Shown: piece by piece, positions 1 through 64,000 of the stretch
How positions within the stretch are numbered: the stretch's first letter is position 1
Layout of the letters: every line of letters starts with the position of its first letter
Assembly (NCBI RefSeq): GCF_009363755.1
Contig: NZ_CP045417.1
Location: 2,232,001-2,296,000 of the forward strand
Source of the DNA: Halomonas sp. THAF5a
Lineage (GTDB): Bacteria; Pseudomonadota; Gammaproteobacteria; Pseudomonadales; Halomonadaceae
DNA length: 64,000 nucleotides
Reading direction: 5' to 3'
Notes under the pieces: model-generated
The model's database searches: none
Told to the model about the DNA's origin: nothing
What the model saw: the letters and a program-made list of their open reading frames with translations, nothing else
Translations under genes and position numbers: made by a program

Positions 1-473
1 CACTGGTGATAGGGCATGCCGGTCGACTCGCCGGTCACCCCCATGTGGCGCTCGGCCTTGACGTAATAGGGCTCGAGTTCCTCATAGGAGATCGGCCAGT
101 CGAGCAGATTGGCGCCAGCGATATCGCCGACCTCGCTGTGCCACTTGAATTCGTGGGGCTGGAAACGCAGCGAGACGCCGGCCCAGTGGATGGTGCTGCC
201 CCCGACCCCCTTGACGATCCAGGCCGGCAGGCCGGGAAAGGTCTCGGTCAGCTGGCGGGGCCCCGCGGTGATTCGCTCGTCGAGCCAGGAGATCTTCTTG
301 AACATCTCCCACTCGTCATTCTCGATATCGTTCATCTGGTAGCGCTTGCCGGCTTCCAGCACCACGCTGTTGATGCCCTTCTTGGCCAGGGCATTGGCCA
401 GGGTGCCCCCCCCGGCACCGGAGCCGATGATCACCACCACGCTGTCGTCGTCATGGTCGAAACGGGTTGCCAT
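1..473 (-). CDS. GMC-family FAD oxidoreductase, N-terminal part (runs off the window)
   Basis: This is the N-terminal part of a glucose-methanol-choline family dehydrogenase; the gene continues beyond base 1. The FAD dinucleotide-binding loop GSGAGGG lies at residues 17-23 and is followed by an acidic residue (E40) that would contact the ribose. A second GMC-like stretch, GGSTIHWAG, is visible near residue 90. It lies 75 bp downstream of a gluconate-2-dehydrogenase subunit-3-like gene, which is the usual arrangement for membrane-bound sugar or alcohol dehydrogenases that feed electrons to a cytochrome c subunit. ATG at 473 was chosen because GAGAGG sits about 9 bp upstream. The substrate cannot be told from this fragment. 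The pair is probably transcribed from the sigma-54 promoter at 1157-1173. Confidence 0.88.
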   Translation of the reverse strand, partial: MATRFDHDDDSVVVIIGSGAGGGTLANALAKKGINSVVLEAGKRYQMNDIENDEWEMFKKISWLDERITAGPRQLTETFPGLPAWIVKGVGGSTIHWAGVSLRFQPHEFKWHSEVGDIAGANLLDWPISYEELEPYYVKAERHMGVTGESTGMPYHQ

Positions 474-548
474 GGCGTGTTCCTCTCGATTCGGTAGTTG
501 TTGTCGTCTCGCCGCCGGGACTGTCGTCTTCCCCCGGCGATGCGGGCC

Positions 549-1064
549 TTACAGCCAGTCGACGGTCAGGTCATCGAAGCCACGATGCAGGTAGCCGCCC
601 TGCTGCCAGGACGCCCCCTCGTAGCCAAAATGCGGCTCCCAGAGCGCCGGGTTGTCGTAGAGCCCCACCACCAGGGTGCCCCGCACCGTCTGGAAGAAGT
701 CGCCATCCTCGATCTCGCGCAGCAGCGCCGCACGATCGGCCTCTTGCTCGATATCGGCGTAGCGTCGGCCGTGGGCCTCATGGGCCCGGCGATCGAGGTC
801 GGCCAGGCCGTCGGCGATCAGTGCCCGGCGGCTCTCCAGAAGCGGCTCGAGGGGGGTGAGATAGTGGGTGTCTTCGATGGCATCGTGCGGATAGATATCA
901 CGCCCCATGCGTAGCAGGCCGGCGGCCAGATCGGGCTCCGCCTGGGCCCAGCGCGGCCAGAGGCTACCGGTACCGATCGCTACGCCGGCGAGTAGCGCAC
1001 CCTGCCCGGAGAGACTCAGGAAGCGGCGCCGGCTGATTGGCTGCGCCTCGGAGGAATGTGTCAT
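549..1064 (-). CDS. Tat-exported gluconate 2-dehydrogenase subunit 3 family protein
   Basis: This 171-residue protein opens with a twin-arginine signal (SRRRFLSLSG at residues 11-20, hydrophobic stretch to about residue 34, likely cleavage after AQA at 42). The mature part resembles the small (gamma, subunit 3) component of FAD-dependent gluconate/sorbitol-type membrane dehydrogenases, which helps export and assemble the GMC flavoprotein encoded immediately downstream. ATG at 1064 is taken because the twin-arginine motif is then near the N-terminus; the open frame continues upstream without such a signal. The gene follows a sigma-54 type promoter. Family assignment is good; the substrate of the complex is unknown. 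Confidence 0.85.
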   Translation of the reverse strand: MTHSSEAQPISRRRFLSLSGQGALLAGVAIGTGSLWPRWAQAEPDLAAGLLRMGRDIYPHDAIEDTHYLTPLEPLLESRRALIADGLADLDRRAHEAHGRRYADIEQEADRAALLREIEDGDFFQTVRGTLVVGLYDNPALWEPHFGYEGASWQQGGYLHRGFDDLTVDWL

Positions 1065-1156
1065 GGCTTGGCTCCTTTTGTTGCTGTTGTTATGGGGTCG
1101 GCATCGTCTTGCGTTGTGGTCAGCCAGCGCGGCCGCGAGGCCGCGCCCCCTACCCC

Positions 1157-1173
1157 TGGCAGCTTTCGTGCCA
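1157..1173 (-). promoter_or_regulatory. sigma-54 (-24/-12) promoter for the GMC dehydrogenase pair
   Basis: On the minus strand the bases read TGGCACG-AAAG-CTGCCA. The -24 block matches the sigma-54 consensus TGGCACG completely, and the GG and GC pairs are exactly 10 bp apart as this sigma factor requires. The -12 block is CTGC instead of TTGC. Transcription would start near 1147, about 83 bp before the start codon at 1064. An IHF-like site and two palindromes lie upstream in the expected order. Confidence 0.75.
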
Positions 1174-1192
1174 GAAAGCGCCAAAAAAAACA

Positions 1193-1205
1193 CAAGCCAT
1201 TGTTT
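1193..1205 (-). promoter_or_regulatory. IHF-like bending site between enhancer palindromes and sigma-54 promoter
   Basis: The minus strand reads AAACAATGGCTTG, which fits the IHF consensus WATCAANNNNTTR with one mismatch. It lies in an AT-rich patch (about 1180-1230) that stands out from the GC-rich surroundings. A DNA-bending protein here would bring an activator bound at 1273-1320 to the promoter at 1157-1173. Confidence 0.5.
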
Positions 1206-1272
1206 TAAAAGTATTCTTAAAACAGGAGCGGAGGATTTGCCCAGGCGAGGAGCCGCCATGGAGGGAGGGGCA

Positions 1273-1320
1273 TTACACCGCGTGTGACAGTGGCGGTGAC
1301 AGGGAGCGTTACAGGTGTAA
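1273..1320. promoter_or_regulatory. pair of palindromic candidate enhancer sites (UAS)
   Basis: Two inverted repeats occur 36 bp apart: TTACAC-CGC-GTGTGA at 1273-1287 (one mismatch) and TTACA-GG-TGTAA at 1309-1320. They lie about 130-170 bp upstream of the predicted sigma-54 start, a normal distance for an enhancer-binding activator. The second palindrome is the same 12-mer, in the other orientation, as the one at 6204-6215 in front of the sigma-54 activator gene. The rest of this 487-bp intergenic region (1321-1551) shows no gene or clear motif. Confidence 0.6.
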
Positions 1321-1551
1321 TGAGAGCGAGGCAGGCCAACGCAACAGGGCTGACGCCTGAACACACCCTGGCTCTCTTTCAGGCGCCGCGGGCGGCGAGT
1401 GTCGGGGCGCTTTCGAGGAACTCGACACGTGGGGGTCGGGCACACTTTCAACAAGATCAAGAAAGTGATTTCACATCACGCCACCTTATCAACAAACCAT
1501 GCGGCAATTAATCTTCTCGCCATCATTCACAAGCACGAGAGAACCTGCCCC

Positions 1552-1833
1552 ATGAAAACTCGACTGACCCTTGCCGCCCTGTTTGTCGCTCTCCTTCCCC
1601 TGGGTGCCCAGGCCAACGATGCCGCCGAACGCGCGCTGCATCTCAATGAGACCCCCTTGGCACCTGTCCATCACACCTCGCTATCGGCGACTCCCCTCGC
1701 GGAGCCCCTCGAGGCCGGCGGTGATAGCACGGCGATGCAGAAAGCACGCGCCCGCTTGCAGTCGCAAGGCGTCGAGACCCAGTACGCGACGTCGACGGAT
1801 CGGCTCGAGCCGGCCAGGAGTGCCACCAGCTAA
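1552..1833 (+). CDS. small secreted hypothetical protein
   Basis: This codes for a 93-residue protein of no family I recognise. Residues 1-21 form a clear signal peptide with a basic start, a leucine/alanine core and an AQA cleavage site, so the mature protein of about 72 residues should be periplasmic. It is polar, has no cysteine, and has no motif I can name. ATG at 1552 was preferred over upstream in-frame codons because it places the signal peptide at the N-terminus and has a purine-rich GAGAG upstream. It stands alone between the divergent dehydrogenase promoter and the nitroreductase gene. Confidence 0.6.
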   Translation: MKTRLTLAALFVALLPLGAQANDAAERALHLNETPLAPVHHTSLSATPLAEPLEAGGDSTAMQKARARLQSQGVETQYATSTDRLEPARSATS

Positions 1834-2038
1834 GCCTCGAGGCGCTGCCATGAATTCTCAGGATGCCTCGTGCTGGCGGGGCGTCCTTATCCGGCATCCC
1901 AAGGCCATCAAGAGCTGGCTCCTCGCGTGACACGCGCGACAGTTCCAGCCCCCCGCATGCTGTTTATTGCGCTTGACGCTGGCGACAGACATCGCCGTGC
2001 CCCCTTACACCGCCCAGAACATGGAGGATTGATCCGTC

Positions 2039-2695
2039 ATGAACCAACAGATCATTGACGACTTGAACCGTCGGTACACGGCAAAGAAATACGATGCCAC
2101 CAGGAAGATATCGCCAGAGGACATGGAGACGATCAAGGAAGCCCTGCGACTCTCCCCATCCTCTATCAACTCCCAGCCCTGGAAGTTCATCATCATTGAA
2201 AGTGATGAAGCGAAACAGCGATTTCACGCAACCTTTGCTCACCACCACCAGTTCAATCAGCCACATGCCAGGGACGCCTCACATACCATCCTGTTGGCAC
2301 ACGACCCCAGGTTCACGAGGGACAAGTTCCGAAAACGTGTCGATGCCGAAGTGAGCTCAGGCCACCTGCCCGCTGACATGTACGACAACTTCATGGGCGC
2401 ATATGCCTTCGCTGACAGCAATACCGATGAACACGGTAACAACGCGAGCTGGACGAAAGCACAAGTCTATCTGGCACTGGGCAACTTGATGCACACCCTG
2501 GCACGCCTGGACATTGCCTCGACGCCGATGGAGGGGGTCGACCATGAGCTGATCGGCGAACTCTTCAAGGAAGAGCTCGATGGCCATGTCTGTGAGGTCG
2601 CCATCGCTATCGGTTACCACAAAGATGGCGAAGACTGGAACCACAGCCTGCCGAAGGCGCGCCTCCCCATGAGGGAAGTGATGACGGTAGTGTGA
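2039..2695 (+). CDS. NAD(P)H-dependent nitroreductase (NfsB-like)
   Basis: This 218-residue protein belongs to the FMN-dependent nitroreductase family, which reduces nitroaromatics and quinones in the cytoplasm with NAD(P)H. The N-terminal RRYTAKKYD and the following LSPSSINSQPWKF (about residues 37-49) are the FMN phosphate and isoalloxazine contacts typical of NfsB/NfnB. The C-terminal half has the conserved GNLMHTLARLDIASTPMEG helix. Length is normal for the family. A terminator-like hairpin follows at 2711-2740, so it is probably monocistronic. The physiological substrate is unknown. Confidence 0.88.
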   Translation: MNQQIIDDLNRRYTAKKYDATRKISPEDMETIKEALRLSPSSINSQPWKFIIIESDEAKQRFHATFAHHHQFNQPHARDASHTILLAHDPRFTRDKFRKRVDAEVSSGHLPADMYDNFMGAYAFADSNTDEHGNNASWTKAQVYLALGNLMHTLARLDIASTPMEGVDHELIGELFKEELDGHVCEVAIAIGYHKDGEDWNHSLPKARLPMREVMTVV

Positions 2696-2710
2696 TCCAC
2701 CTTCGATCAT

Positions 2711-2740
2711 AAAGCAGGGTGCCCCACCCGGCTTTCTTTC
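2711..2740 (+). terminator. Rho-independent terminator after the nitroreductase gene
   Basis: AAAGC and GCTTT, with GGGTG and CACCC inside them, form a stem around a CCC loop with one A/G mismatch. The stem is followed by CTTTCTTC, a pyrimidine-rich tail. It lies 15 bp after the stop codon. Confidence 0.6.
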
Positions 2741-2872
2741 TTCATTTCCACGTCACGACCTGGATAGAGCCGATCCTCTCAGGAGTCTTCGGCTGCGTCG
2801 TCGTTCTGCATCTCGCCCATCTGGGGCAGGGGAACCGATCGCCCGCAGACGGAGCCGAGCTCCCTGCGAATT

Positions 2873-2919
2873 ATCAACACAATCCATAAAGTGATTGTTG
2901 ATTTCGTCGGCTTATCAAC
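2873..2919. promoter_or_regulatory. three alternating ATCAAC/GTTGAT half sites upstream of the MDR reductase gene
   Basis: ATCAACA at 2873-2879, TGTTGAT at 2896-2902 and ATCAAC at 2914-2919 form two overlapping inverted repeats that share the middle half site. They sit 58-104 bp before the start at 2977, a reasonable place for an operator. The regulator is unknown; none is encoded next to it. Confidence 0.4.
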
Positions 2920-2976
2920 GATACGGACGCCACCTATTCTCTGTCGTGTCATTCACTCCACGAGAGAGCGCGACCC

Positions 2977-3963
2977 ATGAAAGCGATGCTGATCCACGAG
3001 TTTGGTGGTCCCGAGGTCTTCGAGCCCGCCGAGCTGCCCACGCCCCAGGCGGCCCCCGGTCAGGTGCTGGTGCGCGTCGCCGCCACCAGCGTCAACACCG
3101 TCGACACCATGATCCGCCAGATGGGGCCCGAGCTGCCCCTCTCCCCCGCGACACCCGCCCTGCTGGGCATGGACTTCGCCGGCACGGTGGAAGCCGTGGG
3201 AGAAGGCGTCACCGGCTTCACGGTAGGCGACGAGGTGTACGGCTGCGCCGGTGGCCTGGCCGACCTGCCCGGGGCCCTGGCCGAGTACATGGCGGCCGAT
3301 GCCCGCCTCATCGCCCACAAGCCCGTCAGCCTGAGCATGGCGGAGGCCGCGGCGCTGCCGCTGGTTGGCATCACCGCCTATGAGGGGCTGATGCGCGCCG
3401 GCATCGGCCAGGGCAAGACGGTGCTGGTGCACGGGGGCGCAGGCGGCGTGGGCCATGTCGCCGTGCAGCTCGCCCGTCATTTCGGCGGGCGCGTCTCGGC
3501 CACCGTCGGGCGCGATGAGCATCATGCGCTGGTCGAGTCGCTGGGTGCCCGGTCGATCGACTACAGGGCGCAGCCCGTGGCCGACTATGTTGCCGGACAC
3601 ACCGGCGGCGCCGGCTTCGACATCGTCTTCGACTCGGTGGGCGGCGCCAACCTGGCCAACTCCTTCGAGGCCGCGGCGCTGAACGGCCAGGTCGCCACGA
3701 CCGTGTCGATGCTCGAACTGGATCTCAACACCGCGCACTTCAAGGGACTCTCGCTGCACGTGGTGTTCATGCTGATCCCCATGCTGCACGACCACCAGCG
3801 CGAGACCCACGGCCGCATCCTCGGCGAGCTCGCCGCGATCGTCGACGCCGGTGGCCTCAAGCCGCTGCTGGATTCGCCGCTCTACCCGCTGGCTCGGGTC
3901 GGCGAGGCCCATGCCCGCCTCGCCAGCGGCCAGGCGACCGGCAAGGTCGTGGTGGAGATCTGA
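2977..3963 (+). CDS. zinc-independent MDR-family quinone oxidoreductase/enoyl reductase
   Basis: This 328-residue protein is a medium-chain dehydrogenase/reductase. The N-terminal GroES-like part contains the MDR segment VNTVDTMIRQ, and the Rossmann domain carries the NADPH loop HGGAGGVG at about residues 152-159. It lacks the cysteine cluster of the structural zinc loop and the catalytic zinc ligands, as in NADPH:quinone reductases of the QOR type. It reduces quinones or activated double bonds in the cytoplasm. It leads a same-strand run with DUF1330, luciferase-like and SDR genes, which suggests a shared small redox pathway. Substrate not assignable. Confidence 0.85.
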   Translation: MKAMLIHEFGGPEVFEPAELPTPQAAPGQVLVRVAATSVNTVDTMIRQMGPELPLSPATPALLGMDFAGTVEAVGEGVTGFTVGDEVYGCAGGLADLPGALAEYMAADARLIAHKPVSLSMAEAAALPLVGITAYEGLMRAGIGQGKTVLVHGGAGGVGHVAVQLARHFGGRVSATVGRDEHHALVESLGARSIDYRAQPVADYVAGHTGGAGFDIVFDSVGGANLANSFEAAALNGQVATTVSMLELDLNTAHFKGLSLHVVFMLIPMLHDHQRETHGRILGELAAIVDAGGLKPLLDSPLYPLARVGEAHARLASGQATGKVVVEI

Positions 3964-3990
3964 GTCGCCACCTGTCGAGGAGAGACATCG

Positions 3991-4293
3991 ATGACCTATT
4001 ACTCCGTCTTGGACGTCACGCCCACCCGCGAAGAGTGGATGGCGACCTACATCGAGCCGGTCAACCGACTGGTGGCCAAGCACGGGGGCCAGTACCTCGC
4101 CCGGACCGCCAGCCATGAACGCCTCGAGGGGCAAGGCGAGAACGCCGCCCTGCGCGTCATCATCGAGTGGCCCTCGAGGAACGCCGCCGAGGCCTTCATG
4201 AGCGACCCGGACTATGCGCCCCACCTCGAGGCCCGAACCGCCGGCTCGATCAGCCACCATTACCTCATCGAAGGCAAGGACGACCAGGCCTGA
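3991..4293 (+). CDS. DUF1330 family protein
   Basis: This is a 100-residue single-domain protein of the DUF1330 type, a ferredoxin-like dimeric alpha-beta barrel fold. Visible family traits are the central IIEWPS stretch and the following AAEAFMSDPDYAPH, which correspond to the conserved W-P-s and F-x-s-d-Y-x-p elements. The start at 3991 has GAGGAGAG 6 bp upstream. It is 27 bp after the MDR gene and 84 bp before the luciferase-like gene. Members are uncharacterised; a role in handling a small substrate beside the neighbouring oxidoreductases is only inferred. Confidence 0.8.
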   Translation: MTYYSVLDVTPTREEWMATYIEPVNRLVAKHGGQYLARTASHERLEGQGENAALRVIIEWPSRNAAEAFMSDPDYAPHLEARTAGSISHHYLIEGKDDQA

Positions 4294-4377
4294 GCCCCCC
4301 GGCACGTCCTGCGGATCGCGGGACGTGCCGTCGAGGCAACATCGCCCCACCCCGACCGACCATAAGGGAAGTTGACC

Positions 4378-5364
4378 ATGCTCACGCCCATCGATGACGC
4401 CGGATTTCCCTCCATCAATCGCGGCTACCAACGGGTATTCCGCCCGAATCGCTTGAGCCTCGGGCTGGTGGTGCCCTTGGAGCGCTACCCCACCGGTCCC
4501 GTGCCGACCATGCACGACCAGGCGACGCGGATCCAGCTGGCCGAGACGCTCGGCTTCGGTGCCGTCTGGCTGCGCGATGTGCCGTTCAACGTGCCCTCCT
4601 TCGGCGACGCCGGTCAGGTGCACGATCCCTTCGTCTATCTGGGCCTGTTGGCCGGACAGACCACGCGCATCGCCTTGGGCGTGGCCAGTATCGTGCTGCC
4701 CCTGCGCCACCCCGCGCATGTGGCCAAGGCCGCGGCCAGCGTCGATGCGCTCTCGGGCGGGCGCCTGCTGCTGGGCGTCGCCTCGGGCGACAGGCCCGAG
4801 GAGTACCCCGCGCTCAACCACGCCTTCTCGGAGCGCGGGGCCAGCTTCCGCGAGAGCTTCGCCTATATCCAGCGCATGTGGGAGGACTCGCCGGCCTTCG
4901 ACAATCGCCACGGGCGCCTCGAGGGCACCATGGACATGCTGCCGAAACCGGCATCGGGCCGGCTGCCGCTGATCGTGACGGGCGGCAGCCAGCAGAGCCC
5001 GGAGTGGATCGCCGGCCATGGCGATGGCTGGATGCTCTATCCGCGAGCGCTCGAGACACAGGCGCGCATCCTAGACGACTGGCGCGCTCGCACTCGGGCG
5101 CTGGGCAGGGGCGTGCGACCGGCGATGCAACCGCTCTACATCGACCTGAACCCCGATCCTGATGCGGCCCCCGAGCCGATCCACCTCGGGCTGCGCGTTG
5201 GCGTACGCGCCCTTCGCCACTACCTGGAGACGCTCGAGGCCATCGGGGTCAACCACGTCGCACTGAACCTGCGCTTCAACCAGGCGGATATCGACGACAC
5301 CCTCTATCGTCTTGCCGACGATATCCTGCCCGCCTTTTCCCCCCAAGGAGAGACACGACCGTGA
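4378..5364 (+). CDS. luciferase-like (LLM class) flavin monooxygenase
   Basis: This codes for a 328-residue TIM-barrel oxidoreductase of the bacterial luciferase superfamily, using FMN or F420-type flavin. It has the LLM features LGFGAVWLRDVPF (N-terminal strand and helix), the SIVLPLRHPAHVAKAAASVD stretch, and SGGRLLLGVASGD, which contacts flavin phosphate. It resembles the BA3436-type subgroup. ATG at 4378 was chosen because AAGGGAAG lies 7 bp upstream; an in-frame TTG six bases earlier overlaps that site less well. Its stop overlaps the GTG of the following SDR gene, so the two are translationally coupled. Substrate unknown. Confidence 0.83.
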   Translation: MLTPIDDAGFPSINRGYQRVFRPNRLSLGLVVPLERYPTGPVPTMHDQATRIQLAETLGFGAVWLRDVPFNVPSFGDAGQVHDPFVYLGLLAGQTTRIALGVASIVLPLRHPAHVAKAAASVDALSGGRLLLGVASGDRPEEYPALNHAFSERGASFRESFAYIQRMWEDSPAFDNRHGRLEGTMDMLPKPASGRLPLIVTGGSQQSPEWIAGHGDGWMLYPRALETQARILDDWRARTRALGRGVRPAMQPLYIDLNPDPDAAPEPIHLGLRVGVRALRHYLETLEAIGVNHVALNLRFNQADIDDTLYRLADDILPAFSPQGETRP

Positions 5365-6185
5365 AGACCATTCTCATGACGGGATCGACCGATGGCATCG
5401 GCCTGGCCACGGCCGAGAGGCTCGTCCGACAGGGCCACCGGGTGCTGATCCACGGCCGGAACCCCGAGAAGCTTCAAGCCACGCAGGCGCGCCTGTCCGC
5501 CGCGACGGAACGCCCGAACGTGGAGGGCCACGTGGCGGATCTTTCACGCCTGGCGGACGTCGAGGACCTGGCAGAGGCGGTCGCGAGTCGACACGCAAGG
5601 CTCGATGTCCTGATTAACAATGCCGGGGTCTTCCGGGTTCCCGATCCCCTCACGGACGATGGGCTCGATGTGCGCTTCGCCGTCAACACCATCGCCCCCT
5701 ATCTGCTGACCCGACGGCTGCTGCCGCTGATGGCAGCGGGCGCGAGAGTGATCAACCTCTCCTCCGCCGCCCAGGCCCCGGTGGACATCGACGCCCTCGC
5801 CGGCCGGGGACGGCTGGACGATGAGTTCTCCGCCTACGCACAGAGCAAGCTGGCCCTCACCATGTGGTCGCGCCACCTGGCCATGACGCTGAACGACCGG
5901 GCCCCGGCCATCATCGCCGTCAACCCAGGCTCCCTGCTCGGCAGCAAGATGGTGAAAGAGGGGTTCGGCGTGGCCGGCAATGATCTCCAGATCGGCGTCG
6001 ATATCCTGAACCGAGCGGCCCTGGACGACGCCTTCGCCCACGCCACCGGGCAGTACTTCGACAACGACGCCAAGCGCTTCGCGTCCCCCCACGCCGATGC
6101 ACTGGAGGCGGCGAAGTGCGAGCGCGTGGTGCGGGTCATCGAGGACGTGCTGGCGAGGCTTGGCACCCCGGCGACAGGGCCGTGA
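5361..6185 (+). CDS. short-chain dehydrogenase/reductase (SDR)
   Basis: This 274-residue classical-fold SDR has the cofactor loop TGSTDGIG at residues 7-14, NNAG near 86-89, catalytic serine at about 134-135 and the YAQSK active site with Tyr159 and Lys163. The missing acidic residue after strand 2, replaced by HGRN, suggests NADP(H). The start is GTG, overlapping the stop of the luciferase-like gene by 4 bp, which implies coupled translation. It ends the redox run 2977-6185. A large palindrome begins 7 bp after the stop. Substrate unknown. Confidence 0.87.
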   Translation: MKTILMTGSTDGIGLATAERLVRQGHRVLIHGRNPEKLQATQARLSAATERPNVEGHVADLSRLADVEDLAEAVASRHARLDVLINNAGVFRVPDPLTDDGLDVRFAVNTIAPYLLTRRLLPLMAAGARVINLSSAAQAPVDIDALAGRGRLDDEFSAYAQSKLALTMWSRHLAMTLNDRAPAIIAVNPGSLLGSKMVKEGFGVAGNDLQIGVDILNRAALDDAFAHATGQYFDNDAKRFASPHADALEAAKCERVVRVIEDVLARLGTPATGP

Positions 6186-6192
6186 CACCCGG

Positions 6193-6226
6193 CGTCGCCC
6201 CCTTTACACCTGTAACGGGGGCGACG
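6193..6226. promoter_or_regulatory. nested 34-bp palindrome containing the TTACACCTGTAA site
   Basis: Outer arms CGTCGCCCCC (6193-6202) and GGGGGCGACG (6217-6226) are perfectly complementary. They enclose TTACA-CC-TGTAA (6204-6215) with the same centre. The inner 12-mer is identical to the palindrome at 1309-1320 in the dehydrogenase control region. No T-run follows, so a terminator is less likely than an operator, although the outer arms could also stop transcription of the SDR gene. It lies 91 bp before the activator gene. Confidence 0.6.
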
Positions 6227-6316
6227 AAGGTCGTATCTCGCGGTAATGGCGGAGCTCGTAACTTGAAGGAAGCATAACGACAACACCATGACGCGCCCGT
6301 TCGCCGGCGCAAGGCC

Positions 6317-8325
6317 ATGACCATGAGCAACGTCCCATCCCCGCGCACGCCGTCACCGCGAGAACATGTCGAGGCCATCCTGCGCTCCCTCGACCACCCC
6401 GACGCTGGCGACAATGCCGTGATCGAGCGCTCCTGGCGCCGCTGCATCGACCGCTACGGCCTCGACCCCAACGCGCCCCGTCCCCCCGCTACGTCCCCGA
6501 CCGCACCCTGCGCGAGCACCAGGACCAGGCCGACGCCCTGATCCAGGTGGCCCGAGCCGGGGTGGAACAGCTCTATCGTCAGGTGCGGCCGCTGGACTAT
6601 GTGGTGTTGCTCGCCGATGCCCGAGGCATCGCCGTGCAGTTTCTCGGGGAGCGCGGCGCCCAACGCGAGCACCAGCGCACCGGCCTCTACCTGGGGGCCG
6701 ACTACAGCGAGGCGTACGCCGGCACCAGCGCGGTGGGGACCTGCATCCACGAGCAGACCCCGTTGACGTGTCACCACCGCGATCACTTCAACACCCACCA
6801 CATCGCCCTGACCTGCACCGCGGCGCCGATTTTCGACCCCGATGGCCAGCTGCTCGCGGTGCTCGACATCTCCGCCTACCAGTCGCCGGAGACCAAGGCC
6901 TCCCAGACGTTCGCCCTGCAGGTCGTCAAGCACTATGCGCGGATGATCGAGGACGCCTATTTCCTGCAGCGCTACAGCGGCCACCACATCGTCTGCCTGG
7001 ATCGTTCACGGGAGTTCGTGCAGATCAACCGCCGCTACCTGCTCGCCATCGACGAGGACGGCACGCTGGTGGCCGCCAACACCGCCGGGCGCAAGCTGCT
7101 GCGTCACCATGAACTGCCCCTGGCCGGCCCCGGCGAGGCCCGCCCCTTCCGGGCCTGGAACATCCAGGACCTGCTCGACGCCGAGATCAATGAGGTCCTC
7201 GACATCCAGCGCCACAGTGACGACGGCGTGCGCGCCTTCCGCACCCACCGCCACCACGAGCTGCACTTCGGCACCCTGATCGAGCCCCAGCGCCGCCGTG
7301 CGCCCCAGGGCGAACCGCGCCGCCAGGACTCCAGCCTGGCACCGCTGGAGACGCTGGCCGACGACGACCCGGCGATGCGCGACACCCTGACCCGGGCCGC
7401 CCGGCTGCGCAACGAGCCGATCAACATCCTGGTGATGGGCGAGACCGGCACCGGCAAGGAGCGCATGGCGCGCGCCCTGCACGAGTCCAGCCGGCGCCGC
7501 GACAAGCCCTTCGTGGCCATCAACTGCGCGGCCATGCCCGAGTCGCTGATCGAAAGCGAGCTGTTCGGCTACGAGCCGGGCAGCTTCACGGGCGCCAAGA
7601 GCAAGGGGATGAAGGGGCTGATCGCCCAGGCCGACGGCGGCACCCTCTTCCTCGACGAGATCGGCGACATGCCGCTGCAGCTGCAGACCCGGCTGCTGCG
7701 CGTGCTGGCCGAGCAGGAGGTGCTGCCCATCGGCGCCAGCCGGCCGGTGAAGGTCGACCTGCGGGTGGTGGCGGCCACCCACCGTGACCTGCGCGGCCTG
7801 ATCGATCAGGGCCGCTTCCGCGAGGATCTCTTCTATCGACTGAACGGCGCCAGCCTGCGCCTGCCGCCGCTGCGTGAGCGGGCCGACCAGGGCTACCTGA
7901 TCCGGCGACTGTTCGACGAGCTGCAGGCCGAGCGCGAAGGGCCACGGGCGCGGCTGCGCGGCGATGCCATGAGCGCCCTGCTCGCCTACCCCTGGCCGGG
8001 CAACATCCGCGAACTGCACAACGCCCTGCGCTATGCCCTGGCGACCTGCGAGAACGATGAGGTGGTGGTCGGCGACCTGCCGGAGGAGTGCCTCAGTGGG
8101 CACTACGCCTACCCGGCTGTCCCGTCACACGACGCGACGGCCGGCGGACGCATCGCTGGCCACCCGGCAGTCACACGCCCCATGGATCCCCTCCACGAGG
8201 CCTTGCGTCGCCGGCGCTGGAACATCAGCGCCGTGGCTCGCGAGCTCGGCCTCTCACGGCCGACCATCTACCGGCGAATGAAGCGCCTCGGGATCACTCC
8301 CCCTCACCAGCATGACGCCTCGTGA
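6317..8325 (+). pseudogene. AcoR-type sigma-54 dependent activator, disrupted by a one-base frameshift
   Basis: The two parts 6317-6541 and 6547-8325 together encode an activator of about 669 residues. In the first frame the text reads SWRRCIDRYGLDPNAPRPP and then degenerates. The next frame contains RYVPDRTLREHQDQADAL and continues into the second part. Adding one C to the C6 tract at 6482-6487 joins them exactly. The second part has a GAF-like sensor region, a PAS-like segment, an AAA+ domain with Walker A GETGTGKE (residues 298-305 counted from 6547), GSFTGA (345-350) where GAFTGA is usual, Walker B LFLDEIGD (367-374) and a Fis-type helix-turn-helix at 559-581. AcoR relatives activate alcohol, acetoin or aldehyde dehydrogenase genes. 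The break may be real or a sequencing error. Confidence 0.85.
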
Positions 8326-8337
8326 TACCGGAGCCGC

Positions 8338-8535
8338 TCAGCAGCGCCCCTTCTTGGCCTGGCCGGGCGGGCAGAAGCCGCCACCATGACTGCGATGATC
8401 GTGGTCGTGACGATCATGGTGGTCGCCGAACTCGATCAGCGGCTCGGAGGTGATCCGCGCCGGCGTATAGCTACAGCCCGCCATCGCGGTCATGGCGATC
8501 AGCAGGAGGGACAGCAGAAGGACTCGACGGGTCAT
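8338..8535 (-). CDS. small His-rich lipoprotein
   Basis: This 65-residue protein has a lipoprotein signal peptide with lipobox MAGC, so Cys21 would be lipidated. It is followed by a histidine/aspartate-rich segment (HHDRHDHDHRSH, residues 39-50) and a C-terminal CPPGQAKKGRC. That Cys-Pro-Pro-Gly-Gln-Ala-Lys-Lys-Gly ending recurs in small envelope proteins of unknown function. The His-rich middle could bind metal ions, which is inference. The start at 8535 gives the signal peptide directly; the longer upstream frame is not needed. It converges with the activator gene, with only 12 bp between stops. Confidence 0.65.
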   Translation of the reverse strand: MTRRVLLLSLLLIAMTAMAGCSYTPARITSEPLIEFGDHHDRHDHDHRSHGGGFCPPGQAKKGRC

Positions 8536-8850
8536 AGGGTCTCTCGTGAATGGAGAATGAAGAGTGCCATTCTTACGAACGAGTCCCCTCTCCCCCATGT
8601 GGCGCAGCCGCGACGCTGATGTCTCCAGAAAGAGACATTCATTATGGGGGTATCCCCCGTTCTCGCCTGCCGCGAACGTTGACGCCCGACACGCTCGGCG
8701 ACAGGGCCGCCCGCTATAGTGAAGAGGCCGGTCGCGACAGCACCGGACCCGCACGCTTCAGGGAGCCTGACCCATGACAGGGACGATCGCCGAGCCAAGA
8801 GCCGCCCTCCTCCGCCCCACCGCGCCAGGCCGCTAGCCGGGCACGCCCCC
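8536..8850. other. intergenic region upstream of the mrp operon
   Basis: No gene is evident in these 315 bp between the divergent lipoprotein and mrpA. There is a GGGGG-TAT-CCCCC inverted repeat at 8646-8658, and a good -10 hexamer TATAGT at 8715-8720, which has no convincing -35 partner. The Mrp promoter most likely lies here. Confidence 0.35.
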
Positions 8851-11643
8851 ATGACCCTGGCCCTGATCCTGGTGCTGCCGCTGCTCGGCGCCCTGCTGCC
8901 GGCGCTCGGCCGTCGCGCCTCCTGTCGGCGGCTCGCGGCGCTCGCCGCGCTGCCCGCCCTCTCGAGCTTTCTCCTGCTGCTGAGCCTGCTGCCGCGGGTC
9001 GCGGGCGGCGAAACGCTGGTCGCCAAGCTCGCCTGGCTGCCCTCGCTGGGCCTCGACCTGGCGCTGCGCCTCGACGCCCTGGGCCTGCTGTTCGCCCTGC
9101 TGATCACCGGCATCGGCGCCGTGATCGTGCTCTACGCCCGCTACTACTTCGAGGGCAGCGCCTCGGCCGCGCGCTTCTTCACCCTGGTCCTGCTGTTCAT
9201 GGGGGTGATGCTCGGCATCGTGCTGGCCGAAAACCTGCTCTTCATGCTGGTGTTCTGGGAGCTGACCAGCCTGGTGTCGTTCCTGCTGATCGGCTTTCAC
9301 GGCGACCGCCAGGCGGCCCGGCTGGGCGCGCGGATGTCGCTGGTGATCACCGGCGGCGGTGGCCTGGCGCTGCTCGCCGGCATCGTGCTGCTGGGCCAGG
9401 CCGCCGGCAGCTACGAGCTCTCGGCGGTGCTCGAGGCCGGCGAGCGGATCCGCGCCCACGAGCACTACGCCCTGATGCTCAACCTGATCCTGCTCGGCGC
9501 CTTCACCAAATCGGCCCAGTTCCCCTTCCACCTCTGGCTGCCCCACGCCATGACGGCGCCGACCCCGGTCTCTGCCTACCTGCACAGCGCGACCATGGTC
9601 AAGGCGGGGCTCTTCCTGCTCGCCCGGCTGCATCCGGCCCTGGCCGAGACCGAGCTGTGGTTCCACCTGGTCACCCTGACCGGCATGCTGACGCTGATGG
9701 TGGGCGCCTTCGTGGCCATGTTCATGCACGACATGAAGGGGCTGCTGGCCTACTCCACGGTCTCCCACCTGGGGCTGGTCATGCTGCTGCTCGGCCTGGG
9801 CACCCCCCTGGCGCTGGCGGCGGCGCTCTTCCACCTGGTCTGCCACGCGCTCTTCAAGGCGCCGCTGTTCATGATGGCGGGCTACGTGGATCGCGCCACC
9901 GGCACCCGCGACATGCGCCGCATCAACGGGATGTGGCGCTTCATGCCGACGCTGATGGTGCTCTCGTCGATCCCCGCCGCGGCCATGGCCGGCCTGCCGC
10001 TGATGAGCGGCTACGTGAGCAAGAAGATGCTGTTCACCGAGAGCCTGCAGGTGGTCGCGCCGGCGTGGGCGACGCTGGTGATTCCCGTCTGGGTCACCCT
10101 GGCCGGGCTCTTCTCGGTGGCCTACTCGATCCGCATCTTCCATAACGTCTACTTCAACGGGCAGCCCATCGACCTGCCGGTCTGGCCGCCCCGGGAGCCC
10201 CGCCGAACGGCCCTCGCGCCCGTCGCACTGCCGGTGCTGGCCACGCTCATGGTCGGCCTCGCGCCCCAGGGGCTCTACGCGACGCTCGTCCATCCCGCCT
10301 TCGAGGCCGCGCGCCAGGCCCCGCTTGCCGCCTACGATGTCGCGGCGCTGGGCGGCGCCCGGACGGCGACGATGAGCCTCGTCGCCCTGGCCGGGGGCGC
10401 GCTCTTCTACGCGATCCGCGGGCCGCTGTTTCGCCTCCACGCCCGGCTGCCCGAGGTGGATGCCAAGGAGATCTTCGATTGGGCCATGCGCCGCGCCATC
10501 GAGCGCTCCCAGCGCCGCGTCTTCCAGCTCGAGAACGGCTCGCTGCAGCGCTATCTCACCTTCATCCTGGTCACCGTGGTGGTGCTGGTCGGCGTGGAGC
10601 TGCTGGCCGTGGCGCGCTGGGACGGCGGCGTGCCACTGGGCCCGCTCGACCCGCTCACCGTGCTGGCCGCCGTCCTGCTCTGCCTGGCGGCCATCGGCGT
10701 GGTGGTCTTCCACCACTACCGGCTGCCGGCCCTGCTGCTGCTCGGGGTGACCGGGCTCTTCGTGACCGTCGCCTTCGCGCGCTTCTCGGCCCCGGACCTC
10801 GCCCTGACCCAGCTGATGGTGGAGGTGATGGCGGTGGTGATCATGATGCTCGCCCTCTCCTTCCTGCCCCAGCAGTCGCCCCGGGAGTCGACGCGCCTGC
10901 GAATGGGCCGCGACCTCGCCATCGCCGGCCTGGTGGGCGGCGGGGTGGCGGCCTTCAGCTTCGCCATCCTGACCCGCCCCCAGCACACCATCTCCGACTT
11001 CTTCCTCGCCAACAGCCTGCCCGGCGGGGGCGGCACCAACGTGGTCAACGTGATCCTGGTGGACTTTCGCGGCTTCGATACCCTGAGCGAAATCACCGTG
11101 CTCGGCATCGCGGCCGTGGCGGTGTTCGCCTTCACCCGCGACCTGCACCTCAAGGAGAGGGTGGTCGACACCCAGCCCGGGCACTGGGTGGCCGAGCCGC
11201 ACCCGATCATGCTCGCCGCCGTGGCCCGGCTGGTGCTGCCGATCGCCCTGCTGGTCTCGGCCTACATCTTCCTGCGCGGCCACAACCTCCCCGGCGGCGG
11301 CTTCATCGCCGGGCTGATCACCGCAGTGGCCTTCACCCTGCAGTACATGGCAGGCGGGCTGGCCTGGGCCCAGGCGCGCATGCTGACCGCCTTCCGGCCG
11401 CTGATCGGGGCCGGCCTGCTGATCGCCGTGGCCACGGGGCTCGGCAGCTGGCTCGTCGGCTACCCCTTCCTCACCTCGGCCCATGGCCACGTCCACCTGC
11501 CGCTGGTCGGCGACTTCGAGCTGGCCACCGCCATGCTCTTCGACCTCGGCGTCTACGCCACCGTGGTCGGGGCGACACTGCTGGTGCTGGCCAACCTCGG
11601 CAAGCTGATGACCGTGGCCGGCCCCGGCGAGGAGATCGGCTGA
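8851..11643 (+). CDS. mrpA: Mrp/Pha-type Na+(K+)/H+ antiporter subunit A (fused A-B)
   Basis: This large membrane protein of 930 residues is homologous to NADH dehydrogenase subunit NuoL in its first half. The conserved proton-path glutamate is in VFWELTSLVSFLLIGFH, and histidine/lysine helices include FPFHLWLPHAMTAPTPVSAYLH. The C-terminal third corresponds to MrpB (GHNLPGGGFIAGLITAVAF), so the separate B gene of seven-gene operons is fused here, as in group 2 (Pha-type) systems. It exchanges cytoplasmic Na+ or K+ for protons, important in saline or alkaline habitats. ATG at 8851 begins the first hydrophobic helix; upstream in-frame codons give a charged extension without support. It overlaps mrpC by one base. 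Confidence 0.93.
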   Translation: MTLALILVLPLLGALLPALGRRASCRRLAALAALPALSSFLLLLSLLPRVAGGETLVAKLAWLPSLGLDLALRLDALGLLFALLITGIGAVIVLYARYYFEGSASAARFFTLVLLFMGVMLGIVLAENLLFMLVFWELTSLVSFLLIGFHGDRQAARLGARMSLVITGGGGLALLAGIVLLGQAAGSYELSAVLEAGERIRAHEHYALMLNLILLGAFTKSAQFPFHLWLPHAMTAPTPVSAYLHSATMVKAGLFLLARLHPALAETELWFHLVTLTGMLTLMVGAFVAMFMHDMKGLLAYSTVSHLGLVMLLLGLGTPLALAAALFHLVCHALFKAPLFMMAGYVDRATGTRDMRRINGMWRFMPTLMVLSSIPAAAMAGLPLMSGYVSKKMLFTESLQVVAPAWATLVIPVWVTLAGLFSVAYSIRIFHNVYFNGQPIDLPVWPPREPRRTALAPVALPVLATLMVGLAPQGLYATLVHPAFEAARQAPLAAYDVAALGGARTATMSLVALAGGALFYAIRGPLFRLHARLPEVDAKEIFDWAMRRAIERSQRRVFQLENGSLQRYLTFILVTVVVLVGVELLAVARWDGGVPLGPLDPLTVLAAVLLCLAAIGVVVFHHYRLPALLLLGVTGLFVTVAFARFSAPDLALTQLMVEVMAVVIMMLALSFLPQQSPRESTRLRMGRDLAIAGLVGGGVAAFSFAILTRPQHTISDFFLANSLPGGGGTNVVNVILVDFRGFDTLSEITVLGIAAVAVFAFTRDLHLKERVVDTQPGHWVAEPHPIMLAAVARLVLPIALLVSAYIFLRGHNLPGGGFIAGLITAVAFTLQYMAGGLAWAQARMLTAFRPLIGAGLLIAVATGLGSWLVGYPFLTSAHGHVHLPLVGDFELATAMLFDLGVYATVVGATLLVLANLGKLMTVAGPGEEIG

Positions 11644-11981
11644 TGGAACTGCTCTATGCGCTGACCCTGGGCGTGCTGACCACCTGCGGGGTCTACCTGC
11701 TGCTGCGGGCCCGCACCTTCACGGTGATCCTCGGCCTGACCCTGCTCTCCCACGCCGTGAACCTCTACCTCTTCGCCTCGGGGCGGCTGGTCGCCGGGGC
11801 GCCGGCCATCGTCGGCCTCACCGAGGGCGCGGCGGATCCGCTGCCCCAGGCCCTGGTGCTGACCGCCATCGTCATCGGCTTCGCCATGACCGCCTTCGTG
11901 GTGGTGCTGGCCCTCAAGGCCGCGGTGGAGCTGCGCAACGACCACGTCGACGGCGAGAACCCCGACGAGGATCGCCTATGA
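11643..11981 (+). CDS. mrpC: Mrp antiporter subunit C (NuoK-like)
   Basis: This 112-residue protein has three membrane helices and is homologous to NuoK. The middle helix carries LLSHAVNLYLFASGR, and the third holds QALVLTAIVIGFAMTAFVVVL, both standard for MrpC/MnhC. The start codon shares one base with the stop of mrpA and the stop overlaps the mrpD start (ATGA), so all are read from one mRNA. It is an essential part of the multi-subunit cation/proton antiporter. Confidence 0.93.
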   Translation: MELLYALTLGVLTTCGVYLLLRARTFTVILGLTLLSHAVNLYLFASGRLVAGAPAIVGLTEGAADPLPQALVLTAIVIGFAMTAFVVVLALKAAVELRNDHVDGENPDEDRL

Positions 11982-13501
11982 CCCACGCGCTGATCCTGCC
12001 GATCCTGCTGCCGCTGATCACCGGCGCGGGCCTGCTGCTGCTCTATCGGCTGCCCTTCGGGGTGCAGCGCCTGGCCGGCCTCGCCAGCACCCTGGGCCTG
12101 GTGGCGCTGGGCGCCTGGGCCCTGGTCGCGGCGGGCGGAGGGGAGTATCGGCTCTACCACGCCGGCGACTGGCCGGCGCCGTTCGGCATCGTGCTGATCC
12201 TCGACCGACTCGGCGCCCTGATGCTGGCGCTGACCGCGCTGCTGGGGCTCGCCTGCCTGCTCTACGCCAGCCGCGGCATCGACCGCCGGGGGGCGCACTT
12301 CCACGCGCTCTTCCAGTTCCAGCTGGCCGGCCTCAACGGCGCCTTCCTCACCGGCGACCTCTTCAACCTCTTCGTCTTCTTCGAGGTCCTGCTGATCGCC
12401 TCCTACGCGCTGCTGCTCCACGGCGGCGGGCGGGCGCGCAGCCGCGCCGGGCTGCATTACGTGATCATCAACCTGGTGGGCTCGGCGCTGTTCCTGATCG
12501 CCCTGGGCACCCTCTACGGGCTCACCGGCACCCTCAACATGGCCGACCTGGCCCTCGAGGTGGCCGCCGCCCCGCCGGGCGATGCGCCGCTGCTGGCGGC
12601 GGCCAGCATGGTGCTGCTGGTGGTGTTCGGCATCAAGGCCGCCATCCTGCCGCTGCTCTTCTGGCTGCCCCGCGCCTACTCGGCCTCCAGCGCCCCGGTC
12701 GCCGCGCTCTTCGCCATCATGACCAAGGTCGGCGTCTACGCCATCCTGCGGGTCTTCCTGCTGGTCTTCGGGCTCGGGGAGGCCCCGGTCAACGCCGCCG
12801 CCTGGCAGTGGCTCTGGCCGCTGGCCCTCGCGACCCTGGCGCTGGGCGGCGTCGGGGTGCTCGGCTCGGACAGCCTGCGCACCCTGACCGCCTACCTGGT
12901 GATCATCTCGGTGGGCACCCTGTTCGCCACCCTGAGCCTGGTCACCCCGGCCACGCTCGCCGCCGCGCTCTTCTACCTGGTCCACAGCACCGGCATGGCG
13001 GCCGCCTTCTTCCTGCTCGCCGACCTGCTGGGCCAGCAGCGCGAGGAAGGCTACGACCGCTTCTCGGTAGAGGCGCCCATGGGCCATCGCCCCCTGCTCG
13101 GCGGCCTGTTCTTCCTCGCCGCCATCGCCGCGGTGGGCCTGCCGCCGTTCGCCGGCTTCGTCAGCAAGGCGTGGATCCTCCAGGCGAGCGTCGACGAGCC
13201 CCGCTGGCTCTGGCTGTGGGGCCTGCTGCTCGCCGCGGCGCTCTTGACCCTGATCGCCGTCAGCCGCACCGGCAGCCGCTGGTTCTGGCGCCCCGGGCCC
13301 ATCAAGACGCCGCGCCCGCTCGATCGCGGCGGCCTGGCCGTCGTCGCCGCCCTGGTCGCCCTCAACGGCGCGCTCTCGGCGCTGGGCGAGCCGGTGATGG
13401 GCTATCTCGCGCTGACCGCCGACCAGCTGCTCGCCCCCGAGGCCTATATCGCCGCCATGCTGCCGGAGACGCCGGCCCTCGCCTTGGGGGTCTCGCCATG
13501 A
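11978..13501 (+). CDS. mrpD: Mrp antiporter subunit D (NuoN/M-like)
   Basis: This 507-residue polytopic protein is homologous to NuoM/NuoN proton-pumping subunits. LFNLFVFFEVLLIASYALLL carries the conserved glutamate helix, and the lysine-bearing helix is seen in VFGIKAAILPLLFWLPRAYSA. With MrpA it is thought to form the proton-translocating half of the antiporter. The ATG overlaps the mrpC stop by 4 bp and the stop overlaps mrpE. Confidence 0.93.
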   Translation: MTHALILPILLPLITGAGLLLLYRLPFGVQRLAGLASTLGLVALGAWALVAAGGGEYRLYHAGDWPAPFGIVLILDRLGALMLALTALLGLACLLYASRGIDRRGAHFHALFQFQLAGLNGAFLTGDLFNLFVFFEVLLIASYALLLHGGGRARSRAGLHYVIINLVGSALFLIALGTLYGLTGTLNMADLALEVAAAPPGDAPLLAAASMVLLVVFGIKAAILPLLFWLPRAYSASSAPVAALFAIMTKVGVYAILRVFLLVFGLGEAPVNAAAWQWLWPLALATLALGGVGVLGSDSLRTLTAYLVIISVGTLFATLSLVTPATLAAALFYLVHSTGMAAAFFLLADLLGQQREEGYDRFSVEAPMGHRPLLGGLFFLAAIAAVGLPPFAGFVSKAWILQASVDEPRWLWLWGLLLAAALLTLIAVSRTGSRWFWRPGPIKTPRPLDRGGLAVVAALVALNGALSALGEPVMGYLALTADQLLAPEAYIAAMLPETPALALGVSP

Positions 13502-14004
13502 CGCCGAACGTCCACTCCCGGCAGTTCTGGCTGCCGCACCCGCTCTTCTCGCTGTTCCTGGCCCTGCTCTGGCTGCTGATGGTCAACGAGCTGAGCGTCG
13601 CCCATGCCCTGCTGGGGCTGGCCCTGGGGGTGGCGATCCCCGTGGTGACCCACGCCTTCTGGCCCGAGGAGGCGAAGATCCGCCGCCCGCTGCCGCTGCT
13701 GCGCTACCTGGGGGTGCTGCTGGTCGACATCCTGCGCTCCAACCTGGTGGTAGCACTGCGTATCCTGCGCCCCGCCCGGGAGCTGCGGCCGGGCTTCTTC
13801 ACCTACCCGCTGGCGCTGGACGACGACTTCGCCATCACCCTGCTGGCGAGCACCATCTCGCTGACCCCGGGCACCGTCTCTCTCCATCACGACGCCGAGG
13901 CCAACACCCTGCTGATCCACGCCCTGCACCTGGAGGACGAGGCCGAGGCCATCGCCACCATTCGCACGCGCTACGAGCAGCCCCTGGAGGAGATCTTCCG
14001 ATGA
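13498..14004 (+). CDS. mrpE: Mrp antiporter subunit E
   Basis: This 168-residue protein has N-terminal membrane helices (LFSLFLALLWLLMVNELS and LLGLALGVAIPVV) and a conserved cytoplasmic part. LASTISLTPGTVSL at about residues 116-129 is the MrpE/MnhE signature. It overlaps both neighbours by 4 bp. Known members are needed for full antiporter assembly rather than for the ion path itself. Confidence 0.92.
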   Translation: MTPNVHSRQFWLPHPLFSLFLALLWLLMVNELSVAHALLGLALGVAIPVVTHAFWPEEAKIRRPLPLLRYLGVLLVDILRSNLVVALRILRPARELRPGFFTYPLALDDDFAITLLASTISLTPGTVSLHHDAEANTLLIHALHLEDEAEAIATIRTRYEQPLEEIFR

Positions 14005-14270
14005 TCGCCGTCGTCGTTCCCATCGCCATGACGCTCTTCGCCGTCGCCGCCCTGCTGAACCTCTACCGCTTGGCCATTGGCCCGGACATCGTCGACCGGA
14101 TCCTGGCGCTGGACACCCTGATGATCAACAGCATCGCGCTGATCGTGCTGGCCGACCTGCGCATGGGACTCGGCGTGCTCTTCGAGCTGGCGCTCTTGAT
14201 CGCGCTGATGGGCTTCATCGGCACCGTGGCCATGAGCAAGTACCTGGTGCGGGGGGACGTCATCGAATGA
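14001..14270 (+). CDS. mrpF: Mrp antiporter subunit F
   Basis: This 89-residue protein has three helices and contains the family stretch RLAIGPDIVDRILALDTLMIN (middle), followed by ALLIALMGFIGTVAMSKYL near the C-terminus. In MrpF the conserved aspartate in this segment is implicated in cation transport. The start overlaps mrpE and the stop overlaps mrpG, each by 4 bp. Confidence 0.92.
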   Translation: MIAVVVPIAMTLFAVAALLNLYRLAIGPDIVDRILALDTLMINSIALIVLADLRMGLGVLFELALLIALMGFIGTVAMSKYLVRGDVIE

Positions 14271-14611
14271 GCGCCCTCGAGATGCCGGCGACCCTTCAGC
14301 TCGTTATCGCCACCTTCCTGCTGGTCGGGGCCCTGGTGGCGCTGATCGGCTCCTGGGGGCTCGCCAAGCTGCCGGACTTCTACACCCGGCTGCACGGCCC
14401 CACCAAGGCCAGCACCCTGGGCGTCGGCTGCACCCTGATCGGCTCGCTGCTCTATTTCAGCCACCAGCAGGACGGCGTCTCGGTCCAGGAGGCGCTGGTG
14501 ACGATCTTCCTGTTCGCCACCGCCCCGGTCAGCGCCCACATGATGGGCAAGGCCGCCCTCCGCCGGCGCCTCACAGGCGTGCCGGGCACCAAGAACCCGC
14601 CCGAGCGCTAG
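14267..14611 (+). CDS. mrpG: Mrp antiporter subunit G
   Basis: This 114-residue membrane protein has the MrpG/MnhG signature FYTRLHGPTKASTLG (about residues 39-53) and a C-terminal helix ending in the PVSAHMMGKAALRR motif. It completes the six-gene operon mrpA(B)CDEFG. No terminator is obvious downstream; a new promoter and Fur-like site follow within 50 bp. Confidence 0.92.
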   Translation: MSALEMPATLQLVIATFLLVGALVALIGSWGLAKLPDFYTRLHGPTKASTLGVGCTLIGSLLYFSHQQDGVSVQEALVTIFLFATAPVSAHMMGKAALRRRLTGVPGTKNPPER

Positions 14612-14652
14612 CCGCGGCCGCCATCGGTTGACTTCTCGGCCTCAATAGACAG

Positions 14653-14671
14653 AATGATATTCACTCTCATT
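14653..14671 (+). promoter_or_regulatory. Fur box upstream of the Cys-rich protein gene
   Basis: AATGATATTCACTCTCATT matches the 19-bp Fur palindrome AATGATAATCATTATCATT at 16 of 19 positions. It lies 20 bp before the start codon at 14691. A TTGACT -35 element at 14628-14633 is placed so that the -10 region (about 14651-14656) would overlap the box, a normal geometry for iron repression. Confidence 0.6.
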
Positions 14672-14690
14672 TGAGAAAAGACGATGCGCC

Positions 14691-15095
14691 ATGAACGCGG
14701 AACGCTCCCAGCTGTACTACGCCTGCGTCTTCCTGCAGGTCTCCTTCCAGGCGATCCAGCACTCGGTTACCTGCTCGACCCGGCAGGACGACACGCCCTG
14801 CTGGCTCGATGCCCAGACCATGAGCCTGCTGCTGGGCGAGCTCCAGCGCTGCCGCCGCCAGGCCGGCCCCATGAAGGACGTCGCGCCCTGCCTGGACACC
14901 GCCTTCTACCACTGCGGCCTGCTGATGGCCCAGTGCCCCGGCGCCCTCAACCGCCCGCTCTGCCAGCACCATCTCGAGGCCATCATTGCGCCGCTGAAGC
15001 AGGCCGCGACGCGGCTCTCGGGAAAGGCGAAGCCGGCCGCCGAGCACCGCGCCACTTCGACGGGAGAGCGACTGCGCCGCTGGCTGGGGTGGTAG
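14691..15095 (+). CDS. hypothetical Cys-rich protein, probably iron-regulated
   Basis: I do not recognise a family for this 134-residue protein. It has eight cysteines at positions 12, 28, 37, 54, 67, 75, 82 and 91, several histidines (24, 74, 93, 94), and no signal peptide or membrane helix, so it is probably cytoplasmic. The cysteines are spread at intervals of 7-17 residues rather than in tight CxxC pairs. The C-terminus is basic. The Fur-like box directly upstream suggests expression under iron limitation. It stands alone, converging with the tungstate regulator. Metal or cluster binding is a guess from composition. Confidence 0.7.
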   Translation: MNAERSQLYYACVFLQVSFQAIQHSVTCSTRQDDTPCWLDAQTMSLLLGELQRCRRQAGPMKDVAPCLDTAFYHCGLLMAQCPGALNRPLCQHHLEAIIAPLKQAATRLSGKAKPAAEHRATSTGERLRRWLGW

Positions 15096-15105
15096 GCGCG
15101 GCGGA

Positions 15106-15999
15106 TCAGGCGTTGTAGATCACCCGTCCGAGGGCGGTGATGTCGTAGCCGCCGAGCGCCGCGGCCCGCTCGGCGAAACGGGGTTCCCGGGCGAAGGCCA
15201 GCAGCCGCTGGAGCGGCGCCTCGAAGTAGCTGCGCCGCCGCAGGGCCAGGTCGAAGGCCTCCTCGTGGAGCGCCACGAAGGCGAGCCCCTGGCGACGGGC
15301 CGCGGCCTCCACCCCCAGCCCCGCGTCGGCCTCGCCCTGGCAGATCGCCAGCGCCAGGTCGTCCTCGGAGAGCGACGGATGATCGGCGAAGCGCAGCGTG
15401 CCCGGGGCGATGCCCGCCCGCCCCAGCAGCCAGGTCAGCAGCCGGTGGGCGCCGGCGTCCGGCTGGCGATGGGCGACTCGCACCCGCCGATCCGCCAGGT
15501 CCTCGAGCGCGGCGATGCCCAGCGGGTTGTCCGGCGCCAGCAACAGCCCCTGGCGGCGCATCGCCCAGCGCACCGTCACCAGGTCGCGCATGCCGGCGAG
15601 CCCCAGCGCCTCGGGCCGGTTGTAGTCGCCGTGGCGCTCGTCCAGCAGGTGCAGCCCCGCCACCATCGCCTCGCCCGAGAGCAGGCGGCGCACGCCGTCG
15701 CCGCTGCCGTGGCACAGCAGCGCCAGCCCCGCCCCGCTCTCGCGCACCGCCCACTCCAGCAGCGGGTCCTGGCTGCCGGCGAGCACCAGCGGCACGGGGC
15801 GGCTGCTCGCCCGGTCGCCCTCCAGGTGGCTCATCAGCCAGAGGTCGATGGCCTGGCGCGGAAAGAGCAGCTTGCCGGTCACCCGCACGCAGGGAATGCC
15901 GCCCTGGCGCACCAGGTCGTAGACCTTGCGCTCCTTGAGGCGCAGGTAGTCGGCCACCTCGGCGGTGGTCAGGTAGGCGTGATCCGGGCCGAGTGTCAT
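15106..15999 (-). CDS. tungstate/molybdate-type regulator: excisionase-like HTH plus substrate-binding domain
   Basis: This 297-residue protein starts with a MerR/excisionase-type helix-turn-helix (YLTTAEVADYLRLKERKVYDLVRQGGIP, about residues 9-37). The rest is a periplasmic-binding-protein fold similar to TupA-like domains. Such one-component regulators sit next to tungstate or molybdate transporters and sense the oxyanion. It is divergent from tupBCA, with an inverted repeat between them. ATG at 15999 was chosen because GAGGAG lies 6 bp upstream; an in-frame ATG 48 bases further up lacks this. Ligand identity is inferred from the neighbours. Confidence 0.8.
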   Translation of the reverse strand: MTLGPDHAYLTTAEVADYLRLKERKVYDLVRQGGIPCVRVTGKLLFPRQAIDLWLMSHLEGDRASSRPVPLVLAGSQDPLLEWAVRESGAGLALLCHGSGDGVRRLLSGEAMVAGLHLLDERHGDYNRPEALGLAGMRDLVTVRWAMRRQGLLLAPDNPLGIAALEDLADRRVRVAHRQPDAGAHRLLTWLLGRAGIAPGTLRFADHPSLSEDDLALAICQGEADAGLGVEAAARRQGLAFVALHEEAFDLALRRRSYFEAPLQRLLAFAREPRFAERAAALGGYDITALGRVIYNA

Positions 16000-16071
16000 G
16001 GGCACTCCTCGAACAGGTACCGGCGGGGTTTCGTTGTTTTCCTGCATCTTACTGCATGAATTCCCGCACCG

Positions 16072-16097
16072 TGTGCATTAGCGGGATTTAACGCACA
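16072..16097. promoter_or_regulatory. inverted repeat in the tup divergent promoter region
   Basis: TGTGC-A-TTA at 16072-16080 and TAA-C-GCACA at 16089-16097 are complementary around an 8-bp centre. The repeat lies between the divergent starts at 15999 and 16126, so it is a candidate binding site for the divergent regulator. It does not match the classical ModE box. Confidence 0.4.
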
Positions 16098-16125
16098 TGA
16101 TGCCTGGAGAGTGCAGGAGAGCCCG

Positions 16126-16830
16126 ATGCCCGACGACGCCAACGCCTTCCAGACCGCCCTCGCCCTGATCCTGGGGTTCGATCCCGACCTGATCGGGATC
16201 GTCACCCTGTCGCTCAAGGTCTCGCTCACCGCCGTGCTGATCGCCGCGCTGATCGCCCTGCCGCTGGGCGCGGCCATCGCGCTGTGGCGCTTCCCCGGGC
16301 GCGGGGTGCTGATCGTGACGCTCAACGCGCTGATGGGGCTGCCGCCGGTGGTCGCGGGGCTCGCGGTCTACCTGCTGCTCTCCCGTGCCGGCCCGCTGGG
16401 CGAGCTCGGCCTGCTGTTCACCCCCGGCGCCATGGTGATCGCCCAGGTGATCCTGGTGCTGCCGATCATCGCCGCCCTGACCCGCCAGCAGGTCGAGGAG
16501 CTCCACGGCGACTACCATGAGCAGCTCTCCTCCCTGGGCGTCTCGCGAACCCGTCGCATCCCCACCCTGCTGTGGGACGCCCGCTTCGGCCTGGCCACCG
16601 TGCTGCTCGCCGGCTTCGGCCGCGCCAGCGCCGAGGTCGGCGCGGTGATGATCGTCGGCGGCAACATCGACGGCGTGACCCGGGTGATGACCACCGCCAT
16701 CGTCCTGGAGACCAGCAAGGGCGACCTGCCCCTGGCGCTGGGGCTCGGCATGGTGCTGCTCGCCCTGGTAGCCCTGGTCAACGCCGCCGCCCACCTGGTA
16801 GGCGAGACGGCGCAAAGGCGGGCGGGATGA
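16126..16830 (+). CDS. tupB: tungstate ABC transporter permease
   Basis: This 234-residue inner-membrane permease has about five hydrophobic helices and the ABC permease EAA-like loop SSLGVSRTRRIPTLLWDARFG that contacts the ATPase. The GRASAEVGAVMIVGGNIDGVTRVMTTAI stretch is characteristic of TupB/WtpB-like permeases. ATG at 16126 has AGGAGAG just upstream; the alternative GTG at 16111 would bury that site. The gene order here is tupB-tupC-tupA, and the start of tupC overlaps the stop. Confidence 0.88.
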   Translation: MPDDANAFQTALALILGFDPDLIGIVTLSLKVSLTAVLIAALIALPLGAAIALWRFPGRGVLIVTLNALMGLPPVVAGLAVYLLLSRAGPLGELGLLFTPGAMVIAQVILVLPIIAALTRQQVEELHGDYHEQLSSLGVSRTRRIPTLLWDARFGLATVLLAGFGRASAEVGAVMIVGGNIDGVTRVMTTAIVLETSKGDLPLALGLGMVLLALVALVNAAAHLVGETAQRRAG

Positions 16831-17552
16831 ACGAGCTGACGCGCCTGGACGTCGCGGCCACGGCCCCGCTCGCCCTCGAGGGCGTCGGTTTCCGCCACCG
16901 CGGCCAGCCGCTGCTGCACCCCGTCGACCTGCGCCTCGCGGGCTGCCGGCGCACCCTGGTGATGGGGCCCAACGGCGCCGGCAAGAGCCTGCTGATGCGC
17001 CTCGCCCACGGCCTGCTCACGCCGACGACCGGGCGCGTGCGCTGGGAGGGGCGGCCGCCGCGCCAGGCCATGGTCTTCCAGCGCCCGGTGCTGCTGCGCC
17101 GCTCGGCGCTGGCCAACCTCACCTATGCCCTGGCGATCGCCGGCACGCCCCGCCGCCAGCGCAAGCCGCGGGCCCAGGAGGCACTGTCGCGTTTCGGCCT
17201 GGCCGCCCTGGCATCGCGACCGGCCCGGGTGCTCTCCGGCGGCGAGCAGCAGCGCCTGGCCCTGGCCCGGGCCTGGCTGGTCCGTCCCGAGGTGCTGTTC
17301 CTCGACGAACCCACCTCGGCGCTGGATCCCGCCGCCATCAAGGCGGTGGAGGACGCGGTCAACGACTTCCACCGTCGCGGCACGCGCATCGTCATGACCA
17401 GTCACGACCTCAACCAGGCCCGCCGCCTGGCCGACGATATCGTGCTGATGGTGGACGGGCGGCTCGTCGAGCAGGGCCCGGCCGAGACCTTCTTCACGGC
17501 GCCCGCCTCTCCCGAGGCGCGGGCCTTCACCCGGGGCGAGCTGATCTGGTGA
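16827..17552 (+). CDS. tupC: tungstate ABC transporter ATP-binding protein
   Basis: This 241-residue ATPase has Walker A GPNGAGKS (about residues 47-54), signature LSGGEQQR, Walker [13 protein letters not shown] and the switch histidine in MTSHDL. It powers tungstate uptake with TupB. It overlaps tupB by 4 bp. It is shorter than molybdate ModC proteins and lacks their C-terminal MOP domain, which supports the tungstate assignment. Confidence 0.88.
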   Translation: MNELTRLDVAATAPLALEGVGFRHRGQPLLHPVDLRLAGCRRTLVMGPNGAGKSLLMRLAHGLLTPTTGRVRWEGRPPRQAMVFQRPVLLRRSALANLTYALAIAGTPRRQRKPRAQEALSRFGLAALASRPARVLSGGEQQRLALARAWLVRPEVLFLDEPTSALDPAAIKAVEDAVNDFHRRGTRIVMTSHDLNQARRLADDIVLMVDGRLVEQGPAETFFTAPASPEARAFTRGELIW

Positions 17553-17608
17553 CGACTCGCCCCGCGCAACGCGCAGCCCTCCACTCCGCCACCACAAGGA
17601 ACGCCAAC

Positions 17609-18445
17609 ATGGAACGGAACCCCCGCCTCCCCCGCCCCGGCCTCACCCTCGTCGCCCTCGGCCTGATGGGCGCCTCGCTCGGCGCCAGCGCCCAGGACGA
17701 CGGCCGCTACATCACCCTCGCCTCGACCACCTCCACCCAGAACTCGGGGCTCTTCGACGCCATCCTTCCGCAGTTCAGCGCAGCCAGCGACATCGAGGTG
17801 CGCGTCGTCGCCGTGGGCACGGGCCAGGCCTTCGAGATCGCCCGGCGCGGCGACGCCGACAGCCTGCTGGTCCACGACACCGCCGGCGAGGAGCGCTTCG
17901 TCGCCGAGGGCTACGCCACCGAGCGCGCCGACATCATGTACAACGACTTCGTGATCGTCGGGCCGAGCGACGACCCGGCCGGCATCGCGGATGCGGAGAG
18001 CATCGAGGAGGCGCTTTCCGATATCGCCGCAGCCGAGGCGCCCTTCGCCTCCCGCGGCGACGACAGCGGCACGAATCGCGCCGAGCTGCGCCTGTGGGAC
18101 GCCGCCGGCGTCGAGCCCGGCGGCGAGTGGTATCGCGAGCTCGGCAGCGGCATGGGCCCGACCCTGAACACCGCCGCCGGCATGGACGCCTACGCGATGA
18201 GCGACCGCGCCACCTGGGTCGCCTTCGACAACCGCCAGAACCTCGAACTGCTCTTCGAGGGCGACGAGGCGCTCTTCAACCAGTACGGCAGCCTGCTGAT
18301 CGACCCGGAGCGTCACCCGCACCTGAAGCACGAGCTGGCCGAGCAGTGGCACGACTGGCTGCTCTCCAGAGAGGGCCAGGCCGCCATCGCCGACTTCGAG
18401 GTCAAGGGCCAGCAGCTCTTCTTCCCCAACGCCCACGCCGAGTGA
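17609..18445 (+). CDS. tupA: periplasmic tungstate-binding protein
   Basis: This 278-residue protein begins with a signal peptide (basic RNPRLPRPG, hydrophobic core, cleavage near GASA at 28). Mature TupA is recognised by the oxyanion motif TTSTQNSGL at residues 40-48 and by the RGDDSGTNRAELRLWD segment that closes over the ligand. It binds tungstate in the periplasm and delivers it to TupBC, for tungsten cofactor enzymes. ATG at 17609 follows AAGGA by 8 bp. It is 56 bp after tupC, in one operon. Confidence 0.9.
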   Translation: MERNPRLPRPGLTLVALGLMGASLGASAQDDGRYITLASTTSTQNSGLFDAILPQFSAASDIEVRVVAVGTGQAFEIARRGDADSLLVHDTAGEERFVAEGYATERADIMYNDFVIVGPSDDPAGIADAESIEEALSDIAAAEAPFASRGDDSGTNRAELRLWDAAGVEPGGEWYRELGSGMGPTLNTAAGMDAYAMSDRATWVAFDNRQNLELLFEGDEALFNQYGSLLIDPERHPHLKHELAEQWHDWLLSREGQAAIADFEVKGQQLFFPNAHAE

Positions 18446-18491
18446 GCCGGCGTCCCCTCGCCTCACCCGGCGCCCTCAAGCGCCCGGCCAC

Positions 18492-18551
18492 GATCGTTCG
18501 GGCCGCGATCGGTCGGGCCGCGTTCGGTCGGGCTACGCTTGGCCGGGGCAT
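18492..18551 (+). repeat. four imperfect 15-bp tandem repeats
   Basis: Consecutive 15-mers start at 18492 (GATCGTTCGGGCCGC), 18507 (GATCGGTCGGGCCGC), 18522 (GTTCGGTCGGGCTAC) and 18537 (GCTTGGCCGGGGCAT). The first two differ at one base and the last is degenerate. They lie between the convergent tupA and idi genes, just beyond the idi stop codon. Confidence 0.65.
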
Positions 18552-18577
18552 GAAGGGCCGGATATTGGCCGTGGCGC

Positions 18578-19162
18578 CTATCGGGTATAGCGCTCGAGCT
18601 GCTCGGCGAATTCACCGCGCAGTCGCGCCCACTCCATCTTGAACCAGGGCGTGTAGGCTTCCGGCCGAGCGGCCAGCTCGGCATCGAGCTTGGCGGGAGA
18701 TATCCAGCACCAGTCGGCGATCTCCTGGCGATTGGGGCGTGGGAGATCGTCGGTGCCCCCCACATAGACCCAGCAGAGCTCGTGCTCGGCGCCGCTCTCC
18801 CCGAACTGGGCCTGGTAGCGAAACTTGTAGCAGAAGGTGAGCTGGGCCTCGACGCCGACCTCCTGCCAGAGTCGCCGGTGAATCGCCTCCTCCATGGCCT
18901 CGCCGCGACGCGGGTGGCTGCAGCAGCTGTTGGACCAGTATAGCGACCACAGGCGCTTGCCCGCCGCCCGCTGCTGCAGCAGCACCTCTCCCTCGCGATT
19001 GAACACGAACAGCGAGAAGGCGCGATGCAGCACGCCGCTACCTTCGTGGCATTTGGCCTTGCTCAAGTGCCCCAGCTCCCTGTCCGCCTCATCGACCAGG
19101 ATCAGCTCCTCGTCATCGAAGGACACGGTCTCGTCGCGCTCCCCTATATCGGTGCTCGCCAC
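18578..19162 (-). CDS. idi: isopentenyl-diphosphate delta-isomerase, type 1
   Basis: This 194-residue Nudix-fold enzyme interconverts isopentenyl and dimethylallyl diphosphate in isoprenoid synthesis. The catalytic cysteine is Cys81 in NSCCSHPRRGE, aligned with NSVCGHP of the E. coli enzyme; the acidic metal/catalytic ligands fall in EEAIHRRLWQEVG. The start is taken as GTG at 19162, because GAGGAG lies 7 bp upstream and the product then has normal length; an ATG at 19204 lacks a good ribosome site. It follows the squalene/phytoene synthase gene by 28 bp, so the two are likely co-transcribed. Confidence 0.9.
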   Translation of the reverse strand: MASTDIGERDETVSFDDEELILVDEADRELGHLSKAKCHEGSGVLHRAFSLFVFNREGEVLLQQRAAGKRLWSLYWSNSCCSHPRRGEAMEEAIHRRLWQEVGVEAQLTFCYKFRYQAQFGESGAEHELCWVYVGGTDDLPRPNRQEIADWCWISPAKLDAELAARPEAYTPWFKMEWARLRGEFAEQLERYTR

Positions 19163-19190
19163 TGGTGATCTCCTCGGCCGTGAAATCGAT

Positions 19191-20339
19191 CTACTGCGTG
19201 TCATTGCCCAGCCCAAGGCCGGCGCGTGACGCCCTGGCACCGCTCCCTTCGGAAGGCCCAAGCGCCCACGCGCTGAGGGCCGGGTCGGGGCCCGCCAGGG
19301 GCACGAGGGGCAACCCGCGGGCCACCCCGTTGAACAGCAGCGTGAGCAGCCCGTCATGACGGGCGGTCAGGCGGGTCGTCGCGATAGCGACCCTGACCGT
19401 GCGGCGAGGCACCTTGACCTGGCGCCCCGTGCCATAGGTCGGGCGGGCCGCGATCCGCCTGAGGGTGAGCAGGGCCAGGCCGATGGCCCACAGGCAGAAA
19501 CGCCGGATGCCCGCCTCCCTCGCCGGCACCATCAGGGTGTAGCGGAGGGCGTTACGCAGATGGGCATGGGCCACCCCTACCATGTGGCCCAGTGCGGCGA
19601 CGAAGGCGGGATCGTCACGTCCCGGTGCCAGGCTCGCCACGTCCACGCCGAACGCCTGGAACTCCTGTCGGGGCAGCCAGCAGACGCCGCGCTGCCGATC
19701 GTCCCAGAGATCCTTGAGGATATTGGTGAGCTGCAGCCCCTGGCCAAACGAGGGGGCCAGGGCCAGCATCTCGCCACGCCGCTCGTGCATGTCGTCCGAA
19801 TACTGGCAGAACAGCTCGGTGAGCATCTCCCCCACGACGCCCGCCACGTGATAGCAGTAGCGATCCACCTCGCCCAGGTCGGCCAGGCCCTCCCGGCTGG
19901 CGTTCGCCTGATAGTGGCCCATGCCCCGGCACATGATGCTCACGCACTGGATCAGCGCCTGCCGCTGGGGCGGTGCGAGGCCATGGGTGCAGCGCACGAC
20001 CCGAGGGGTGTTCGCCATCAGCGCCCGCTCCTCGGGTGTCGTGGCCGGCGAGAGCAGCGGCGTGACCTGCCGGGCGAAGTCCTCGGCCGCCTCCTCCACT
20101 CTCAGCACCGCCAGGAACCGTTCCTGCAGGTGGCGCTTCTGACCCGCGGACAGCGCCGGTTCATCCTCCAGGGTGTCGGCGATACGGCAGAGCAGGTAGG
20201 CATTGGTCACGGCCTGGCGCAGCTCGGCCGGGAGCTGGGGGATGGTGAGGGCGAAGGTGCGTGAGACCCCGCCCAGCACCCGATCCTGATAGGCGTCTGC
20301 CTCTGCATTGTCGGTAGCCGTCCCGAGGACCCTGGCCAT
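19191..20339 (-). CDS. squalene/phytoene synthase family protein
   Basis: This 382-residue protein condenses two prenyl diphosphates head to head. Both metal-binding aspartate motifs are present: CRIADTLEDE (Asp55 and Asp59) and KDLWDDRQRG in the second half. SRTFALTIPQLP near the N-terminus and the NAYLLCRIADT context resemble bacterial squalene synthases (farnesyl-diphosphate farnesyltransferase) more than carotenoid CrtB. No desaturase, cyclase or other hopanoid/carotenoid gene is nearby; only idi follows. ATG at 20339 gives a standard length, although its ribosome site is weak. Product squalene versus another C30/C40 compound remains open. Confidence 0.8.
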   Translation of the reverse strand: MARVLGTATDNAEADAYQDRVLGGVSRTFALTIPQLPAELRQAVTNAYLLCRIADTLEDEPALSAGQKRHLQERFLAVLRVEEAAEDFARQVTPLLSPATTPEERALMANTPRVVRCTHGLAPPQRQALIQCVSIMCRGMGHYQANASREGLADLGEVDRYCYHVAGVVGEMLTELFCQYSDDMHERRGEMLALAPSFGQGLQLTNILKDLWDDRQRGVCWLPRQEFQAFGVDVASLAPGRDDPAFVAALGHMVGVAHAHLRNALRYTLMVPAREAGIRRFCLWAIGLALLTLRRIAARPTYGTGRQVKVPRRTVRVAIATTRLTARHDGLLTLLFNGVARGLPLVPLAGPDPALSAWALGPSEGSGARASRAGLGLGNDTQ

Positions 20340-20501
20340 GGCAGTACACCCATTTCCGTGTGGCGATTGACCGAACCGCTGCACCTGCGCGTCTCCAGGT
20401 GGCGTCACGGTCAGCCTATCACGCCGGGGTCGGGAGCGTGACCACGCCCCGCCAACGCCTCGGCCGCCGCGCCCAACGCCTGTCGGCACCTCTTGCCTAT
20501 G

Positions 20502-20555
20502 CCTTCCTTCGACACCTTCCTTCGACACCCTCCTTCTGTACCTCCTTGCGACATT
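20502..20555 (+). repeat. short CCTTCCTTCGACA tandem repeats
   Basis: The stretch holds two near-identical copies of CCTTCCTTCGACA followed by two degenerate copies (CCCTCCTTCTGTA, CCTCCTTGCGACA). They lie in the 358-bp gap between the divergent squalene synthase and liuA genes. Apart from these repeats and the palindrome at 20580-20595, I see nothing else in the gap. Confidence 0.5.
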
Positions 20556-20579
20556 CGTCGTAGCCGCCCACACCTCCAC

Positions 20580-20595
20580 TTTACGTTAACGTCAA
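20580..20595 (+). promoter_or_regulatory. LiuR-like palindrome in the liu promoter
   Basis: TTTACGTTAACGTCAA contains the perfect 10-bp palindrome ACGTTAACGT and is symmetric over 16 bp with one mismatch. Sites of this form are bound by the MerR-family regulator LiuR in front of branched-chain amino acid catabolism genes. It overlaps a possible -35 (TTTACG), with a -10-like TAGTCT 17 bp further (20603-20608). No liuR gene is present in the window. Confidence 0.6.
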
Positions 20596-20697
20596 CCTCA
20601 CCTAGTCTTGTGCCATCTGCCATTTTCGATGACACCAGTTTGCCGGTTGCGCCCCTCTCGTCCGGGGCGCATCACCTGACACGACGGGAGCCCTGCC

Positions 20698-21867
20698 ATG
20701 CACACGCCCTACCAACCCCTCGACTTCGGCCTCGACGACGAGCTGAACATGCTGCGCGATCACGTCAACGCCTTCGCCCGCGACGAGATCGCCCCGCGCG
20801 CCGCCGAGATCGACGAGCAGAACGCCTTCCCGAACGACCTCTGGCAGAAGTTCGGCGACATGGGCCTGCTCGGCATCACCGTGCCGGACGAGGACGGCGG
20901 CAGCGGCATGGGCTACCTCGCCCACTGCATCGCCATGGAGGAGATCTCCCGGGCCAGCGCCTCGGTGGGCCTCTCCTACGGCGCGCACTCCAACCTCTGC
21001 GTGAACCAGCTCAAGATCAACGCCAGTGCCGAGCAGAAGGCGAAGTACCTGCCCAAGCTGATCAGCGGCGAGCACGTGGGCGCCCTGGCGATGTCCGAGC
21101 CGGGCGCCGGCTCCGACGTGGTCTCCATGAAGCTGCGCGCCCGCGAGGAAGGCGACAAGTACGTCCTCAACGGCAACAAGATGTGGATCACCAACGGCCC
21201 CGACGCCGACGTGCTGGTGGTCTACGCCAAGACCGACCCGGACGCCGGCTCCAAGGGCATCACCGCCTTCATCATCGAGAAGGGCATGCCCGGCTTCTCC
21301 ACCGCCCAGAAGCTCGACAAGCTCGGCATGCGCGGCTCCAACACCTGCGAGCTGGTGTTCGAGGAGTGCGCGGTGCCCAAGGCCAACGTGCTCGGCGAGG
21401 TGGGCCGCGGCGTGAAGGTGCTGATGAGCGGCCTCGATTACGAGCGCACCGTGCTCGCCGCCGGCCCCATCGGCATCATGCAGGCGGCCATGGACATCGT
21501 GGTGCCCTACGTCCACGAGCGGCAGCAGTTCAACCAGTCGATCGGCGAGTTCCAGCTGGTGCAGGGCAAGATCGCCGACATGTACACCACCCTGAACGCC
21601 TGCCGCGCCTATCTCTATGCCGTGGCGGCGGGCTGCGACCGCGGCCGCAGCTCGCGCAAGGACGCCGCCGGCGTGATCCTCTACTGCGCCGAGAAGGCCA
21701 CCCAGGTGGCACTGGACGCCATCCAGCTGCTCGGCGGCAACGGCTACATCAACGAGTACCCCACCGGGCGGCTGCTGCGCGACGCCAAGCTCTACGAGAT
21801 CGGCGCCGGCACCAGCGAGATCCGGCGCATGCTGATCGGCCGCGAGATCTTCAACGAATCCAAGTAA
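20698..21867 (+). CDS. liuA: isovaleryl-CoA dehydrogenase
   Basis: This 389-residue acyl-CoA dehydrogenase oxidises isovaleryl-CoA to 3-methylcrotonyl-CoA in leucine breakdown, passing electrons to ETF. The FAD-binding signatures [16 protein letters not shown] and the C-terminal [23 protein letters not shown] are intact. The catalytic base is Glu249 in [11 protein letters not shown], in the position peculiar to isovaleryl-CoA dehydrogenases. It leads the liuABCD operon; liuB follows after 12 bp. Confidence 0.95.
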
Positions 21868-21879
21868 GGGCGGCGTTCC

Positions 21880-23487
21880 ATGAGCATCCTCCAGACCCAG
21901 ATCAATCCGCGCAGCGACGTCTTCCAGGCCAACGACGTCGCCATGCGCCGCGAGGTCGGCCAGCTGCGCGAGCTGACCGCCGACATCCACCGCGGCGGTG
22001 GCGAGAAGGCCCGCGCCCGCCACGAGTCCCGCGGCAAGCTCTTCGTGCGCGACCGCATCGACCACCTGCTCGACGAGGGCTCGCCCTTCCTCGAGTTCTC
22101 GGCGCTGGCCGCCCATGAGGTCTACGACAGCCCGGTGCCCGCCGCCGGCGTGGTCACCGGCATCGGCCGCGTCTCCGGGGTGGAGTGCGTGATCGTCGCC
22201 AACGACGCCACGGTCAAGGGCGGCACCTACTTCCCGCTCACCGTTAAGAAACACCTTCGCGCCCAGGAGATCGCCCGCAAGCATCGCCTGCCGTGCCTCT
22301 ATCTCGTCGACTCCGGCGGCGCCTTCCTGCCCCGCCAGGACGAGGTCTTCCCGGACCGCGACCACTTCGGGCGCATCTTCTACAACCAGGCCACCCTCTC
22401 CGCCGAGGGCATCCCGCAGATCGCCGTGGTGATGGGCTCCTGCACCGCCGGCGGCGCCTACGTGCCGGCCATGGCCGACGAGTCGATCATCGTCCGCGAG
22501 CAGGGCACCATCTTCCTCGGCGGCCCGCCCCTGGTGAAGGCCGCCACCGGCGAGAGCATCAGCGCCGAGGACCTGGGCGGCGCCGACGTGCACGCCAAGG
22601 TGAGCGGCGTGGCCGACCACTACGCCGAGAACGACGCCCACGCCCTGCAGCTGGCTCGCGCCTGCGTGTCGCGGCTCAACTGGCAGAAGCGCGGCGAGCT
22701 GAAGATGCAGCCCTCCAGGCCGCCGCGCCTCGATCCCACCGAGCTCTACGGCATCGTCGGCACCGACCTCAAGAAGCCCTACGACGTGCGCGAGGTGATC
22801 GGGCGCATCGTCGACGACTCCGACTTCGACGAGTTCAAGCGCACCTACGGCGACACCCTGGTCACCGGCTTCGCCCACATCCACGGCCACCCGGTGGGCA
22901 TCGTCGCCAACAACGGCGTGCTCTTCTCCGAGAGCGCCGTGAAGGGCGCACACTTCATCGAGCTCTGCGCCCAGCGCAAGATCCCGCTGGTGTTCCTGCA
23001 GAACATCACCGGCTTCATGGTCGGCTCCAAGTACGAGCACGAGGGCATCGCCAAGCACGGCGCCAAGCTCGTCACCGCCGTGGCCTGCGCCCGGGTGCCG
23101 AAGTTCACCGTACTGATCGGCGGCAGCTTCGGCGCCGGCAACTACGGCATGTGCGGCCGCGCCTTCGAGCCCAACCTGCTGTTCATGTGGCCCAACGCCC
23201 GCATCTCGGTGATGGGCGGCGAGCAGGCCGCCGGCGTGCTCTCCCAGGTCAAGCGCGAGCAGATCGAGCGCGAGGGCCGCGAGTGGACCCAGGAGGAGGA
23301 AGAGGCCTTCAAGGCGCCCACCCGCGAGCAGTACGAGCACCAGGGCCACCCCAACTACGCCAGCGCCCGGCTGTGGGACGACGGCGTGATCGACCCGCTG
23401 CAGACCCGCGAGGTCCTCGGCCTGTCGCTCGCCGCCGCCTTGAATGCCGAAGTGGAAGAGACGCGCTTCGGCGTGTTCCGGATGTGA
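21880..23487 (+). CDS. liuB: methylcrotonoyl-CoA carboxylase beta (carboxyltransferase) subunit
   Basis: This 535-residue protein has both carboxyltransferase halves. The N-terminal half binds acyl-CoA ([40 protein letters not shown]), and the C-terminal half binds carboxybiotin ([41 protein letters not shown]). With LiuD it carboxylates 3-methylcrotonyl-CoA to 3-methylglutaconyl-CoA. The Phe-rich QNITGF motif is typical of methylcrotonyl- rather than propionyl-CoA carboxylases. The operon context agrees. Confidence 0.95.
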
Positions 23488-23494
23488 GGTCGAG

Positions 23495-24337
23495 ATGACG
23501 CCGACATATTCCCGACTGACGATCGACGACCGCGGCGTGGCCCGGCTGACGCTGGACCGCCCGGACGTCCACAACGCCTTCGACGACCACCTGATCAGTG
23601 AGCTCAACGCCCACCTCGAGCGCCTGCACGATGCCGCCCACCGCGGCGAGGTGCGCGTTGTGGTGCTCGGCTCCGAGGGCAAGAGCTTCTCCGCCGGGGC
23701 CGACCTCGGCTGGATGAAACGCATGGTCGAGTACGACTTCGACGGCAACCTCGCCGACTCGCGCAAGCTCGCCACCCTGATGCACCGCCTGGACACCCTG
23801 CCCTGCCCCACCCTGTGCCGGGTGCAGGGTGCGGCCTTCGGCGGCGCCGTGGGACTGGCCGCCTGCTGCGACGTGGTGGTCGCCTCCGAGAAGGCCAAGT
23901 TCTGCCTCTCCGAGGTGAAGATCGGCCTCTCGCCGGCGGTGATCAGCCCCTACGTGCAGCGCGCGCTGGGCGAGCGCCAGGCGCGCCGCTACGCGCTGAC
24001 CGCCGAGGTGATGGACGCCGCCACCGCCCAGGGCCTCGACCTGGTGCACCGGGTGGTCGCCCCCGACGCGCTCGATGACGCCGTCGACGCCATGCTCGAG
24101 ACGCTGCTCGCGGGCTCGCCCCAGGCCCAGCGCGCCACCAAGGCGCTGCTCGCCGAGGTCGCCCGCGAGCCCGACAGCCAGGCCACCCGCGAACACACCT
24201 GCCGGGTGATCAGTGAGCTTCGCGTCAGTGCCGAGGGCCAGGAGGGGCTCGCCAGCTTCTTCGACAAGCGCCGTCCCGCCTGGACCGCCGACGCCTCCCC
24301 GACTTCCGACACGACCGCCACGGAGCGCCGCTCATGA
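23495..24337 (+). CDS. liuC: methylglutaconyl-CoA hydratase (enoyl-CoA hydratase family)
   Basis: This 280-residue crotonase-fold enzyme has the oxyanion-hole segments FSAGADLGWMKRM and GAAFGGAVGLAACCDVVVAS, followed by FCLSEVKIGLSPAVISPYV with the catalytic glutamate. In the liu operon it hydrates 3-methylglutaconyl-CoA to HMG-CoA. ATG at 23495 is 7 bp after the liuB stop, with GAGGTCGAG just ahead. Its stop overlaps the liuD start by 4 bp, so the two are translationally coupled. Confidence 0.92.
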   Translation: MTPTYSRLTIDDRGVARLTLDRPDVHNAFDDHLISELNAHLERLHDAAHRGEVRVVVLGSEGKSFSAGADLGWMKRMVEYDFDGNLADSRKLATLMHRLDTLPCPTLCRVQGAAFGGAVGLAACCDVVVASEKAKFCLSEVKIGLSPAVISPYVQRALGERQARRYALTAEVMDAATAQGLDLVHRVVAPDALDDAVDAMLETLLAGSPQAQRATKALLAEVAREPDSQATREHTCRVISELRVSAEGQEGLASFFDKRRPAWTADASPTSDTTATERRS

Positions 24338-26385
24338 GCCGTTCGACCCCCTTCGACACCCTGCTGGTCGCCAACCGTGGCGAGATCGCCTGCCGGGTGA
24401 TGCGCACGGCGCGTGCCATGGGCCTGCGCACCGTCGCCGTCTACTCCGATGCCGACGCCAACGCCCGCCACGTGCGCGAGGCCGACGAGGCGATCCGCCT
24501 CGGTCCCGCCGCGGCCCGCGAGAGCTACCTCAAGGTCGAGGCCGTGGTGGAGGCCGCCCAGCGCAGCGGCGCCAGCGCCATCCACCCCGGCTACGGCTTC
24601 CTCTCAGAGAACGGCGCCTTCGTCGAGGCGCTGGAGGCGGCCGGCATCGTCTTCGTCGGCCCGCCCGCCTCGGCCATCGCCGCCATGGGCGACAAGTCCG
24701 CCGCCAAGGCGCGCATGGCCAACGCCGGCGTGCCGCTGGTGCCGGGCTACCACGGCGACGACCAGGACGACGCCCTGCTCCAGGCCGAGGCCGACAAGAT
24801 CGGCTACCCGGTGCTGCTCAAGGCGAGCGCCGGCGGCGGCGGCAAGGGCATGCGCGTGGTGGAGTCCGGCGAGGGCTTCCAGGCCGCGCTCGACGGCTGC
24901 CGCCGCGAGTCCCAGGCCGCCTTCGGTGACCAGCGCATGCTGATCGAGAAGTACCTGACCCAGCCGCGCCATGTGGAGGTCCAGGTGTTCTGCGATAGCC
25001 ACGGCGCGGGCGTCTACCTCTTCGAGCGCGACTGCTCGGTGCAGCGTCGCCACCAGAAGGTGCTCGAGGAGGCCCCGGCCCCGGGCATGAGCGAGGGCCT
25101 GCGCCGCGAGATGGGCGAGGCCGCGGTGCGCGCCGCCAAGGAGATCGGCTACGTGGGCGCCGGCACCGTCGAGTTCCTGCTCGACGCCGACGGCTCCTTC
25201 TACTTCATGGAGATGAACACCCGCCTGCAGGTGGAGCACCCGGTCACCGAGATGATCACCGGCCAGGACCTGGTCGAGTGGCAGCTGCGCGTGGCCATGG
25301 GCGAGGCCCTGCCGATGGCCCAGGAAGACCTCACCATCACCGGCCACAGCTTCGAGGCGCGCCTCTACGCCGAGGACCCGGAGCAGGACTTCCTGCCCGC
25401 CACCGGCACCCTCACCCGCTTCGCCATGGACCTCGAGGGCGCCGAGCTCGACCCGGCCCGGGTGCGCCTGGACAGCGGCGTGGCGACCGGCGATGCCGTC
25501 TCCATGCACTACGACCCGATGCTCGCCAAGCTGATCGTGCACGGCAACGACCGCACCCAGGCGCTGGCGACCCTCAACCGCGCGCTCGCCGCGCTGGACG
25601 TGCAGGGCGTGGTCACCAACCGCGCCTTCCTGCAGCGCCTGGCGACCCATCCGGCCTTCCAGGCCTGCGAGCTCGATACCCGCTTCATCGAGAAGCACGA
25701 GGCGACCCTCTTTGCGCCCAAGCAGTACTCCATCGAGGAGTACGCCGGGGCCGCCCTGGTGGGCCTGCACCAGCTGGCCCGCGAGTGCGAGAGCGACTCC
25801 CCCTGGGACCGCCACGACGGCTTCCGCCTCAACGCCCCGCACACCATCCGCATCGCCCTCTGCGATCCCGCCCATGCCCAGGATGACGACGACTCCGAGG
25901 CCGTGGTGGTGGTCGAGGGCACCCGCGAGCGCGACGACGCCGCCTGGCACCTGACCATCGGCAGCGAGACCCTCACCGCGCGCCTCGACCCGCTTGAGGG
26001 CGACGCCGTGGCCATCACCCTGAACGGCCATCGCCGCCGCCTGCAGGCGCGTCTGGTGGGTGAAGGGAGTGAGCGCAACGTGGTGGTGATCGTCGACCCG
26101 CGCGGCGAGACCCGCCTCTTCTGGCGGCGCATCGACGCCATCGACCACGGCCGCCAGGAGGCCGAATCGACCCTCACCGCCCCCATGCACGGCACCGTGG
26201 TGGCGCTGCTGGTCGAGCCCGGCGCCCGCGTCGAGAAGGGCATGCCGCTGATGGTGATGGAGGCAATGAAGATGGAGCACACCATGGCCGCCCCCGCCGA
26301 CGGCCACGTGGCGAGCTTCCACTTCGCCGCCGGCGACACCGTGGGCCAGGGCGACGTGCTGCTCGACTTCGCCGCCGACGAGTAA
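24334..26385 (+). CDS. liuD: methylcrotonoyl-CoA carboxylase alpha (biotin carboxylase/carrier) subunit
   Basis: This 683-residue protein begins with a biotin carboxylase N-domain (LLVANRGEIACRVMRTAR), followed by an ATP-grasp domain (KASAGGGGKGMRVV; FMEMNTRLQVEHPVTE), a BT-like linker and a C-terminal biotinyl carrier domain. The biotin attachment site is MEAMKMEH with Lys646. It carboxylates its own biotin with ATP and bicarbonate and hands the carboxyl to LiuB. It overlaps liuC by 4 bp. A REP-like doublet separates it from liuE. Confidence 0.95.
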   Translation: MSRSTPFDTLLVANRGEIACRVMRTARAMGLRTVAVYSDADANARHVREADEAIRLGPAAARESYLKVEAVVEAAQRSGASAIHPGYGFLSENGAFVEALEAAGIVFVGPPASAIAAMGDKSAAKARMANAGVPLVPGYHGDDQDDALLQAEADKIGYPVLLKASAGGGGKGMRVVESGEGFQAALDGCRRESQAAFGDQRMLIEKYLTQPRHVEVQVFCDSHGAGVYLFERDCSVQRRHQKVLEEAPAPGMSEGLRREMGEAAVRAAKEIGYVGAGTVEFLLDADGSFYFMEMNTRLQVEHPVTEMITGQDLVEWQLRVAMGEALPMAQEDLTITGHSFEARLYAEDPEQDFLPATGTLTRFAMDLEGAELDPARVRLDSGVATGDAVSMHYDPMLAKLIVHGNDRTQALATLNRALAALDVQGVVTNRAFLQRLATHPAFQACELDTRFIEKHEATLFAPKQYSIEEYAGAALVGLHQLARECESDSPWDRHDGFRLNAPHTIRIALCDPAHAQDDDDSEAVVVVEGTRERDDAAWHLTIGSETLTARLDPLEGDAVAITLNGHRRRLQARLVGEGSERNVVVIVDPRGETRLFWRRIDAIDHGRQEAESTLTAPMHGTVVALLVEPGARVEKGMPLMVMEAMKMEHTMAAPADGHVASFHFAAGDTVGQGDVLLDFAADE

Positions 26386-26410
26386 CGACGCGGTATGGCA
26401 GCGGGCGTCC

Positions 26411-26526
26411 TTCGTGGGAGCGGTGCTTGCACCGCGAATGGCGCCGACAGGCGCCCCCCCTTGCCGCGAGAGGGGAGCCCTTCGTGGGAGCGCTGCTTGC
26501 AGCGCGATTGGAGGCCGCAGGCCTCC
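26411..26526 (+). repeat. REP-like doublet (two ~45-bp palindromic units)
   Basis: Unit 1 (26411-26455) and unit 2 (26481-26526) both start TTCGTGGGAGCG and contain two hairpins each. Unit 1 has GCGGTGC-TT-GCACCGC and GGCGCC-GACA-GGCGCC; unit 2 has GCGCTGC-TT-GCAGCGC and GGAGGCC-GCA-GGCCTCC. The stems differ between units but pairing is kept. TTCGTGGGAGCG heads are typical of REP elements in pseudomonads and relatives. The pair lies in the 247-bp liuD-liuE gap. Confidence 0.75.
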
Positions 26527-26632
26527 CCTCGCTCCCCCAACCGCCACATGTGCCACAGCAACGCGCGGGCCGGCCAAGCCGCAACGCCAAGCCTCACCAT
26601 CGGCCCGACGCAAGCAAGACAGGAGATAACCC

Positions 26633-27532
26633 ATGGCTTTCCCCAAGCAGGTACGTCTGGTTGAAGTTGGCCCCCGGGACGGCCTGCAGAACGAGCCCGA
26701 GCCGATCGACACCACGACCAAGCTCGCACTGATCGACCGGCTCGGCGCCGCGGGACTTACCCACATCGAGGCGGCGAGTTTCGTCTCGCCCAAGTGGGTG
26801 CCGCAGATGGCCGACCACCGCGAGGTGATGCAGGGCCTGACGCGCCGCCAGGGCGTCACCTACTCGGCCCTCACCCCCAACCTCAAGGGGCTCGAGGCCG
26901 CGCTCGAGTGCGGCGTGGACGAGGTCGCCGTGTTCGGCGCCGCCTCCGAGGCCTTCTCGCAGAAGAACATCAACTGCTCGGTGGCGGAATCGCTCGAGCG
27001 CTTCGCCCCGGTGCTGGAGCGCGCCCGCAAGGCTAAGGTGCGGGTGCGCGGCTATGTCTCCTGCGTACTCGGCTGTCCTTATGAAGGCGAGATCGCCCCG
27101 GCCAAGGTGGCCGAGGTGTCCAAGGCACTCTATGACATGGGCTGCTACGAGGTCTCGCTCGGCGATACCATCGGCGTAGGCACCCCGCTCAAGGCCAAGC
27201 GCATGCTCGAGGCCGTGGCCCGCGACGTGCCGATGGACAAGCTCGCCGCCCACTTCCACGACACCTACGGCCAGGCGCTCGCCAACCTCTACGCCGTGCT
27301 CGAGGAAGGCGTGGCGGTGATCGACAGCTCCGTGGCCGGCCTCGGTGGCTGCCCCTACGCCAAGGGCGCCTCAGGCAACGTGGCAAGCGAAGACGTGGTC
27401 TACCTGCTTAACGGCCTCGGCATCGAGAGCGGCATCGACCTCGATGCGCTGGCCGCCACCGGCACCTGGATCACCCAGGCCATCGGGCGCCCCAACCGCT
27501 CCAAGGTGGGCGTGGCGCTCTGTGCGAAGTAA
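26633..27532 (+). CDS. liuE: hydroxymethylglutaryl-CoA lyase
   Basis: This 299-residue TIM-barrel enzyme splits HMG-CoA into acetyl-CoA and acetoacetate, the last step of leucine catabolism. The metal and catalytic residues are visible in [11 protein letters not shown] at the N-terminus. The C-terminal lyase signature [14 protein letters not shown] carries the essential cysteine. It is separated from liuABCD by the REP doublet but on the same strand; AGGAGATAACC precedes the ATG. Confidence 0.95.
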
Positions 27533-27561
27533 GCGCCCCAGACGCCGCACCCGAAGCGACA

Positions 27562-27593
27562 CCCCCGCGCCTGATGACCTCCGCGGGGATTTG
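27562..27593 (+). terminator. possible terminator after liuE
   Basis: CCCCGC and GCGGGG form a stem around a 14-nt loop, followed by the short tail ATTTG. It lies 30 bp after the liuE stop and just beyond the stop of the convergent NmrA-like gene. The T-run is weak. Confidence 0.35.
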
Positions 27594-27597
27594 CTGG

Positions 27598-28290
27598 TCA
27601 GGCGGCAGGGGCCCCGCTGTGCGCGAGCGCCGACGGCGTCCGGCACCCCACGATGGCCGGGGCCTCCTGGATCAGCGCATCGTCGGTGAGGGCCTCCACC
27701 ATGAAGCGGGCGAAGTCCACCCGGCGGGTGAGGTTGCTGGCGAGGATGGGATCGCCGACATGCCGGGACCACACCGGCAGGCCCTGGCTCTCGCCCTCCT
27801 CCAGATTGCTGCCCCGCACGACGGTCCAGCGGGTATCGCTTTCGAACACGCGCCGGCAGGCCTCGACCTGATCATCCAGGTCCGCGAAGCGGGTCAGGCG
27901 CGCTAGCCAGCCGAAGACCGCAACGACGGCCTTGAGCCTCCAGGGGTAGACGTCCTGGCCATCGCGGGAGATATGCCAGCCACAGGAAAAGACGAGGCGC
28001 GCCCCCGGCCGGGCGTGGTCGAGCACCGCCTGGGCGGTTCCTGTCGCGTACTGCTGAACGCCCCAGGGCACCAGCACCGTCAGCACACCGTCGCAGCCGG
28101 CGACCGCCGGCTTGATCACCGCCGGATCGTTCGTCGCGCCGGGCACGATCGTCATGCGCCCCTCGAAGGCGGCGAGCTTGCCCACGCTCTTCTCCCGGCA
28201 TACCCCGACCACCTCGTCACCTCGGTCGAGCGCCTGCTGCACCATGTACCGGCCGAGCTTGCCCGACGCCCCGACAATGCAGACCTTCAT
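27598..28290 (-). CDS. NAD(P)-binding NmrA/atypical SDR family protein
   Basis: This 230-residue Rossmann protein has the atypical-SDR nucleotide loop GASGKLGRYMVQQAL at residues 7-21. It then shows the usual extended-SDR order of cofactor strands (VVGVCREK, VPGATNDP). No YxxxK active site is seen at the expected place, as in NmrA-like redox sensors and isoflavone-reductase relatives. ATG at 28290 has GGGGAGGCGTGAGG upstream. It heads the minus-strand accessory stretch 27598-32863 at its downstream end. Function beyond cofactor binding is unknown. Confidence 0.75.
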   Translation of the reverse strand: MKVCIVGASGKLGRYMVQQALDRGDEVVGVCREKSVGKLAAFEGRMTIVPGATNDPAVIKPAVAGCDGVLTVLVPWGVQQYATGTAQAVLDHARPGARLVFSCGWHISRDGQDVYPWRLKAVVAVFGWLARLTRFADLDDQVEACRRVFESDTRWTVVRGSNLEEGESQGLPVWSRHVGDPILASNLTRRVDFARFMVEALTDDALIQEAPAIVGCRTPSALAHSGAPAA

Positions 28291-28361
28291 GACCTCACGC
28301 CTCCCCTCACCCGTCATGGCTCATGATGCCGCATTTTGCAGCTGCCCGCTGGACGACGGCG

Positions 28362-29000
28362 TCAGGACCGACCGGCACGCCGCAACGCCATGAGGTCACC
28401 GCCGACGATGGCGCCGAGGTGATCGGTGATCTTTTCGGCACTCCAGTCCCACCAGGCGATCTCCAGCAGCGCATCGATCGTGGCGTCATCGAAGCGCTGC
28501 TTGATGACCTGGGCCGGATTTCCTCCCACGACGCTGTACGCAGGGACGTCCTCCACCACGACGGACTTGCTCGCGATGATGGCCCCGCTGCCGATCTTCA
28601 CGCCCGGCATCAGGGTCGCCTCGTAGCCGATCCAGACGTCATGGCCGATTTCCGTATCGCCCTTGTAGGGAAGATCGCCCTCTTCGGGCGCCGCCTTTTC
28701 CCAACCGTTGCCGAAGATGAAAAACGGATAGGTGGAAAATCCTGACACCTGGTGGTTCGCGCCGTTCATGATGAACGTGACGCCCCTGGCGATCGCACAG
28801 AACTTGCCTATGACCAGCTTGTCGCCAATAAAGGGAAAGTGGTAAAGCACATTGCTCTCGAACCGCTCGGGCCCTTCCGGGTCGTCGTAGTAGGTGTAGT
28901 CGCCGACCACGATGTGGTCGGAGGTAATGTAATGCTTCAGGTAGCCGACTTGGGGAAATCCCTTCATCGGTGTTCTATCGTCAGGGCTGGGGCCTTTCAT
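28362..29000 (-). CDS. Vat-type (streptogramin A/xenobiotic) O-acetyltransferase
   Basis: This 212-residue left-handed beta-helix acetyltransferase closely follows the Vat family: DKLVIGKFCAIARGVTFIMNGANH, FPF/FxxGWEK and GDTEIGHDVWIGYEATLMPGVKIG are all in order. His83 in NGANH corresponds to the catalytic base that activates the streptogramin A hydroxyl. Vat enzymes acetylate virginiamycin-type drugs with acetyl-CoA; relatives act on chloramphenicol or other alcohols. GGGAGG stands 4 bp before ATG 29000. The neighbours are oxidoreductases and an exporter, not mobile DNA, so it appears to be a chromosomal gene. The actual substrate is unproven. Confidence 0.85.
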   Translation of the reverse strand: MKGPSPDDRTPMKGFPQVGYLKHYITSDHIVVGDYTYYDDPEGPERFESNVLYHFPFIGDKLVIGKFCAIARGVTFIMNGANHQVSGFSTYPFFIFGNGWEKAAPEEGDLPYKGDTEIGHDVWIGYEATLMPGVKIGSGAIIASKSVVVEDVPAYSVVGGNPAQVIKQRFDDATIDALLEIAWWDWSAEKITDHLGAIVGGDLMALRRAGRS

Positions 29001-29132
29001 ATTACCTCCCGTATCAACGCGACATCTACGACGCCCGGCATCCACCACGACCAGCACATCCCCCTCGCGTCATCATGGCCGACATTGCCCCGTCGAAGGC
29101 ACCTCAGGCAGCATCCTTGGTGCGCATGCCCA

Positions 29133-29438
29133 TCACGATTTCAGATAGTCATCACAGACGTACAATGTGTGGATCGTCCTTGATTGCACCAGGCACTCGC
29201 GCATTGTCTGACGAGACAACAGATACCGCTCGTCTGTCACATCCTTGTCCTTCTCCCACTGCTCACGGCTTGGCCATTGGGCGTAGCCAACCAGAACACT
29301 CGGGTTATCGGTTCTATGCAGCCTGGAGCCCAGACTGCCACAGTGCTGGTAAATCGCTTTGGTCACTTCCAGCCACGCCTCGCGAAATTCCGCTTCTTTG
29401 CCAACCTTGATCTCGAACTCATATACAGCCACGAACAT
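29133..29438 (-). CDS. antibiotic biosynthesis monooxygenase (ABM) domain protein
   Basis: This 101-residue single-domain protein has the ferredoxin-like ABM fold. It runs FVAVYEFEIKVGKEAEFREAWLEV, then GSLGSRLHRTDNP and the aromatic YAQWPSREQWE typical of the family. Such small proteins act as cofactor-free monooxygenases or as dimeric heme/quinone-related enzymes. GGAGGAAAG precedes ATG 29438. It is 132 bp upstream of the acetyltransferase gene on the same strand. Substrate unknown. Confidence 0.75.
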   Translation of the reverse strand: MFVAVYEFEIKVGKEAEFREAWLEVTKAIYQHCGSLGSRLHRTDNPSVLVGYAQWPSREQWEKDKDVTDERYLLSRQTMRECLVQSRTIHTLYVCDDYLKS

Positions 29439-29553
29439 GATCTTTCCTCCCATCGTGGTCGGTTTCCATGCCTCCAGGACGGTCAAGGCGGCTTTCTCGC
29501 CATGGGCTCCCGGCCGTCGGCCAGATCGCTGGAGGCCCATCATAGCGTGTCCA

Positions 29554-30459
29554 TCACCGCGGCAATGGAGAGGTCTGCGAGTGCGCTCCGATTGCAGGAG
29601 CAGGCCGTGATCCGCGTCGCGCCGCCCACTGCCCGAGCCACACCGAACCGAGCACGATCACCGCACCGCCGGCCTGCAACGGGCTCAGTCTCTGGTCCAG
29701 CAGCAACCAGCCGAGCGCCACGGCCGTCACCGGGCTCATCATCCCGAGCATCGAGACCGCCGCCGGCTCGATGCGGGCGACGCCGCGAAACCACAGGAAA
29801 TAGGTCACGGCGGCGCCGATCAATCCAAGGTAGCCAAGGCCGACAAGGTGGGTCGTTGTCAGAGCGGGCAGCGCGGGTTCGCCGAACCAGGCCAGCGGCA
29901 CCAGCAGCAGGCCGCCCGCCGTCAGCTGCCAGGCGGTGAAGGTCAGCGGCGAGACCGGTGGCTGCCACTTGCGGCTGAGCACCGTACCGGCCGCCATCGA
30001 CAGGGCACCGCCGAGGCCGGCCGCCACGCCGATAGGGTCCAGCTCCGCGGCGGGGGTGAGCACCAGCAGGGCGACCCCGCCGACACCGGCCATCGCCGCC
30101 ATGACCGACAGCGTCATGATCGGCGTGCCCAGCAGGCCGCGCGCCAGGATCAACACGCACAACGCCTGCAGCGCGCCCAGGGTGGCCGCCACGCCACCCG
30201 GTAGCCGATAGGCCGCCACGAACAGCAGGGTCCAGAAGATCGCGAAGTTGAAGGCGCCAAGCAGCAGCACCCTGCCCCACCACTCCCTCCCTGGCAGCCG
30301 GCGGACCAGCAACAGCAGCAGCAGACCGGCAGGCAGGGCACGCAGCACGGCCAGCGTGATCGGATAGCCCTGGGGCAAGAGCTCGCTGGTGACGATATAG
30401 GTGCTCCCCCAGACGGCGGGCGCCAGGGCAGTGAGCAGCAGGTCGGTCAAGCGGTTCAT
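29554..30459 (-). CDS. EamA/DMT family transporter (RhaT/YdcZ-like exporter)
   Basis: This 301-residue inner-membrane protein has about ten hydrophobic helices in two EamA repeats. Repeat one begins APAVWGSTYIVTSELLPQGYP and ends GGVALLVLTP. Repeat two contains LTFTAWQLTAGGLLLVPLAW and AAVSMLGMMSPVTAVALGWLLLDQRLSPLQ, the DMT signature. Relatives export amino acids, metabolites or dyes. ATG at 30459 is preferred since GAGG lies 8 bp upstream. It is 63 bp downstream of the DsbA-like gene in the lysR-wrbA-dsbA-eamA series. Confidence 0.87.
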   Translation of the reverse strand: MNRLTDLLLTALAPAVWGSTYIVTSELLPQGYPITLAVLRALPAGLLLLLLVRRLPGREWWGRVLLLGAFNFAIFWTLLFVAAYRLPGGVAATLGALQALCVLILARGLLGTPIMTLSVMAAMAGVGGVALLVLTPAAELDPIGVAAGLGGALSMAAGTVLSRKWQPPVSPLTFTAWQLTAGGLLLVPLAWFGEPALPALTTTHLVGLGYLGLIGAAVTYFLWFRGVARIEPAAVSMLGMMSPVTAVALGWLLLDQRLSPLQAGGAVIVLGSVWLGQWAARRGSRPAPAIGAHSQTSPLPR

Positions 30460-30522
30460 GGCGATGCCTCGCATCGGTCAGGGCACCGGGCTTCGGAAGG
30501 AAGATCAGCCCGGTGCGGGAAA

Positions 30523-31191
30523 TCAGGAGGTGAGCTGGTTGGCGACGATGCTCAGGTTGTCGACTAGCTGCGCGCGCAGGCTGTCCAGCGGGCCATTGAC
30601 CAGCCGCTGTCCCGTCTCGCGCACGATCACCGTCGGCACCACGCTGACCCGCCACCGCCGGGCCAGTTGTTGATCGGCCTGGACGGCATCGAGCGTCGCC
30701 GGGTCTTCCATCAGCCGCGTGAAGGCATGGGTGCCGAACCCCGCTTCCCGGGCGATGGCCCTGAGCACCTTGGGATCCGCGACGTTGCGGGCCTCGCTGA
30801 GGTGGGCGACCTGGATGGCATCGAACATCTGCCAGTGGCCCGCCTGGCCCGCCAGGTACTGCGCGGCGTGACAGGCCAGGGCACCGGGCAAGCCATGGGG
30901 ATAGTCGAAGGGAGCCCGGCGCATGCCCTCGATGTTGAAGCGCTCTGGGGCCTCACTGGCCTCCCGGCAGGCCGCCCAGTGATCGAGGATGGTCGCCTTG
31001 GCTCGGGCCATGGAGCCGAAGACCTCCACCATGCGTTCAGGGCTGTCCTGCAGGACGAAGGTGCGATGCCGGACATGCAGCTCGAACTCCTCGGCCAACC
31101 GATGCAGCCGCGGCGACAGGTTGAAGCACCAGCCGCAGACGACATCGTGAAAGAAGTCGAGGGTCAGCGAGGGGGTGGACGGAAGGCTCAT
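30523..31191 (-). CDS. DsbA-family (FrnE-like) thiol oxidoreductase
   Basis: This 222-residue thioredoxin-fold protein has an inserted helical domain. The redox motif is CGWC at residues 19-22, and the conserved cis-proline loop reads VVPTVIV near residue 190. It lacks a signal peptide, so it should be cytoplasmic, like FrnE or 2-hydroxychromene isomerase relatives that cope with oxidative stress. The start overlaps the wrbA stop by one base pair step (ATGA type), so the two are co-translated. Confidence 0.85.
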   Translation of the reverse strand: MSLPSTPSLTLDFFHDVVCGWCFNLSPRLHRLAEEFELHVRHRTFVLQDSPERMVEVFGSMARAKATILDHWAACREASEAPERFNIEGMRRAPFDYPHGLPGALACHAAQYLAGQAGHWQMFDAIQVAHLSEARNVADPKVLRAIAREAGFGTHAFTRLMEDPATLDAVQADQQLARRWRVSVVPTVIVRETGQRLVNGPLDSLRAQLVDNLSIVANQLTS

Positions 31192-31841
31192 CAGACGCCC
31201 ACCTCCTCTCCGGACGGCATAGCAAGGCGCGAGCTATCGCGACCGGCGACCAGGTGGGCGGCGATCTCGGCCACATGGCGCCCCTGGAAGCGGGCGCCGG
31301 CCAGCTCCGTGTCGCTAGGCTGGCGCGAGCCATCGCCGCCGGCCACGGTCCCCGCGCCATAGGGGGAGCCGCCGACGATCTCGTCGTGTCGCATCTGGCC
31401 CGAGAAGGTGTAGGGCAGCCCGGCGATCAGCATGCCGAAGTGCAGCAGGGGCACCTGGGTGGAGAGCACCGCCGCCTCATGGCCGCCATGCTGCGAGCCG
31501 GTGGAGGTGAAGACGGCGCCCACCTTGCCGACCAGCGCATTGCGTGCCCAGAGCCCGCCGGCCTGATCGATGAACTGCTTCATCTGCGCGGCCATGTTGC
31601 CGAAGCGCGTCGGCGTGCCGAGGATGATGGCGTCGTAGTCGGGCAGGTCTTCGACCCGGGCCTCCGGGGTATCGTCGATGACCTGGCCTGCCGCCTGGCG
31701 CACCGCCGCCGGTACCGTCTCGGGGACACGGCGGAGGTCGACCTGCACGCCGGTAAGGCTGCGGGCGCCCTCGGCTTCCGCCTCGGCGAGGGAGCGGATA
31801 TGGCCGTAGCTGGAGTAGTAGAGAACGAGAACGCGGGTCAT
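31191..31841 (-). CDS. wrbA: NAD(P)H:quinone oxidoreductase, WrbA type
   Basis: This 216-residue flavodoxin-fold protein reduces quinones by two electrons using FMN and NAD(P)H. The FMN phosphate loop [19 protein letters not shown] follows the first strand. The family segments [19 protein letters not shown] and [11 protein letters not shown] are both present. ATG at 31841 has GAGAGG upstream. It heads the wrbA-dsbA-eamA series and lies downstream of a LysR gene with a palindrome between them, which suggests LysR control in response to electrophiles. Confidence 0.92.
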
Positions 31842-31926
31842 GGTAAGCCTCTCTGTTTCGCATGGGTGACGAAACAGAGCATGAGGCCGCATGAGAGGAA
31901 GAATAAGCGGGAAAATGGCAGGACAT

Positions 31927-31945
31927 TCTTTACTCAGGGTAAAGA
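31927..31945. promoter_or_regulatory. LysR-type palindrome upstream of wrbA
   Basis: TCTTTAC (31927-31933) and GTAAAGA (31939-31945) are perfect inverted arms around TCAGG. The site lies 86-104 bp upstream of wrbA and just after the lysR stop. It contains the T-N11-A spacing of LysR-type operators. Confidence 0.45.
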
Positions 31946-31975
31946 GTGCCGAAAAGCGAGGGCACGACCTGGGGA

Positions 31976-32863
31976 TCAGCCGCCCAGCCGCTCCCTGAGG
32001 TGATCGAGGAAGGCCAGGGTCTTGGCGTCGGTACCCAGGCGCGAGGCGGTAACGGCATAGACCTGTCGGGTCGGAAGCTCGAAGGCAGGCAGCACCCGCA
32101 CCAGCTGGCCGGCCGCCTCGGCCGGGTCGGAGATGAAGTCCGGCAGGGCGCCGATGCCCTGGCCGGCGATCAGCATATCTCGCAGCATCAGGCTGCTGCC
32201 GACCTCCAGGCGCGCGGGGCAAGGCACCGAGACCGCACCGTCGGGGCCTTGTAGCGCCCAGTGATGGGCATCGTCTGCCAACAGGTAGCTCACCGCCTCA
32301 TGCTCGGCGAGTGCCTCCGGCCCCCGCGGGGTGCCGTGGGCCGCCAGGTAGGCCGGGCTGGCGAACAGTCGCTGGTGCACCGGTGCGATGCGCCGGGCGA
32401 TGAGGCTCGAGTCCGGCAGGGTGGCGCGCACCCGGATCGACAGGTCGAAGCCGCCCTCGACCATGTCGATCACGCGATCCTCCAGGGCCAGCGACACCTC
32501 GACCTCCGGATAGCGCTCCATGAAGCCGGGCAGCAGCGGCGACAGCACCATCAGGCCGAAGGACTGAGGCGCATTGATCCGCAGCCGTCCCCGCACGCGG
32601 TCGGTATGCGCGCGCACCCTTTCCTCGACCTGGTCGACCTCCGCGAGCAGGCGACGACTCTCCTCGTAGTAGAGGCGACCCTGCTCGGTCAGGGACATTC
32701 TGCGGGTGGTGCGCGTGAGCAGCGTGCAGCCCAGGTGCCGTTCCAGGCGCTTGGTGTCACGGCTCAAGAGCCCGGGAGAAATGCCGAGATCCTCCGCCGC
32801 CCTGGCGAAGCTGCCACGCTCCACGATGCGGCAGAAGGCCCTCATGACCGCCAGTCTGTCCAA
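31976..32863 (-). CDS. LysR-family transcriptional regulator
   Basis: This 295-residue regulator has the winged helix-turn-helix at residues 1-60 ([27 protein letters not shown]) and a two-lobed effector domain ([15 protein letters not shown] onward) of the CrgA/YhaJ type. The frame has no ATG at the right place: the first is six codons inside the HTH domain. TTG at 32863, with GGAG 7 bp upstream, gives the standard LysR start [10 protein letters not shown]. It precedes wrbA on the same strand, so it probably controls that series and itself. Confidence 0.85.
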
Positions 32864-33090
32864 GGTGTGACTCCGTGCGTTCGCGTGGGGAGAATCCCCG
32901 TCATCCTTGCCAGAAAAGCCGTGATGGAGGGGCGCTGGACTCCGCCAGGCGATCGTCGCAGAAGCCACCACACCCCGCAACGCTGACGCCGCCCCGTGAA
33001 CGCTTCGACACGGATCGAGCGGCAAGCGGCGCCAATCGCACCACATGAAGACACGGCCATTCCCGAGCCGCCCTGCCCTGGCGCGAGCCC

Positions 33091-35004
<1,914 letters not shown>

Positions 35005-35148
35005 GGCGGCAGTCCGGTGGTAGGGAGGGAGCTCGACGGTCTCGAGCCTCGTGGAGAATCGCCAAGCGAGGACCCGGCCGGCATTCGGGGATGCAGGACA
35101 CCCCTTCGCGGAACGGCCGGGCGATGGCGCCTTCCAGGCCGGCGTCGG

Positions 35149-36057
35149 CTACTGCAATTCGAACGCCACCGGCCGCAGCGGCTCGGGTGCCGGGTCGCCC
35201 AGCGCCTCGGCCACGCTGATCTCGTGCACCCGGCAGATGGCGTCCAGCGGCAGGTCATTGGCCTCCCGGCCGAAGGGGAATTCCAGCTGCTCAGAGAGAC
35301 GGTCGAGCCCGAAGAAGGTATAGGCGACGATGGCGGTGAACACCGGGGTGAACCAGCCGGCGCCCGCCACCAGTCCGAAGGGCAGCAGATAGCAGTAGAC
35401 GTAGGCGGTGCGATGCGCGAGCAGCGTGTAGGCGAACGGCAGCGGCGTCTGGGCGATGCGTTCCGAGGCGGCCTGGATGCCGGCCATGCCGTGCAGGTGC
35501 TGGTCGAGCGCCGCCGCGGCCACCGAGTCGATCTCGCCTTCCCGGCGCGCCTCGGCCACCACGTCGCCGGCCCGCTGCAGCATGAGGGCCGCGGGATTGC
35601 GGGTGGCCAGCGCCTGGTCGATCAGGACCGTGGACAGCGAGGCCGGCAGGTCCGCACGCACGTCCTCCCCGCGCAGCTGCCCACGCAAGAGATGCGCATG
35701 GCCCAGGGCGCGCATCATCAGCTCACGGCGACGCGCCGCGTCGAGGTGAATGCCGCCGGCCCGGGCCAGGCTGCGCATCTCGTAGACCATGCGCCCCCAC
35801 TGCCGACGAGCCTCCCACCAGCGGTTGTAGGTCGCGGTGTTGCGCACGCTCAACAGGATCGACAGCGCGATCCCCATGAGGGTAAAGGGCAGCAGCGTGT
35901 ACTCGACGATGCCATCCAGGTAGTGATGGCGGGAGACCCAGGTGACCACCGCGGCGAAGAGCCCGGCCAGCAGGATGTGGGGGAGGATATGGGGCACGAC
36001 CGAGCCCTTCCAGGCCAGCATCAGCCTGAGCGCACCGGGGCGATCACGAACGATCAC
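35149..36057 (-). CDS. bestrophin-family anion channel
   Basis: This 302-residue protein begins VIVRDRPGALRLMLAWKGSV, typical of bacterial bestrophins (RFP-TM family). It also has SVRNTATYNRWWEARRQWG, the conserved channel-neck NxAxxRWWEAR region, and FGLDRLSEQLEFPFG near the C-terminus. Bestrophins form pentameric anion or cation channels; some photosynthetic ones conduct bicarbonate. GTG at 36057 is the natural start, matching the family N-terminus, with GGAG 10 bp upstream. It lies 218 bp downstream of dabA on the same strand. Confidence 0.88.
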   Translation of the reverse strand: MIVRDRPGALRLMLAWKGSVVPHILPHILLAGLFAAVVTWVSRHHYLDGIVEYTLLPFTLMGIALSILLSVRNTATYNRWWEARRQWGRMVYEMRSLARAGGIHLDAARRRELMMRALGHAHLLRGQLRGEDVRADLPASLSTVLIDQALATRNPAALMLQRAGDVVAEARREGEIDSVAAAALDQHLHGMAGIQAASERIAQTPLPFAYTLLAHRTAYVYCYLLPFGLVAGAGWFTPVFTAIVAYTFFGLDRLSEQLEFPFGREANDLPLDAICRVHEISVAEALGDPAPEPLRPVAFELQ

Positions 36058-36275
36058 GACACAACGACTCCGAACGGCGAAAGCGGCGATGGTGTCACAG
36101 CGCCCCGCCGGAGGAAAGCCGGCCCGCTTGGCCCCGCTCCCGGCGCGCGAAGGCCGGCCTCCACCGCCGGCGTCGGGAACGCGCCTTGCCCGGCAGCGAC
36201 GCCGCCCCCGGCCGGAGGAGCGGCGCGGGGGCGGCCTGACGTGCGTTCGTGTCGGGAGAAGGCGGAGGGCGGGCC

Positions 36276-38771
36276 CTAGGGCGCGACCCAGCGGCCCTCG
36301 CGGCGCGCGAGCACCTCGCCGCTCTCGTCGTCCAGGGCGAAGAGGTGCAGCCAGCCGTTGCCCACCAGGGACTGCAGCACCTCGTGACGGGCGATGATCG
36401 CGTCGATCGCCGCCGGGGGCGCCGCCAGGTAGGCGCTCAGGCGCAGGGGCTCGTGGCGCCACTGCTCACCGTCATGCAGCGACTGCATCGGCAGGCCGAT
36501 GCGCAGGTCGCCGCCGTTGCCCTCGAAGACCCCGATATGCCCACCGACCACGTTGTGCAGCACCTTGTTGCCGCTGCCGAACTTGCGGTTGTCGGTGACG
36601 GAGGCGTTGTACTGCATGTTGATCCAGTGGGCGACGACCATCGGCGCGGTCATGATCAGCTCGAGGCGCGAGGCGTCGGGATCGGTGCGCCAGTCGTAGT
36701 CGTGCAGGAAGCTGCGCCCGGCGAGGTCGAGGGGCGCGGTGAGCCGACGCGGCGCGGCGATGAAGCTGGCGTTGTTGGCCAGGCCCCACTCCGGGCGGGT
36801 CTGGGACCAGTCGGCGCCGCGGCGCTCGAGGACCTTCTCGAGCTCGGGCGCATTGGCGGTGAGGCCGAGCCGCGGGGCCCGTTCGCGACGAGCCTGGTCG
36901 CCGGCCCGATCGAGCCAGGCACGCTGCTCCTCGCTCAGCGCGAAGGCATCCTCCACCCCCTCCGGCAATTCGATGCGGTCGGTGATGGTATGGTGCAGCG
37001 CCGGCACGAAGCGGGTCGCCCCGGGGATCACGAGGCCCTCCTCGGCCAGCGCCTCGCGCAGCGCGGGGTCGTTGAGCAGCCGCGCCAGGGCGCGCACCGA
37101 GACCTCGCCGGACTGGCCGCCGCAGGCGCCGCACTCGAGCCCCGCGGCGTGGGGATTGTTGCTGCTGTGGCTGCCGTGGCCCACCAGCAGCACCCGCGGC
37201 GCGAGGTGCTCGGTGAGGCCCATGGCGCCGAGCACGGTGCGGGCGAGCGCCGCCTTGTCGGCCAGGCTCAGCGCCTCGCCGCTGTCGCACCAGTGCCAGC
37301 TCAGCGTGTCCATGGCGAGCGGCACGCGCTCGGCCTTCGGCGCCAGCGAGCGTCGCAGCAGCTTGCCGGCATAGAGCAGGCCGCCCGCCTCCACGGCGGT
37401 GAAGCTCGCACTCGCCGCGCGGCTCCACTCCTGCAGGCGAGCCTGCCAGTTGAGCCGTTTCGCCGAGCGCGCCTCGCCCTCGCCCGAGCCGCTCCTGAGG
37501 GTCACCTTGGGCGCCAGCAGGCCCGGCAGGTGCGGCTGGGCCAGGGCGGCGCCGTCCTGCCGGTGCTCCAGGGGCAGGCCGAAGAAGCCGGCGAAGCCCA
37601 GGGTCTGGATCGACGGGCTCTGGCGCTCCAGCGCCCGACGCAGGGGCTCGGAGCGCACGTCGATGCAGAACACCGCCTGCAGCTGCACCGCCTCGCTCGC
37701 CGGGGCCGTCGCGCGCGCCGCCTCGCCGAGGGCCGTGTTCAGCGGCTGCTGATAGGCGAGCTCGCTGGCCAGCTGCCACACCCAGAGGGGCTGCTGGGCA
37801 CGCAGGTGGCGCTCGACCCGCGCCGGCAGCTCCACGAGCTCGGCGTGCCAAAGCCGGGTCAGGCGCTCGGCCTGGTCGGGCTGCTCCGCGCGCACATAGC
37901 GCCATAGCACCAGTTCCCAGGCCAGGCGGATCGCCAGCAGGCTGCGCATCTCCGACGCCGGGGCCTCGTGCTCGCCCTCCCCCTCGGGCGCCGCCATCGC
38001 CCGCTGCCACTCCTGGTAGGCGACCCAGGCGGCCCAGCCGTTGATGTCGAGCAGCAGCGCCTGGGCGTAGTGCTCGAGCCGCTCGGCGTCGACCGACAGC
38101 TCGGCGACGGCCGCCTCGAAGAGGCCGTCCTCGGTCTCCGGCAGGGTCGCGAAGTAGCGCCGCAGGCGCCGCTCGCCCATCAGGATCGCGATGCCGCGGT
38201 CCTTGAGGGTGATCTCCCGCCAGTGCTGGTAGAGCCGCTTGCCGCTCGGGGCGTTCAGGCGCTCGGCGTTGAGCGGTCCGTCCTCCTGGTAGTAGGCGGC
38301 GCAGAACTGGCTGATCTGCTGGGTGATCTCGTCGCGCCAGGCCATCTTGTGCTGGCGGTCGCGGCGGGCGTCGATCAGGTCGCTGACGTTATGCCAGTGG
38401 GGCAGCCGGGCGAGCTCCTCGACCACCGCCAGCAGGTTCTTGTAGCCGCCCGAGTAGTCGAGCCGCTCGGCCGCCTCGGTGAGGTGACGATCGGTGATCT
38501 CGCCGCGCTGCCGGGCCCCCAGGTAGTGGCTCGGCGGCATCAGTGAGTGGACGTTGCCGAGCGCCGAGAGTCGCGCCGCCACCCGGGTAGCGTCCTCCCC
38601 GCGCTGGGTCCAGTAGGGGCTCACCGCGATCAGCCGATCCAACGGCCAGGTCGGGGCGATGCGCGCGCAGGCCCGATCCAGTGCCGTTTGCTGAGCCTCG
38701 GTCAGCGCGGCGGGCTCATGCTCGGGGCCGTCGGCCGACCAGGCGGCCTGGGTAGTGTCGAGACGCGTCAT
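36276..38771 (-). CDS. dabA: inorganic carbon transporter subunit DabA
   Basis: This 831-residue cytoplasmic/peripheral protein (UPF0753, beta-carbonic-anhydrase-like) is the catalytic half of the DAB bicarbonate accumulation system. The zinc site fits exactly: Cys369 and Asp371 in FCIDVRSEP, His532 in VGHGSH and Cys547 in LECGACGG. These keep the C-x-D and H-x14-C spacing of characterised DabA proteins. With DabB it is thought to hydrate CO2 to bicarbonate in one direction, driven by cation flux. It overlaps dabB by 4 bp (ATGA), in one operon. Confidence 0.93.
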   Translation of the reverse strand: MTRLDTTQAAWSADGPEHEPAALTEAQQTALDRACARIAPTWPLDRLIAVSPYWTQRGEDATRVAARLSALGNVHSLMPPSHYLGARQRGEITDRHLTEAAERLDYSGGYKNLLAVVEELARLPHWHNVSDLIDARRDRQHKMAWRDEITQQISQFCAAYYQEDGPLNAERLNAPSGKRLYQHWREITLKDRGIAILMGERRLRRYFATLPETEDGLFEAAVAELSVDAERLEHYAQALLLDINGWAAWVAYQEWQRAMAAPEGEGEHEAPASEMRSLLAIRLAWELVLWRYVRAEQPDQAERLTRLWHAELVELPARVERHLRAQQPLWVWQLASELAYQQPLNTALGEAARATAPASEAVQLQAVFCIDVRSEPLRRALERQSPSIQTLGFAGFFGLPLEHRQDGAALAQPHLPGLLAPKVTLRSGSGEGEARSAKRLNWQARLQEWSRAASASFTAVEAGGLLYAGKLLRRSLAPKAERVPLAMDTLSWHWCDSGEALSLADKAALARTVLGAMGLTEHLAPRVLLVGHGSHSSNNPHAAGLECGACGGQSGEVSVRALARLLNDPALREALAEEGLVIPGATRFVPALHHTITDRIELPEGVEDAFALSEEQRAWLDRAGDQARRERAPRLGLTANAPELEKVLERRGADWSQTRPEWGLANNASFIAAPRRLTAPLDLAGRSFLHDYDWRTDPDASRLELIMTAPMVVAHWINMQYNASVTDNRKFGSGNKVLHNVVGGHIGVFEGNGGDLRIGLPMQSLHDGEQWRHEPLRLSAYLAAPPAAIDAIIARHEVLQSLVGNGWLHLFALDDESGEVLARREGRWVAP

Positions 38772-40357
38772 AGGGAACTCCCGCGCAGGGCAGTGTGAAG
38801 CTGCTTGGCCTTGATACGGCCGGGCAGCTCATGGGGCCAGAGCCTCAGGGTGTTACGGGTGACCCACTCGTCCAGGTAGAAGCCGGCGTAGCAGTAGCGA
38901 TTGAGCGTCTGCGACGCGCGGTAGTGCAGGCCGTGTCGCTTGAGCCAGTAGCCCGCGAAGAGCAGCAGGAAGAGCGCGCTCATCCAGAGATCCGCCCAGG
39001 GCGAGATCGTGTGACCGGTCTCGGGCAGCAGGGCGGCGAACAGCGACTTGAGGCCGACGTAGGCGAGCACCACCAGCGCGGCCAGGCCGACAAAGCCGAC
39101 GAGGTCGCCGCTGTTGCGCTCGCTGCCGCGCTCGGCCAGCAGCACCGTGAGCGCCCCCGTCAGCAGCACCCAGGGAGCGTTAGCCGCGAAGGCCGGGGAG
39201 TCGGTGACGCCGCGCACGAGCACCACCAGCCCCGCCACCATCGCGGCACTGATGAGGCCCGCGGAGAGCCACCGCCCCCACGAAGGGCTCAGACCGGGGG
39301 CGCGCCGGCGCAGCAGGTCCTGCTCGACCGCCTCGCCAGAGCCGAGGAAGGCGTAGGCCTTGTAGCAGGAGTGGGCGAGCAGGTGCAGCAGCGCCAGCTC
39401 CACCATCCCCAGGGCGATCTCGACGAGCATCAGGCCCATCTGCGCGCTGGTCGACCAGGCCAGACGCACCTTGATGCTGATGCGAGTCATCATGACCAGC
39501 GCCGCCAGCACGCTGCCGAGGCCGGCGACGACGAGCACCAGCGCCTGGGCGGGCGCCGACTGCAGCAGCAGCGGCGAGAAGAGCAGCAGCAGGTAGCCAC
39601 CGAGGTTGATCACCCCCCCGTGCAGCGTCGCCGAGACCGGCGTGGGCGCCTCGACCACCTGGATCAGCCAGCCGTGCAGCGGCAGCTGGGCGCACTTGAT
39701 CAGCGCCGCCAGGGCGAGCAGGCAGGCCGCCGCCTGTTCGGCGAGGCTCAGGGTGCCGCCCTCCACCGAATGGTCACCGTAGGCACCGACGATGACGCTG
39801 ATCTGCGCGGTGTCGTGGTGCAGGTAGAGCAGCACGAAGGCGGTCAGGGCGCAGAGCTCGGCGGCCCGGGCGAAGAGGAACTTCTTGTGGGCCGCCAGGG
39901 CGGCGCGTGGCCGGTCGGGGTAGAACATCAGCAGCTGGTGCATGCCCATGCTGATGGCGAACCACGCGAGCAGGAAAAGCGCCAGGTGATCGCTCAGCAC
40001 CGCCACGCTGACCGACGCGAACACGGCCTGGACCAGCGCGACGAAGCGGGTCTGGCGCGGCTCGCCCTGCAGGTAGGTGGCGCTGTAGCGCACCACCACG
40101 AAGGCGATGAAGTTGGCGAGCAGCAGCATGATCAGCTGCAGCGGCGCGGTCTGCCAGCCGCCCTCGCCCGCCGGCAACCCGCCTGCCGCCCCCAGCGCCA
40201 GCAGCAGCGTCGAGGCGACCAGGCCGCAGAGGGTGCTGACCTGGGCCGTGCGCCAGGCGCGCTCGCGCGGCTGGCGGGCGCTGGTCGCGGCCCCCAGTGC
40301 CAGCACGATGGGCACCAGGGCCAGTAGCCAGGGGGTCAACGGCTCGATCCAGTTCAT
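38768..40357 (-). CDS. dabB: inorganic carbon transporter membrane subunit DabB (NuoL-like)
   Basis: This 529-residue polytopic protein is related to complex I subunit NuoL and MrpA/D. It has the proton-path helices QLPLHGWLIQVVEAPTPVSATLHGGVINLGGYLL and RISIKVRLAWSTSAQMGLM. Next to dabA it is the membrane partner that couples cation movement to carbon hydration, not a respiratory subunit. ATG at 40357 has GGAG upstream; its stop overlaps dabA. It is divergent from a LysR regulator. Confidence 0.92.
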   Translation of the reverse strand: MNWIEPLTPWLLALVPIVLALGAATSARQPRERAWRTAQVSTLCGLVASTLLLALGAAGGLPAGEGGWQTAPLQLIMLLLANFIAFVVVRYSATYLQGEPRQTRFVALVQAVFASVSVAVLSDHLALFLLAWFAISMGMHQLLMFYPDRPRAALAAHKKFLFARAAELCALTAFVLLYLHHDTAQISVIVGAYGDHSVEGGTLSLAEQAAACLLALAALIKCAQLPLHGWLIQVVEAPTPVSATLHGGVINLGGYLLLLFSPLLLQSAPAQALVLVVAGLGSVLAALVMMTRISIKVRLAWSTSAQMGLMLVEIALGMVELALLHLLAHSCYKAYAFLGSGEAVEQDLLRRRAPGLSPSWGRWLSAGLISAAMVAGLVVLVRGVTDSPAFAANAPWVLLTGALTVLLAERGSERNSGDLVGFVGLAALVVLAYVGLKSLFAALLPETGHTISPWADLWMSALFLLLFAGYWLKRHGLHYRASQTLNRYCYAGFYLDEWVTRNTLRLWPHELPGRIKAKQLHTALRGSSL

Positions 40358-40395
40358 GACATGACTCCGCTCGTTCAGGTGCGAGCAGTATCGGG

Positions 40396-40450
40396 GGAAT
40401 CATGCTTTAATTAAAATATATATAAATTGAATTTACGTTCTATAAAAGAG
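40396..40450. promoter_or_regulatory. AT-rich divergent promoter of dabBA and the LysR gene
   Basis: Between the divergent starts at 40357 and 40457 lies a sharply AT-rich island with TTTAATTAAA, TATATATAAATT and TATAAA stretches, in otherwise very GC-rich DNA. It most likely holds both promoters and the LysR binding site. I cannot fix single -35/-10 pairs. Confidence 0.5.
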
Positions 40451-40456
40451 AACGAT

Positions 40457-41356
40457 ATGAGCCGACTGAACTATCATCACCTCTACTACTTCTGGCGGGT
40501 GGCCGCCGAGGGCAAGCTGACGCGGGTCGCCGAGTCGCTCCACCTCTCGCAGAGCGCGCTCTCGGCACAGATCCGCAAGCTGGAGGAGCGGATGGGCAAG
40601 CCGCTCTTCGAGCGGCGCAATCGCACCCTGGTGCTGACCGAGGCGGGCCGGCAGGTGTTCAACTATGCCGAGGTGATCTTCACCAAGGGGGAGGAGCTGG
40701 AGTCGCTGATCAGCCGCGGCATCGAGCCCGAGTACCAGCACATTCGCATCGGCACCCTCTCCAGCATGTCACGCAACTTCATCGAGGGCTTCGTCGCCCC
40801 GCTGCTGCAGGACGAGGGGCACAAGGTGCGCTTCAGCCTCTATGCCCGGGGCATGGCCGACCTGCTCGACGGCCTGGCCCGTCACGAGTTCGACCTGGTG
40901 CTGGCCAACACCCAGCTGCCGCCCTCGGGCTCGCCCCAGGCCGCCTGGCAGAGCCAGCTGCTGGCCCGCCAGCCGCTCTCCATCATCGGCCCGCCCGACG
41001 CCAACCCCTACACGCCCTTCCCCGAGGGGTACGAGGGGCTGGGCTGGGTGCTGCCCGGCGAGCACCACGAGCTGCGCCGCGCCTTCGACGGCCTGTGCAG
41101 CCTGCACCAGTTCCAGCCGGAGATCCTGGCCGAGGCCGACGACATGGCCATGCTGCGCCTGCTGGCGCGTGACAGCGGGGCGCTGAGCGTGCTGCCGGAG
41201 GTGGTGGTGAAGGACGAGCTGCGCCAGGGGCGACTGACCTCCTTCGAGCGCCTGCCCAACGTCTTCGAAAACTTCTACGCCATCACCCTGCCCCGGGAGT
41301 TCATGCCGGCCGTGATCTCGGAACTCCTGGCCCGCCCGCTGCGGGAGCTGACCTGA
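40457..41356 (+). CDS. NhaR-like LysR-family regulator
   Basis: This 299-residue LysR protein starts LNYHHLYYFWRVAAEGKLTRVAESLHLSQSALSAQI, which matches the NhaR subgroup of LysR regulators. The effector domain is complete and length is normal. NhaR itself controls Na+/H+ antiporters; the position divergent to dabBA suggests control of carbon accumulation here, possibly tied to cation or pH status. ATG at 40457 has AGAGAACG upstream. A strong hairpin terminates it at 41388-41417. Confidence 0.88.
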   Translation: MSRLNYHHLYYFWRVAAEGKLTRVAESLHLSQSALSAQIRKLEERMGKPLFERRNRTLVLTEAGRQVFNYAEVIFTKGEELESLISRGIEPEYQHIRIGTLSSMSRNFIEGFVAPLLQDEGHKVRFSLYARGMADLLDGLARHEFDLVLANTQLPPSGSPQAAWQSQLLARQPLSIIGPPDANPYTPFPEGYEGLGWVLPGEHHELRRAFDGLCSLHQFQPEILAEADDMAMLRLLARDSGALSVLPEVVVKDELRQGRLTSFERLPNVFENFYAITLPREFMPAVISELLARPLRELT

Positions 41357-41387
41357 TCCGGGGGCCCGGCCGCAACCGCCACGCAAA

Positions 41388-41417
41388 GCCCCCGAGCCGA
41401 AGGATCGGCTCGGGGGC
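41388..41417. terminator. bidirectional terminator hairpin
   Basis: A perfect 13-bp stem (GCCCCCGAGCCGA, 41388-41400, and TCGGCTCGGGGGC, 41405-41417) encloses the loop AGGA. It separates the convergent LysR and OsmC-YcaO genes and could end transcription from both sides. Short A and T tracts flank it weakly. Confidence 0.7.
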
Positions 41418-41449
41418 ACTCTCGTCGCGGCAGGCGAGGCGCGAGGGAC

Positions 41450-43648
41450 CTAGCGCAGGCCCGCCCGGGCCGCGCGATGCGCGTGCAGCTTCTTGTAGCT
41501 CTCGATCAGCCGCTGGTGCTTCTCGAGGCCCGCAAGCCCCATGCCGACCGGCTCCAGGCCGTGGAAGCGCACGCTGCCCTCCACCGAACCGACCACGGCG
41601 TCCATGGTCGCCTCGCCGAACATGCGCCGGAAATTGTGGAGGTAGTCGTCGAGCTCGAGCTCGTCGTCGAGGGTGATCTCCAGCACCGCGTGCATGGCCT
41701 GGTAGAAGAGCCCGCGCTCGACGGTGTTGTCGTTGAACTGCTGGAACATCTCGACCCGCTCCAGCGCCTCCTCGTGCTGGCCCAGCGCCAGGTTGATCAG
41801 CAGCTTGAGCTCGAGGATGGTCAGCTGGCCCCAGACGGTGTTCTCGTCGAACTCGATGCCGATCAGGGTGATGATGTCCTCGTGGTCATCGATCTGGCTC
41901 TCTTCCAGGCGCTCCAGCAGGCCGGCGAGGCGCGCGTCGTCCAGGGCATGGAGGTTGAGGATGTCCTCGCGGAACAGCAGCGCCTTGTTGGTGTTGTCCC
42001 AGACCAGGTCCTCCACCGGGTAGACCTCGGAGTAGCCCGGCACCAGGATGCGGCACACCGGCGCGCCCAGGTCCTCGTGCACGGCCTGGTAGGCCTCCAG
42101 GCCCAGCTCCTCGAGGATGCCGAACAGACCGGCGGCCTCCTCGACGTTGCTGCCCGAGAAGTCCCACTCGACGAACTCGACGTCGGCCCTGGCGCTGAAG
42201 AAGCGCCAGGAGACCACGCCGGAGGAGTCGATGAAGTGCTCGACGAAGTTGTTGGGCTCGGCCACCGCGAGGGAGTTGAAGGTGGGCGGCAGGAAGTCGT
42301 TCAAGCCCTCGAAGCTGCGCCCCTGCAACAGCTCCGTGAGGCTGCGCTCCAGCGCCACGTGGAAGCTCGGGTGGGCGCCGAAGGAGGCGAAGACGCCACC
42401 GGTCTTGGGGTTCATCAGCGCCACGCACATCACCGGGAACTGGCCGCCGAGCGACGCGTCCTTGACCAGCACCGGGAAGCCCTGGGCCTCCAGCGCCTCG
42501 ACGCCCTCGAGGATGTCGGGGTACTTCTGCAGCACCGCCATGGGCACGTCCGGCAGGGTGATCTCCTCCTCGATGATCTGCTTCTTCACCGCGCGCTCGA
42601 AGATCTCCGAGAGGCACTGCACCTGGGCCTCGGGGAGCGTGTTGCCGGCGCTCATGCCGTTGCTCAGATAGAGGTTCTCGATCAGGTTCGAGGGGAAGTA
42701 GACCGTCTCGCCGTCGGACTGGCGCACGAAGGGCAGCGAGACGATGCCGCGATCGGTGCGGCCGGAGTTGGTGTCGATCAGGTTCGAACCACGAAGCTCG
42801 CCCTCCGGGTCGTAGATGCCCCGGGTGTAATCGTCGAGGATGCCGGCCGGCAGGGCGTCGTCGGGCCCCGGCTGGAACCACTCCTCGTCGGGGTAGTGGA
42901 CGAAGCGGCTGGCCGCGATCTCCTCGCCGAAGAACTGGTCGTTATAGAAGAAGTTGCAGCTCAGCCGCTCGATGAACTCGCCGAGCGCCGAGCAGAGCGC
43001 GCTCTCCTTGGTGGCGCCCTTGCCGTTGGTGAAGCACATCGGCGAGGCGGCGTCGCGGATGTGCAGCGACCAGACGTGGGGCACGATGTTGCGCCAGGAG
43101 GCGATCTCGATCTTCATGCCGAGATCGGCGAGCAGGCCCGAGAGGTTGGCGATGGTCTGCTCCAGCGGCAGGTCCTTGCCCTCGATCCAGGTGCCCTCGC
43201 CGCTCGCCTCGCCGGTGGCCTTGCCCGTCAGCAGCGCCTGGGCGTCCTCGTCGATGTTCTCCACCACCTCGATCTGGAACTCGGGGCCGGTCTGCACCAC
43301 CTTCTTGACCGTGCAGCGGTCGATGGAGCGCAGGATACCCTGGCGATCCTTGTCGGAGATGTCCTCGGGCAGCTCCACCTGGATCTTGAAGATCTGCTGG
43401 TAGCGGTTCTCGGGGTCGACGATGTTGTTCTGCGACAGCCGGATGTTCTCGGTGGGGATGTCCCGGGCGTTGCAGTAGACCTTGACGAAGTAGGCCGCGC
43501 ACATCGCCGAGGAGGCCAGGAAGTAGTCGAAGGGCCCCGGTGCCGAGCCGTCGCCCTTGTAGCGGATGGGCTGGTCGGAGATGACCGTGAAGTCGTCGAA
43601 CTTGGCCTCCAGGCGGAGGTTGTCGAGATAGTTGACCTTGATTTCCAT
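41450..43648 (-). CDS. OsmC domain fused to a YcaO domain
   Basis: This 732-residue protein has an N-terminal OsmC-like domain (residues 1-150) with FDYFLASSAMCAAYFVKVYC, where the cysteines Cys47-like and Cys-terminal are in the OsmC position. It is followed by a full YcaO ATPase domain (GKGATKESALCSALGEFIERLSC; SNGMSAGNTLPEAQVQCLSEIFERA) and a C-terminal region. YcaO proteins activate amide carbonyls with ATP; the E. coli homologue assists RimO-dependent methylthiolation of ribosomal protein S12. No azoline-peptide or TfuA gene is next to it. ATG at 43648 matches the OsmC start. Substrate unknown. Confidence 0.9.
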   Translation of the reverse strand: MEIKVNYLDNLRLEAKFDDFTVISDQPIRYKGDGSAPGPFDYFLASSAMCAAYFVKVYCNARDIPTENIRLSQNNIVDPENRYQQIFKIQVELPEDISDKDRQGILRSIDRCTVKKVVQTGPEFQIEVVENIDEDAQALLTGKATGEASGEGTWIEGKDLPLEQTIANLSGLLADLGMKIEIASWRNIVPHVWSLHIRDAASPMCFTNGKGATKESALCSALGEFIERLSCNFFYNDQFFGEEIAASRFVHYPDEEWFQPGPDDALPAGILDDYTRGIYDPEGELRGSNLIDTNSGRTDRGIVSLPFVRQSDGETVYFPSNLIENLYLSNGMSAGNTLPEAQVQCLSEIFERAVKKQIIEEEITLPDVPMAVLQKYPDILEGVEALEAQGFPVLVKDASLGGQFPVMCVALMNPKTGGVFASFGAHPSFHVALERSLTELLQGRSFEGLNDFLPPTFNSLAVAEPNNFVEHFIDSSGVVSWRFFSARADVEFVEWDFSGSNVEEAAGLFGILEELGLEAYQAVHEDLGAPVCRILVPGYSEVYPVEDLVWDNTNKALLFREDILNLHALDDARLAGLLERLEESQIDDHEDIITLIGIEFDENTVWGQLTILELKLLINLALGQHEEALERVEMFQQFNDNTVERGLFYQAMHAVLEITLDDELELDDYLHNFRRMFGEATMDAVVGSVEGSVRFHGLEPVGMGLAGLEKHQRLIESYKKLHAHRAARAGLR

Positions 43649-43800
43649 GGACGAAACACCGGGGTTGGAGATGGGGCGTAAGCGCAACCGACCATTATCC
43701 AGCTTTATCCGCCTCTCGTCTCGACCCGGGCGAAAATCTCCCGGCACGCTTGTCGAGGCTATCCTTTAGTCTGAGGGCGTTTCTGTGGTAGAGTGCGAGC

Positions 43801-43853
43801 GCTCTAGTCGGCGTTGTGTCTCGAAGACGCCGAAAATCCTTCCCAACTAGAGC
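43801..43853 (+). promoter_or_regulatory. structured 5' leader of the BCCT gene
   Basis: GCTCTAGT (43801-43808) pairs with ACTAGAGC (43846-43853), and inside it CGGCGT (43809-43814) pairs with ACGCCG (43827-43832). The two helices stack on the 5' side, with a 13-nt bulge on the 3' side. The outer 3' arm contains the only purine-rich ribosome-site candidate (AGAG) before ATG 43864, so folding would mask it. Confidence 0.5.
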
Positions 43854-43863
43854 ATCACCCCCC

Positions 43864-45459
43864 ATGCCCCAGAATGATCAAACCGCCGCCTCGACTCGGA
43901 CGGGTCTCTCGTCGCGGCTCGGCGATCCTCTCGTGCTGCTGCTCACCATCGGCTTCATCATCGCCTTCGTCGGTCTCTCGCTGTACGACATCCAAGGCGT
44001 GGCCGACGGCATCGCCAGTGGCTTCGCCTGGACCGCCGCCACATTGGGCACCTATTTCCAGCTGCTGCTGCTGCTGACCTTCCTGGTCGGCCTCGGCGTG
44101 GCCATCTCCCCCGCCGGCCAGGCCCGAGTGGGCAACCTCGATTCGCCGCAGATCAGCACCTTCAAGTGGCTGTCGATGATCATGTGCACCCTGCTGGCCG
44201 GCGGCGGCGTCTTCTTCGCCGCCGGCGAGCCGGTGTACCACTTCGTGGTCACTCCGCCCGCCTTCGACACCAAAGCCGGGACCCCGGAAGCGGTCGCCGG
44301 CGCCCTCGCCCAGTCCTTCATGCACTGGGGTTTCCTGGCCTGGGCCGTGCTCGGCACCCTCACCGCCGTGGTGCTGGCGCATGCCCACTACGTGAAGGGC
44401 CAGCCGCTGCAGCCGCGCACCCTGCTCTACCCGGTGCTCGGCGAGCGGGTCATGAAGGGCTGGTTCGGCAGCATCGTCGACGCCTGCTGCGTGATCGCCG
44501 TGGTCGCCGGCACCGTCGGCCCCATCGGCTTTCTGGCCACCCAGGTCAGCTTCGGCCTGCATGAGCTGTTCGGCGCCTCCGAGGGCTACGGTACCCAGCT
44601 GATGATCCTGGTCGCGCTGGCCGTGGTCTACGTCACCTCGGCGATGACCGGTATCCACAAGGGCATCCAGATCCTCAGCCGCTTCAACGTCTTCCTGGCC
44701 CTGGGCATCGCCGCGGTGATCTTCGTCTTCGGCCCGACCCTGTTCCTCACCAACGCCTTCACCCAGGGCTTCGGCGAGTACATCACCTCGTTCTTCGCGA
44801 TGGCGACCATGACCTCCGAGACCGCGCCCGCCTGGTGGATGAAGTGGTGGACGGTCTTCTTCTTCGCCTGGTTCATCGGCTACGGCCCGCTGATGGCGAT
44901 CTTCGTGGCACGCATCTCGCGCGGCCGCTCGATCCGCCAGATGATCCTCGCCGTGGCCGTGATGGCGCCGATCGCCACCGCCATGTGGTTCACCCTGCTC
45001 GGCGGCTCGGGCATCCACTACCAGCTGACCGGCGTGATCGACCTCACCGAGGCGCTGAACAACTTCCAGTTCGACGTGGCGACCCTCACCGTGGCCCAGG
45101 CGCTGCCCGGCGGCGGTCTGATGGCGATGGCGATCCTGGTGCTGACCAGCATCTTCGTCGCCACCACCGGCGACTCCATGAGCTACGCCATCGCCGTGGT
45201 CTGCACCGGCCACGACGCCCCGAACCGCCTGGTGCGTGCGTTCTGGGGTATCGCCATGGCCATCATGGCGGGCATCCTGCTCTACATGGGATCCGGCCAG
45301 ATCAGCGCCCTGCAGCAGTTCATCGTGATCACCGCGATCCCGGTGTCGCTGGTGCTGCTGCCCTCGCTCTGGACCGGCCCGAAGGCCGCCTACGCCATGG
45401 CCCGCGAGCAGGGCCTGGTGGCCGAGCGCAGCGCCGAGGCAAGCGCCGCCAAGCGCTGA
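43864..45459 (+). CDS. BCCT-family compatible-solute transporter
   Basis: This 531-residue protein has about twelve helices and belongs to the betaine/choline/carnitine transporters. The signature region WWMKWWTVFFFAWFIGYGPLMAIFVARISRGRSIRQ (quoted in part: WTVFFFAWFIGYGP) lies in the middle, and GEPVYHF and FMHWGF are typical. Such carriers use Na+ or H+ to take up osmoprotectants such as betaine or choline. Neither choline dehydrogenase genes nor betI are nearby. ATG at 43864 matches the family start; its ribosome site lies within the leader hairpin. A terminator follows at 45506-45544. Confidence 0.9.
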   Translation: MPQNDQTAASTRTGLSSRLGDPLVLLLTIGFIIAFVGLSLYDIQGVADGIASGFAWTAATLGTYFQLLLLLTFLVGLGVAISPAGQARVGNLDSPQISTFKWLSMIMCTLLAGGGVFFAAGEPVYHFVVTPPAFDTKAGTPEAVAGALAQSFMHWGFLAWAVLGTLTAVVLAHAHYVKGQPLQPRTLLYPVLGERVMKGWFGSIVDACCVIAVVAGTVGPIGFLATQVSFGLHELFGASEGYGTQLMILVALAVVYVTSAMTGIHKGIQILSRFNVFLALGIAAVIFVFGPTLFLTNAFTQGFGEYITSFFAMATMTSETAPAWWMKWWTVFFFAWFIGYGPLMAIFVARISRGRSIRQMILAVAVMAPIATAMWFTLLGGSGIHYQLTGVIDLTEALNNFQFDVATLTVAQALPGGGLMAMAILVLTSIFVATTGDSMSYAIAVVCTGHDAPNRLVRAFWGIAMAIMAGILLYMGSGQISALQQFIVITAIPVSLVLLPSLWTGPKAAYAMAREQGLVAERSAEASAAKR

Positions 45460-45505
45460 GGCGCGACCTCGCCCGCGGCCGAACCGGCCAGGACGAGCGC
45501 CCCCT

Positions 45506-45544
45506 GAAGAGGCCTAGAGTCAGCGATGACTCGGGGCCTCTTTC
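45506..45544 (+). terminator. Rho-independent terminator after the BCCT gene
   Basis: GAAGAGGCC and GGCCTCTTTC form the outer stem, with GAGTC/GACTC as an inner stem around a small loop. A T-rich stretch ends the 3' arm. It lies 46 bp after the stop codon. Confidence 0.75.
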
Positions 45545-45686
45545 GCTTTGGAGCCTCGCCGCCCGGGGCCAGCGAGGCGTGATCCCAACCCCGGGGAAGC
45601 AAGACAGGTGGCCGAAGGGCGCGGATGCATGTCGCCATGGCCTCCCCTATTCTGGGCGCCTGTATCATGAAGGAGGCATCGAGACC

Positions 45687-46118
45687 ATGTGGGACCAGCG
45701 CGAGATGACCCTGTCGCCGCGGACGCGGGGCTTTCACCGGATCACCGAGGAGATCGTCGCCGGCCTGCCGCGGCTGGGCGAGGTGCGGATCGGGCTCTTG
45801 CACGTGCAGCTGCTGCACACCTCGGCCTCGCTGACCCTCAACGAGAGCGCCGACCCGGACGTGCGCCACGACCTGGACGCCTTCCTGCGCGACCTGGTGC
45901 CCGGCGACCTGCCCTACTTCCGCCACACCCTGGAGGGCGACGACGATATGCCCGCCCACGTGGCGGCGAGCCTGCTGGGCACCCAGCTGACCGTGGCCGT
46001 GCGCGAGGGGCGTCTGGCGCTGGGCACCTGGCAGGGCATCTGGCTCGGCGAACACCGCGACCGGGGCGGTGCCCGCCACCTCGTCGCCACGCTCCAGGGC
46101 AGCCTGGACGACTCCTGA
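45687..46118 (+). CDS. yjbQ: YjbQ family protein (secondary thiamine-phosphate synthase-like)
   Basis: This 143-residue protein of the UPF0047/YjbQ family has LLHTSASLTLNESADPDVRHDLDAFL and LLGTQLTVAVREGRLALGTWQGIWLGEHRDRG, the two family blocks with their conserved His, Asp and Glu. Members can weakly replace thiamine-phosphate synthase in mutants; the real role is unclear. ATG at 45687 has AGGAGG 10 bp upstream. It stands alone, with a convergent lipoprotein gene 18 bp on. Confidence 0.85.
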   Translation: MWDQREMTLSPRTRGFHRITEEIVAGLPRLGEVRIGLLHVQLLHTSASLTLNESADPDVRHDLDAFLRDLVPGDLPYFRHTLEGDDDMPAHVAASLLGTQLTVAVREGRLALGTWQGIWLGEHRDRGGARHLVATLQGSLDDS

Positions 46119-46136
46119 CGCGCCCCCAACGGCCGA

Positions 46137-46490
46137 TCACTCTGCGGAGAGCCACTCGACGCGCTCCAGCGTCAAGCGCCGCCCCTCCGTGGGCGAGAAG
46201 CGAAAGCGGCCCTCCACCCGCACGGCCCCACCGAGATAGGGCGCGATACGCGCGTGGGGGAAGAGCTCGACCCGGTGCAGGTCCTCGTCCTCGATCCAGT
46301 AGTGCCGCGGCGCCTCGAAGCGGCGCACCACACCACTGGTCGCCACGCGTCGCCCGTCATGGGCGGCGGGGTTGCTCGCCAGCACCGGCAGCGGCACCTC
46401 GGCGAGGCGCTGCTGGCTGTCGCAGCCGGCCAGCAGCGCCGCGAAAAGGCCGGCGACGAGCCGGCCCGCGGGCCTCACAAAGGGGGTCAT
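46137..46490 (-). CDS. hypothetical lipoprotein with OB-fold-like domain
   Basis: This 117-residue protein has a lipoprotein signal peptide with lipobox LLAGC (Cys23). The mature part (GRRVATSGVVRRFEAPRHYWIEDED; GGAVRVEGRFRFSP) has the alternating pattern of an OB-fold, similar to small nucleic-acid-binding or tRNA_anti-type domains, but the similarity is only at pattern level. It lies 27 bp downstream of the MscS gene, likely in the same unit. Confidence 0.6.
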   Translation of the reverse strand: MTPFVRPAGRLVAGLFAALLAGCDSQQRLAEVPLPVLASNPAAHDGRRVATSGVVRRFEAPRHYWIEDEDLHRVELFPHARIAPYLGGAVRVEGRFRFSPTEGRRLTLERVEWLSAE

Positions 46491-46517
46491 GGCCTCTCTC
46501 CCACGCTAGGTGCCGGG

Positions 46518-48263
46518 CTACTCGGACGACGCGTCGGCATCGGGTGCCCCGGCCGAGTCGAGCGTCTCCACCCGCGCCGGTCGCCGGAGGTGCCGCTTGG
46601 GCGGGGTATCGCCCCGGGTGATGTCGTGTTCGCTGAGTACCACCACCGACCGGGGCCACCACTCGGGGTGGTGATCGCGGATGAAGGCCAGCAGCTTCTC
46701 GCGGACCTTTCCTTCGACCTCCCAGGCGCTGGTCGGCTCGGGGCCCATCAGGTAGAAGGACACCTCCTGGGTGGCCTCATGCTGGCCCGTCACGTAGCAG
46801 GACAGCGCGTGGTGATCGATGACCTGCTCCTCGGCCATCGCGAACTCCTTGAACTTCTCCCGCAGGGTCGCCACGTCGGCGCTGATGTGCAGGGTCAGCA
46901 CGATGGTCCGATAGAGCTTCGCGTTCTTCGAGGAGAGGTTCTGGTAGGGCTTCGACACGAAGTACCGCACCGGCACGACCAGGCGCCGCTCGTCCCAGGT
47001 CCTCAGGCGGATGAAGGTGTAGTAGATGCCCTCCACGTGACACCACTGGTCCTCGAAGATCAGCAGGTCGCCGATGCGGATCGGCTTGGTCAGCGAGATC
47101 TGGAAGGAGGCCAGGATATTGCCCAGCACGGCCTGGCCGGCGATACCCACCAGCACCGTCACCACGCTGGCCGAGGCCAGCAGCGTCATGCCCAGCGTCT
47201 CGAACAGGCTGACCTGGGCGATCACGTAGATCGCCACGGCGACCACGGTGATCAGGATCACGGCGCGACGCAGCGCATGGAGGTTGGTCAGCAGCTGGCG
47301 GTCGTCGCGGCTCTTGGCATCGTCGATCTCACCCACCAGTTGACGCGTCATGCGGATCAGCAGGGTATCCACCAGGCGCAGTGCGATCAGGCCCACCCCC
47401 CAGGCGAGGATGACGACCAGCAGCCCCCGCAGGAAGGCGGTGGCCAGGCCCGAGAAGGAGACCACGTAGTCCAGCAGCCACTGCGCCAGCAGCGACATGG
47501 TGATGAAGGCCAGGGGCAGCCGGATCATCTGCACGAAGACGCTGGCGAGCCCCGCCGGCAGGCGACTGGCCAGCAGGCCCATCAGGACATGCGTGACCCG
47601 CCCCGCCGCACCGATGAGCAGGAGGAAGGTCGGGATGGCGAACCACTCCCAGAGCTTCAACGCGCCCAACGACACCTGCAGGCGCTCGGGCAGGTGATCC
47701 TCCAGCCAGGAGGGGCCGTATTTCTCGTAGAGCCGGGGAATCGCGGAGATCGTCTCCGGCGCGATCAGCCAGACGGGATCCTGCTCGCCCACCCGGTAGC
47801 GGGCGATCCGTACCTCGTAGCTCCGACCGTCGAGCTCGAGACTGGCGAGTTGGAGGTTGCGCCGCGGCTGGCCTGCGCGGGCGCTCTTCCCCGAGGGATC
47901 CACGACCATGGCATCCTGGCGCGAAGGGAGGCCGGAGACGTTGATCCACTCTCCCCGCTGGAGCACGGCGGCCAGCTGCCTGGCCAGCACCGCGCCGCGT
48001 TCGGCCTGCTCGTCGGGAGGCAGATCGAGGAGGTTGAGGAGGTGGGCCGCGGAGGCATAGTCGCTCTCCTCGGTCAGCGTCAGGAAGCTGCGCACCGCAT
48101 CGCGGGGCGTTCGCCGCTCGACCTCGTCGGGCGGCTCCCCGAGGCCGGCATTCAGCGAGTCGATCGTGAGCCAGCGCGAGTTCTCCGCCACCTCCTGGGC
48201 CAGGCCCAGACAGGAGGCGGCCAGCAGCAGCATCGCCAGGCTCCCGGCAAGCAGCGTCTTCAT
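46518..48263 (-). CDS. mechanosensitive ion channel (MscS family)
   Basis: This 581-residue protein begins with a signal peptide (MKTLLAGSLAMLLLAASCLGLA) and a long periplasmic part to about residue 190. Several membrane helices follow, then the MscS pore helix and beta domain (LASASVVTVLVGIAGQAVLGNILASFQISLTKPIRIGDLL). It is larger than E. coli MscS (286), like the YbdG/YnaI class. It would release solutes on hypo-osmotic shock, which suits a halophile. ATG at 48263 has GGAG 4 bp upstream; it is divergent from the ChaN-like gene. Confidence 0.85.
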   Translation of the reverse strand: MKTLLAGSLAMLLLAASCLGLAQEVAENSRWLTIDSLNAGLGEPPDEVERRTPRDAVRSFLTLTEESDYASAAHLLNLLDLPPDEQAERGAVLARQLAAVLQRGEWINVSGLPSRQDAMVVDPSGKSARAGQPRRNLQLASLELDGRSYEVRIARYRVGEQDPVWLIAPETISAIPRLYEKYGPSWLEDHLPERLQVSLGALKLWEWFAIPTFLLLIGAAGRVTHVLMGLLASRLPAGLASVFVQMIRLPLAFITMSLLAQWLLDYVVSFSGLATAFLRGLLVVILAWGVGLIALRLVDTLLIRMTRQLVGEIDDAKSRDDRQLLTNLHALRRAVILITVVAVAIYVIAQVSLFETLGMTLLASASVVTVLVGIAGQAVLGNILASFQISLTKPIRIGDLLIFEDQWCHVEGIYYTFIRLRTWDERRLVVPVRYFVSKPYQNLSSKNAKLYRTIVLTLHISADVATLREKFKEFAMAEEQVIDHHALSCYVTGQHEATQEVSFYLMGPEPTSAWEVEGKVREKLLAFIRDHHPEWWPRSVVVLSEHDITRGDTPPKRHLRRPARVETLDSAGAPDADASSE

Positions 48264-48398
48264 AGGTCTCCTTTCCCGGTGATCGTGCCTCATCCGTGTC
48301 GGCCGTCGCCCTCTTTCCCCCCACCGGGCCACGGGGTAGGGTGAGAACCGCCCGCCTCGCTGCCGGGCGCGAACCACCACGATAATCCGAGATCCTCG

Positions 48399-49586
48399 AT
48401 GTCGCCACTTCGACTCCTTCTCCATCGCCGCCTCGCCCGGCCGTTCGCCTTCGCCATGGCCCTGGCCGTGCCCTGCGCCACCGCCCTCGCCGCGCCGTCC
48501 GCGACCTCCCTCGACGCCCAGGCGTGCCCCGCCCCCGGCGAGTGGGTGACCGACGACGGCGAGCGGCGCTCCACCGCGGCGCTGATGCCCGAGCTCGCCG
48601 AGCGCCGGGTGCTGCTGCTCGGCGAACGCCACGACCGCCTCGATCACCACCGCTGGCAGCTCCACACCCTGGCCGCCCTGCATGCGCACCGCCCGTCCCT
48701 GGTGATCGGCCTGGAGATGCTGCCCCGCGAGGCCCAGCCGGCGCTGGACGCCTGGATCGCCGGCGAGCTCGACGAGGCGGCGTTCCTCGCGGCGAGCGAC
48801 TGGCAGCGGGCCTGGGGCTTCGATCCCGCCCTCTACCTGCCGATCCTTCACTTCGCACGGATGCAGCGGATCCCGCTGGTGGCCCTCAACGTCGCCCCCG
48901 CCCTCCGCGCTCGCCTGGCCGCCGAGGGCTGGGAGAGCGTGCCGGCGAAGGAGCGCTTCGGCATCACCCCGCCGGCCCCGGCCGCGCCGGCCTATCGCGA
49001 GCGCCTCACGGCGATCTTCGAACAGCACGCCGACCTCGACGACGATCCCGCCGCCCTCGAACGCTTCATCGCCGCCCAGCTGGTCTGGGACCGTGCCATG
49101 GCCGCGGCGCTGTCTGACGCCTCGACCCCCGACACCCTGGTGGTGGGGCTGATGGGCCAGGGGCATCTCGCCGATGGCGACGGCGTGCCCGCGCAGCTCG
49201 ACGACCTGGGCCTCGCCGATCACCGGAGCCTGCTGCCCTGGACGCCGGGGGAGGACTGCGCCGCGCCGACGGCGCACGCCGACGCGCACTACGTGCTGGG
49301 CGACGAGTCCGCCTTCCAGCCCGCCGAACCGCCGCGCCTGGGCGTGCTGCTCGAGGCCCACCCGGAGGGCGTGCGCGTGGTGAGCGTCTCCGAGGCGAGC
49401 GTGGCCGAGCAGGCGGGGCTCGAGGCGGGCGACGTGATCGTCTCCGCCGCCGGCATCGCCGTCGAGCGCCCCACCGACCTCAGCGCCATCCTTCGCCGCC
49501 AGGCCCCGGGCACCCTGCTGCCGCTGAGGGTCCAGCGTGACGGCGCCGTCCGGGAGCGGCTGGCACGCTTTCCCCCCGCGGGCTGA
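48399..49586 (+). CDS. ChaN-like (haem-binding uptake family) protein with C-terminal PDZ domain
   Basis: This 395-residue exported protein has a signal peptide ending near ALA-AP (about residue 31). Residues 60-290 form a ChaN/DUF399-type domain with LLGERHD, RPSLVIGLEMLPREAQP and GLMGQGHLADGDGVPAQL. Residues 305-395 form a PDZ domain (LGVLLEAHPEGVRVVSVSEASVAEQAGLEAGDVIVSAAG). ChaN proteins bind haem and are linked to iron uptake. The PDZ fusion would add peptide binding or protein contact. No TonB receptor is next to it. Confidence 0.8.
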   Translation: MSPLRLLLHRRLARPFAFAMALAVPCATALAAPSATSLDAQACPAPGEWVTDDGERRSTAALMPELAERRVLLLGERHDRLDHHRWQLHTLAALHAHRPSLVIGLEMLPREAQPALDAWIAGELDEAAFLAASDWQRAWGFDPALYLPILHFARMQRIPLVALNVAPALRARLAAEGWESVPAKERFGITPPAPAAPAYRERLTAIFEQHADLDDDPAALERFIAAQLVWDRAMAAALSDASTPDTLVVGLMGQGHLADGDGVPAQLDDLGLADHRSLLPWTPGEDCAAPTAHADAHYVLGDESAFQPAEPPRLGVLLEAHPEGVRVVSVSEASVAEQAGLEAGDVIVSAAGIAVERPTDLSAILRRQAPGTLLPLRVQRDGAVRERLARFPPAG

Positions 49587-49732
49587 CACCCCCGGGCCGG
49601 CCTGCGTCGGCCTCACCGGGCCGGGGCGACGGCGCCCCGGACGGGCTATGCTGAAGGGATGGAAGGCACCATCCACCCACAGGGAGGCCACCACTGACGA
49701 CCCCGGCCCGAGCGGCCGAAGGAGGAAGTGTC

Positions 49733-50203
49733 ATGAGCATGCCCATGACGATCCGGGAGTATCTCCGCGCCTGTGACATCGACTTCGAGGAAGTCCCCCA
49801 CCCCCGCGAGGTGAGCAGCAGCCGCATCGCCGAACGGGCCCACGTTGCCGGCGACCAGATGGCCAAGGCGGTCATGCTGAAGGGCGACGCCGGCTATCGC
49901 CTGGCCGTGCTGCCGAGCACCTGCGATGCCGATCTCGACCGCCTCGCGGCGCTCTTCCACGAGCGGGTCGAGCTGGCCTCGGAGCCGCAGATCGCCGAGG
50001 CCTTCACCGACTGCGACCCCGGCGCCACCACCCCGGTGGGCCAGGCCTACGGCCTGCGGGTCTACATCGACGACATGCTGCGCCACCAGTCCGATATCTA
50101 CTTCGAGGCCGGCGACCACCGGACCCTGGTCCACATGAGCGGCCGCGAGTTCGACCGCCTGATGACCGACAGCCCGCACGGCCACTTCAGCCGGCACCAC
50201 TGA
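49733..50203 (+). CDS. YbaK/prolyl-tRNA deacylase-like editing protein
   Basis: This 156-residue protein of the aminoacyl-tRNA editing superfamily removes wrongly charged amino acids from tRNA. It has the MAKAVMLKGDAGYRLAVLPST core with the conserved lysine (K45-like) and DPGATTPVGQAYGLRVYIDD. A -10-like TATGCT lies at 49647-49652. Which mis-acylated tRNA it edits is unknown (Ala-tRNAPro and Cys-tRNAPro are common). The gene is followed by a strong GC hairpin (50225-50256). Confidence 0.8.
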   Translation: MSMPMTIREYLRACDIDFEEVPHPREVSSSRIAERAHVAGDQMAKAVMLKGDAGYRLAVLPSTCDADLDRLAALFHERVELASEPQIAEAFTDCDPGATTPVGQAYGLRVYIDDMLRHQSDIYFEAGDHRTLVHMSGREFDRLMTDSPHGHFSRHH

Positions 50204-50304
50204 GCCAACGTCACCGCGCCCCTTCCGGCCGCGCCCCCGCCCGGGGTCGCGGCCGGCCTGTCGCTCGCCTTGCCTGAGGCGAGCCCCCCGCCTACACCTT
50301 GAGG

Positions 50305-52008
50305 ATGAGACCGCTTTTCGCCGCCGCCTCCGCCGGCCGCTCGCCGCTGGCCGTCGTCCGCTTCCTGGGGCTGGTGCTGCTGGGCGCCGTGATCGGCGCC
50401 ATTGCCGCCCTCCTCGCCGAGGGCTTCGTCGCCGCGGTGCTGTGGCTAAACGACCGGCTGCTGGTCTCGCCGCGCAGCCGAATGATGTTCGACCACCCCG
50501 GCCTGCTGGGCGCCATCACCGTGGCGGTGCCGGCCCTCGGCGGCCTGGCGGTCGGCCTGATGCATCGCGCCATCCCCGAGGGGCGTCCGCACACCCCGGC
50601 CGACGCGATCGCCGCCGTGCAGACCCGCCGCGGCCGCCTGCCGGCACGGGCCGGCGGCCTCTCGGCACTCGGCGCCCTGGGCTCGCTGGGTGCCCGGCTG
50701 CTGCGCCTGGGTCGCTCCGAGGACAACGTCACCATCGCCTGCGGGGTGGCCGCCGCCATCGCCACCGCCTTCAATGCGCCCCTGGCCGGCATCGTCTTCG
50801 CCCACGAGGTGGTCCTGCGCCACTACGCCCTGCGCGCCTTCGCCCCGGTGGCCGCGGCGGCCCTGGTCGGCCACGTCATCGCCGCCAACCTGCTCCAGCG
50901 CGGCGCGCTCTTCCACGTCGCCGAGTCCGTCGTGCCGCGCCCCTGGGAGTTCGTCGCCTTCCTCGCCATCGGCGGCCTCGGCGCCCTGGTCGCCGGGGCC
51001 TACATGGGCACCCTGCTCGGCGTGGGCCGCCTGGCGCAGCGCCTGCCACTCGCCGCGCCGCTGCGCCCGGCACTGGCCGGCGCCCTGCTCGGCCTCGCCG
51101 CCCTCTGGGTCCCCGATATCCTCGGCATGGGCCAGGAGACCCTGCGCTTCGCCACCATCGCCGGCGCCTTCGGCGGCGGCGAGCTGCTGGCGGTCCTGGT
51201 GCTCAAGATCGCCGCCACCGGGCTCTGCCTGGGCATGGGCTTCGGCGGCGGCGTGTTCAGCCCGGCGCTGGTCATCGGCACCCTGTTCGGCGCGCTCTGC
51301 GCCGGCGGCGTCGGCGCGCTCGGCGGAGCGACCCAGGAGACCTTCGTCTTCTACGCCGTCTGCGGCATGGTGGCGGTCACCGCGCCGGTGATCGGTGCTC
51401 CCCTGACCACCCTGCTGATCGTCTTCGAGCTGACCGGCAGCTACGCGCTGACCACCGCAGCGCTGGCGAGCGTGACCCTCGCGAGCCCCATCGCCGCCCA
51501 GCTCTTCGGCCGCTCACTGTTCGATATCCAGCTCGCCGCGCGCGGCCTGGACCTCTCCGCCGGACGCGGCCGCGCCGTGCTGCGCGCGACCCCGGTGCTG
51601 GAGTACCTCTCCCGGGAGGGTGTGACCCTGAGCCCGCAGACGCCGGTGGCCGAGGCGATCACCGCGCTGGGCCGGGCCCGCCACGGCGAGGGCTACCTGG
51701 TCGACGAGGCGGGCCGCTACCAAGGCTGCGTCAGCCTGGCCGACCTGGAGGCGGCGCGCGAGACCCTGCCGGATGAAACCGACACAGCACCGCAAGTGGA
51801 GGAAGTCGCCCCGCTGGCAAGGCCCGTGCTGGCCCCCGACGCCACCCTCTGGGACGCCATGGCGGCGCTGGAGGAGGTCACCGGCGAGGCCCTGCCGGTG
51901 GTCGACGCCGAGGGGGTCTTCCTGGGCGTGATCTTCGAGGCGAGCATCGCCCGCGCCTACCTGGCCCGCGGCGACGAGCTGAGACGGGAGGAGCATGGGA
52001 CGGGATAA
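50305..52008 (+). CDS. CLC-type chloride channel/transporter with CBS pair, lacking the GREGP-like segment
   Basis: This 567-residue protein has the CLC helices NAPLAGIVFAHEVVLRHYALRAFAPV, GFGGGVFSPALVIGTLFGALC (GxFxP filter part) and GAPLTTLLIVFELTGSYALTT, with a CBS domain pair at about residues 430-565. Where the family has the GREGP (or similar xxxGP) filter motif, residues 117-135 read GGLSALGALGSLGARLLRLG, so a segment of around 20 residues appears to be missing in frame. Start choice ATG 50305 over TTG 50299 is uncertain. Its end overlaps the binding-protein gene by 14 bp. Confidence 0.78.
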   Translation: MRPLFAAASAGRSPLAVVRFLGLVLLGAVIGAIAALLAEGFVAAVLWLNDRLLVSPRSRMMFDHPGLLGAITVAVPALGGLAVGLMHRAIPEGRPHTPADAIAAVQTRRGRLPARAGGLSALGALGSLGARLLRLGRSEDNVTIACGVAAAIATAFNAPLAGIVFAHEVVLRHYALRAFAPVAAAALVGHVIAANLLQRGALFHVAESVVPRPWEFVAFLAIGGLGALVAGAYMGTLLGVGRLAQRLPLAAPLRPALAGALLGLAALWVPDILGMGQETLRFATIAGAFGGGELLAVLVLKIAATGLCLGMGFGGGVFSPALVIGTLFGALCAGGVGALGGATQETFVFYAVCGMVAVTAPVIGAPLTTLLIVFELTGSYALTTAALASVTLASPIAAQLFGRSLFDIQLAARGLDLSAGRGRAVLRATPVLEYLSREGVTLSPQTPVAEAITALGRARHGEGYLVDEAGRYQGCVSLADLEAARETLPDETDTAPQVEEVAPLARPVLAPDATLWDAMAALEEVTGEALPVVDAEGVFLGVIFEASIARAYLARGDELRREEHGTG

Positions 52009-53176
52009 CCGCAGGCCACATCGCGCGGCGCGCCGGCTGGGGTTGAGACTGGGGTTGAGCCTGTGGCTGGCGCTGGCCCTGGTCGCCGCGCCCCTGGCGG
52101 CCGAGGAGGAGGCCCTGGTCGTGCTGAGCTGGGGCGGGGCCTACGAGCGCGCCCAGCGGGCGGCGCTGTTCGCGCCCTACACCGCCGCCACCGGACGTCA
52201 GGTGAGCGTGCAGCAGTACGACGGAGGCATCCAGGCGCTCCGGCGCGCGGTGGCCGCGGGCGAGGTGCCCTGGGATCTGATCGACATGACCCGCAGCGAG
52301 GCGATGGCCGCCTGCGACGAGGGGCTCCTCGCGCCGCTCGCGCCCGAGTGGCTCGCCCCGGCACCGGACGGCACCCCGGCCGAGGAGGACTTCCTGCCGG
52401 GCGCCCTCGGGCGCTGCGCCCTCACCCACAGCCTCTTCGCCACCGTGATCGCCTACCGCACCGACGCCTTCCCGGGCCGGCGCCCGACGCGGATCGCCGA
52501 CCTCTTCGACCAGCAGCGCTTTCCCGGCCCCCGCGCCCTGCAGGACACCCCGGCGGTCAACCTGGAGTGGGCGCTGCTCTCCTATCGGGTGCCCCGGGAG
52601 GAGCTCTACCGGCTTCTCAGCACGCGCCGCGGGCTGGACCTGGCCTGGGCACGCCTGGACGGCCTCGACGAGATCCGCTGGTGGCGAGCCGGCGACGCCC
52701 CGCCGCGCCTGCTGGCCGAGGGCGAGGTCGTGATGGCCTCGGGCTACAACGGCCGCTTCTTCGAGGCCATGATCCAGGGCGACGCGCCCATCGAGATCCT
52801 CTGGGACGGCCAGGTCCAGGAGCACGAGACCTGGGCGATCCCCCGCGGCGCGCCCCACCCCGAGGCGGCGCGCGACTTCCTGCGCTTCGCCACCGCCACC
52901 GAACGCCTCGTCGAGCTGGCCCGGCGCATCCCCTACGGCCCGGCCCGGCGCTCCGCGGCGGGGCGGGTCACCACCCACCCCGAGAGCGGCGTGGACATGC
53001 GCCTGCACATCCCGACCCACCCGCTGAACGCCGAGCGGGCGGTGACCAAGGACGAGACCTGGTACGCCCGCACCCGCCCGCGCATCCAGGCGCTCTTCGA
53101 CGCCTGGCGCGAGGCGCGCGAGGCGCGGCGAGGGCCGGCCGCGAACACCGTGACGCCCTCCGACCCGAACGAATGA
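51995..53176 (+). CDS. polyamine-type ABC transporter substrate-binding protein (orphan)
   Basis: This 393-residue exported binding protein has a signal peptide (LGLSLWLALALVAAPLAAEE, cleavage near residue 36) and the PotD/PotF-like start VLSWGGAYERAQRAALFAPY. WDLIDMTRSEAMAACDEGLLAPL and FRDAFPG-like regions match spermidine/putrescine-type binding proteins. No permease or ATPase gene adjoins it. Its start lies inside the end of the CLC gene, so both may be co-expressed. Ligand unknown; polyamine, mannopine or similar is possible. Confidence 0.8.
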   Translation: MGRDNRRPHRAARRLGLRLGLSLWLALALVAAPLAAEEEALVVLSWGGAYERAQRAALFAPYTAATGRQVSVQQYDGGIQALRRAVAAGEVPWDLIDMTRSEAMAACDEGLLAPLAPEWLAPAPDGTPAEEDFLPGALGRCALTHSLFATVIAYRTDAFPGRRPTRIADLFDQQRFPGPRALQDTPAVNLEWALLSYRVPREELYRLLSTRRGLDLAWARLDGLDEIRWWRAGDAPPRLLAEGEVVMASGYNGRFFEAMIQGDAPIEILWDGQVQEHETWAIPRGAPHPEAARDFLRFATATERLVELARRIPYGPARRSAAGRVTTHPESGVDMRLHIPTHPLNAERAVTKDETWYARTRPRIQALFDAWREAREARRGPAANTVTPSDPNE

Positions 53177-53198
53177 CGAAGGCAGAGGGCAGAGCCCC

Positions 53199-53840
53199 TC
53201 AGTGCACCGAGAGCGAGTCGACCAGCATGATCTCGCAGGCGCCCTGGCCCGTGTCGGTGCGACGCATGCTGGTACGCCAGGTCCAGTCGTCTCCCTCGAT
53301 GTCGACCAGGTGACCGCGCAGGGTCACCCGGTCGCCGGCCTCGAGTCGCTTGAGCGCCGCCATCGTCGGCTCATTGCCGGCGAGCATGTGGATGTTGCTG
53401 CTGTGGCGTGCGATCGCCCGGGCGGGGATCGGCGGCCGGGACTCGGACCGCCAGTAGTACCAACGGTGTCGCTGCGCGATCTCCAGCGCCTCGATCACGC
53501 CCTCCTCGGCCATCGGGCCCCAGCCCAGCGCCAGGTCCAGCGGGGAGAGCCGGGCGTCGCGCCCCAGGCGATACGCCCGACTCGACAGCACCCGGGCGGT
53601 GAGCTCGAAGGTGGCTCGTGGCACCACCTCGACGCCGAGCCCGTCGACCGGCAGGCGACGAGGTGCCGTCTCGATGTCGACCTGGCGGGGCGGGTCGGCG
53701 ACGGTGAGCAGCGGGGCCGCCTCGGGCAGGGGGTGATGCTCGGCGATGGCGGTGGCCACCACCTCCGCCGGCGGCGCGATCACGAAACGAAAGAGCGCCC
53801 AGCCGCAGAGCCCCAGCAGGGCGAGGCGCTTCACGGGCAT
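53199..53840 (-). CDS. conserved hypothetical membrane-anchored protein
   Basis: This 213-residue protein has an N-terminal membrane helix (LALLGLCGWALFRFVIAP) and a periplasmic part. Conserved-looking features are LSPLDLALGWGPMAE, HSSNIHMLAGNEPTMAALKRLEAGDRVTLRGHLVDI and a C-terminal TGQGACEIMLVD. I have seen this pattern only in uncharacterised proteins and cannot assign a function. It overlaps the end of the upstream methyltransferase gene by 10 bp. Confidence 0.7.
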   Translation of the reverse strand: MPVKRLALLGLCGWALFRFVIAPPAEVVATAIAEHHPLPEAAPLLTVADPPRQVDIETAPRRLPVDGLGVEVVPRATFELTARVLSSRAYRLGRDARLSPLDLALGWGPMAEEGVIEALEIAQRHRWYYWRSESRPPIPARAIARHSSNIHMLAGNEPTMAALKRLEAGDRVTLRGHLVDIEGDDWTWRTSMRRTDTGQGACEIMLVDSLSVH

Positions 53841-55087
53841 GGGCTCAATCCACCGCCGCTGCCGGGCCGCCGGCGGCGGGAGGCGCGCAGCAGCAGGTTG
53901 CGCGGGGTCAGCGCGCGGGGGCAGAAGGTGCCGAGCTCCACCGCGAAGCCCGCCTCCTCGAGGCGCAGGGCGCGATCCAGCACCAGCCACACCTCCAAGG
54001 GGCGGCGGAACAGGTGACGCACCAGCTCCCGGCGCACCACCGCGGCCCGACGCCGCGCCCCGGCGGCCTCGAAGGCCGCCCAGTCGATGCCCGCCGGCAG
54101 CGCCAGCCCCTTCTGCTCGGCCGCCCAGCGGCAGAAGGCCGCGAAGTCCGCCGGCAGCCGGCCGTAGGCGAGGCTCGGCACCGGCAGGTAGGCGTCGACA
54201 CCGCGCACCTCGCGCTGCAGCAGGTCGAAGCCGAGCCGCCAGGCGCCGGCCTGCTCGCGGCGCCGGCGCACGTGGCGCGGCGCGGTCACCGTCTCCTGCA
54301 CCGCCATGGCGAGCTCCTCGCGGGTCAGCGTGAAGCCCAGGGCCGCGGCCCGCTCCCGCCCCTGCTGCGACAGGGGCCGGTAGTCGGCCGCGGCGGTGCG
54401 CTGGTAGCAGCACGGCGCCAGGGTCACGGCGCTGCCTTTGGCGGCGGCGAGCTCGATCAGCCGGGCGTGCAGGTCGCCGCAGGCGTGGAGCGCCGCCACA
54501 TGCGTCCCGGGCGAGAGCCAGCGCCCCGCCTCGGGGGCCAGCACGTCCTGCTCGGCCATGCGCACCGCCGCCCCCTGTCGGTCGGCCAGGTGCTGTCCGT
54601 CCCGGCAGAGCGCCGCCTGCCACTCCAGCGCCGTCACCTCGATGGCGTCGCGGCGGGAGAGCGCCCGGGCCAGGTGGCCCTTGCCGGCGCACCACTCCAC
54701 CAGCCGCTCGCCGGGCTCGACCGCCACCCGGGGCAGGAAGGCCTCGATCTGCGACCACTTGCGCCCGCCGACGTGGGCCGCCCAGGCCGCCGGCAGCGCG
54801 GGGCCGTCGCCGGCAAGCTCGGGCAGCGCCGAAAGCGCCTCGAGCTCGGCCACCGGCAGCCAGTCGGCAAGCGGCGAGTCGGTGAAGGGGGCGTCCTGCA
54901 GGCGCGCCGCCTCGTCGTCGGAGAGCGCCAGCAGGGCCGCGTCAAGGCCCGACCACGCCTCGCCCCAGGGCGAGTCGCGATGCTGGAACGGCAGCTGGCG
55001 CCACAGCGACTGAGCGTCGGCGAGCCGCGCGGTCAGCCGCGCGAAGCGCTCGGCATGGGACAGGGAAGGGGCAGGAGATGGGGACAT
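53831..55087 (-). CDS. SAM-dependent methyltransferase (GSTCD-type, Methyltransf_25-like)
   Basis: This 418-residue protein has a Rossmann-like AdoMet domain (LVEWCAGKGHLARALSR, residues 130-146; acidic residue in VTALEWQ, then ALHACGDLHARLI). It is followed by LAPCCYQR, the catalytic-type Cys-Cys motif of this group, and a C-terminal extension. Related proteins are uncharacterised methyltransferases; RNA or small-molecule targets are possible. The start at 55087 is the first in-frame ATG. It overlaps the following membrane protein gene. Confidence 0.8.
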   Translation of the reverse strand: MSPSPAPSLSHAERFARLTARLADAQSLWRQLPFQHRDSPWGEAWSGLDAALLALSDDEAARLQDAPFTDSPLADWLPVAELEALSALPELAGDGPALPAAWAAHVGGRKWSQIEAFLPRVAVEPGERLVEWCAGKGHLARALSRRDAIEVTALEWQAALCRDGQHLADRQGAAVRMAEQDVLAPEAGRWLSPGTHVAALHACGDLHARLIELAAAKGSAVTLAPCCYQRTAAADYRPLSQQGRERAAALGFTLTREELAMAVQETVTAPRHVRRRREQAGAWRLGFDLLQREVRGVDAYLPVPSLAYGRLPADFAAFCRWAAEQKGLALPAGIDWAAFEAAGARRRAAVVRRELVRHLFRRPLEVWLVLDRALRLEEAGFAVELGTFCPRALTPRNLLLRASRRRRPGSGGGLSPCP

Positions 55088-55211
55088 GAACGCTCGACCT
55101 CGGGAGTGAGGCGCATTGTAGGGGCTTCGCGCGCGGCTTGCATGGCCGGGCGGCAGACGACAGAGTGCGGGGTTGGCCTATCCGCTTTCACGACCGCCAG
55201 GAGCCCGCGCA

Positions 55212-56078
55212 ATGTCCGCCTCTTCCGACACCTCCCCGAACAGCGTGCTGGTCACCGGCGCCTCCAGCGGCATCGGCCAGGCCGCCGCCCTGGCCCTGGC
55301 CGAGCGCGGCTGGCGGGTGTTCGCCACCGCGCGCCGCGACGAGGACCTGGCGCGGCTTAACGAGGCGGGCGTGACGGCGGTCTATCTCGACCTCGACGAC
55401 AGCGCGTCGATCGCCGCCTGCGTCGAGACGGTGCTGACCGCGACCGGCGGGCGCCTCGAGGCGCTCTTCAACAACGCCGCCTACGGCCAGCCCGGCGCGG
55501 TGGAGGATCTCTCCCGCGAGGTGCTGCGCGCTCAGCTGGAGACCAACCTGCTCGGCACCCACGAGCTCACCTGCCGGGTGCTGCCGGCGATGCGCCGCCA
55601 GGGCGGCGGGCGCATCGTGCAGAACAGCTCGGTGCTGGGGCTCGCCGCCCTGCCCTACCGCGGCGCCTACGTCTGCTCCAAGTTCGCCCTGGAGGGGCTC
55701 ACCGACACCCTGCGCCTGGAGCTTCACGGCAGCGGCATCCACGTCAGCCTGATCGAGCCGGGCCCGATCACCAGCCGCTTTCGCGAGACCGCCTACCGCG
55801 CCTTCCAGGCGCATATCGACACCGCGGCCAGCGCCCACGCCGACACCTACCGCGCCGTGGAGGCGCGACTGGCCGGCGACGACGGCGGCGGGCGCTTCAC
55901 CCTGGGGCCCGAGGCGGTGGTCGAGAAGCTGGTGCACGCCCTGGAGAGCCCGCGCCCCCGGGCGCGCTACTACGTGACCGTGCCGACCCACCTGTTCGGC
56001 ACCCTGCGGCGGCTGCTCGGCACCCGGCTGCTCGATTGGCTGCTGCTGCGCTCCACCCGGGACGAGCGCCGGCTCTAG
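55212..56078 (+). CDS. short-chain dehydrogenase/reductase (classical SDR)
   Basis: This 288-residue classical SDR has TGASSGIG at about residues 16-23, NNAAYG, the catalytic serine in QNSSVLG and YVCSKFALEG with catalytic Tyr and Lys. RRDED after strand 2 suggests NADP(H). The ATG at 55212 has GGAG upstream; an upstream in-frame start lacks one. It is convergent with the DUF523/DUF1722 gene 15 bp on. Substrate unknown. Confidence 0.87.
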   Translation: MSASSDTSPNSVLVTGASSGIGQAAALALAERGWRVFATARRDEDLARLNEAGVTAVYLDLDDSASIAACVETVLTATGGRLEALFNNAAYGQPGAVEDLSREVLRAQLETNLLGTHELTCRVLPAMRRQGGGRIVQNSSVLGLAALPYRGAYVCSKFALEGLTDTLRLELHGSGIHVSLIEPGPITSRFRETAYRAFQAHIDTAASAHADTYRAVEARLAGDDGGGRFTLGPEAVVEKLVHALESPRPRARYYVTVPTHLFGTLRRLLGTRLLDWLLLRSTRDERRL

Positions 56079-56093
56079 GGCGCGCCGGCACCC

Positions 56094-57062
56094 TCAGATG
56101 GTGTTGCGCAGACCCAGCTCGTGGGGGTGCGGGTCGAGGTAGGTCTGGGCGCGGATGTAGTCCGAGCCGTGGCGCTTCACGTAGTGGGTGAGCAGGCGGA
56201 TTGGCACCACCAGGTGCACATGGCCCTGGCGGTAGTCCTCGATGGCCGCCAGCAGGTCCTGGCGGGCCTCCCCGTCGACGGCCTGCTTGAGGTAGCCCAG
56301 CACGTGGAGCAGGGCGTTGGTGTGCCCCTTGCGGGTCGCCGGCCGGCCCAGCGCCGCCATGAAGCGCTGCAAGTAGTGGGCCATGGCCTCGTCGAGGGGA
56401 CGCTTGCTGGCCTCGGCCAGGTAGCGGCCCAGCTCGCGATAGGTCTCCACGTGGTGGGCCATCAGCAGGTACTTCTGCCGGCTGTGGAACTGCAGCAGGG
56501 CGTGGAAGCTCGGCGCGGCCTCCACCTGGCGCTTCCAGTCGTCGAAGGCGTAGACCCGGGTGATGAAGTTCTCGCGCAGCACGGCATCGTTCAGCCGCGC
56601 CTCCTCCTCCAGCGGCAGCTCCGGGAAGTGGCGGCGCAGGGCGCGCACGAAGGCGCCCGAGTCCGAGTGGCTGGGCATGCCGTTGGGATGGTAGACCTTG
56701 ACCCGCTCGAGCCCGCAGCTCGGCGAGCCCTTCATCAGGATGAAGCCGCGCAGGTGGCGGTGGCCGTCGACGAACGCCTGGCTGACCTCCTCCAGGCGCT
56801 CGGTGACGTCGAGGCTCGGGTCCTGGGTGCCCAGCACCCGGGGCGTCTCGTCGTGCAGGCCGACCAGGCGGATGGGCTCGCGGGGCACGCCCAGCCCGGC
56901 GGCAAGCTCGGGGCAGAAGGGCTCGAAGGCGAAGCGCTCCTGGAGCACCTCCAGGCAGTAGCGGGAGCGCTTGTGCCCGCCGTTGTAGCGCACCTGCTCG
57001 CCCGTCAGGCAGGCGCTGATGCCGACCGGAATCCGTTCCCTGCTCGCCGACTGCTCCGTCAT
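56094..57062 (-). CDS. DUF523 plus DUF1722 (YbgA-like) protein
   Basis: This 322-residue protein has a DUF523 N-terminal half (GISACLTGEQVRYNGGHKRS; MKGSPSCGLERVKVY, with conserved cysteines) and a DUF1722 C-terminal half (FHSRQKYLLMAHHVETYRELG; RLLTHYVKRHGSDYIRAQTYL). The combination resembles YbgA/YbbK-type proteins sometimes found near photolyase or MerR genes; the function is unknown. Neither gene type is near here. GAGGAG precedes ATG 57062 by 7 bp. Confidence 0.88.
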   Translation of the reverse strand: MTEQSASRERIPVGISACLTGEQVRYNGGHKRSRYCLEVLQERFAFEPFCPELAAGLGVPREPIRLVGLHDETPRVLGTQDPSLDVTERLEEVSQAFVDGHRHLRGFILMKGSPSCGLERVKVYHPNGMPSHSDSGAFVRALRRHFPELPLEEEARLNDAVLRENFITRVYAFDDWKRQVEAAPSFHALLQFHSRQKYLLMAHHVETYRELGRYLAEASKRPLDEAMAHYLQRFMAALGRPATRKGHTNALLHVLGYLKQAVDGEARQDLLAAIEDYRQGHVHLVVPIRLLTHYVKRHGSDYIRAQTYLDPHPHELGLRNTI

Positions 57063-57171
57063 TGCCGCTCTCCTCTGCTCAACATGCATCGCGGCCCCGT
57101 CATGGCCCGCGGGGCAGCGCCATTGTGGCACAGCACGACCGCGGAGCCAGCCCGGCGCGCCACCCGGGAGC

Positions 57172-57648
57172 TCACGACTCGCGCTCCAGGCCCAGCCGAC
57201 GGTGCCATTCGGCCAGGCTCTCCTCGGGATAGGCGGCGAAGCAGCGGTCATTGTCGCGGGCCTCGACCTCCACCCAGCCGGCCTTGCTGTCGAGCAGCAG
57301 GTGGACCCGCTCGGGCGGGACCGGCAGCTCGCTGTCGATCGCCGAGGCGAAGGGATGCACCAGCGCCGGCCAGCCCGGGTCGAAGACCCATAGCGCGCTG
57401 CCGCAGCGGCCACAGAAGTGCCGCTCGGCGTCGCTTTCCTCGCCGTCGATCACGGCATGGTAGATCCGCCGGTGTTCGGCACCGTCGACCTCGAGGGTGT
57501 CGGCGCGCGCGCCGAGGTTGATGGCATAGCCGCCCCCGCCGGCCGTCTTGCGACAGATCGAGCAGTAGCAGCGCTGGTAGGGATAGGGGTGCGGGGAGTC
57601 GACGCGAAACCGCACCGCGCCGCAATGGCAGGAACCGTCTAGCCGCAT
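57172..57648 (-). CDS. GFA-family (glutathione-dependent formaldehyde-activating-like) zinc protein
   Basis: This 158-residue protein is of the GFA/CENP-V family. Zinc cysteines appear in GSCHCGAVRF (Cys7, Cys9), RCYCSICRKTAG (Cys27, 29, 32) and HFCGRCGSALW. Members bind glutathione adducts or act as small zinc-dependent lyases. GGAGAACTCCCC precedes ATG 57648. It lies 109 bp downstream of no obvious partner and next to a gene remnant. Confidence 0.87.
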   Translation of the reverse strand: MRLDGSCHCGAVRFRVDSPHPYPYQRCYCSICRKTAGGGGYAINLGARADTLEVDGAEHRRIYHAVIDGEESDAERHFCGRCGSALWVFDPGWPALVHPFASAIDSELPVPPERVHLLLDSKAGWVEVEARDNDRCFAAYPEESLAEWHRRLGLERES

Positions 57649-57781
57649 GGGGAGTTCTCCGGGTCGGTGGTGAACCGCTCGCCCCGCATGGATCGGGGCC
57701 GCCTCCTCAAGCTTCAGATACCCGGGCCCCACTGGCAAGACAGCCCCTGCGCTGGTGGGCCTTCGCGCTTGTTGGTATCGG

Positions 57782-57901
57782 CGCCCCGCCATCCGCGAGT
57801 TCTTCGCCACCCACCTCGAGGACCCGAACGGCGACATCGAGGACGCCAACGTCTGCGTCTACACCGATGAGCCGGCCGACTTCGACGCCCCGAAGCTCTG
57901 A
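57782..57901 (+). pseudogene. 3' remnant of an unidentified gene
   Basis: In one frame this stretch encodes an ordered C-terminal piece ending at a TGA: AIREFFATHLEDPNGDIEDA, then NVCVYTDEPADFDAPKL. It has clean amino-acid character and codon use like the genes around it. Upstream, in the same frame, the sequence turns into low-quality translation (about 57686-57780) with no start codon or ribosome site. It therefore looks like the surviving end of a truncated gene. I do not recognise the family. Confidence 0.5.
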
Positions 57902-57914
57902 CCGCCTCGCCGGC

Positions 57915-58643
57915 TCAGCGCTCGGCCAGCGGCCCGAGCAGCGCCGGCACCCGCCACGCGCCAGCGAGCCGCCGGAGGCCGGCCCAGAGGGTCACCTGGT
58001 TGGCGGTGAGCACCTCGCGGCCGGCCTCCTGGACCAGCGCCTCGCGCACCGCCAGGGTGTCGATGGCGGTATCGGGAATCAGCAGCGGCCGCGCGGTGTC
58101 GGGGTGGCGGGCGGCGAAGCGGCGCACCTCCTCGCGGATGTCGGTACGGTGCGAGTCCGCGGCGTAGGGGCAGTCCAGCGCCTTGCCGTGGACCACGCCG
58201 ATCCCGCCCTCGCGCAGGAAGCTCACCAGTCGCAGGGTAACGTCGTCCGGGTAGGGGCTCAGCAGGTCGACCCGCACGTGCCCGAGGCCGTCGAGGGCCT
58301 CAAGAAATGCCAGCGCCGTGCTGGTCACCGGCACCCCCAGCCGAGCCTCGAGGCCGGCGCGCTGCGCCTGGGCCCAGCCGAGCCCGCCGATGAAGCTGGC
58401 GCTGGTGCAGGCCCAGACCAGGGCGCTCACCTCGGCCTCCTCCACCAGCCGCTCGCCCACCGGGGCGAGGCGCGTCACCTCGCCCAGCGCCCGCAGGGCG
58501 GCCGGCGCATGGTGGCCGTCGCTCGCCACTCGCCCGAGCGCCAGGCGCGGCAGATCGTGGCCGCCCTCGGACAGGGTGAGCCACTCGTAGTCATCCGGCC
58601 CGTCATCGGGCAGCAGGATGCCCAGGCCATCGGTATCGCTCAT
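57915..58643 (-). CDS. maleate isomerase/Asp-Glu racemase-like protein
   Basis: This 242-residue protein follows the Asp/Glu racemase superfamily layout (two Rossmann-like lobes), in the arylmalonate decarboxylase/maleate isomerase branch. The active-site cysteines are in VWACTSASF and GKALDCPYAADS. LLIPDTAIDTLAVR lies near the end. It would isomerise, racemise or decarboxylate a dicarboxylate; the exact substrate is unknown. The start overlaps the stop of a 43-codon ORF (ATGA). Confidence 0.8.
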   Translation of the reverse strand: MSDTDGLGILLPDDGPDDYEWLTLSEGGHDLPRLALGRVASDGHHAPAALRALGEVTRLAPVGERLVEEAEVSALVWACTSASFIGGLGWAQAQRAGLEARLGVPVTSTALAFLEALDGLGHVRVDLLSPYPDDVTLRLVSFLREGGIGVVHGKALDCPYAADSHRTDIREEVRRFAARHPDTARPLLIPDTAIDTLAVREALVQEAGREVLTANQVTLWAGLRRLAGAWRVPALLGPLAER

Positions 58644-58771
58644 GTCAGACGCTCCGCATCTTGGGTTCGGACAGGCATGCGCCCCAAGGCTAGCGCAGGT
58701 GCCCCGTCCATCGACAACGGCTCGCGACGGCCCGGCAGGACGAACGTCAGGGTCAGGATCGTGATCTGCAT
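58640..58771 (-). CDS. 43-residue ORF translationally coupled to the isomerase-like gene
   Basis: AAAGGAGGT, a near-perfect ribosome site, stands 5 bp before ATG 58771. The ORF encodes a 43-residue peptide starting MQITILTLTFVLPGRREPLS, hydrophobic at the N-terminus, and its TGA overlaps the isomerase ATG (ATGA). It matches no family I know. The strong ribosome site and overlap suggest it is translated, either as a small protein or as a coupling leader. Confidence 0.5.
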   Translation of the reverse strand: MQITILTLTFVLPGRREPLSMDGAPALALGRMPVRTQDAERLT

Positions 58772-58872
58772 GGGCACCTCCTTTGGCGCGGGCCGGCGGC
58801 GCGCGGTAAGCTCACGGTCGGCGCTTGCGCCCGGTACCGTATCGACACCCGACGAACGAGGAGGCAACGGCC

Positions 58873-59262
58873 ATGCACACTCCGGCCCTGGCCGTGACCC
58901 GCACGCCGCTGGTCGCCGTCTACGGCACCCTGAAGCGCGGCCTGCGCAACCATCACTGGCTCGACGGCGCCGCCTACCTGGGCGAGGACCGCCTCACCGA
59001 GGCCACGCTCTATGACCTGGGGCCCTACCCCGGCGCCAGGCTCGAGCCCTCCCGGGGCATCACGGTCGAAGTCTTCCGGGTCGATGCCCGGCTGCTGGCC
59101 GGGCTCGACCGCCTGGAGGACTACCGGGTGCGCACGCCGCGGGAAGGCGACTACGATCGCCTCGTCCAGGCGACCGCGTTCGGGCCGGCCTGGCTCTATC
59201 TCTACAACCGCCCGGTCGCGGGCTATCCGGTGATCCGCGAGGGCGCCTGGTGGCCCCGCTAG
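58873..59262 (+). CDS. gamma-glutamylcyclotransferase-like (AIG2/GGCT) protein
   Basis: This 129-residue protein has the GGCT fold: VAVYGTLKRGLRNHHWLDGA (substrate loop), DLGPYPGARLEPSRGITVEVFRV, and LDRLEDYRV with the catalytic-type glutamate. Members release 5-oxoproline from gamma-glutamyl compounds. ATG at 58873 has GAGGAGG upstream. It is divergent from the isomerase-like cluster. Confidence 0.82.
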   Translation: MHTPALAVTRTPLVAVYGTLKRGLRNHHWLDGAAYLGEDRLTEATLYDLGPYPGARLEPSRGITVEVFRVDARLLAGLDRLEDYRVRTPREGDYDRLVQATAFGPAWLYLYNRPVAGYPVIREGAWWPR

Positions 59263-59360
59263 CGCCGCGCCCATGGGATCGACGCGCTCATGAAGGCCAC
59301 GCCTCGACCGGCTCGGCCTTCCCCACATCCGCCCCTTGCGACACCACCACGGAGACGGTC

Positions 59361-59684
59361 ATGGTTCGCTTCCTGTTCACCCTCGCCGCGCTGGCCGGCC
59401 TGGCCTACGGCGGCATCTACCTCTACTACGACCTCAGCCTGACGCGCGCCGTCGGCGATCACCTCGACCGCCTCGGCCTCACCGCGGTGGAGGTCAAAGG
59501 GATCGACTTCGCGCCCACGGCGCCGCTGATCACCGATACCCACGTCACCGCCGAGGTCGCCTACGGCAGCGCCGAGGCGAGCCTCGACATCCGCGTGATC
59601 GGCCATCCCGTGTTCTCCGAGGAGACTCGCCTCGAACTCGACAGCCTGCAGGCCTTCCGGCTCAGCATCGGCGCGGGCGGTTGA
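59361..59684 (+). CDS. small exported or membrane-anchored hypothetical protein
   Basis: This 107-residue protein has an N-terminal hydrophobic helix (FLFTLAALAGLAYGGIYLYY, residues 4-23), which anchors it or acts as signal. The mature part (DFAPTAPLITDTHVTAEVAYGSAEASLDIRV) has alternating beta-strand character. No family recognised. ATG at 59361 has GGAGA upstream. It lies 94 bp before ppiC on the same strand but a -10-like element between them suggests separate transcription. Confidence 0.6.
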   Translation: MVRFLFTLAALAGLAYGGIYLYYDLSLTRAVGDHLDRLGLTAVEVKGIDFAPTAPLITDTHVTAEVAYGSAEASLDIRVIGHPVFSEETRLELDSLQAFRLSIGAGG

Positions 59685-59721
59685 GTCTCCCCGCCCCACA
59701 AGCCACCCGCGCGACCGGGCG

Positions 59722-59730
59722 TGGTATGCT
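59722..59730 (+). promoter_or_regulatory. extended -10 promoter of ppiC
   Basis: TGGTATGCT is an extended -10 (TG-N-TATGCT), about 47 bp before the ppiC start. No clear -35 is present, as is common with extended -10 promoters. Confidence 0.4.
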
Positions 59731-59777
59731 TTCGGGTTCATCAACCGGCATCCCAGCCGACCTCTAAGGAGAGCAAC

Positions 59778-60056
59778 ATGGCTCAGGCAAGCGCACGTCA
59801 TATCCTGGTGGACAGCGAAGCGAAGTGTAACGAACTCAAGGCCGAGATCGAGGCCGGCCGCGACTTCGCCGAGGTCGCTCGCGAGCACTCCAACTGCCCC
59901 TCCGGCCGCCAGGGCGGCGAGCTCGGCACCTTCGGCCCGGGCCAGATGGTGCCGGAGTTCGACAAGGTGGTGTTCTCCGCCGACCTGAACCAGGTTCAGG
60001 GCCCGGTGAAGACCCAGTTCGGCTACCACCTGCTGGAAGTCACCAGCCGCAGCTGA
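59778..60056 (+). CDS. ppiC: parvulin-type peptidyl-prolyl isomerase PpiC
   Basis: This 92-residue protein is a stand-alone parvulin: ARHILVDSEAKCNELKAEIEAG at the start, HSNCPSGRQGGELGTFGPGQMVPEFDK in the middle and QFGYHLLEV at the end. The conserved His, Cys and Met/Phe of the active site are all present. No signal peptide, so cytoplasmic, as PpiC of E. coli (93 residues). It catalyses prolyl cis-trans isomerisation in protein folding. A strong terminator follows. Confidence 0.93.
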   Translation: MAQASARHILVDSEAKCNELKAEIEAGRDFAEVAREHSNCPSGRQGGELGTFGPGQMVPEFDKVVFSADLNQVQGPVKTQFGYHLLEVTSRS

Positions 60057-60075
60057 GGCCCCGGCCTGCCGTCAG

Positions 60076-60110
60076 GAGCCGCGCATGGAGCCCATGCGCG
60101 GCTTTTTTTC
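60076..60110 (+). terminator. Rho-independent terminator after ppiC
   Basis: GCCGCGCATG (60078-60087) and CATGCGCGGC (60093-60102) form a perfect 10-bp stem around GAGCC, followed by seven T residues (60103-60109). It lies 20 bp after the ppiC stop. Confidence 0.92.
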
Positions 60111-60174
60111 TTGTACAGTCCCTGTATGACGTAGAGGATGATGGCAGGTCACCGACCCCGAGAGGAGCCCTTCG

Positions 60175-60373
60175 ATGAACGACGACACCTTCCACCACAG
60201 CATACGCAAGCTGCTGAAGAACGTGGGCGTGAACACCCAGCAGGAGATCGAGCAGGCCGTGCGCCAGGCGCTGGCCGACGGCCGCCTGACGGGCGACGAG
60301 ACCCTGCCGGCGACCGTGAGGGTCGAGGTGGCGGGTCTCGAGCTGGCGCTCGACTTCACGGGGGAGATCACCC

Positions 60374-60381
<8 letters not shown>
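60175..60381 (+). CDS. DUF6494 family small protein
   Basis: This 68-residue protein has the layout of a small conserved family (DUF6494): [25 protein letters not shown], then a beta-rich ending [12 protein letters not shown]. It is probably cytoplasmic and has no known function. It overlaps the following ABC ATPase gene by 8 bp, so it may act with the transporter or be co-translated with it. Confidence 0.75.
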
Positions 60382-61314
<933 letters not shown>

Positions 61315-61318
<4 letters not shown>

Positions 61319-62085
61319 ACCGCGTGAACCTTACGTCCGTCAGGACCCTCTACTGCGCCGAGATGGCGCGCAGCCTGCGCACCATGCTGCAGAGCATCGT
61401 CTCGCCGGTGATCTCCACCTCGCTCTACTTCGTGGTGTTCGGCGCGGCCATCGGCACCCGGATCAGCGAGGTGGAGGGCGTGAGCTACGGCGCCTTCATC
61501 GTGCCGGGCCTGATCATGCTGATGCTGCTGACCCAGAGCGTCTCCAACGCCTCCTTCGGGATCTTCTTCCCGCGCTTCTCGGGCTCGATCTACGAGATCC
61601 TCTCGGCGCCGATGTCCTACGTCGAGGTGGTGGTGGGCTACGTCGGGGCGGCGGCCACCAAGTCGCTGATCCTCGGGCTGATCGTGCTGGTGACGGCGCG
61701 GCTCTTCGTGCCCTACTCCATCGATCACCCGCTGATGATGGCGGTGTTCCTGGTGCTCACCGCGGTGACCTTCAGCCTGCTCGGCTTCATCATCGGCATC
61801 TGGGCCGACGGCTTCGAGAAGCTGCAGCTGGTGCCGCTGCTGGTGATCACCCCGCTGACCTTCCTCGGCGGCACCTTCTACTCCATCGACATGCTGCCAC
61901 CCTTCTGGCAGGCGTTGACCCTGGCCAACCCGGTGGTCTACCTGGTCAGCGGCTTCCGCTGGAGCTTCTACGGCATCAGCGACGTGAGCCCGCTGGTCAG
62001 CCTGGGGATGATCCTGCTGTTCCTCTCGGTGGCGCTCGCCATGGTGGGCTGGATCTTCCGGAGCGGCTACCGCCTCAAGCCCTGA
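61315..62085 (+). CDS. ABC-2 type transporter permease
   Basis: This 256-residue inner-membrane protein has about six helices and the ABC-2 permease pattern ([60 protein letters not shown]). It pairs with the ATPase ahead of it, as in YadGH. The substrate is unknown. Its start overlaps the ATPase stop (ATGA). It is convergent with arcC. Confidence 0.9.
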
Positions 62086-62107
62086 TCACGCCGGGAGCAG
62101 GGCTGGG

Positions 62108-63016
62108 TCAAGGATGAATCAGGGTGCCGGCCAGGCCCTCGAGGATCCGCTCGGCATCCTCCAGCGCGCCGATGCCGGCGACCCCGCCACGGGCGGTGAC
62201 GAACTCGCAGGCGGCCGTCACCTTGGGGCCCATGGAGCCCGGCTCGAAGGCGAGCTCGCCGAGCATCTCGGGCGTCGCGCGAGCGAGCGGGCTTGGCGCG
62301 GGCCCGCCCCAGCCCTGGTACACCGCCGCCACGTCGGTCAGCAGCAGCAGCGCATCGGCATCCAGCCGGGTCGCCAGCAGGCCGGAGGCGTGATCCTTGT
62401 CGATCACCGCCTCGATGCCCTCCAGCCGCCCGCCGGCGCCCCGCACGGTGGGGATGCCGCCCCCCCCGGCGCAGATCACCACCACCCCGGCGTCCACCAG
62501 CCGACCGATGACATCGATGGGCAGGATGCGCCGCGGCAGCGGCGAGGCGACGACCCGCCGCCAGTGCCCGGGGGAGGACGCGACGAAGGCCCAGCCCCGC
62601 TCGGCCTTCCAGCGCTGCATGTCGGCGAGGCCGTACTCCGGGCCGATGGGCTTGCTCGGCAGCAGGAAGGCGGGATCGTCGGCATCCACCTCGACCCGGG
62701 TCAGCAGGGTGGCGCAGCTGGCACCGGCCGGCATCGCGTTCATCAGCTCCGCCTCGATCAGGTAGCCGATCATGCCCTCGGTCTGGGCATCCAGCACGTC
62801 CAGCGGAACGGCCTCCGTCGGCTGGCAGGCCTGGGCCTGGAGGGCGAGCAGCCCCACCTGGGGGCCGTTGCCGTGGGTCACCACCAGCTGGTGCCGACCA
62901 GCCAGCTCGGCCAGGCCCCGAGCGGCGCGGCGCACGTTGTGGCGCTGGTTGTCGATGGTCATGGGCTCGCCCGGCCGCAACAGGGCATTGCCGCCAAGGG
63001 CCACCACGATACGCAT
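62108..63016 (-). CDS. arcC: carbamate kinase
   Basis: This 302-residue kinase makes ATP from carbamoyl phosphate (or the reverse). The family blocks are ALGGNALLRPGEPM at the start, VVTHGNGPQVGLL, then AGGGGIPTV and DKDHASGLLATRLDADALLLLTDV. It has normal length. The arginine deiminase genes arcA and arcB are not near, so it may serve another carbamoyl-phosphate path such as purine or agmatine breakdown. GGAGGCG precedes ATG 63016. Confidence 0.93.
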   Translation of the reverse strand: MRIVVALGGNALLRPGEPMTIDNQRHNVRRAARGLAELAGRHQLVVTHGNGPQVGLLALQAQACQPTEAVPLDVLDAQTEGMIGYLIEAELMNAMPAGASCATLLTRVEVDADDPAFLLPSKPIGPEYGLADMQRWKAERGWAFVASSPGHWRRVVASPLPRRILPIDVIGRLVDAGVVVICAGGGGIPTVRGAGGRLEGIEAVIDKDHASGLLATRLDADALLLLTDVAAVYQGWGGPAPSPLARATPEMLGELAFEPGSMGPKVTAACEFVTARGGVAGIGALEDAERILEGLAGTLIHP

Positions 63017-63220
63017 GCGGTTCGCCTCCGAGGGTCGATGTCGGGGCCCGCCGGGAGCCCCCGGCATCCGGCGCGAGGCGGTGCCCGCCCCGGGCCCTCG
63101 GCCTTCCCCCCAGCATAGCCCGCGCGGGTCATGGCCGGCGGTAAAGCGTGGCCGAGCGGCTATCGAGCGACGCCGGCGGCGGGTATCATCCCCACCCTCG
63201 CCCTTCACCGCGGAGCTCCC

Positions 63221-64000
63221 ATGCCGATCCTGCACAGCATCATCCATCGCATCGACACGGCCTCCGGCGAGACGCCGACGCTGATCCCCGCCGCCGAGGA
63301 GCTCGCCCCCTCCGCGGCGCTGGACGACCTGCTGGCCGGCGTCAACGACGCCTTCAACGCCAAGCCCAAGGCCTGGGGCCACTTCGTCGACGCCACGCCC
63401 GAGGGCGAGGTGAGTTCGCCGTTTTCCACCGAGCTCGCCGAGGTCCTCGACGGCGGCCGCGACTTCGCCACCTTCAGCCGCGACGTGGCGGCGCGCCTCG
63501 CCGAGCTGATCGGCGATCACCTGACCCTCGCCGGCGATCTCTTGATGGTCGATCAGCGCGTCGGCGACGCTCGCTATCTCTTCCTGGCGCTGCTGCACCA
63601 TCGCAGCGGGTTCGGCGTCGACGACGATCTGGCCGTGGTGCCGGTGCGCCAGCTCAACCTGACCCAGATGAGCCTCGCCGCGCGCCTCGACATCCGCCAG
63701 TGGCAGGGCGAGACGCCGTCGAAGCAGTACCTCGCCTGGACCAAGGACCGCGGCGGCAAGAAGCTCGCCGAGGGCTTCGCCGCCCTGCTCGGCGCCGCGG
63801 AGGGGGTGGACGCCACGGGCGAGACCCGCACCCTGCTCAAGGCCTTCAGCGACTACGTGGAGCAGGAGGACCTGCCCGAGGAGGCCAGCCGCGAGAAGAC
63901 CGATGCGCTGATCGACTACGCCAGCGACCAGGCGAGTCGTGGCGAGCCGATCACCCTGGAGGAGCTCTCCGAGGTGCTCGACGAGCAGCAGCCGACGGCC
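63221..64000 (+). CDS. yejK: nucleoid-associated protein YejK, N-terminal part (runs off the window)
   Basis: The first 260 codons of a YejK/NdpA-type nucleoid protein are present; the full protein is usually about 335 residues. Recognisable are the start ILHSIIHRID, KAWGHFVD, LVPLRQLNL-like VVPVRQLNLTQMSLAARLDI and FLAWTKDRGGKK. ATG at 63221 has GGAGC 6 bp upstream. The gene is divergent from arcC. It associates with DNA; the precise role is unclear. Confidence 0.88.
   Translation, partial: MPILHSIIHRIDTASGETPTLIPAAEELAPSAALDDLLAGVNDAFNAKPKAWGHFVDATPEGEVSSPFSTELAEVLDGGRDFATFSRDVAARLAELIGDHLTLAGDLLMVDQRVGDARYLFLALLHHRSGFGVDDDLAVVPVRQLNLTQMSLAARLDIRQWQGETPSKQYLAWTKDRGGKKLAEGFAALLGAAEGVDATGETRTLLKAFSDYVEQEDLPEEASREKTDALIDYASDQASRGEPITLEELSEVLDEQQPTA

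Follow-up and report, generated by a model that had tools for sequence, protein, structure and literature searches.

Sigma-54-dependent acetoin systems of the AcoR-acoABCL type are found in Bacillus, Pseudomonas and Ralstonia as well as in Clostridium. In the clostridial system, as set out in the accessible sections of PMC6615313, an AcoR-type protein with a Fis-type helix-turn-helix acts with a sigma-54 promoter on E1/E2 targets; the same sections place most sites 100-250 bp upstream of the promoter and record multiple sites in 32 of 39 regulator groups, so that multiple sites are ordinary. A related arrangement is that of BmoR and P_BMO, where an alcohol-responsive enhancer-binding protein, an upstream dyad, an IHF-like element and a sigma-54 promoter (that of butane monooxygenase) occur together, and where the dyad can be removed without loss of induction (PMC8899819, accessible sections). 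Promoters activated by CrbR, of the CrbS/R (MxtR/ErdR) system, carry the ACTU motif, an imperfect inverted repeat of 17 bp that immediately precedes an RpoD promoter (PMC5715377, accessible sections).

The locus described here lies at the start of a window (the whole stretch analysed, 64,000 nucleotides) of the Halomonas sp. THAF5a genome. It shares with AcoR-acoABCL the AcoR-type protein with its Fis-type domain, the sigma-54 promoter and the E1/E2 targets; different from that system, a fructose-dehydrogenase-like GMC pair heads the operon and a lipoate-ligase-like gene closes it, a protein of its own, 78 aa long, stands in for the lipoyl domain, and the activator's putative site reads TTACA-N2-TGTAA, accompanied by half-sites in 12-bp phase. 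With BmoR and P_BMO it shares an enhancer-binding protein (here putatively alcohol-responsive), an upstream dyad and a sigma-54 promoter, with a statistically weak IHF-like sequence as well; its 12-bp array has no counterpart in the accessible sections of PMC8899819. As in ACTU promoters, an element stands just before a promoter, here 22 bp ahead of a -10-like box; unlike in those, it precedes an activator gene, beside that activator's palindrome, and the CrbR input is putative. As in fructose dehydrogenase and FAD-glucose dehydrogenase complexes, a GMC large-subunit sequence adjoins a small-subunit gene, but no cytochrome subunit is found among the operon genes identified and 2-oxo-acid-dehydrogenase-type genes follow. 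Judged from its sequence, this is a real, conserved sigma-54 control region of known kind, whose new features are the array, the GMC-led acetoin-type operon, the CrbR-type element and the split arrangement. Among the papers listed, literature searches, which left the subscription literature largely uncovered and are no proof of absence, found none on this type of locus or on this halophile branch of AcoR-type activators.

The control region upstream of gmcS

The gene gmcS (549-1064, minus strand) encodes a GMC dehydrogenase small subunit of the gluconate 2-dehydrogenase subunit 3 family (PF13618, 24.0 bits, just above the cut-off of 23.4), with a twin-arginine motif, SRRRFL, recognized by eye. 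Upstream of it, the initial annotation had described a minus-strand -24/-12 element with an exact TGGCACG and GG-N10-GC spacing, and this is what is found: TGGCACGAAAGCTGCC at 1173-1158, with GG at 1172-1171 and GC at 1160-1159, has the TGGCAC- and TTGC-like boxes of a sigma-54 promoter, and its position predicts a transcript start near 1147, about 83 bases ahead of the start codon at 1064. The element agrees with the consensus at 10 of 12 positions, a score reached by 6 of 1000 mononucleotide shuffles of a 248-base segment. The string TGGCACG-N5-TGC is not rare alone, occurring 17 times in the genome against 10 for a reversed control, and twice in the window (a count reached by 5 of 100 shuffles). 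The weight of the pattern comes from its conservation: a GG-N10-GC element scoring 8-11 of 12 precedes gmcS in the window and in all 23 relatives. At one of these loci (L047) the best-scoring element is off the usual place, and an equally scoring weak one lies at the usual place. The window genome has an rpoN gene.

Between promoter and array, an IHF-like sequence, AAACAATGGCTTG (1206-1194, minus strand), differs from WATCAANNNNTTR by one mismatch. The IHF-like sequence noted earlier is present, but it is statistically weak alone, being equalled or bettered in 77 of 2000 mononucleotide shuffles; the 23 relatives show 0-3 mismatches to WATCAANNNNTTR, and AAACAATCCCTTG is found again at this genome's VOC promoter (see below).

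Farther upstream, T[TG]ACA half-sites lie at 1273, 1285, 1297 and 1309 (1273-1320, plus strand), in steps of exactly 12 bp and in one shared orientation. An inverted partner is present at the last alone, forming the perfect palindrome TTACAGGTGTAA (1309-1320) that closes the array. Palindrome and half-sites together span 126-173 bp ahead of the predicted start site. Two palindromes had been proposed here, and the perfect one stands; the imperfect one (1273-1287), considered as a separate operator, was rejected, as its dyad is not conserved by eye in aligned relatives, and is replaced by its reading as the edge of the four-half-site array. The array was compared in 24 loci, namely the window and 23 relatives with a class-1 activator (19 from the genus and four from the family, L071-L074; the classes are defined below). 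Half-sites occur exactly at offset 12 in 12 loci (16 if one base may differ), at offset 24 in 17 (22) and at offset 36 in 12 (17). All three offsets are exact in 10 of the 24 loci, two in 2, one in 7 and none in 5: the array is not universal. Of 20000 dinucleotide shuffles of the window's 100 upstream bases, not one reproduced even two of the three offsets. When the period could take any value from 8 to 21, a match to two offsets turned up in 3 of 20000 shuffles and a match to all three in none. Nowhere else in the genome do three half-sites occur in 12-bp phase.

The palindrome recurs, reversed, before the AcoR-type activator gene, as had been claimed: TTACACCTGTAA (6204-6215) is the reverse complement of TTACAGGTGTAA (1309-1320). 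With up to two mismatches the 12-mer has four matches in the window (two sites, each on both strands) against 0.29 expected, and none of 100 shuffles reached four.

The split locus and the activator gene

In the 23 class-1 relatives, gmcS and the activator gene are divergent neighbours with one palindrome between them, and 496-603 bp separate the gmcS start from the codon matching position 6547 of the window. The separation of about 5 kb in the window is due to an insertion, unseen in the 23 relatives compared: some 4.9 kb of DNA (1321-6193), absent from this place in all of them, flanked by a palindrome on each side and carrying genes for a nitroreductase (2039-2695), a quinone-oxidoreductase-like protein (2977-3963), a DUF1330 protein (3991-4293), a luciferase-like protein (4372-5364) and a short-chain dehydrogenase (5361-6185). 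Another genome (G059) has, next to its class-2 activator, a block whose DNA shows 93-95% identity to the segments 2874-3977 and 4891-6142; the luciferase-like gene is only partly present in it. By eye, 1440-1557, ahead of a reading frame near 1550, resembles the promoter region of the oxidoreductase block (2874-2976; common TCAACA...AAAGTGATT...TTATCAAC), and a sequence match of 70% links it to that promoter region in G059; the two stretches are perhaps operators of a separate regulator. At the insertion junction, again by eye, the activator-side palindrome lies inside a 32-bp inverted repeat with one mismatch (6194-6225, GTCGCCCCC...GGGGGCGAC). The two copies of the palindrome could represent a target-site duplication, a split five-repeat array, or inverted copying at the dyad.

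The activator gene (6317-8325, plus strand; likely start codon at 6317, main frame 6547-8325) has the domains of an AcoR-type sigma-54 activator, AAA+ (PF00158, 5e-67) and a Fis-type helix-turn-helix (PF02954, 1.4e-10), and GSFTGA is present in its translation by eye. In this assembly the frame is broken in a C-rich stretch near 6478-6487: the N-terminal part is read in one frame from 6317 and the remainder in another from 6547, with a net difference of one base. From its upstream stop at 6289 as far as 6547, the main frame offers no start codon, and all 23 relatives have an in-frame ATG 180-290 nt upstream of the codon matching 6547, with no stop in between. One-base breaks in runs of C are common assembly errors. 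The break is either such an error or a real loss, and in the latter case the regulon may be off in this strain.

The initial annotation suggested that the activator also controls its own gene. A sigma-54 route for this is unsupported: between palindrome and activator, no convincing -24/-12 element with GG-N10-GC is found in the window and the 23 relatives (best match 7 of 12, nothing at all in 12 of the 24), and sigma-54 self-activation was rejected on these scores. What is found instead is an ACTU-like element of CrbR type, GGCGACGAAGGTCGTAT (6220-6236, plus strand), and 22 bp after it a -10-like box, TAACTT (6259-6264, plus strand). In all of the 24 loci but L064, the sequence AC[CG]AAGGTCGNAT comes 8-10 bp after the palindrome, and each of these 23 has TA[AC]CTT at exactly the 22-bp spacing; compared by eye with the sequences in PMC5715377, they present an ACTU-like repeat just upstream of an RpoD-type promoter. 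Box and motif together suggest that the activator gene is probably transcribed by sigma-70 polymerase, perhaps under CrbS/R control. The palindrome on this side may still serve feedback, not via sigma-54 but as a repressor site or roadblock. Used as a genome-wide marker, CGACNAAGGNCGNAT has one other match, near the end of a methyltransferase-like gene; a wider ACTU search of the window genome gave three matches, too few for a conclusion, one of them the methyltransferase-like place and another an ACTU-like sequence, ACCAAGGTCCAAT (L187:1501-1513), upstream of a CoA-transferase-like gene.

Distribution of the site and its putative target genes

The 3.81-Mb genome contains four sites of the form TTACANNTGTAA, and only those at 1309-1320 and 6204-6215 have a GG/CC centre; the other two (L001, L004) belong to AT-rich stretches, where they fall inside reading frames, in unrelated coding sequence. 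The degenerate form T[TG]ACANNTGT[AC]A, that is T[TG]ACA-N2-TGT[AC]A, occurs at five places, three of them in this locus, and two of the five have a sigma-54 element downstream, at 136 bp (gmcS) and at 108 bp (a VOC-family gene). Put the other way, 2 of the 17 TGGCACG-N5-TGC matches lie less than 200 bp from the five degenerate sites, where 0.009 would be expected by a calculation made post hoc. The genome-wide search proposed with the initial annotation, in which random scatter of the 12-mer with no tie to sigma-54 promoters would have refuted the claim, thus leaves the claim in place.

Across 90 genomes of the genus, TTACANNTGTAA occurs in 48, at 62 sites, of which 40 have the GG/CC centre. 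Outside the window genome, the surroundings of all 38 GG/CC sites and 18 of the 20 others were retrieved; those in G038 and G055 were left out, and an activator search of the 90 genomes places no activator at them. For 36 of the 38 GG/CC sites, an activator relative follows, its first matched codon 308-427 bp away, and the remaining two (L039 and L063) have no activator in the fetched stretch. These two palindromes (genomes G011 and G075) adjoin long repetitive reading frames. Another 5 of the 18 non-GG/CC sites also precede an activator, so that in the 89 other genomes 41 of 58 palindromes stand some 300-430 bp ahead of an activator's first matched codon. Conversely, the activator family has 50 matches in 47 of the 90 genomes, and falls into class 1 (21 of 50, the window's included; 76-100% identical over a 258-aa query) and class 2 (29 of 50; 49-54% identical, or 50-58% over a longer query). 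A perfect palindrome lies upstream of 42 of the 50 genes, the window's included, and only the degenerate form upstream of four more (L175, L177, L179, L180); the stretch fetched for the last four (L174, L176, L178, L181) has no site, even degenerate. On this sequence comparison, motif and activator travel together.

In the helix-turn-helix, the recognition-helix residues SRPT[IV]YR occur in 57 loci with an activator match (a count in which some genomes are represented twice, such as L099 and L175). An upstream site, perfect or degenerate, accompanies 53 of the 57; the four that have none are the siteless L174, L176, L178 and L181. Among more distant AcoR relatives (at least 80 loci, of which 50, L094-L143, were scanned), helix and exact site coincide, both occurring only in L094, L095, L096 and L099; the other 46 have neither, some of them being cut before the helix. 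This agreement could come from common descent alone, the carriers forming one clade. In one of the scanned loci, L097 from an Azoarcus MAG, genes related to gmcS (45%) and to gmcL (63%) neighbour a relative of the activator (50%), which has no exact palindrome upstream; the pairing of gmcS and gmcL with the activator reaches beyond the halophiles.

Two further targets have the same signals. About 5.8 kb to the left of the window, TGACACCTGTCA (genome 2226211-2226222) lies 108 bp upstream of a second sigma-54 promoter, TGGCACGAGGCTTGCT, before the VOC-family gene (region L093:4130-4402, genome 2226131-2226402). This gene, whose product is apparently exported, is present in 12 of the fetched stretches of 20 relatives and absent in 8; in the 13 genomes that have it, the window's included, a sigma-54 element is found in 13 and a perfect site in 11. 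In class 2, a flavin monooxygenase-like gene occurs in 27 of 29 loci, and all 22 palindrome-bearing loci, where the gene lies beside the activator paralogue of 54-58% identity, have a sigma-54 element (9-11 of 12) before it with the palindrome upstream. Three unrelated targets (gmcS, VOC and flavin monooxygenase-like) thus have, by sequence, one motif and one promoter type.

The activator had been proposed to control a GMC dehydrogenase pair; the tie by a shared palindrome holds and is conserved in relatives, but the target is an operon of seven genes, not a pair. Leftward from the promoter these are gmcS, gmcL, E1 alpha, E1 beta, a lipoyl-like gene, E2 and a lipoate-ligase-like gene. Only the start of gmcL, a GMC oxidoreductase gene on the minus strand, lies in the window (1-473; in full L093:8893-10473), and the nearest solved relatives of its product in the PDB are fructose dehydrogenase large subunits. 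Pfam models match E1 alpha, E1 beta and E2 (a catalytic domain only, without a lipoyl domain), which correspond to the parts of an acetoin dehydrogenase complex (TPP E1 alpha and beta, E2, lipoyl domain) together with the 78-aa protein, recognized as resembling a free lipoyl domain by eye and not by a library. For E1 alpha, the matches to pyruvate dehydrogenase models stay under the cut-offs of those models, and there was no hit to any acetoin-specific model. In relatives these acetoin-type genes stand beside the activator, as the divergent operon; in the window the operon is 5 kb away. Matches to gmcS are found in 28 of 151 family genomes, its own included, with at least 60% identity in 8. 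In 24 class-1 relatives (the 23 above and L174), gmcL, E1 alpha, E1 beta and the lipoyl-like gene are always present (in L069, E1 alpha is matched over only 170 of 328 residues), E2 is found in 23 and the ligase in 21, and where one is missed (L076, L078, L174) the fetched stretch comes to its end. Between E1 alpha and E1 beta, 11 of the 24 have a zinc dehydrogenase; in 3 more this gene stands at the stretch edge, and 10 lack it. Two kinds of it occur, one with 87-100% and the other with 43-46% identity to the protein of L042. One of each kind was compared with solved structures, and both matched (R,R)-butanediol dehydrogenase 6ie0 best (E of 1.4e-133 for L042 and 5.6e-82 for L073); no butanediol model of NCBIfam matched either. 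No such gene is found in the 12-kb operon stretch (L093) of the window genome. The butanediol-dehydrogenase-like gene and the AcoR-type regulator suggest the use of butanediol or acetoin, and the most likely substrate of the operon is a vicinal diol or alpha-hydroxyketone (2,3-butanediol, acetoin), which it would oxidise to acetyl-CoA.

Proposed mechanism and alternative explanations

We propose a small sigma-54 regulon in which the AcoR-type activator acts on T[TG]ACA-N2-TGT[AC]A to control a diol/acetoin operon, and give this reading as a whole a probability of roughly 0.8; the sites, the promoter elements, the gene order and their conservation come from sequence and comparison. The enhancer-binding protein encoded at 6317-8325, answering to a presumed inducer, would bind T[TG]ACA-N2-TGT[AC]A; upstream of gmcS it would meet the perfect palindrome and three same-orientation half-sites at 12-bp steps, and bending of the DNA, perhaps by IHF, would bring it to sigma-54 polymerase at 1158-1173. 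Transcription would then run leftward through gmcS-gmcL-E1alpha-E1beta-lipoyl-E2-ligase as a putative single unit, the second sigma-54 promoter with the same site would drive the VOC-family gene outside the window, and the activator gene itself would be read from its sigma-70-type promoter with the CrbR-type element. A bolder version joins two further ideas: a head-to-tail polymer, in which a dimer seeds on the palindrome and subunits dock on the same-facing half-sites, rather than separate inverted-repeat dimers; and a two-tier cascade, in which a CrbS/R-type acetate sensor sets the level of an activator that in turn governs a diol route via the fructose-dehydrogenase-like GMC enzyme, possibly exported, and the exported VOC protein. 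Taken jointly these are speculative, and we would not expect both to hold.

One alternative concerns the substrate. Among PDB entries, those nearest to the GMC large subunit are fructose and glucose dehydrogenases, and E1/E2 match pyruvate and oxoglutarate dehydrogenase models, so that the activator might bind as proposed while the operon serves a sugar, a sugar alcohol or another 2-oxo acid; this is a serious possibility, short of an even chance, against which stand the AcoR-type regulator, the butanediol-dehydrogenase-like gene inside the operon of 11 of 24 relatives, and the AcoR relatives L100-L104, L108 and L138, which also adjoin E1-type genes. A decaying locus, with its divergent promoter split by the insertion, its activator frame broken and its sites left as relics, is somewhat improbable: the insertion is not found in 23 relatives and the frame break fits, but the -24/-12 element, the array and both palindromes are intact, and the break in the C run is possibly an assembly error.

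The palindrome might also belong to another regulator acting at both promoters, of GntR, TetR or Crp type for example, with the AcoR-type protein working elsewhere. TTACA-N2-TGTAA is a plain short dyad and a putative site only, its activator-side copy lies 8-10 bp from the CrbR-type element, where other regulators could act, and four activator genes with the same helix have no site. Yet the site goes with two activator lineages that are paralogous and differ in their target genes, and across the 50 broader loci it coincides with the recognition helix. At the targets it stands where an enhancer would, upstream of sigma-54 elements. All of this makes another regulator unlikely. As for chance similarity, a -24/-12-like string beside an accidental 12-mer, the 17 genomic occurrences of the string against 10 in the reversed control and the weak IHF match would fit, but the arrangement is conserved in 24 loci and turns up again at two further targets, which in our judgement refutes such a chance origin, and we regard it as hardly credible.

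The regulon as proposed would offer a testable DNA code (palindrome, recognition helix and three kinds of target) for a halophile branch of AcoR-type activators, and possibly a new inducible promoter. The regular spacing of the half-sites, at 12 bp, is relevant to the assembly of sigma-54 activators on DNA. The window genome also offers a natural experiment: its divergent promoter has been split, with a copy of the operator on each half.
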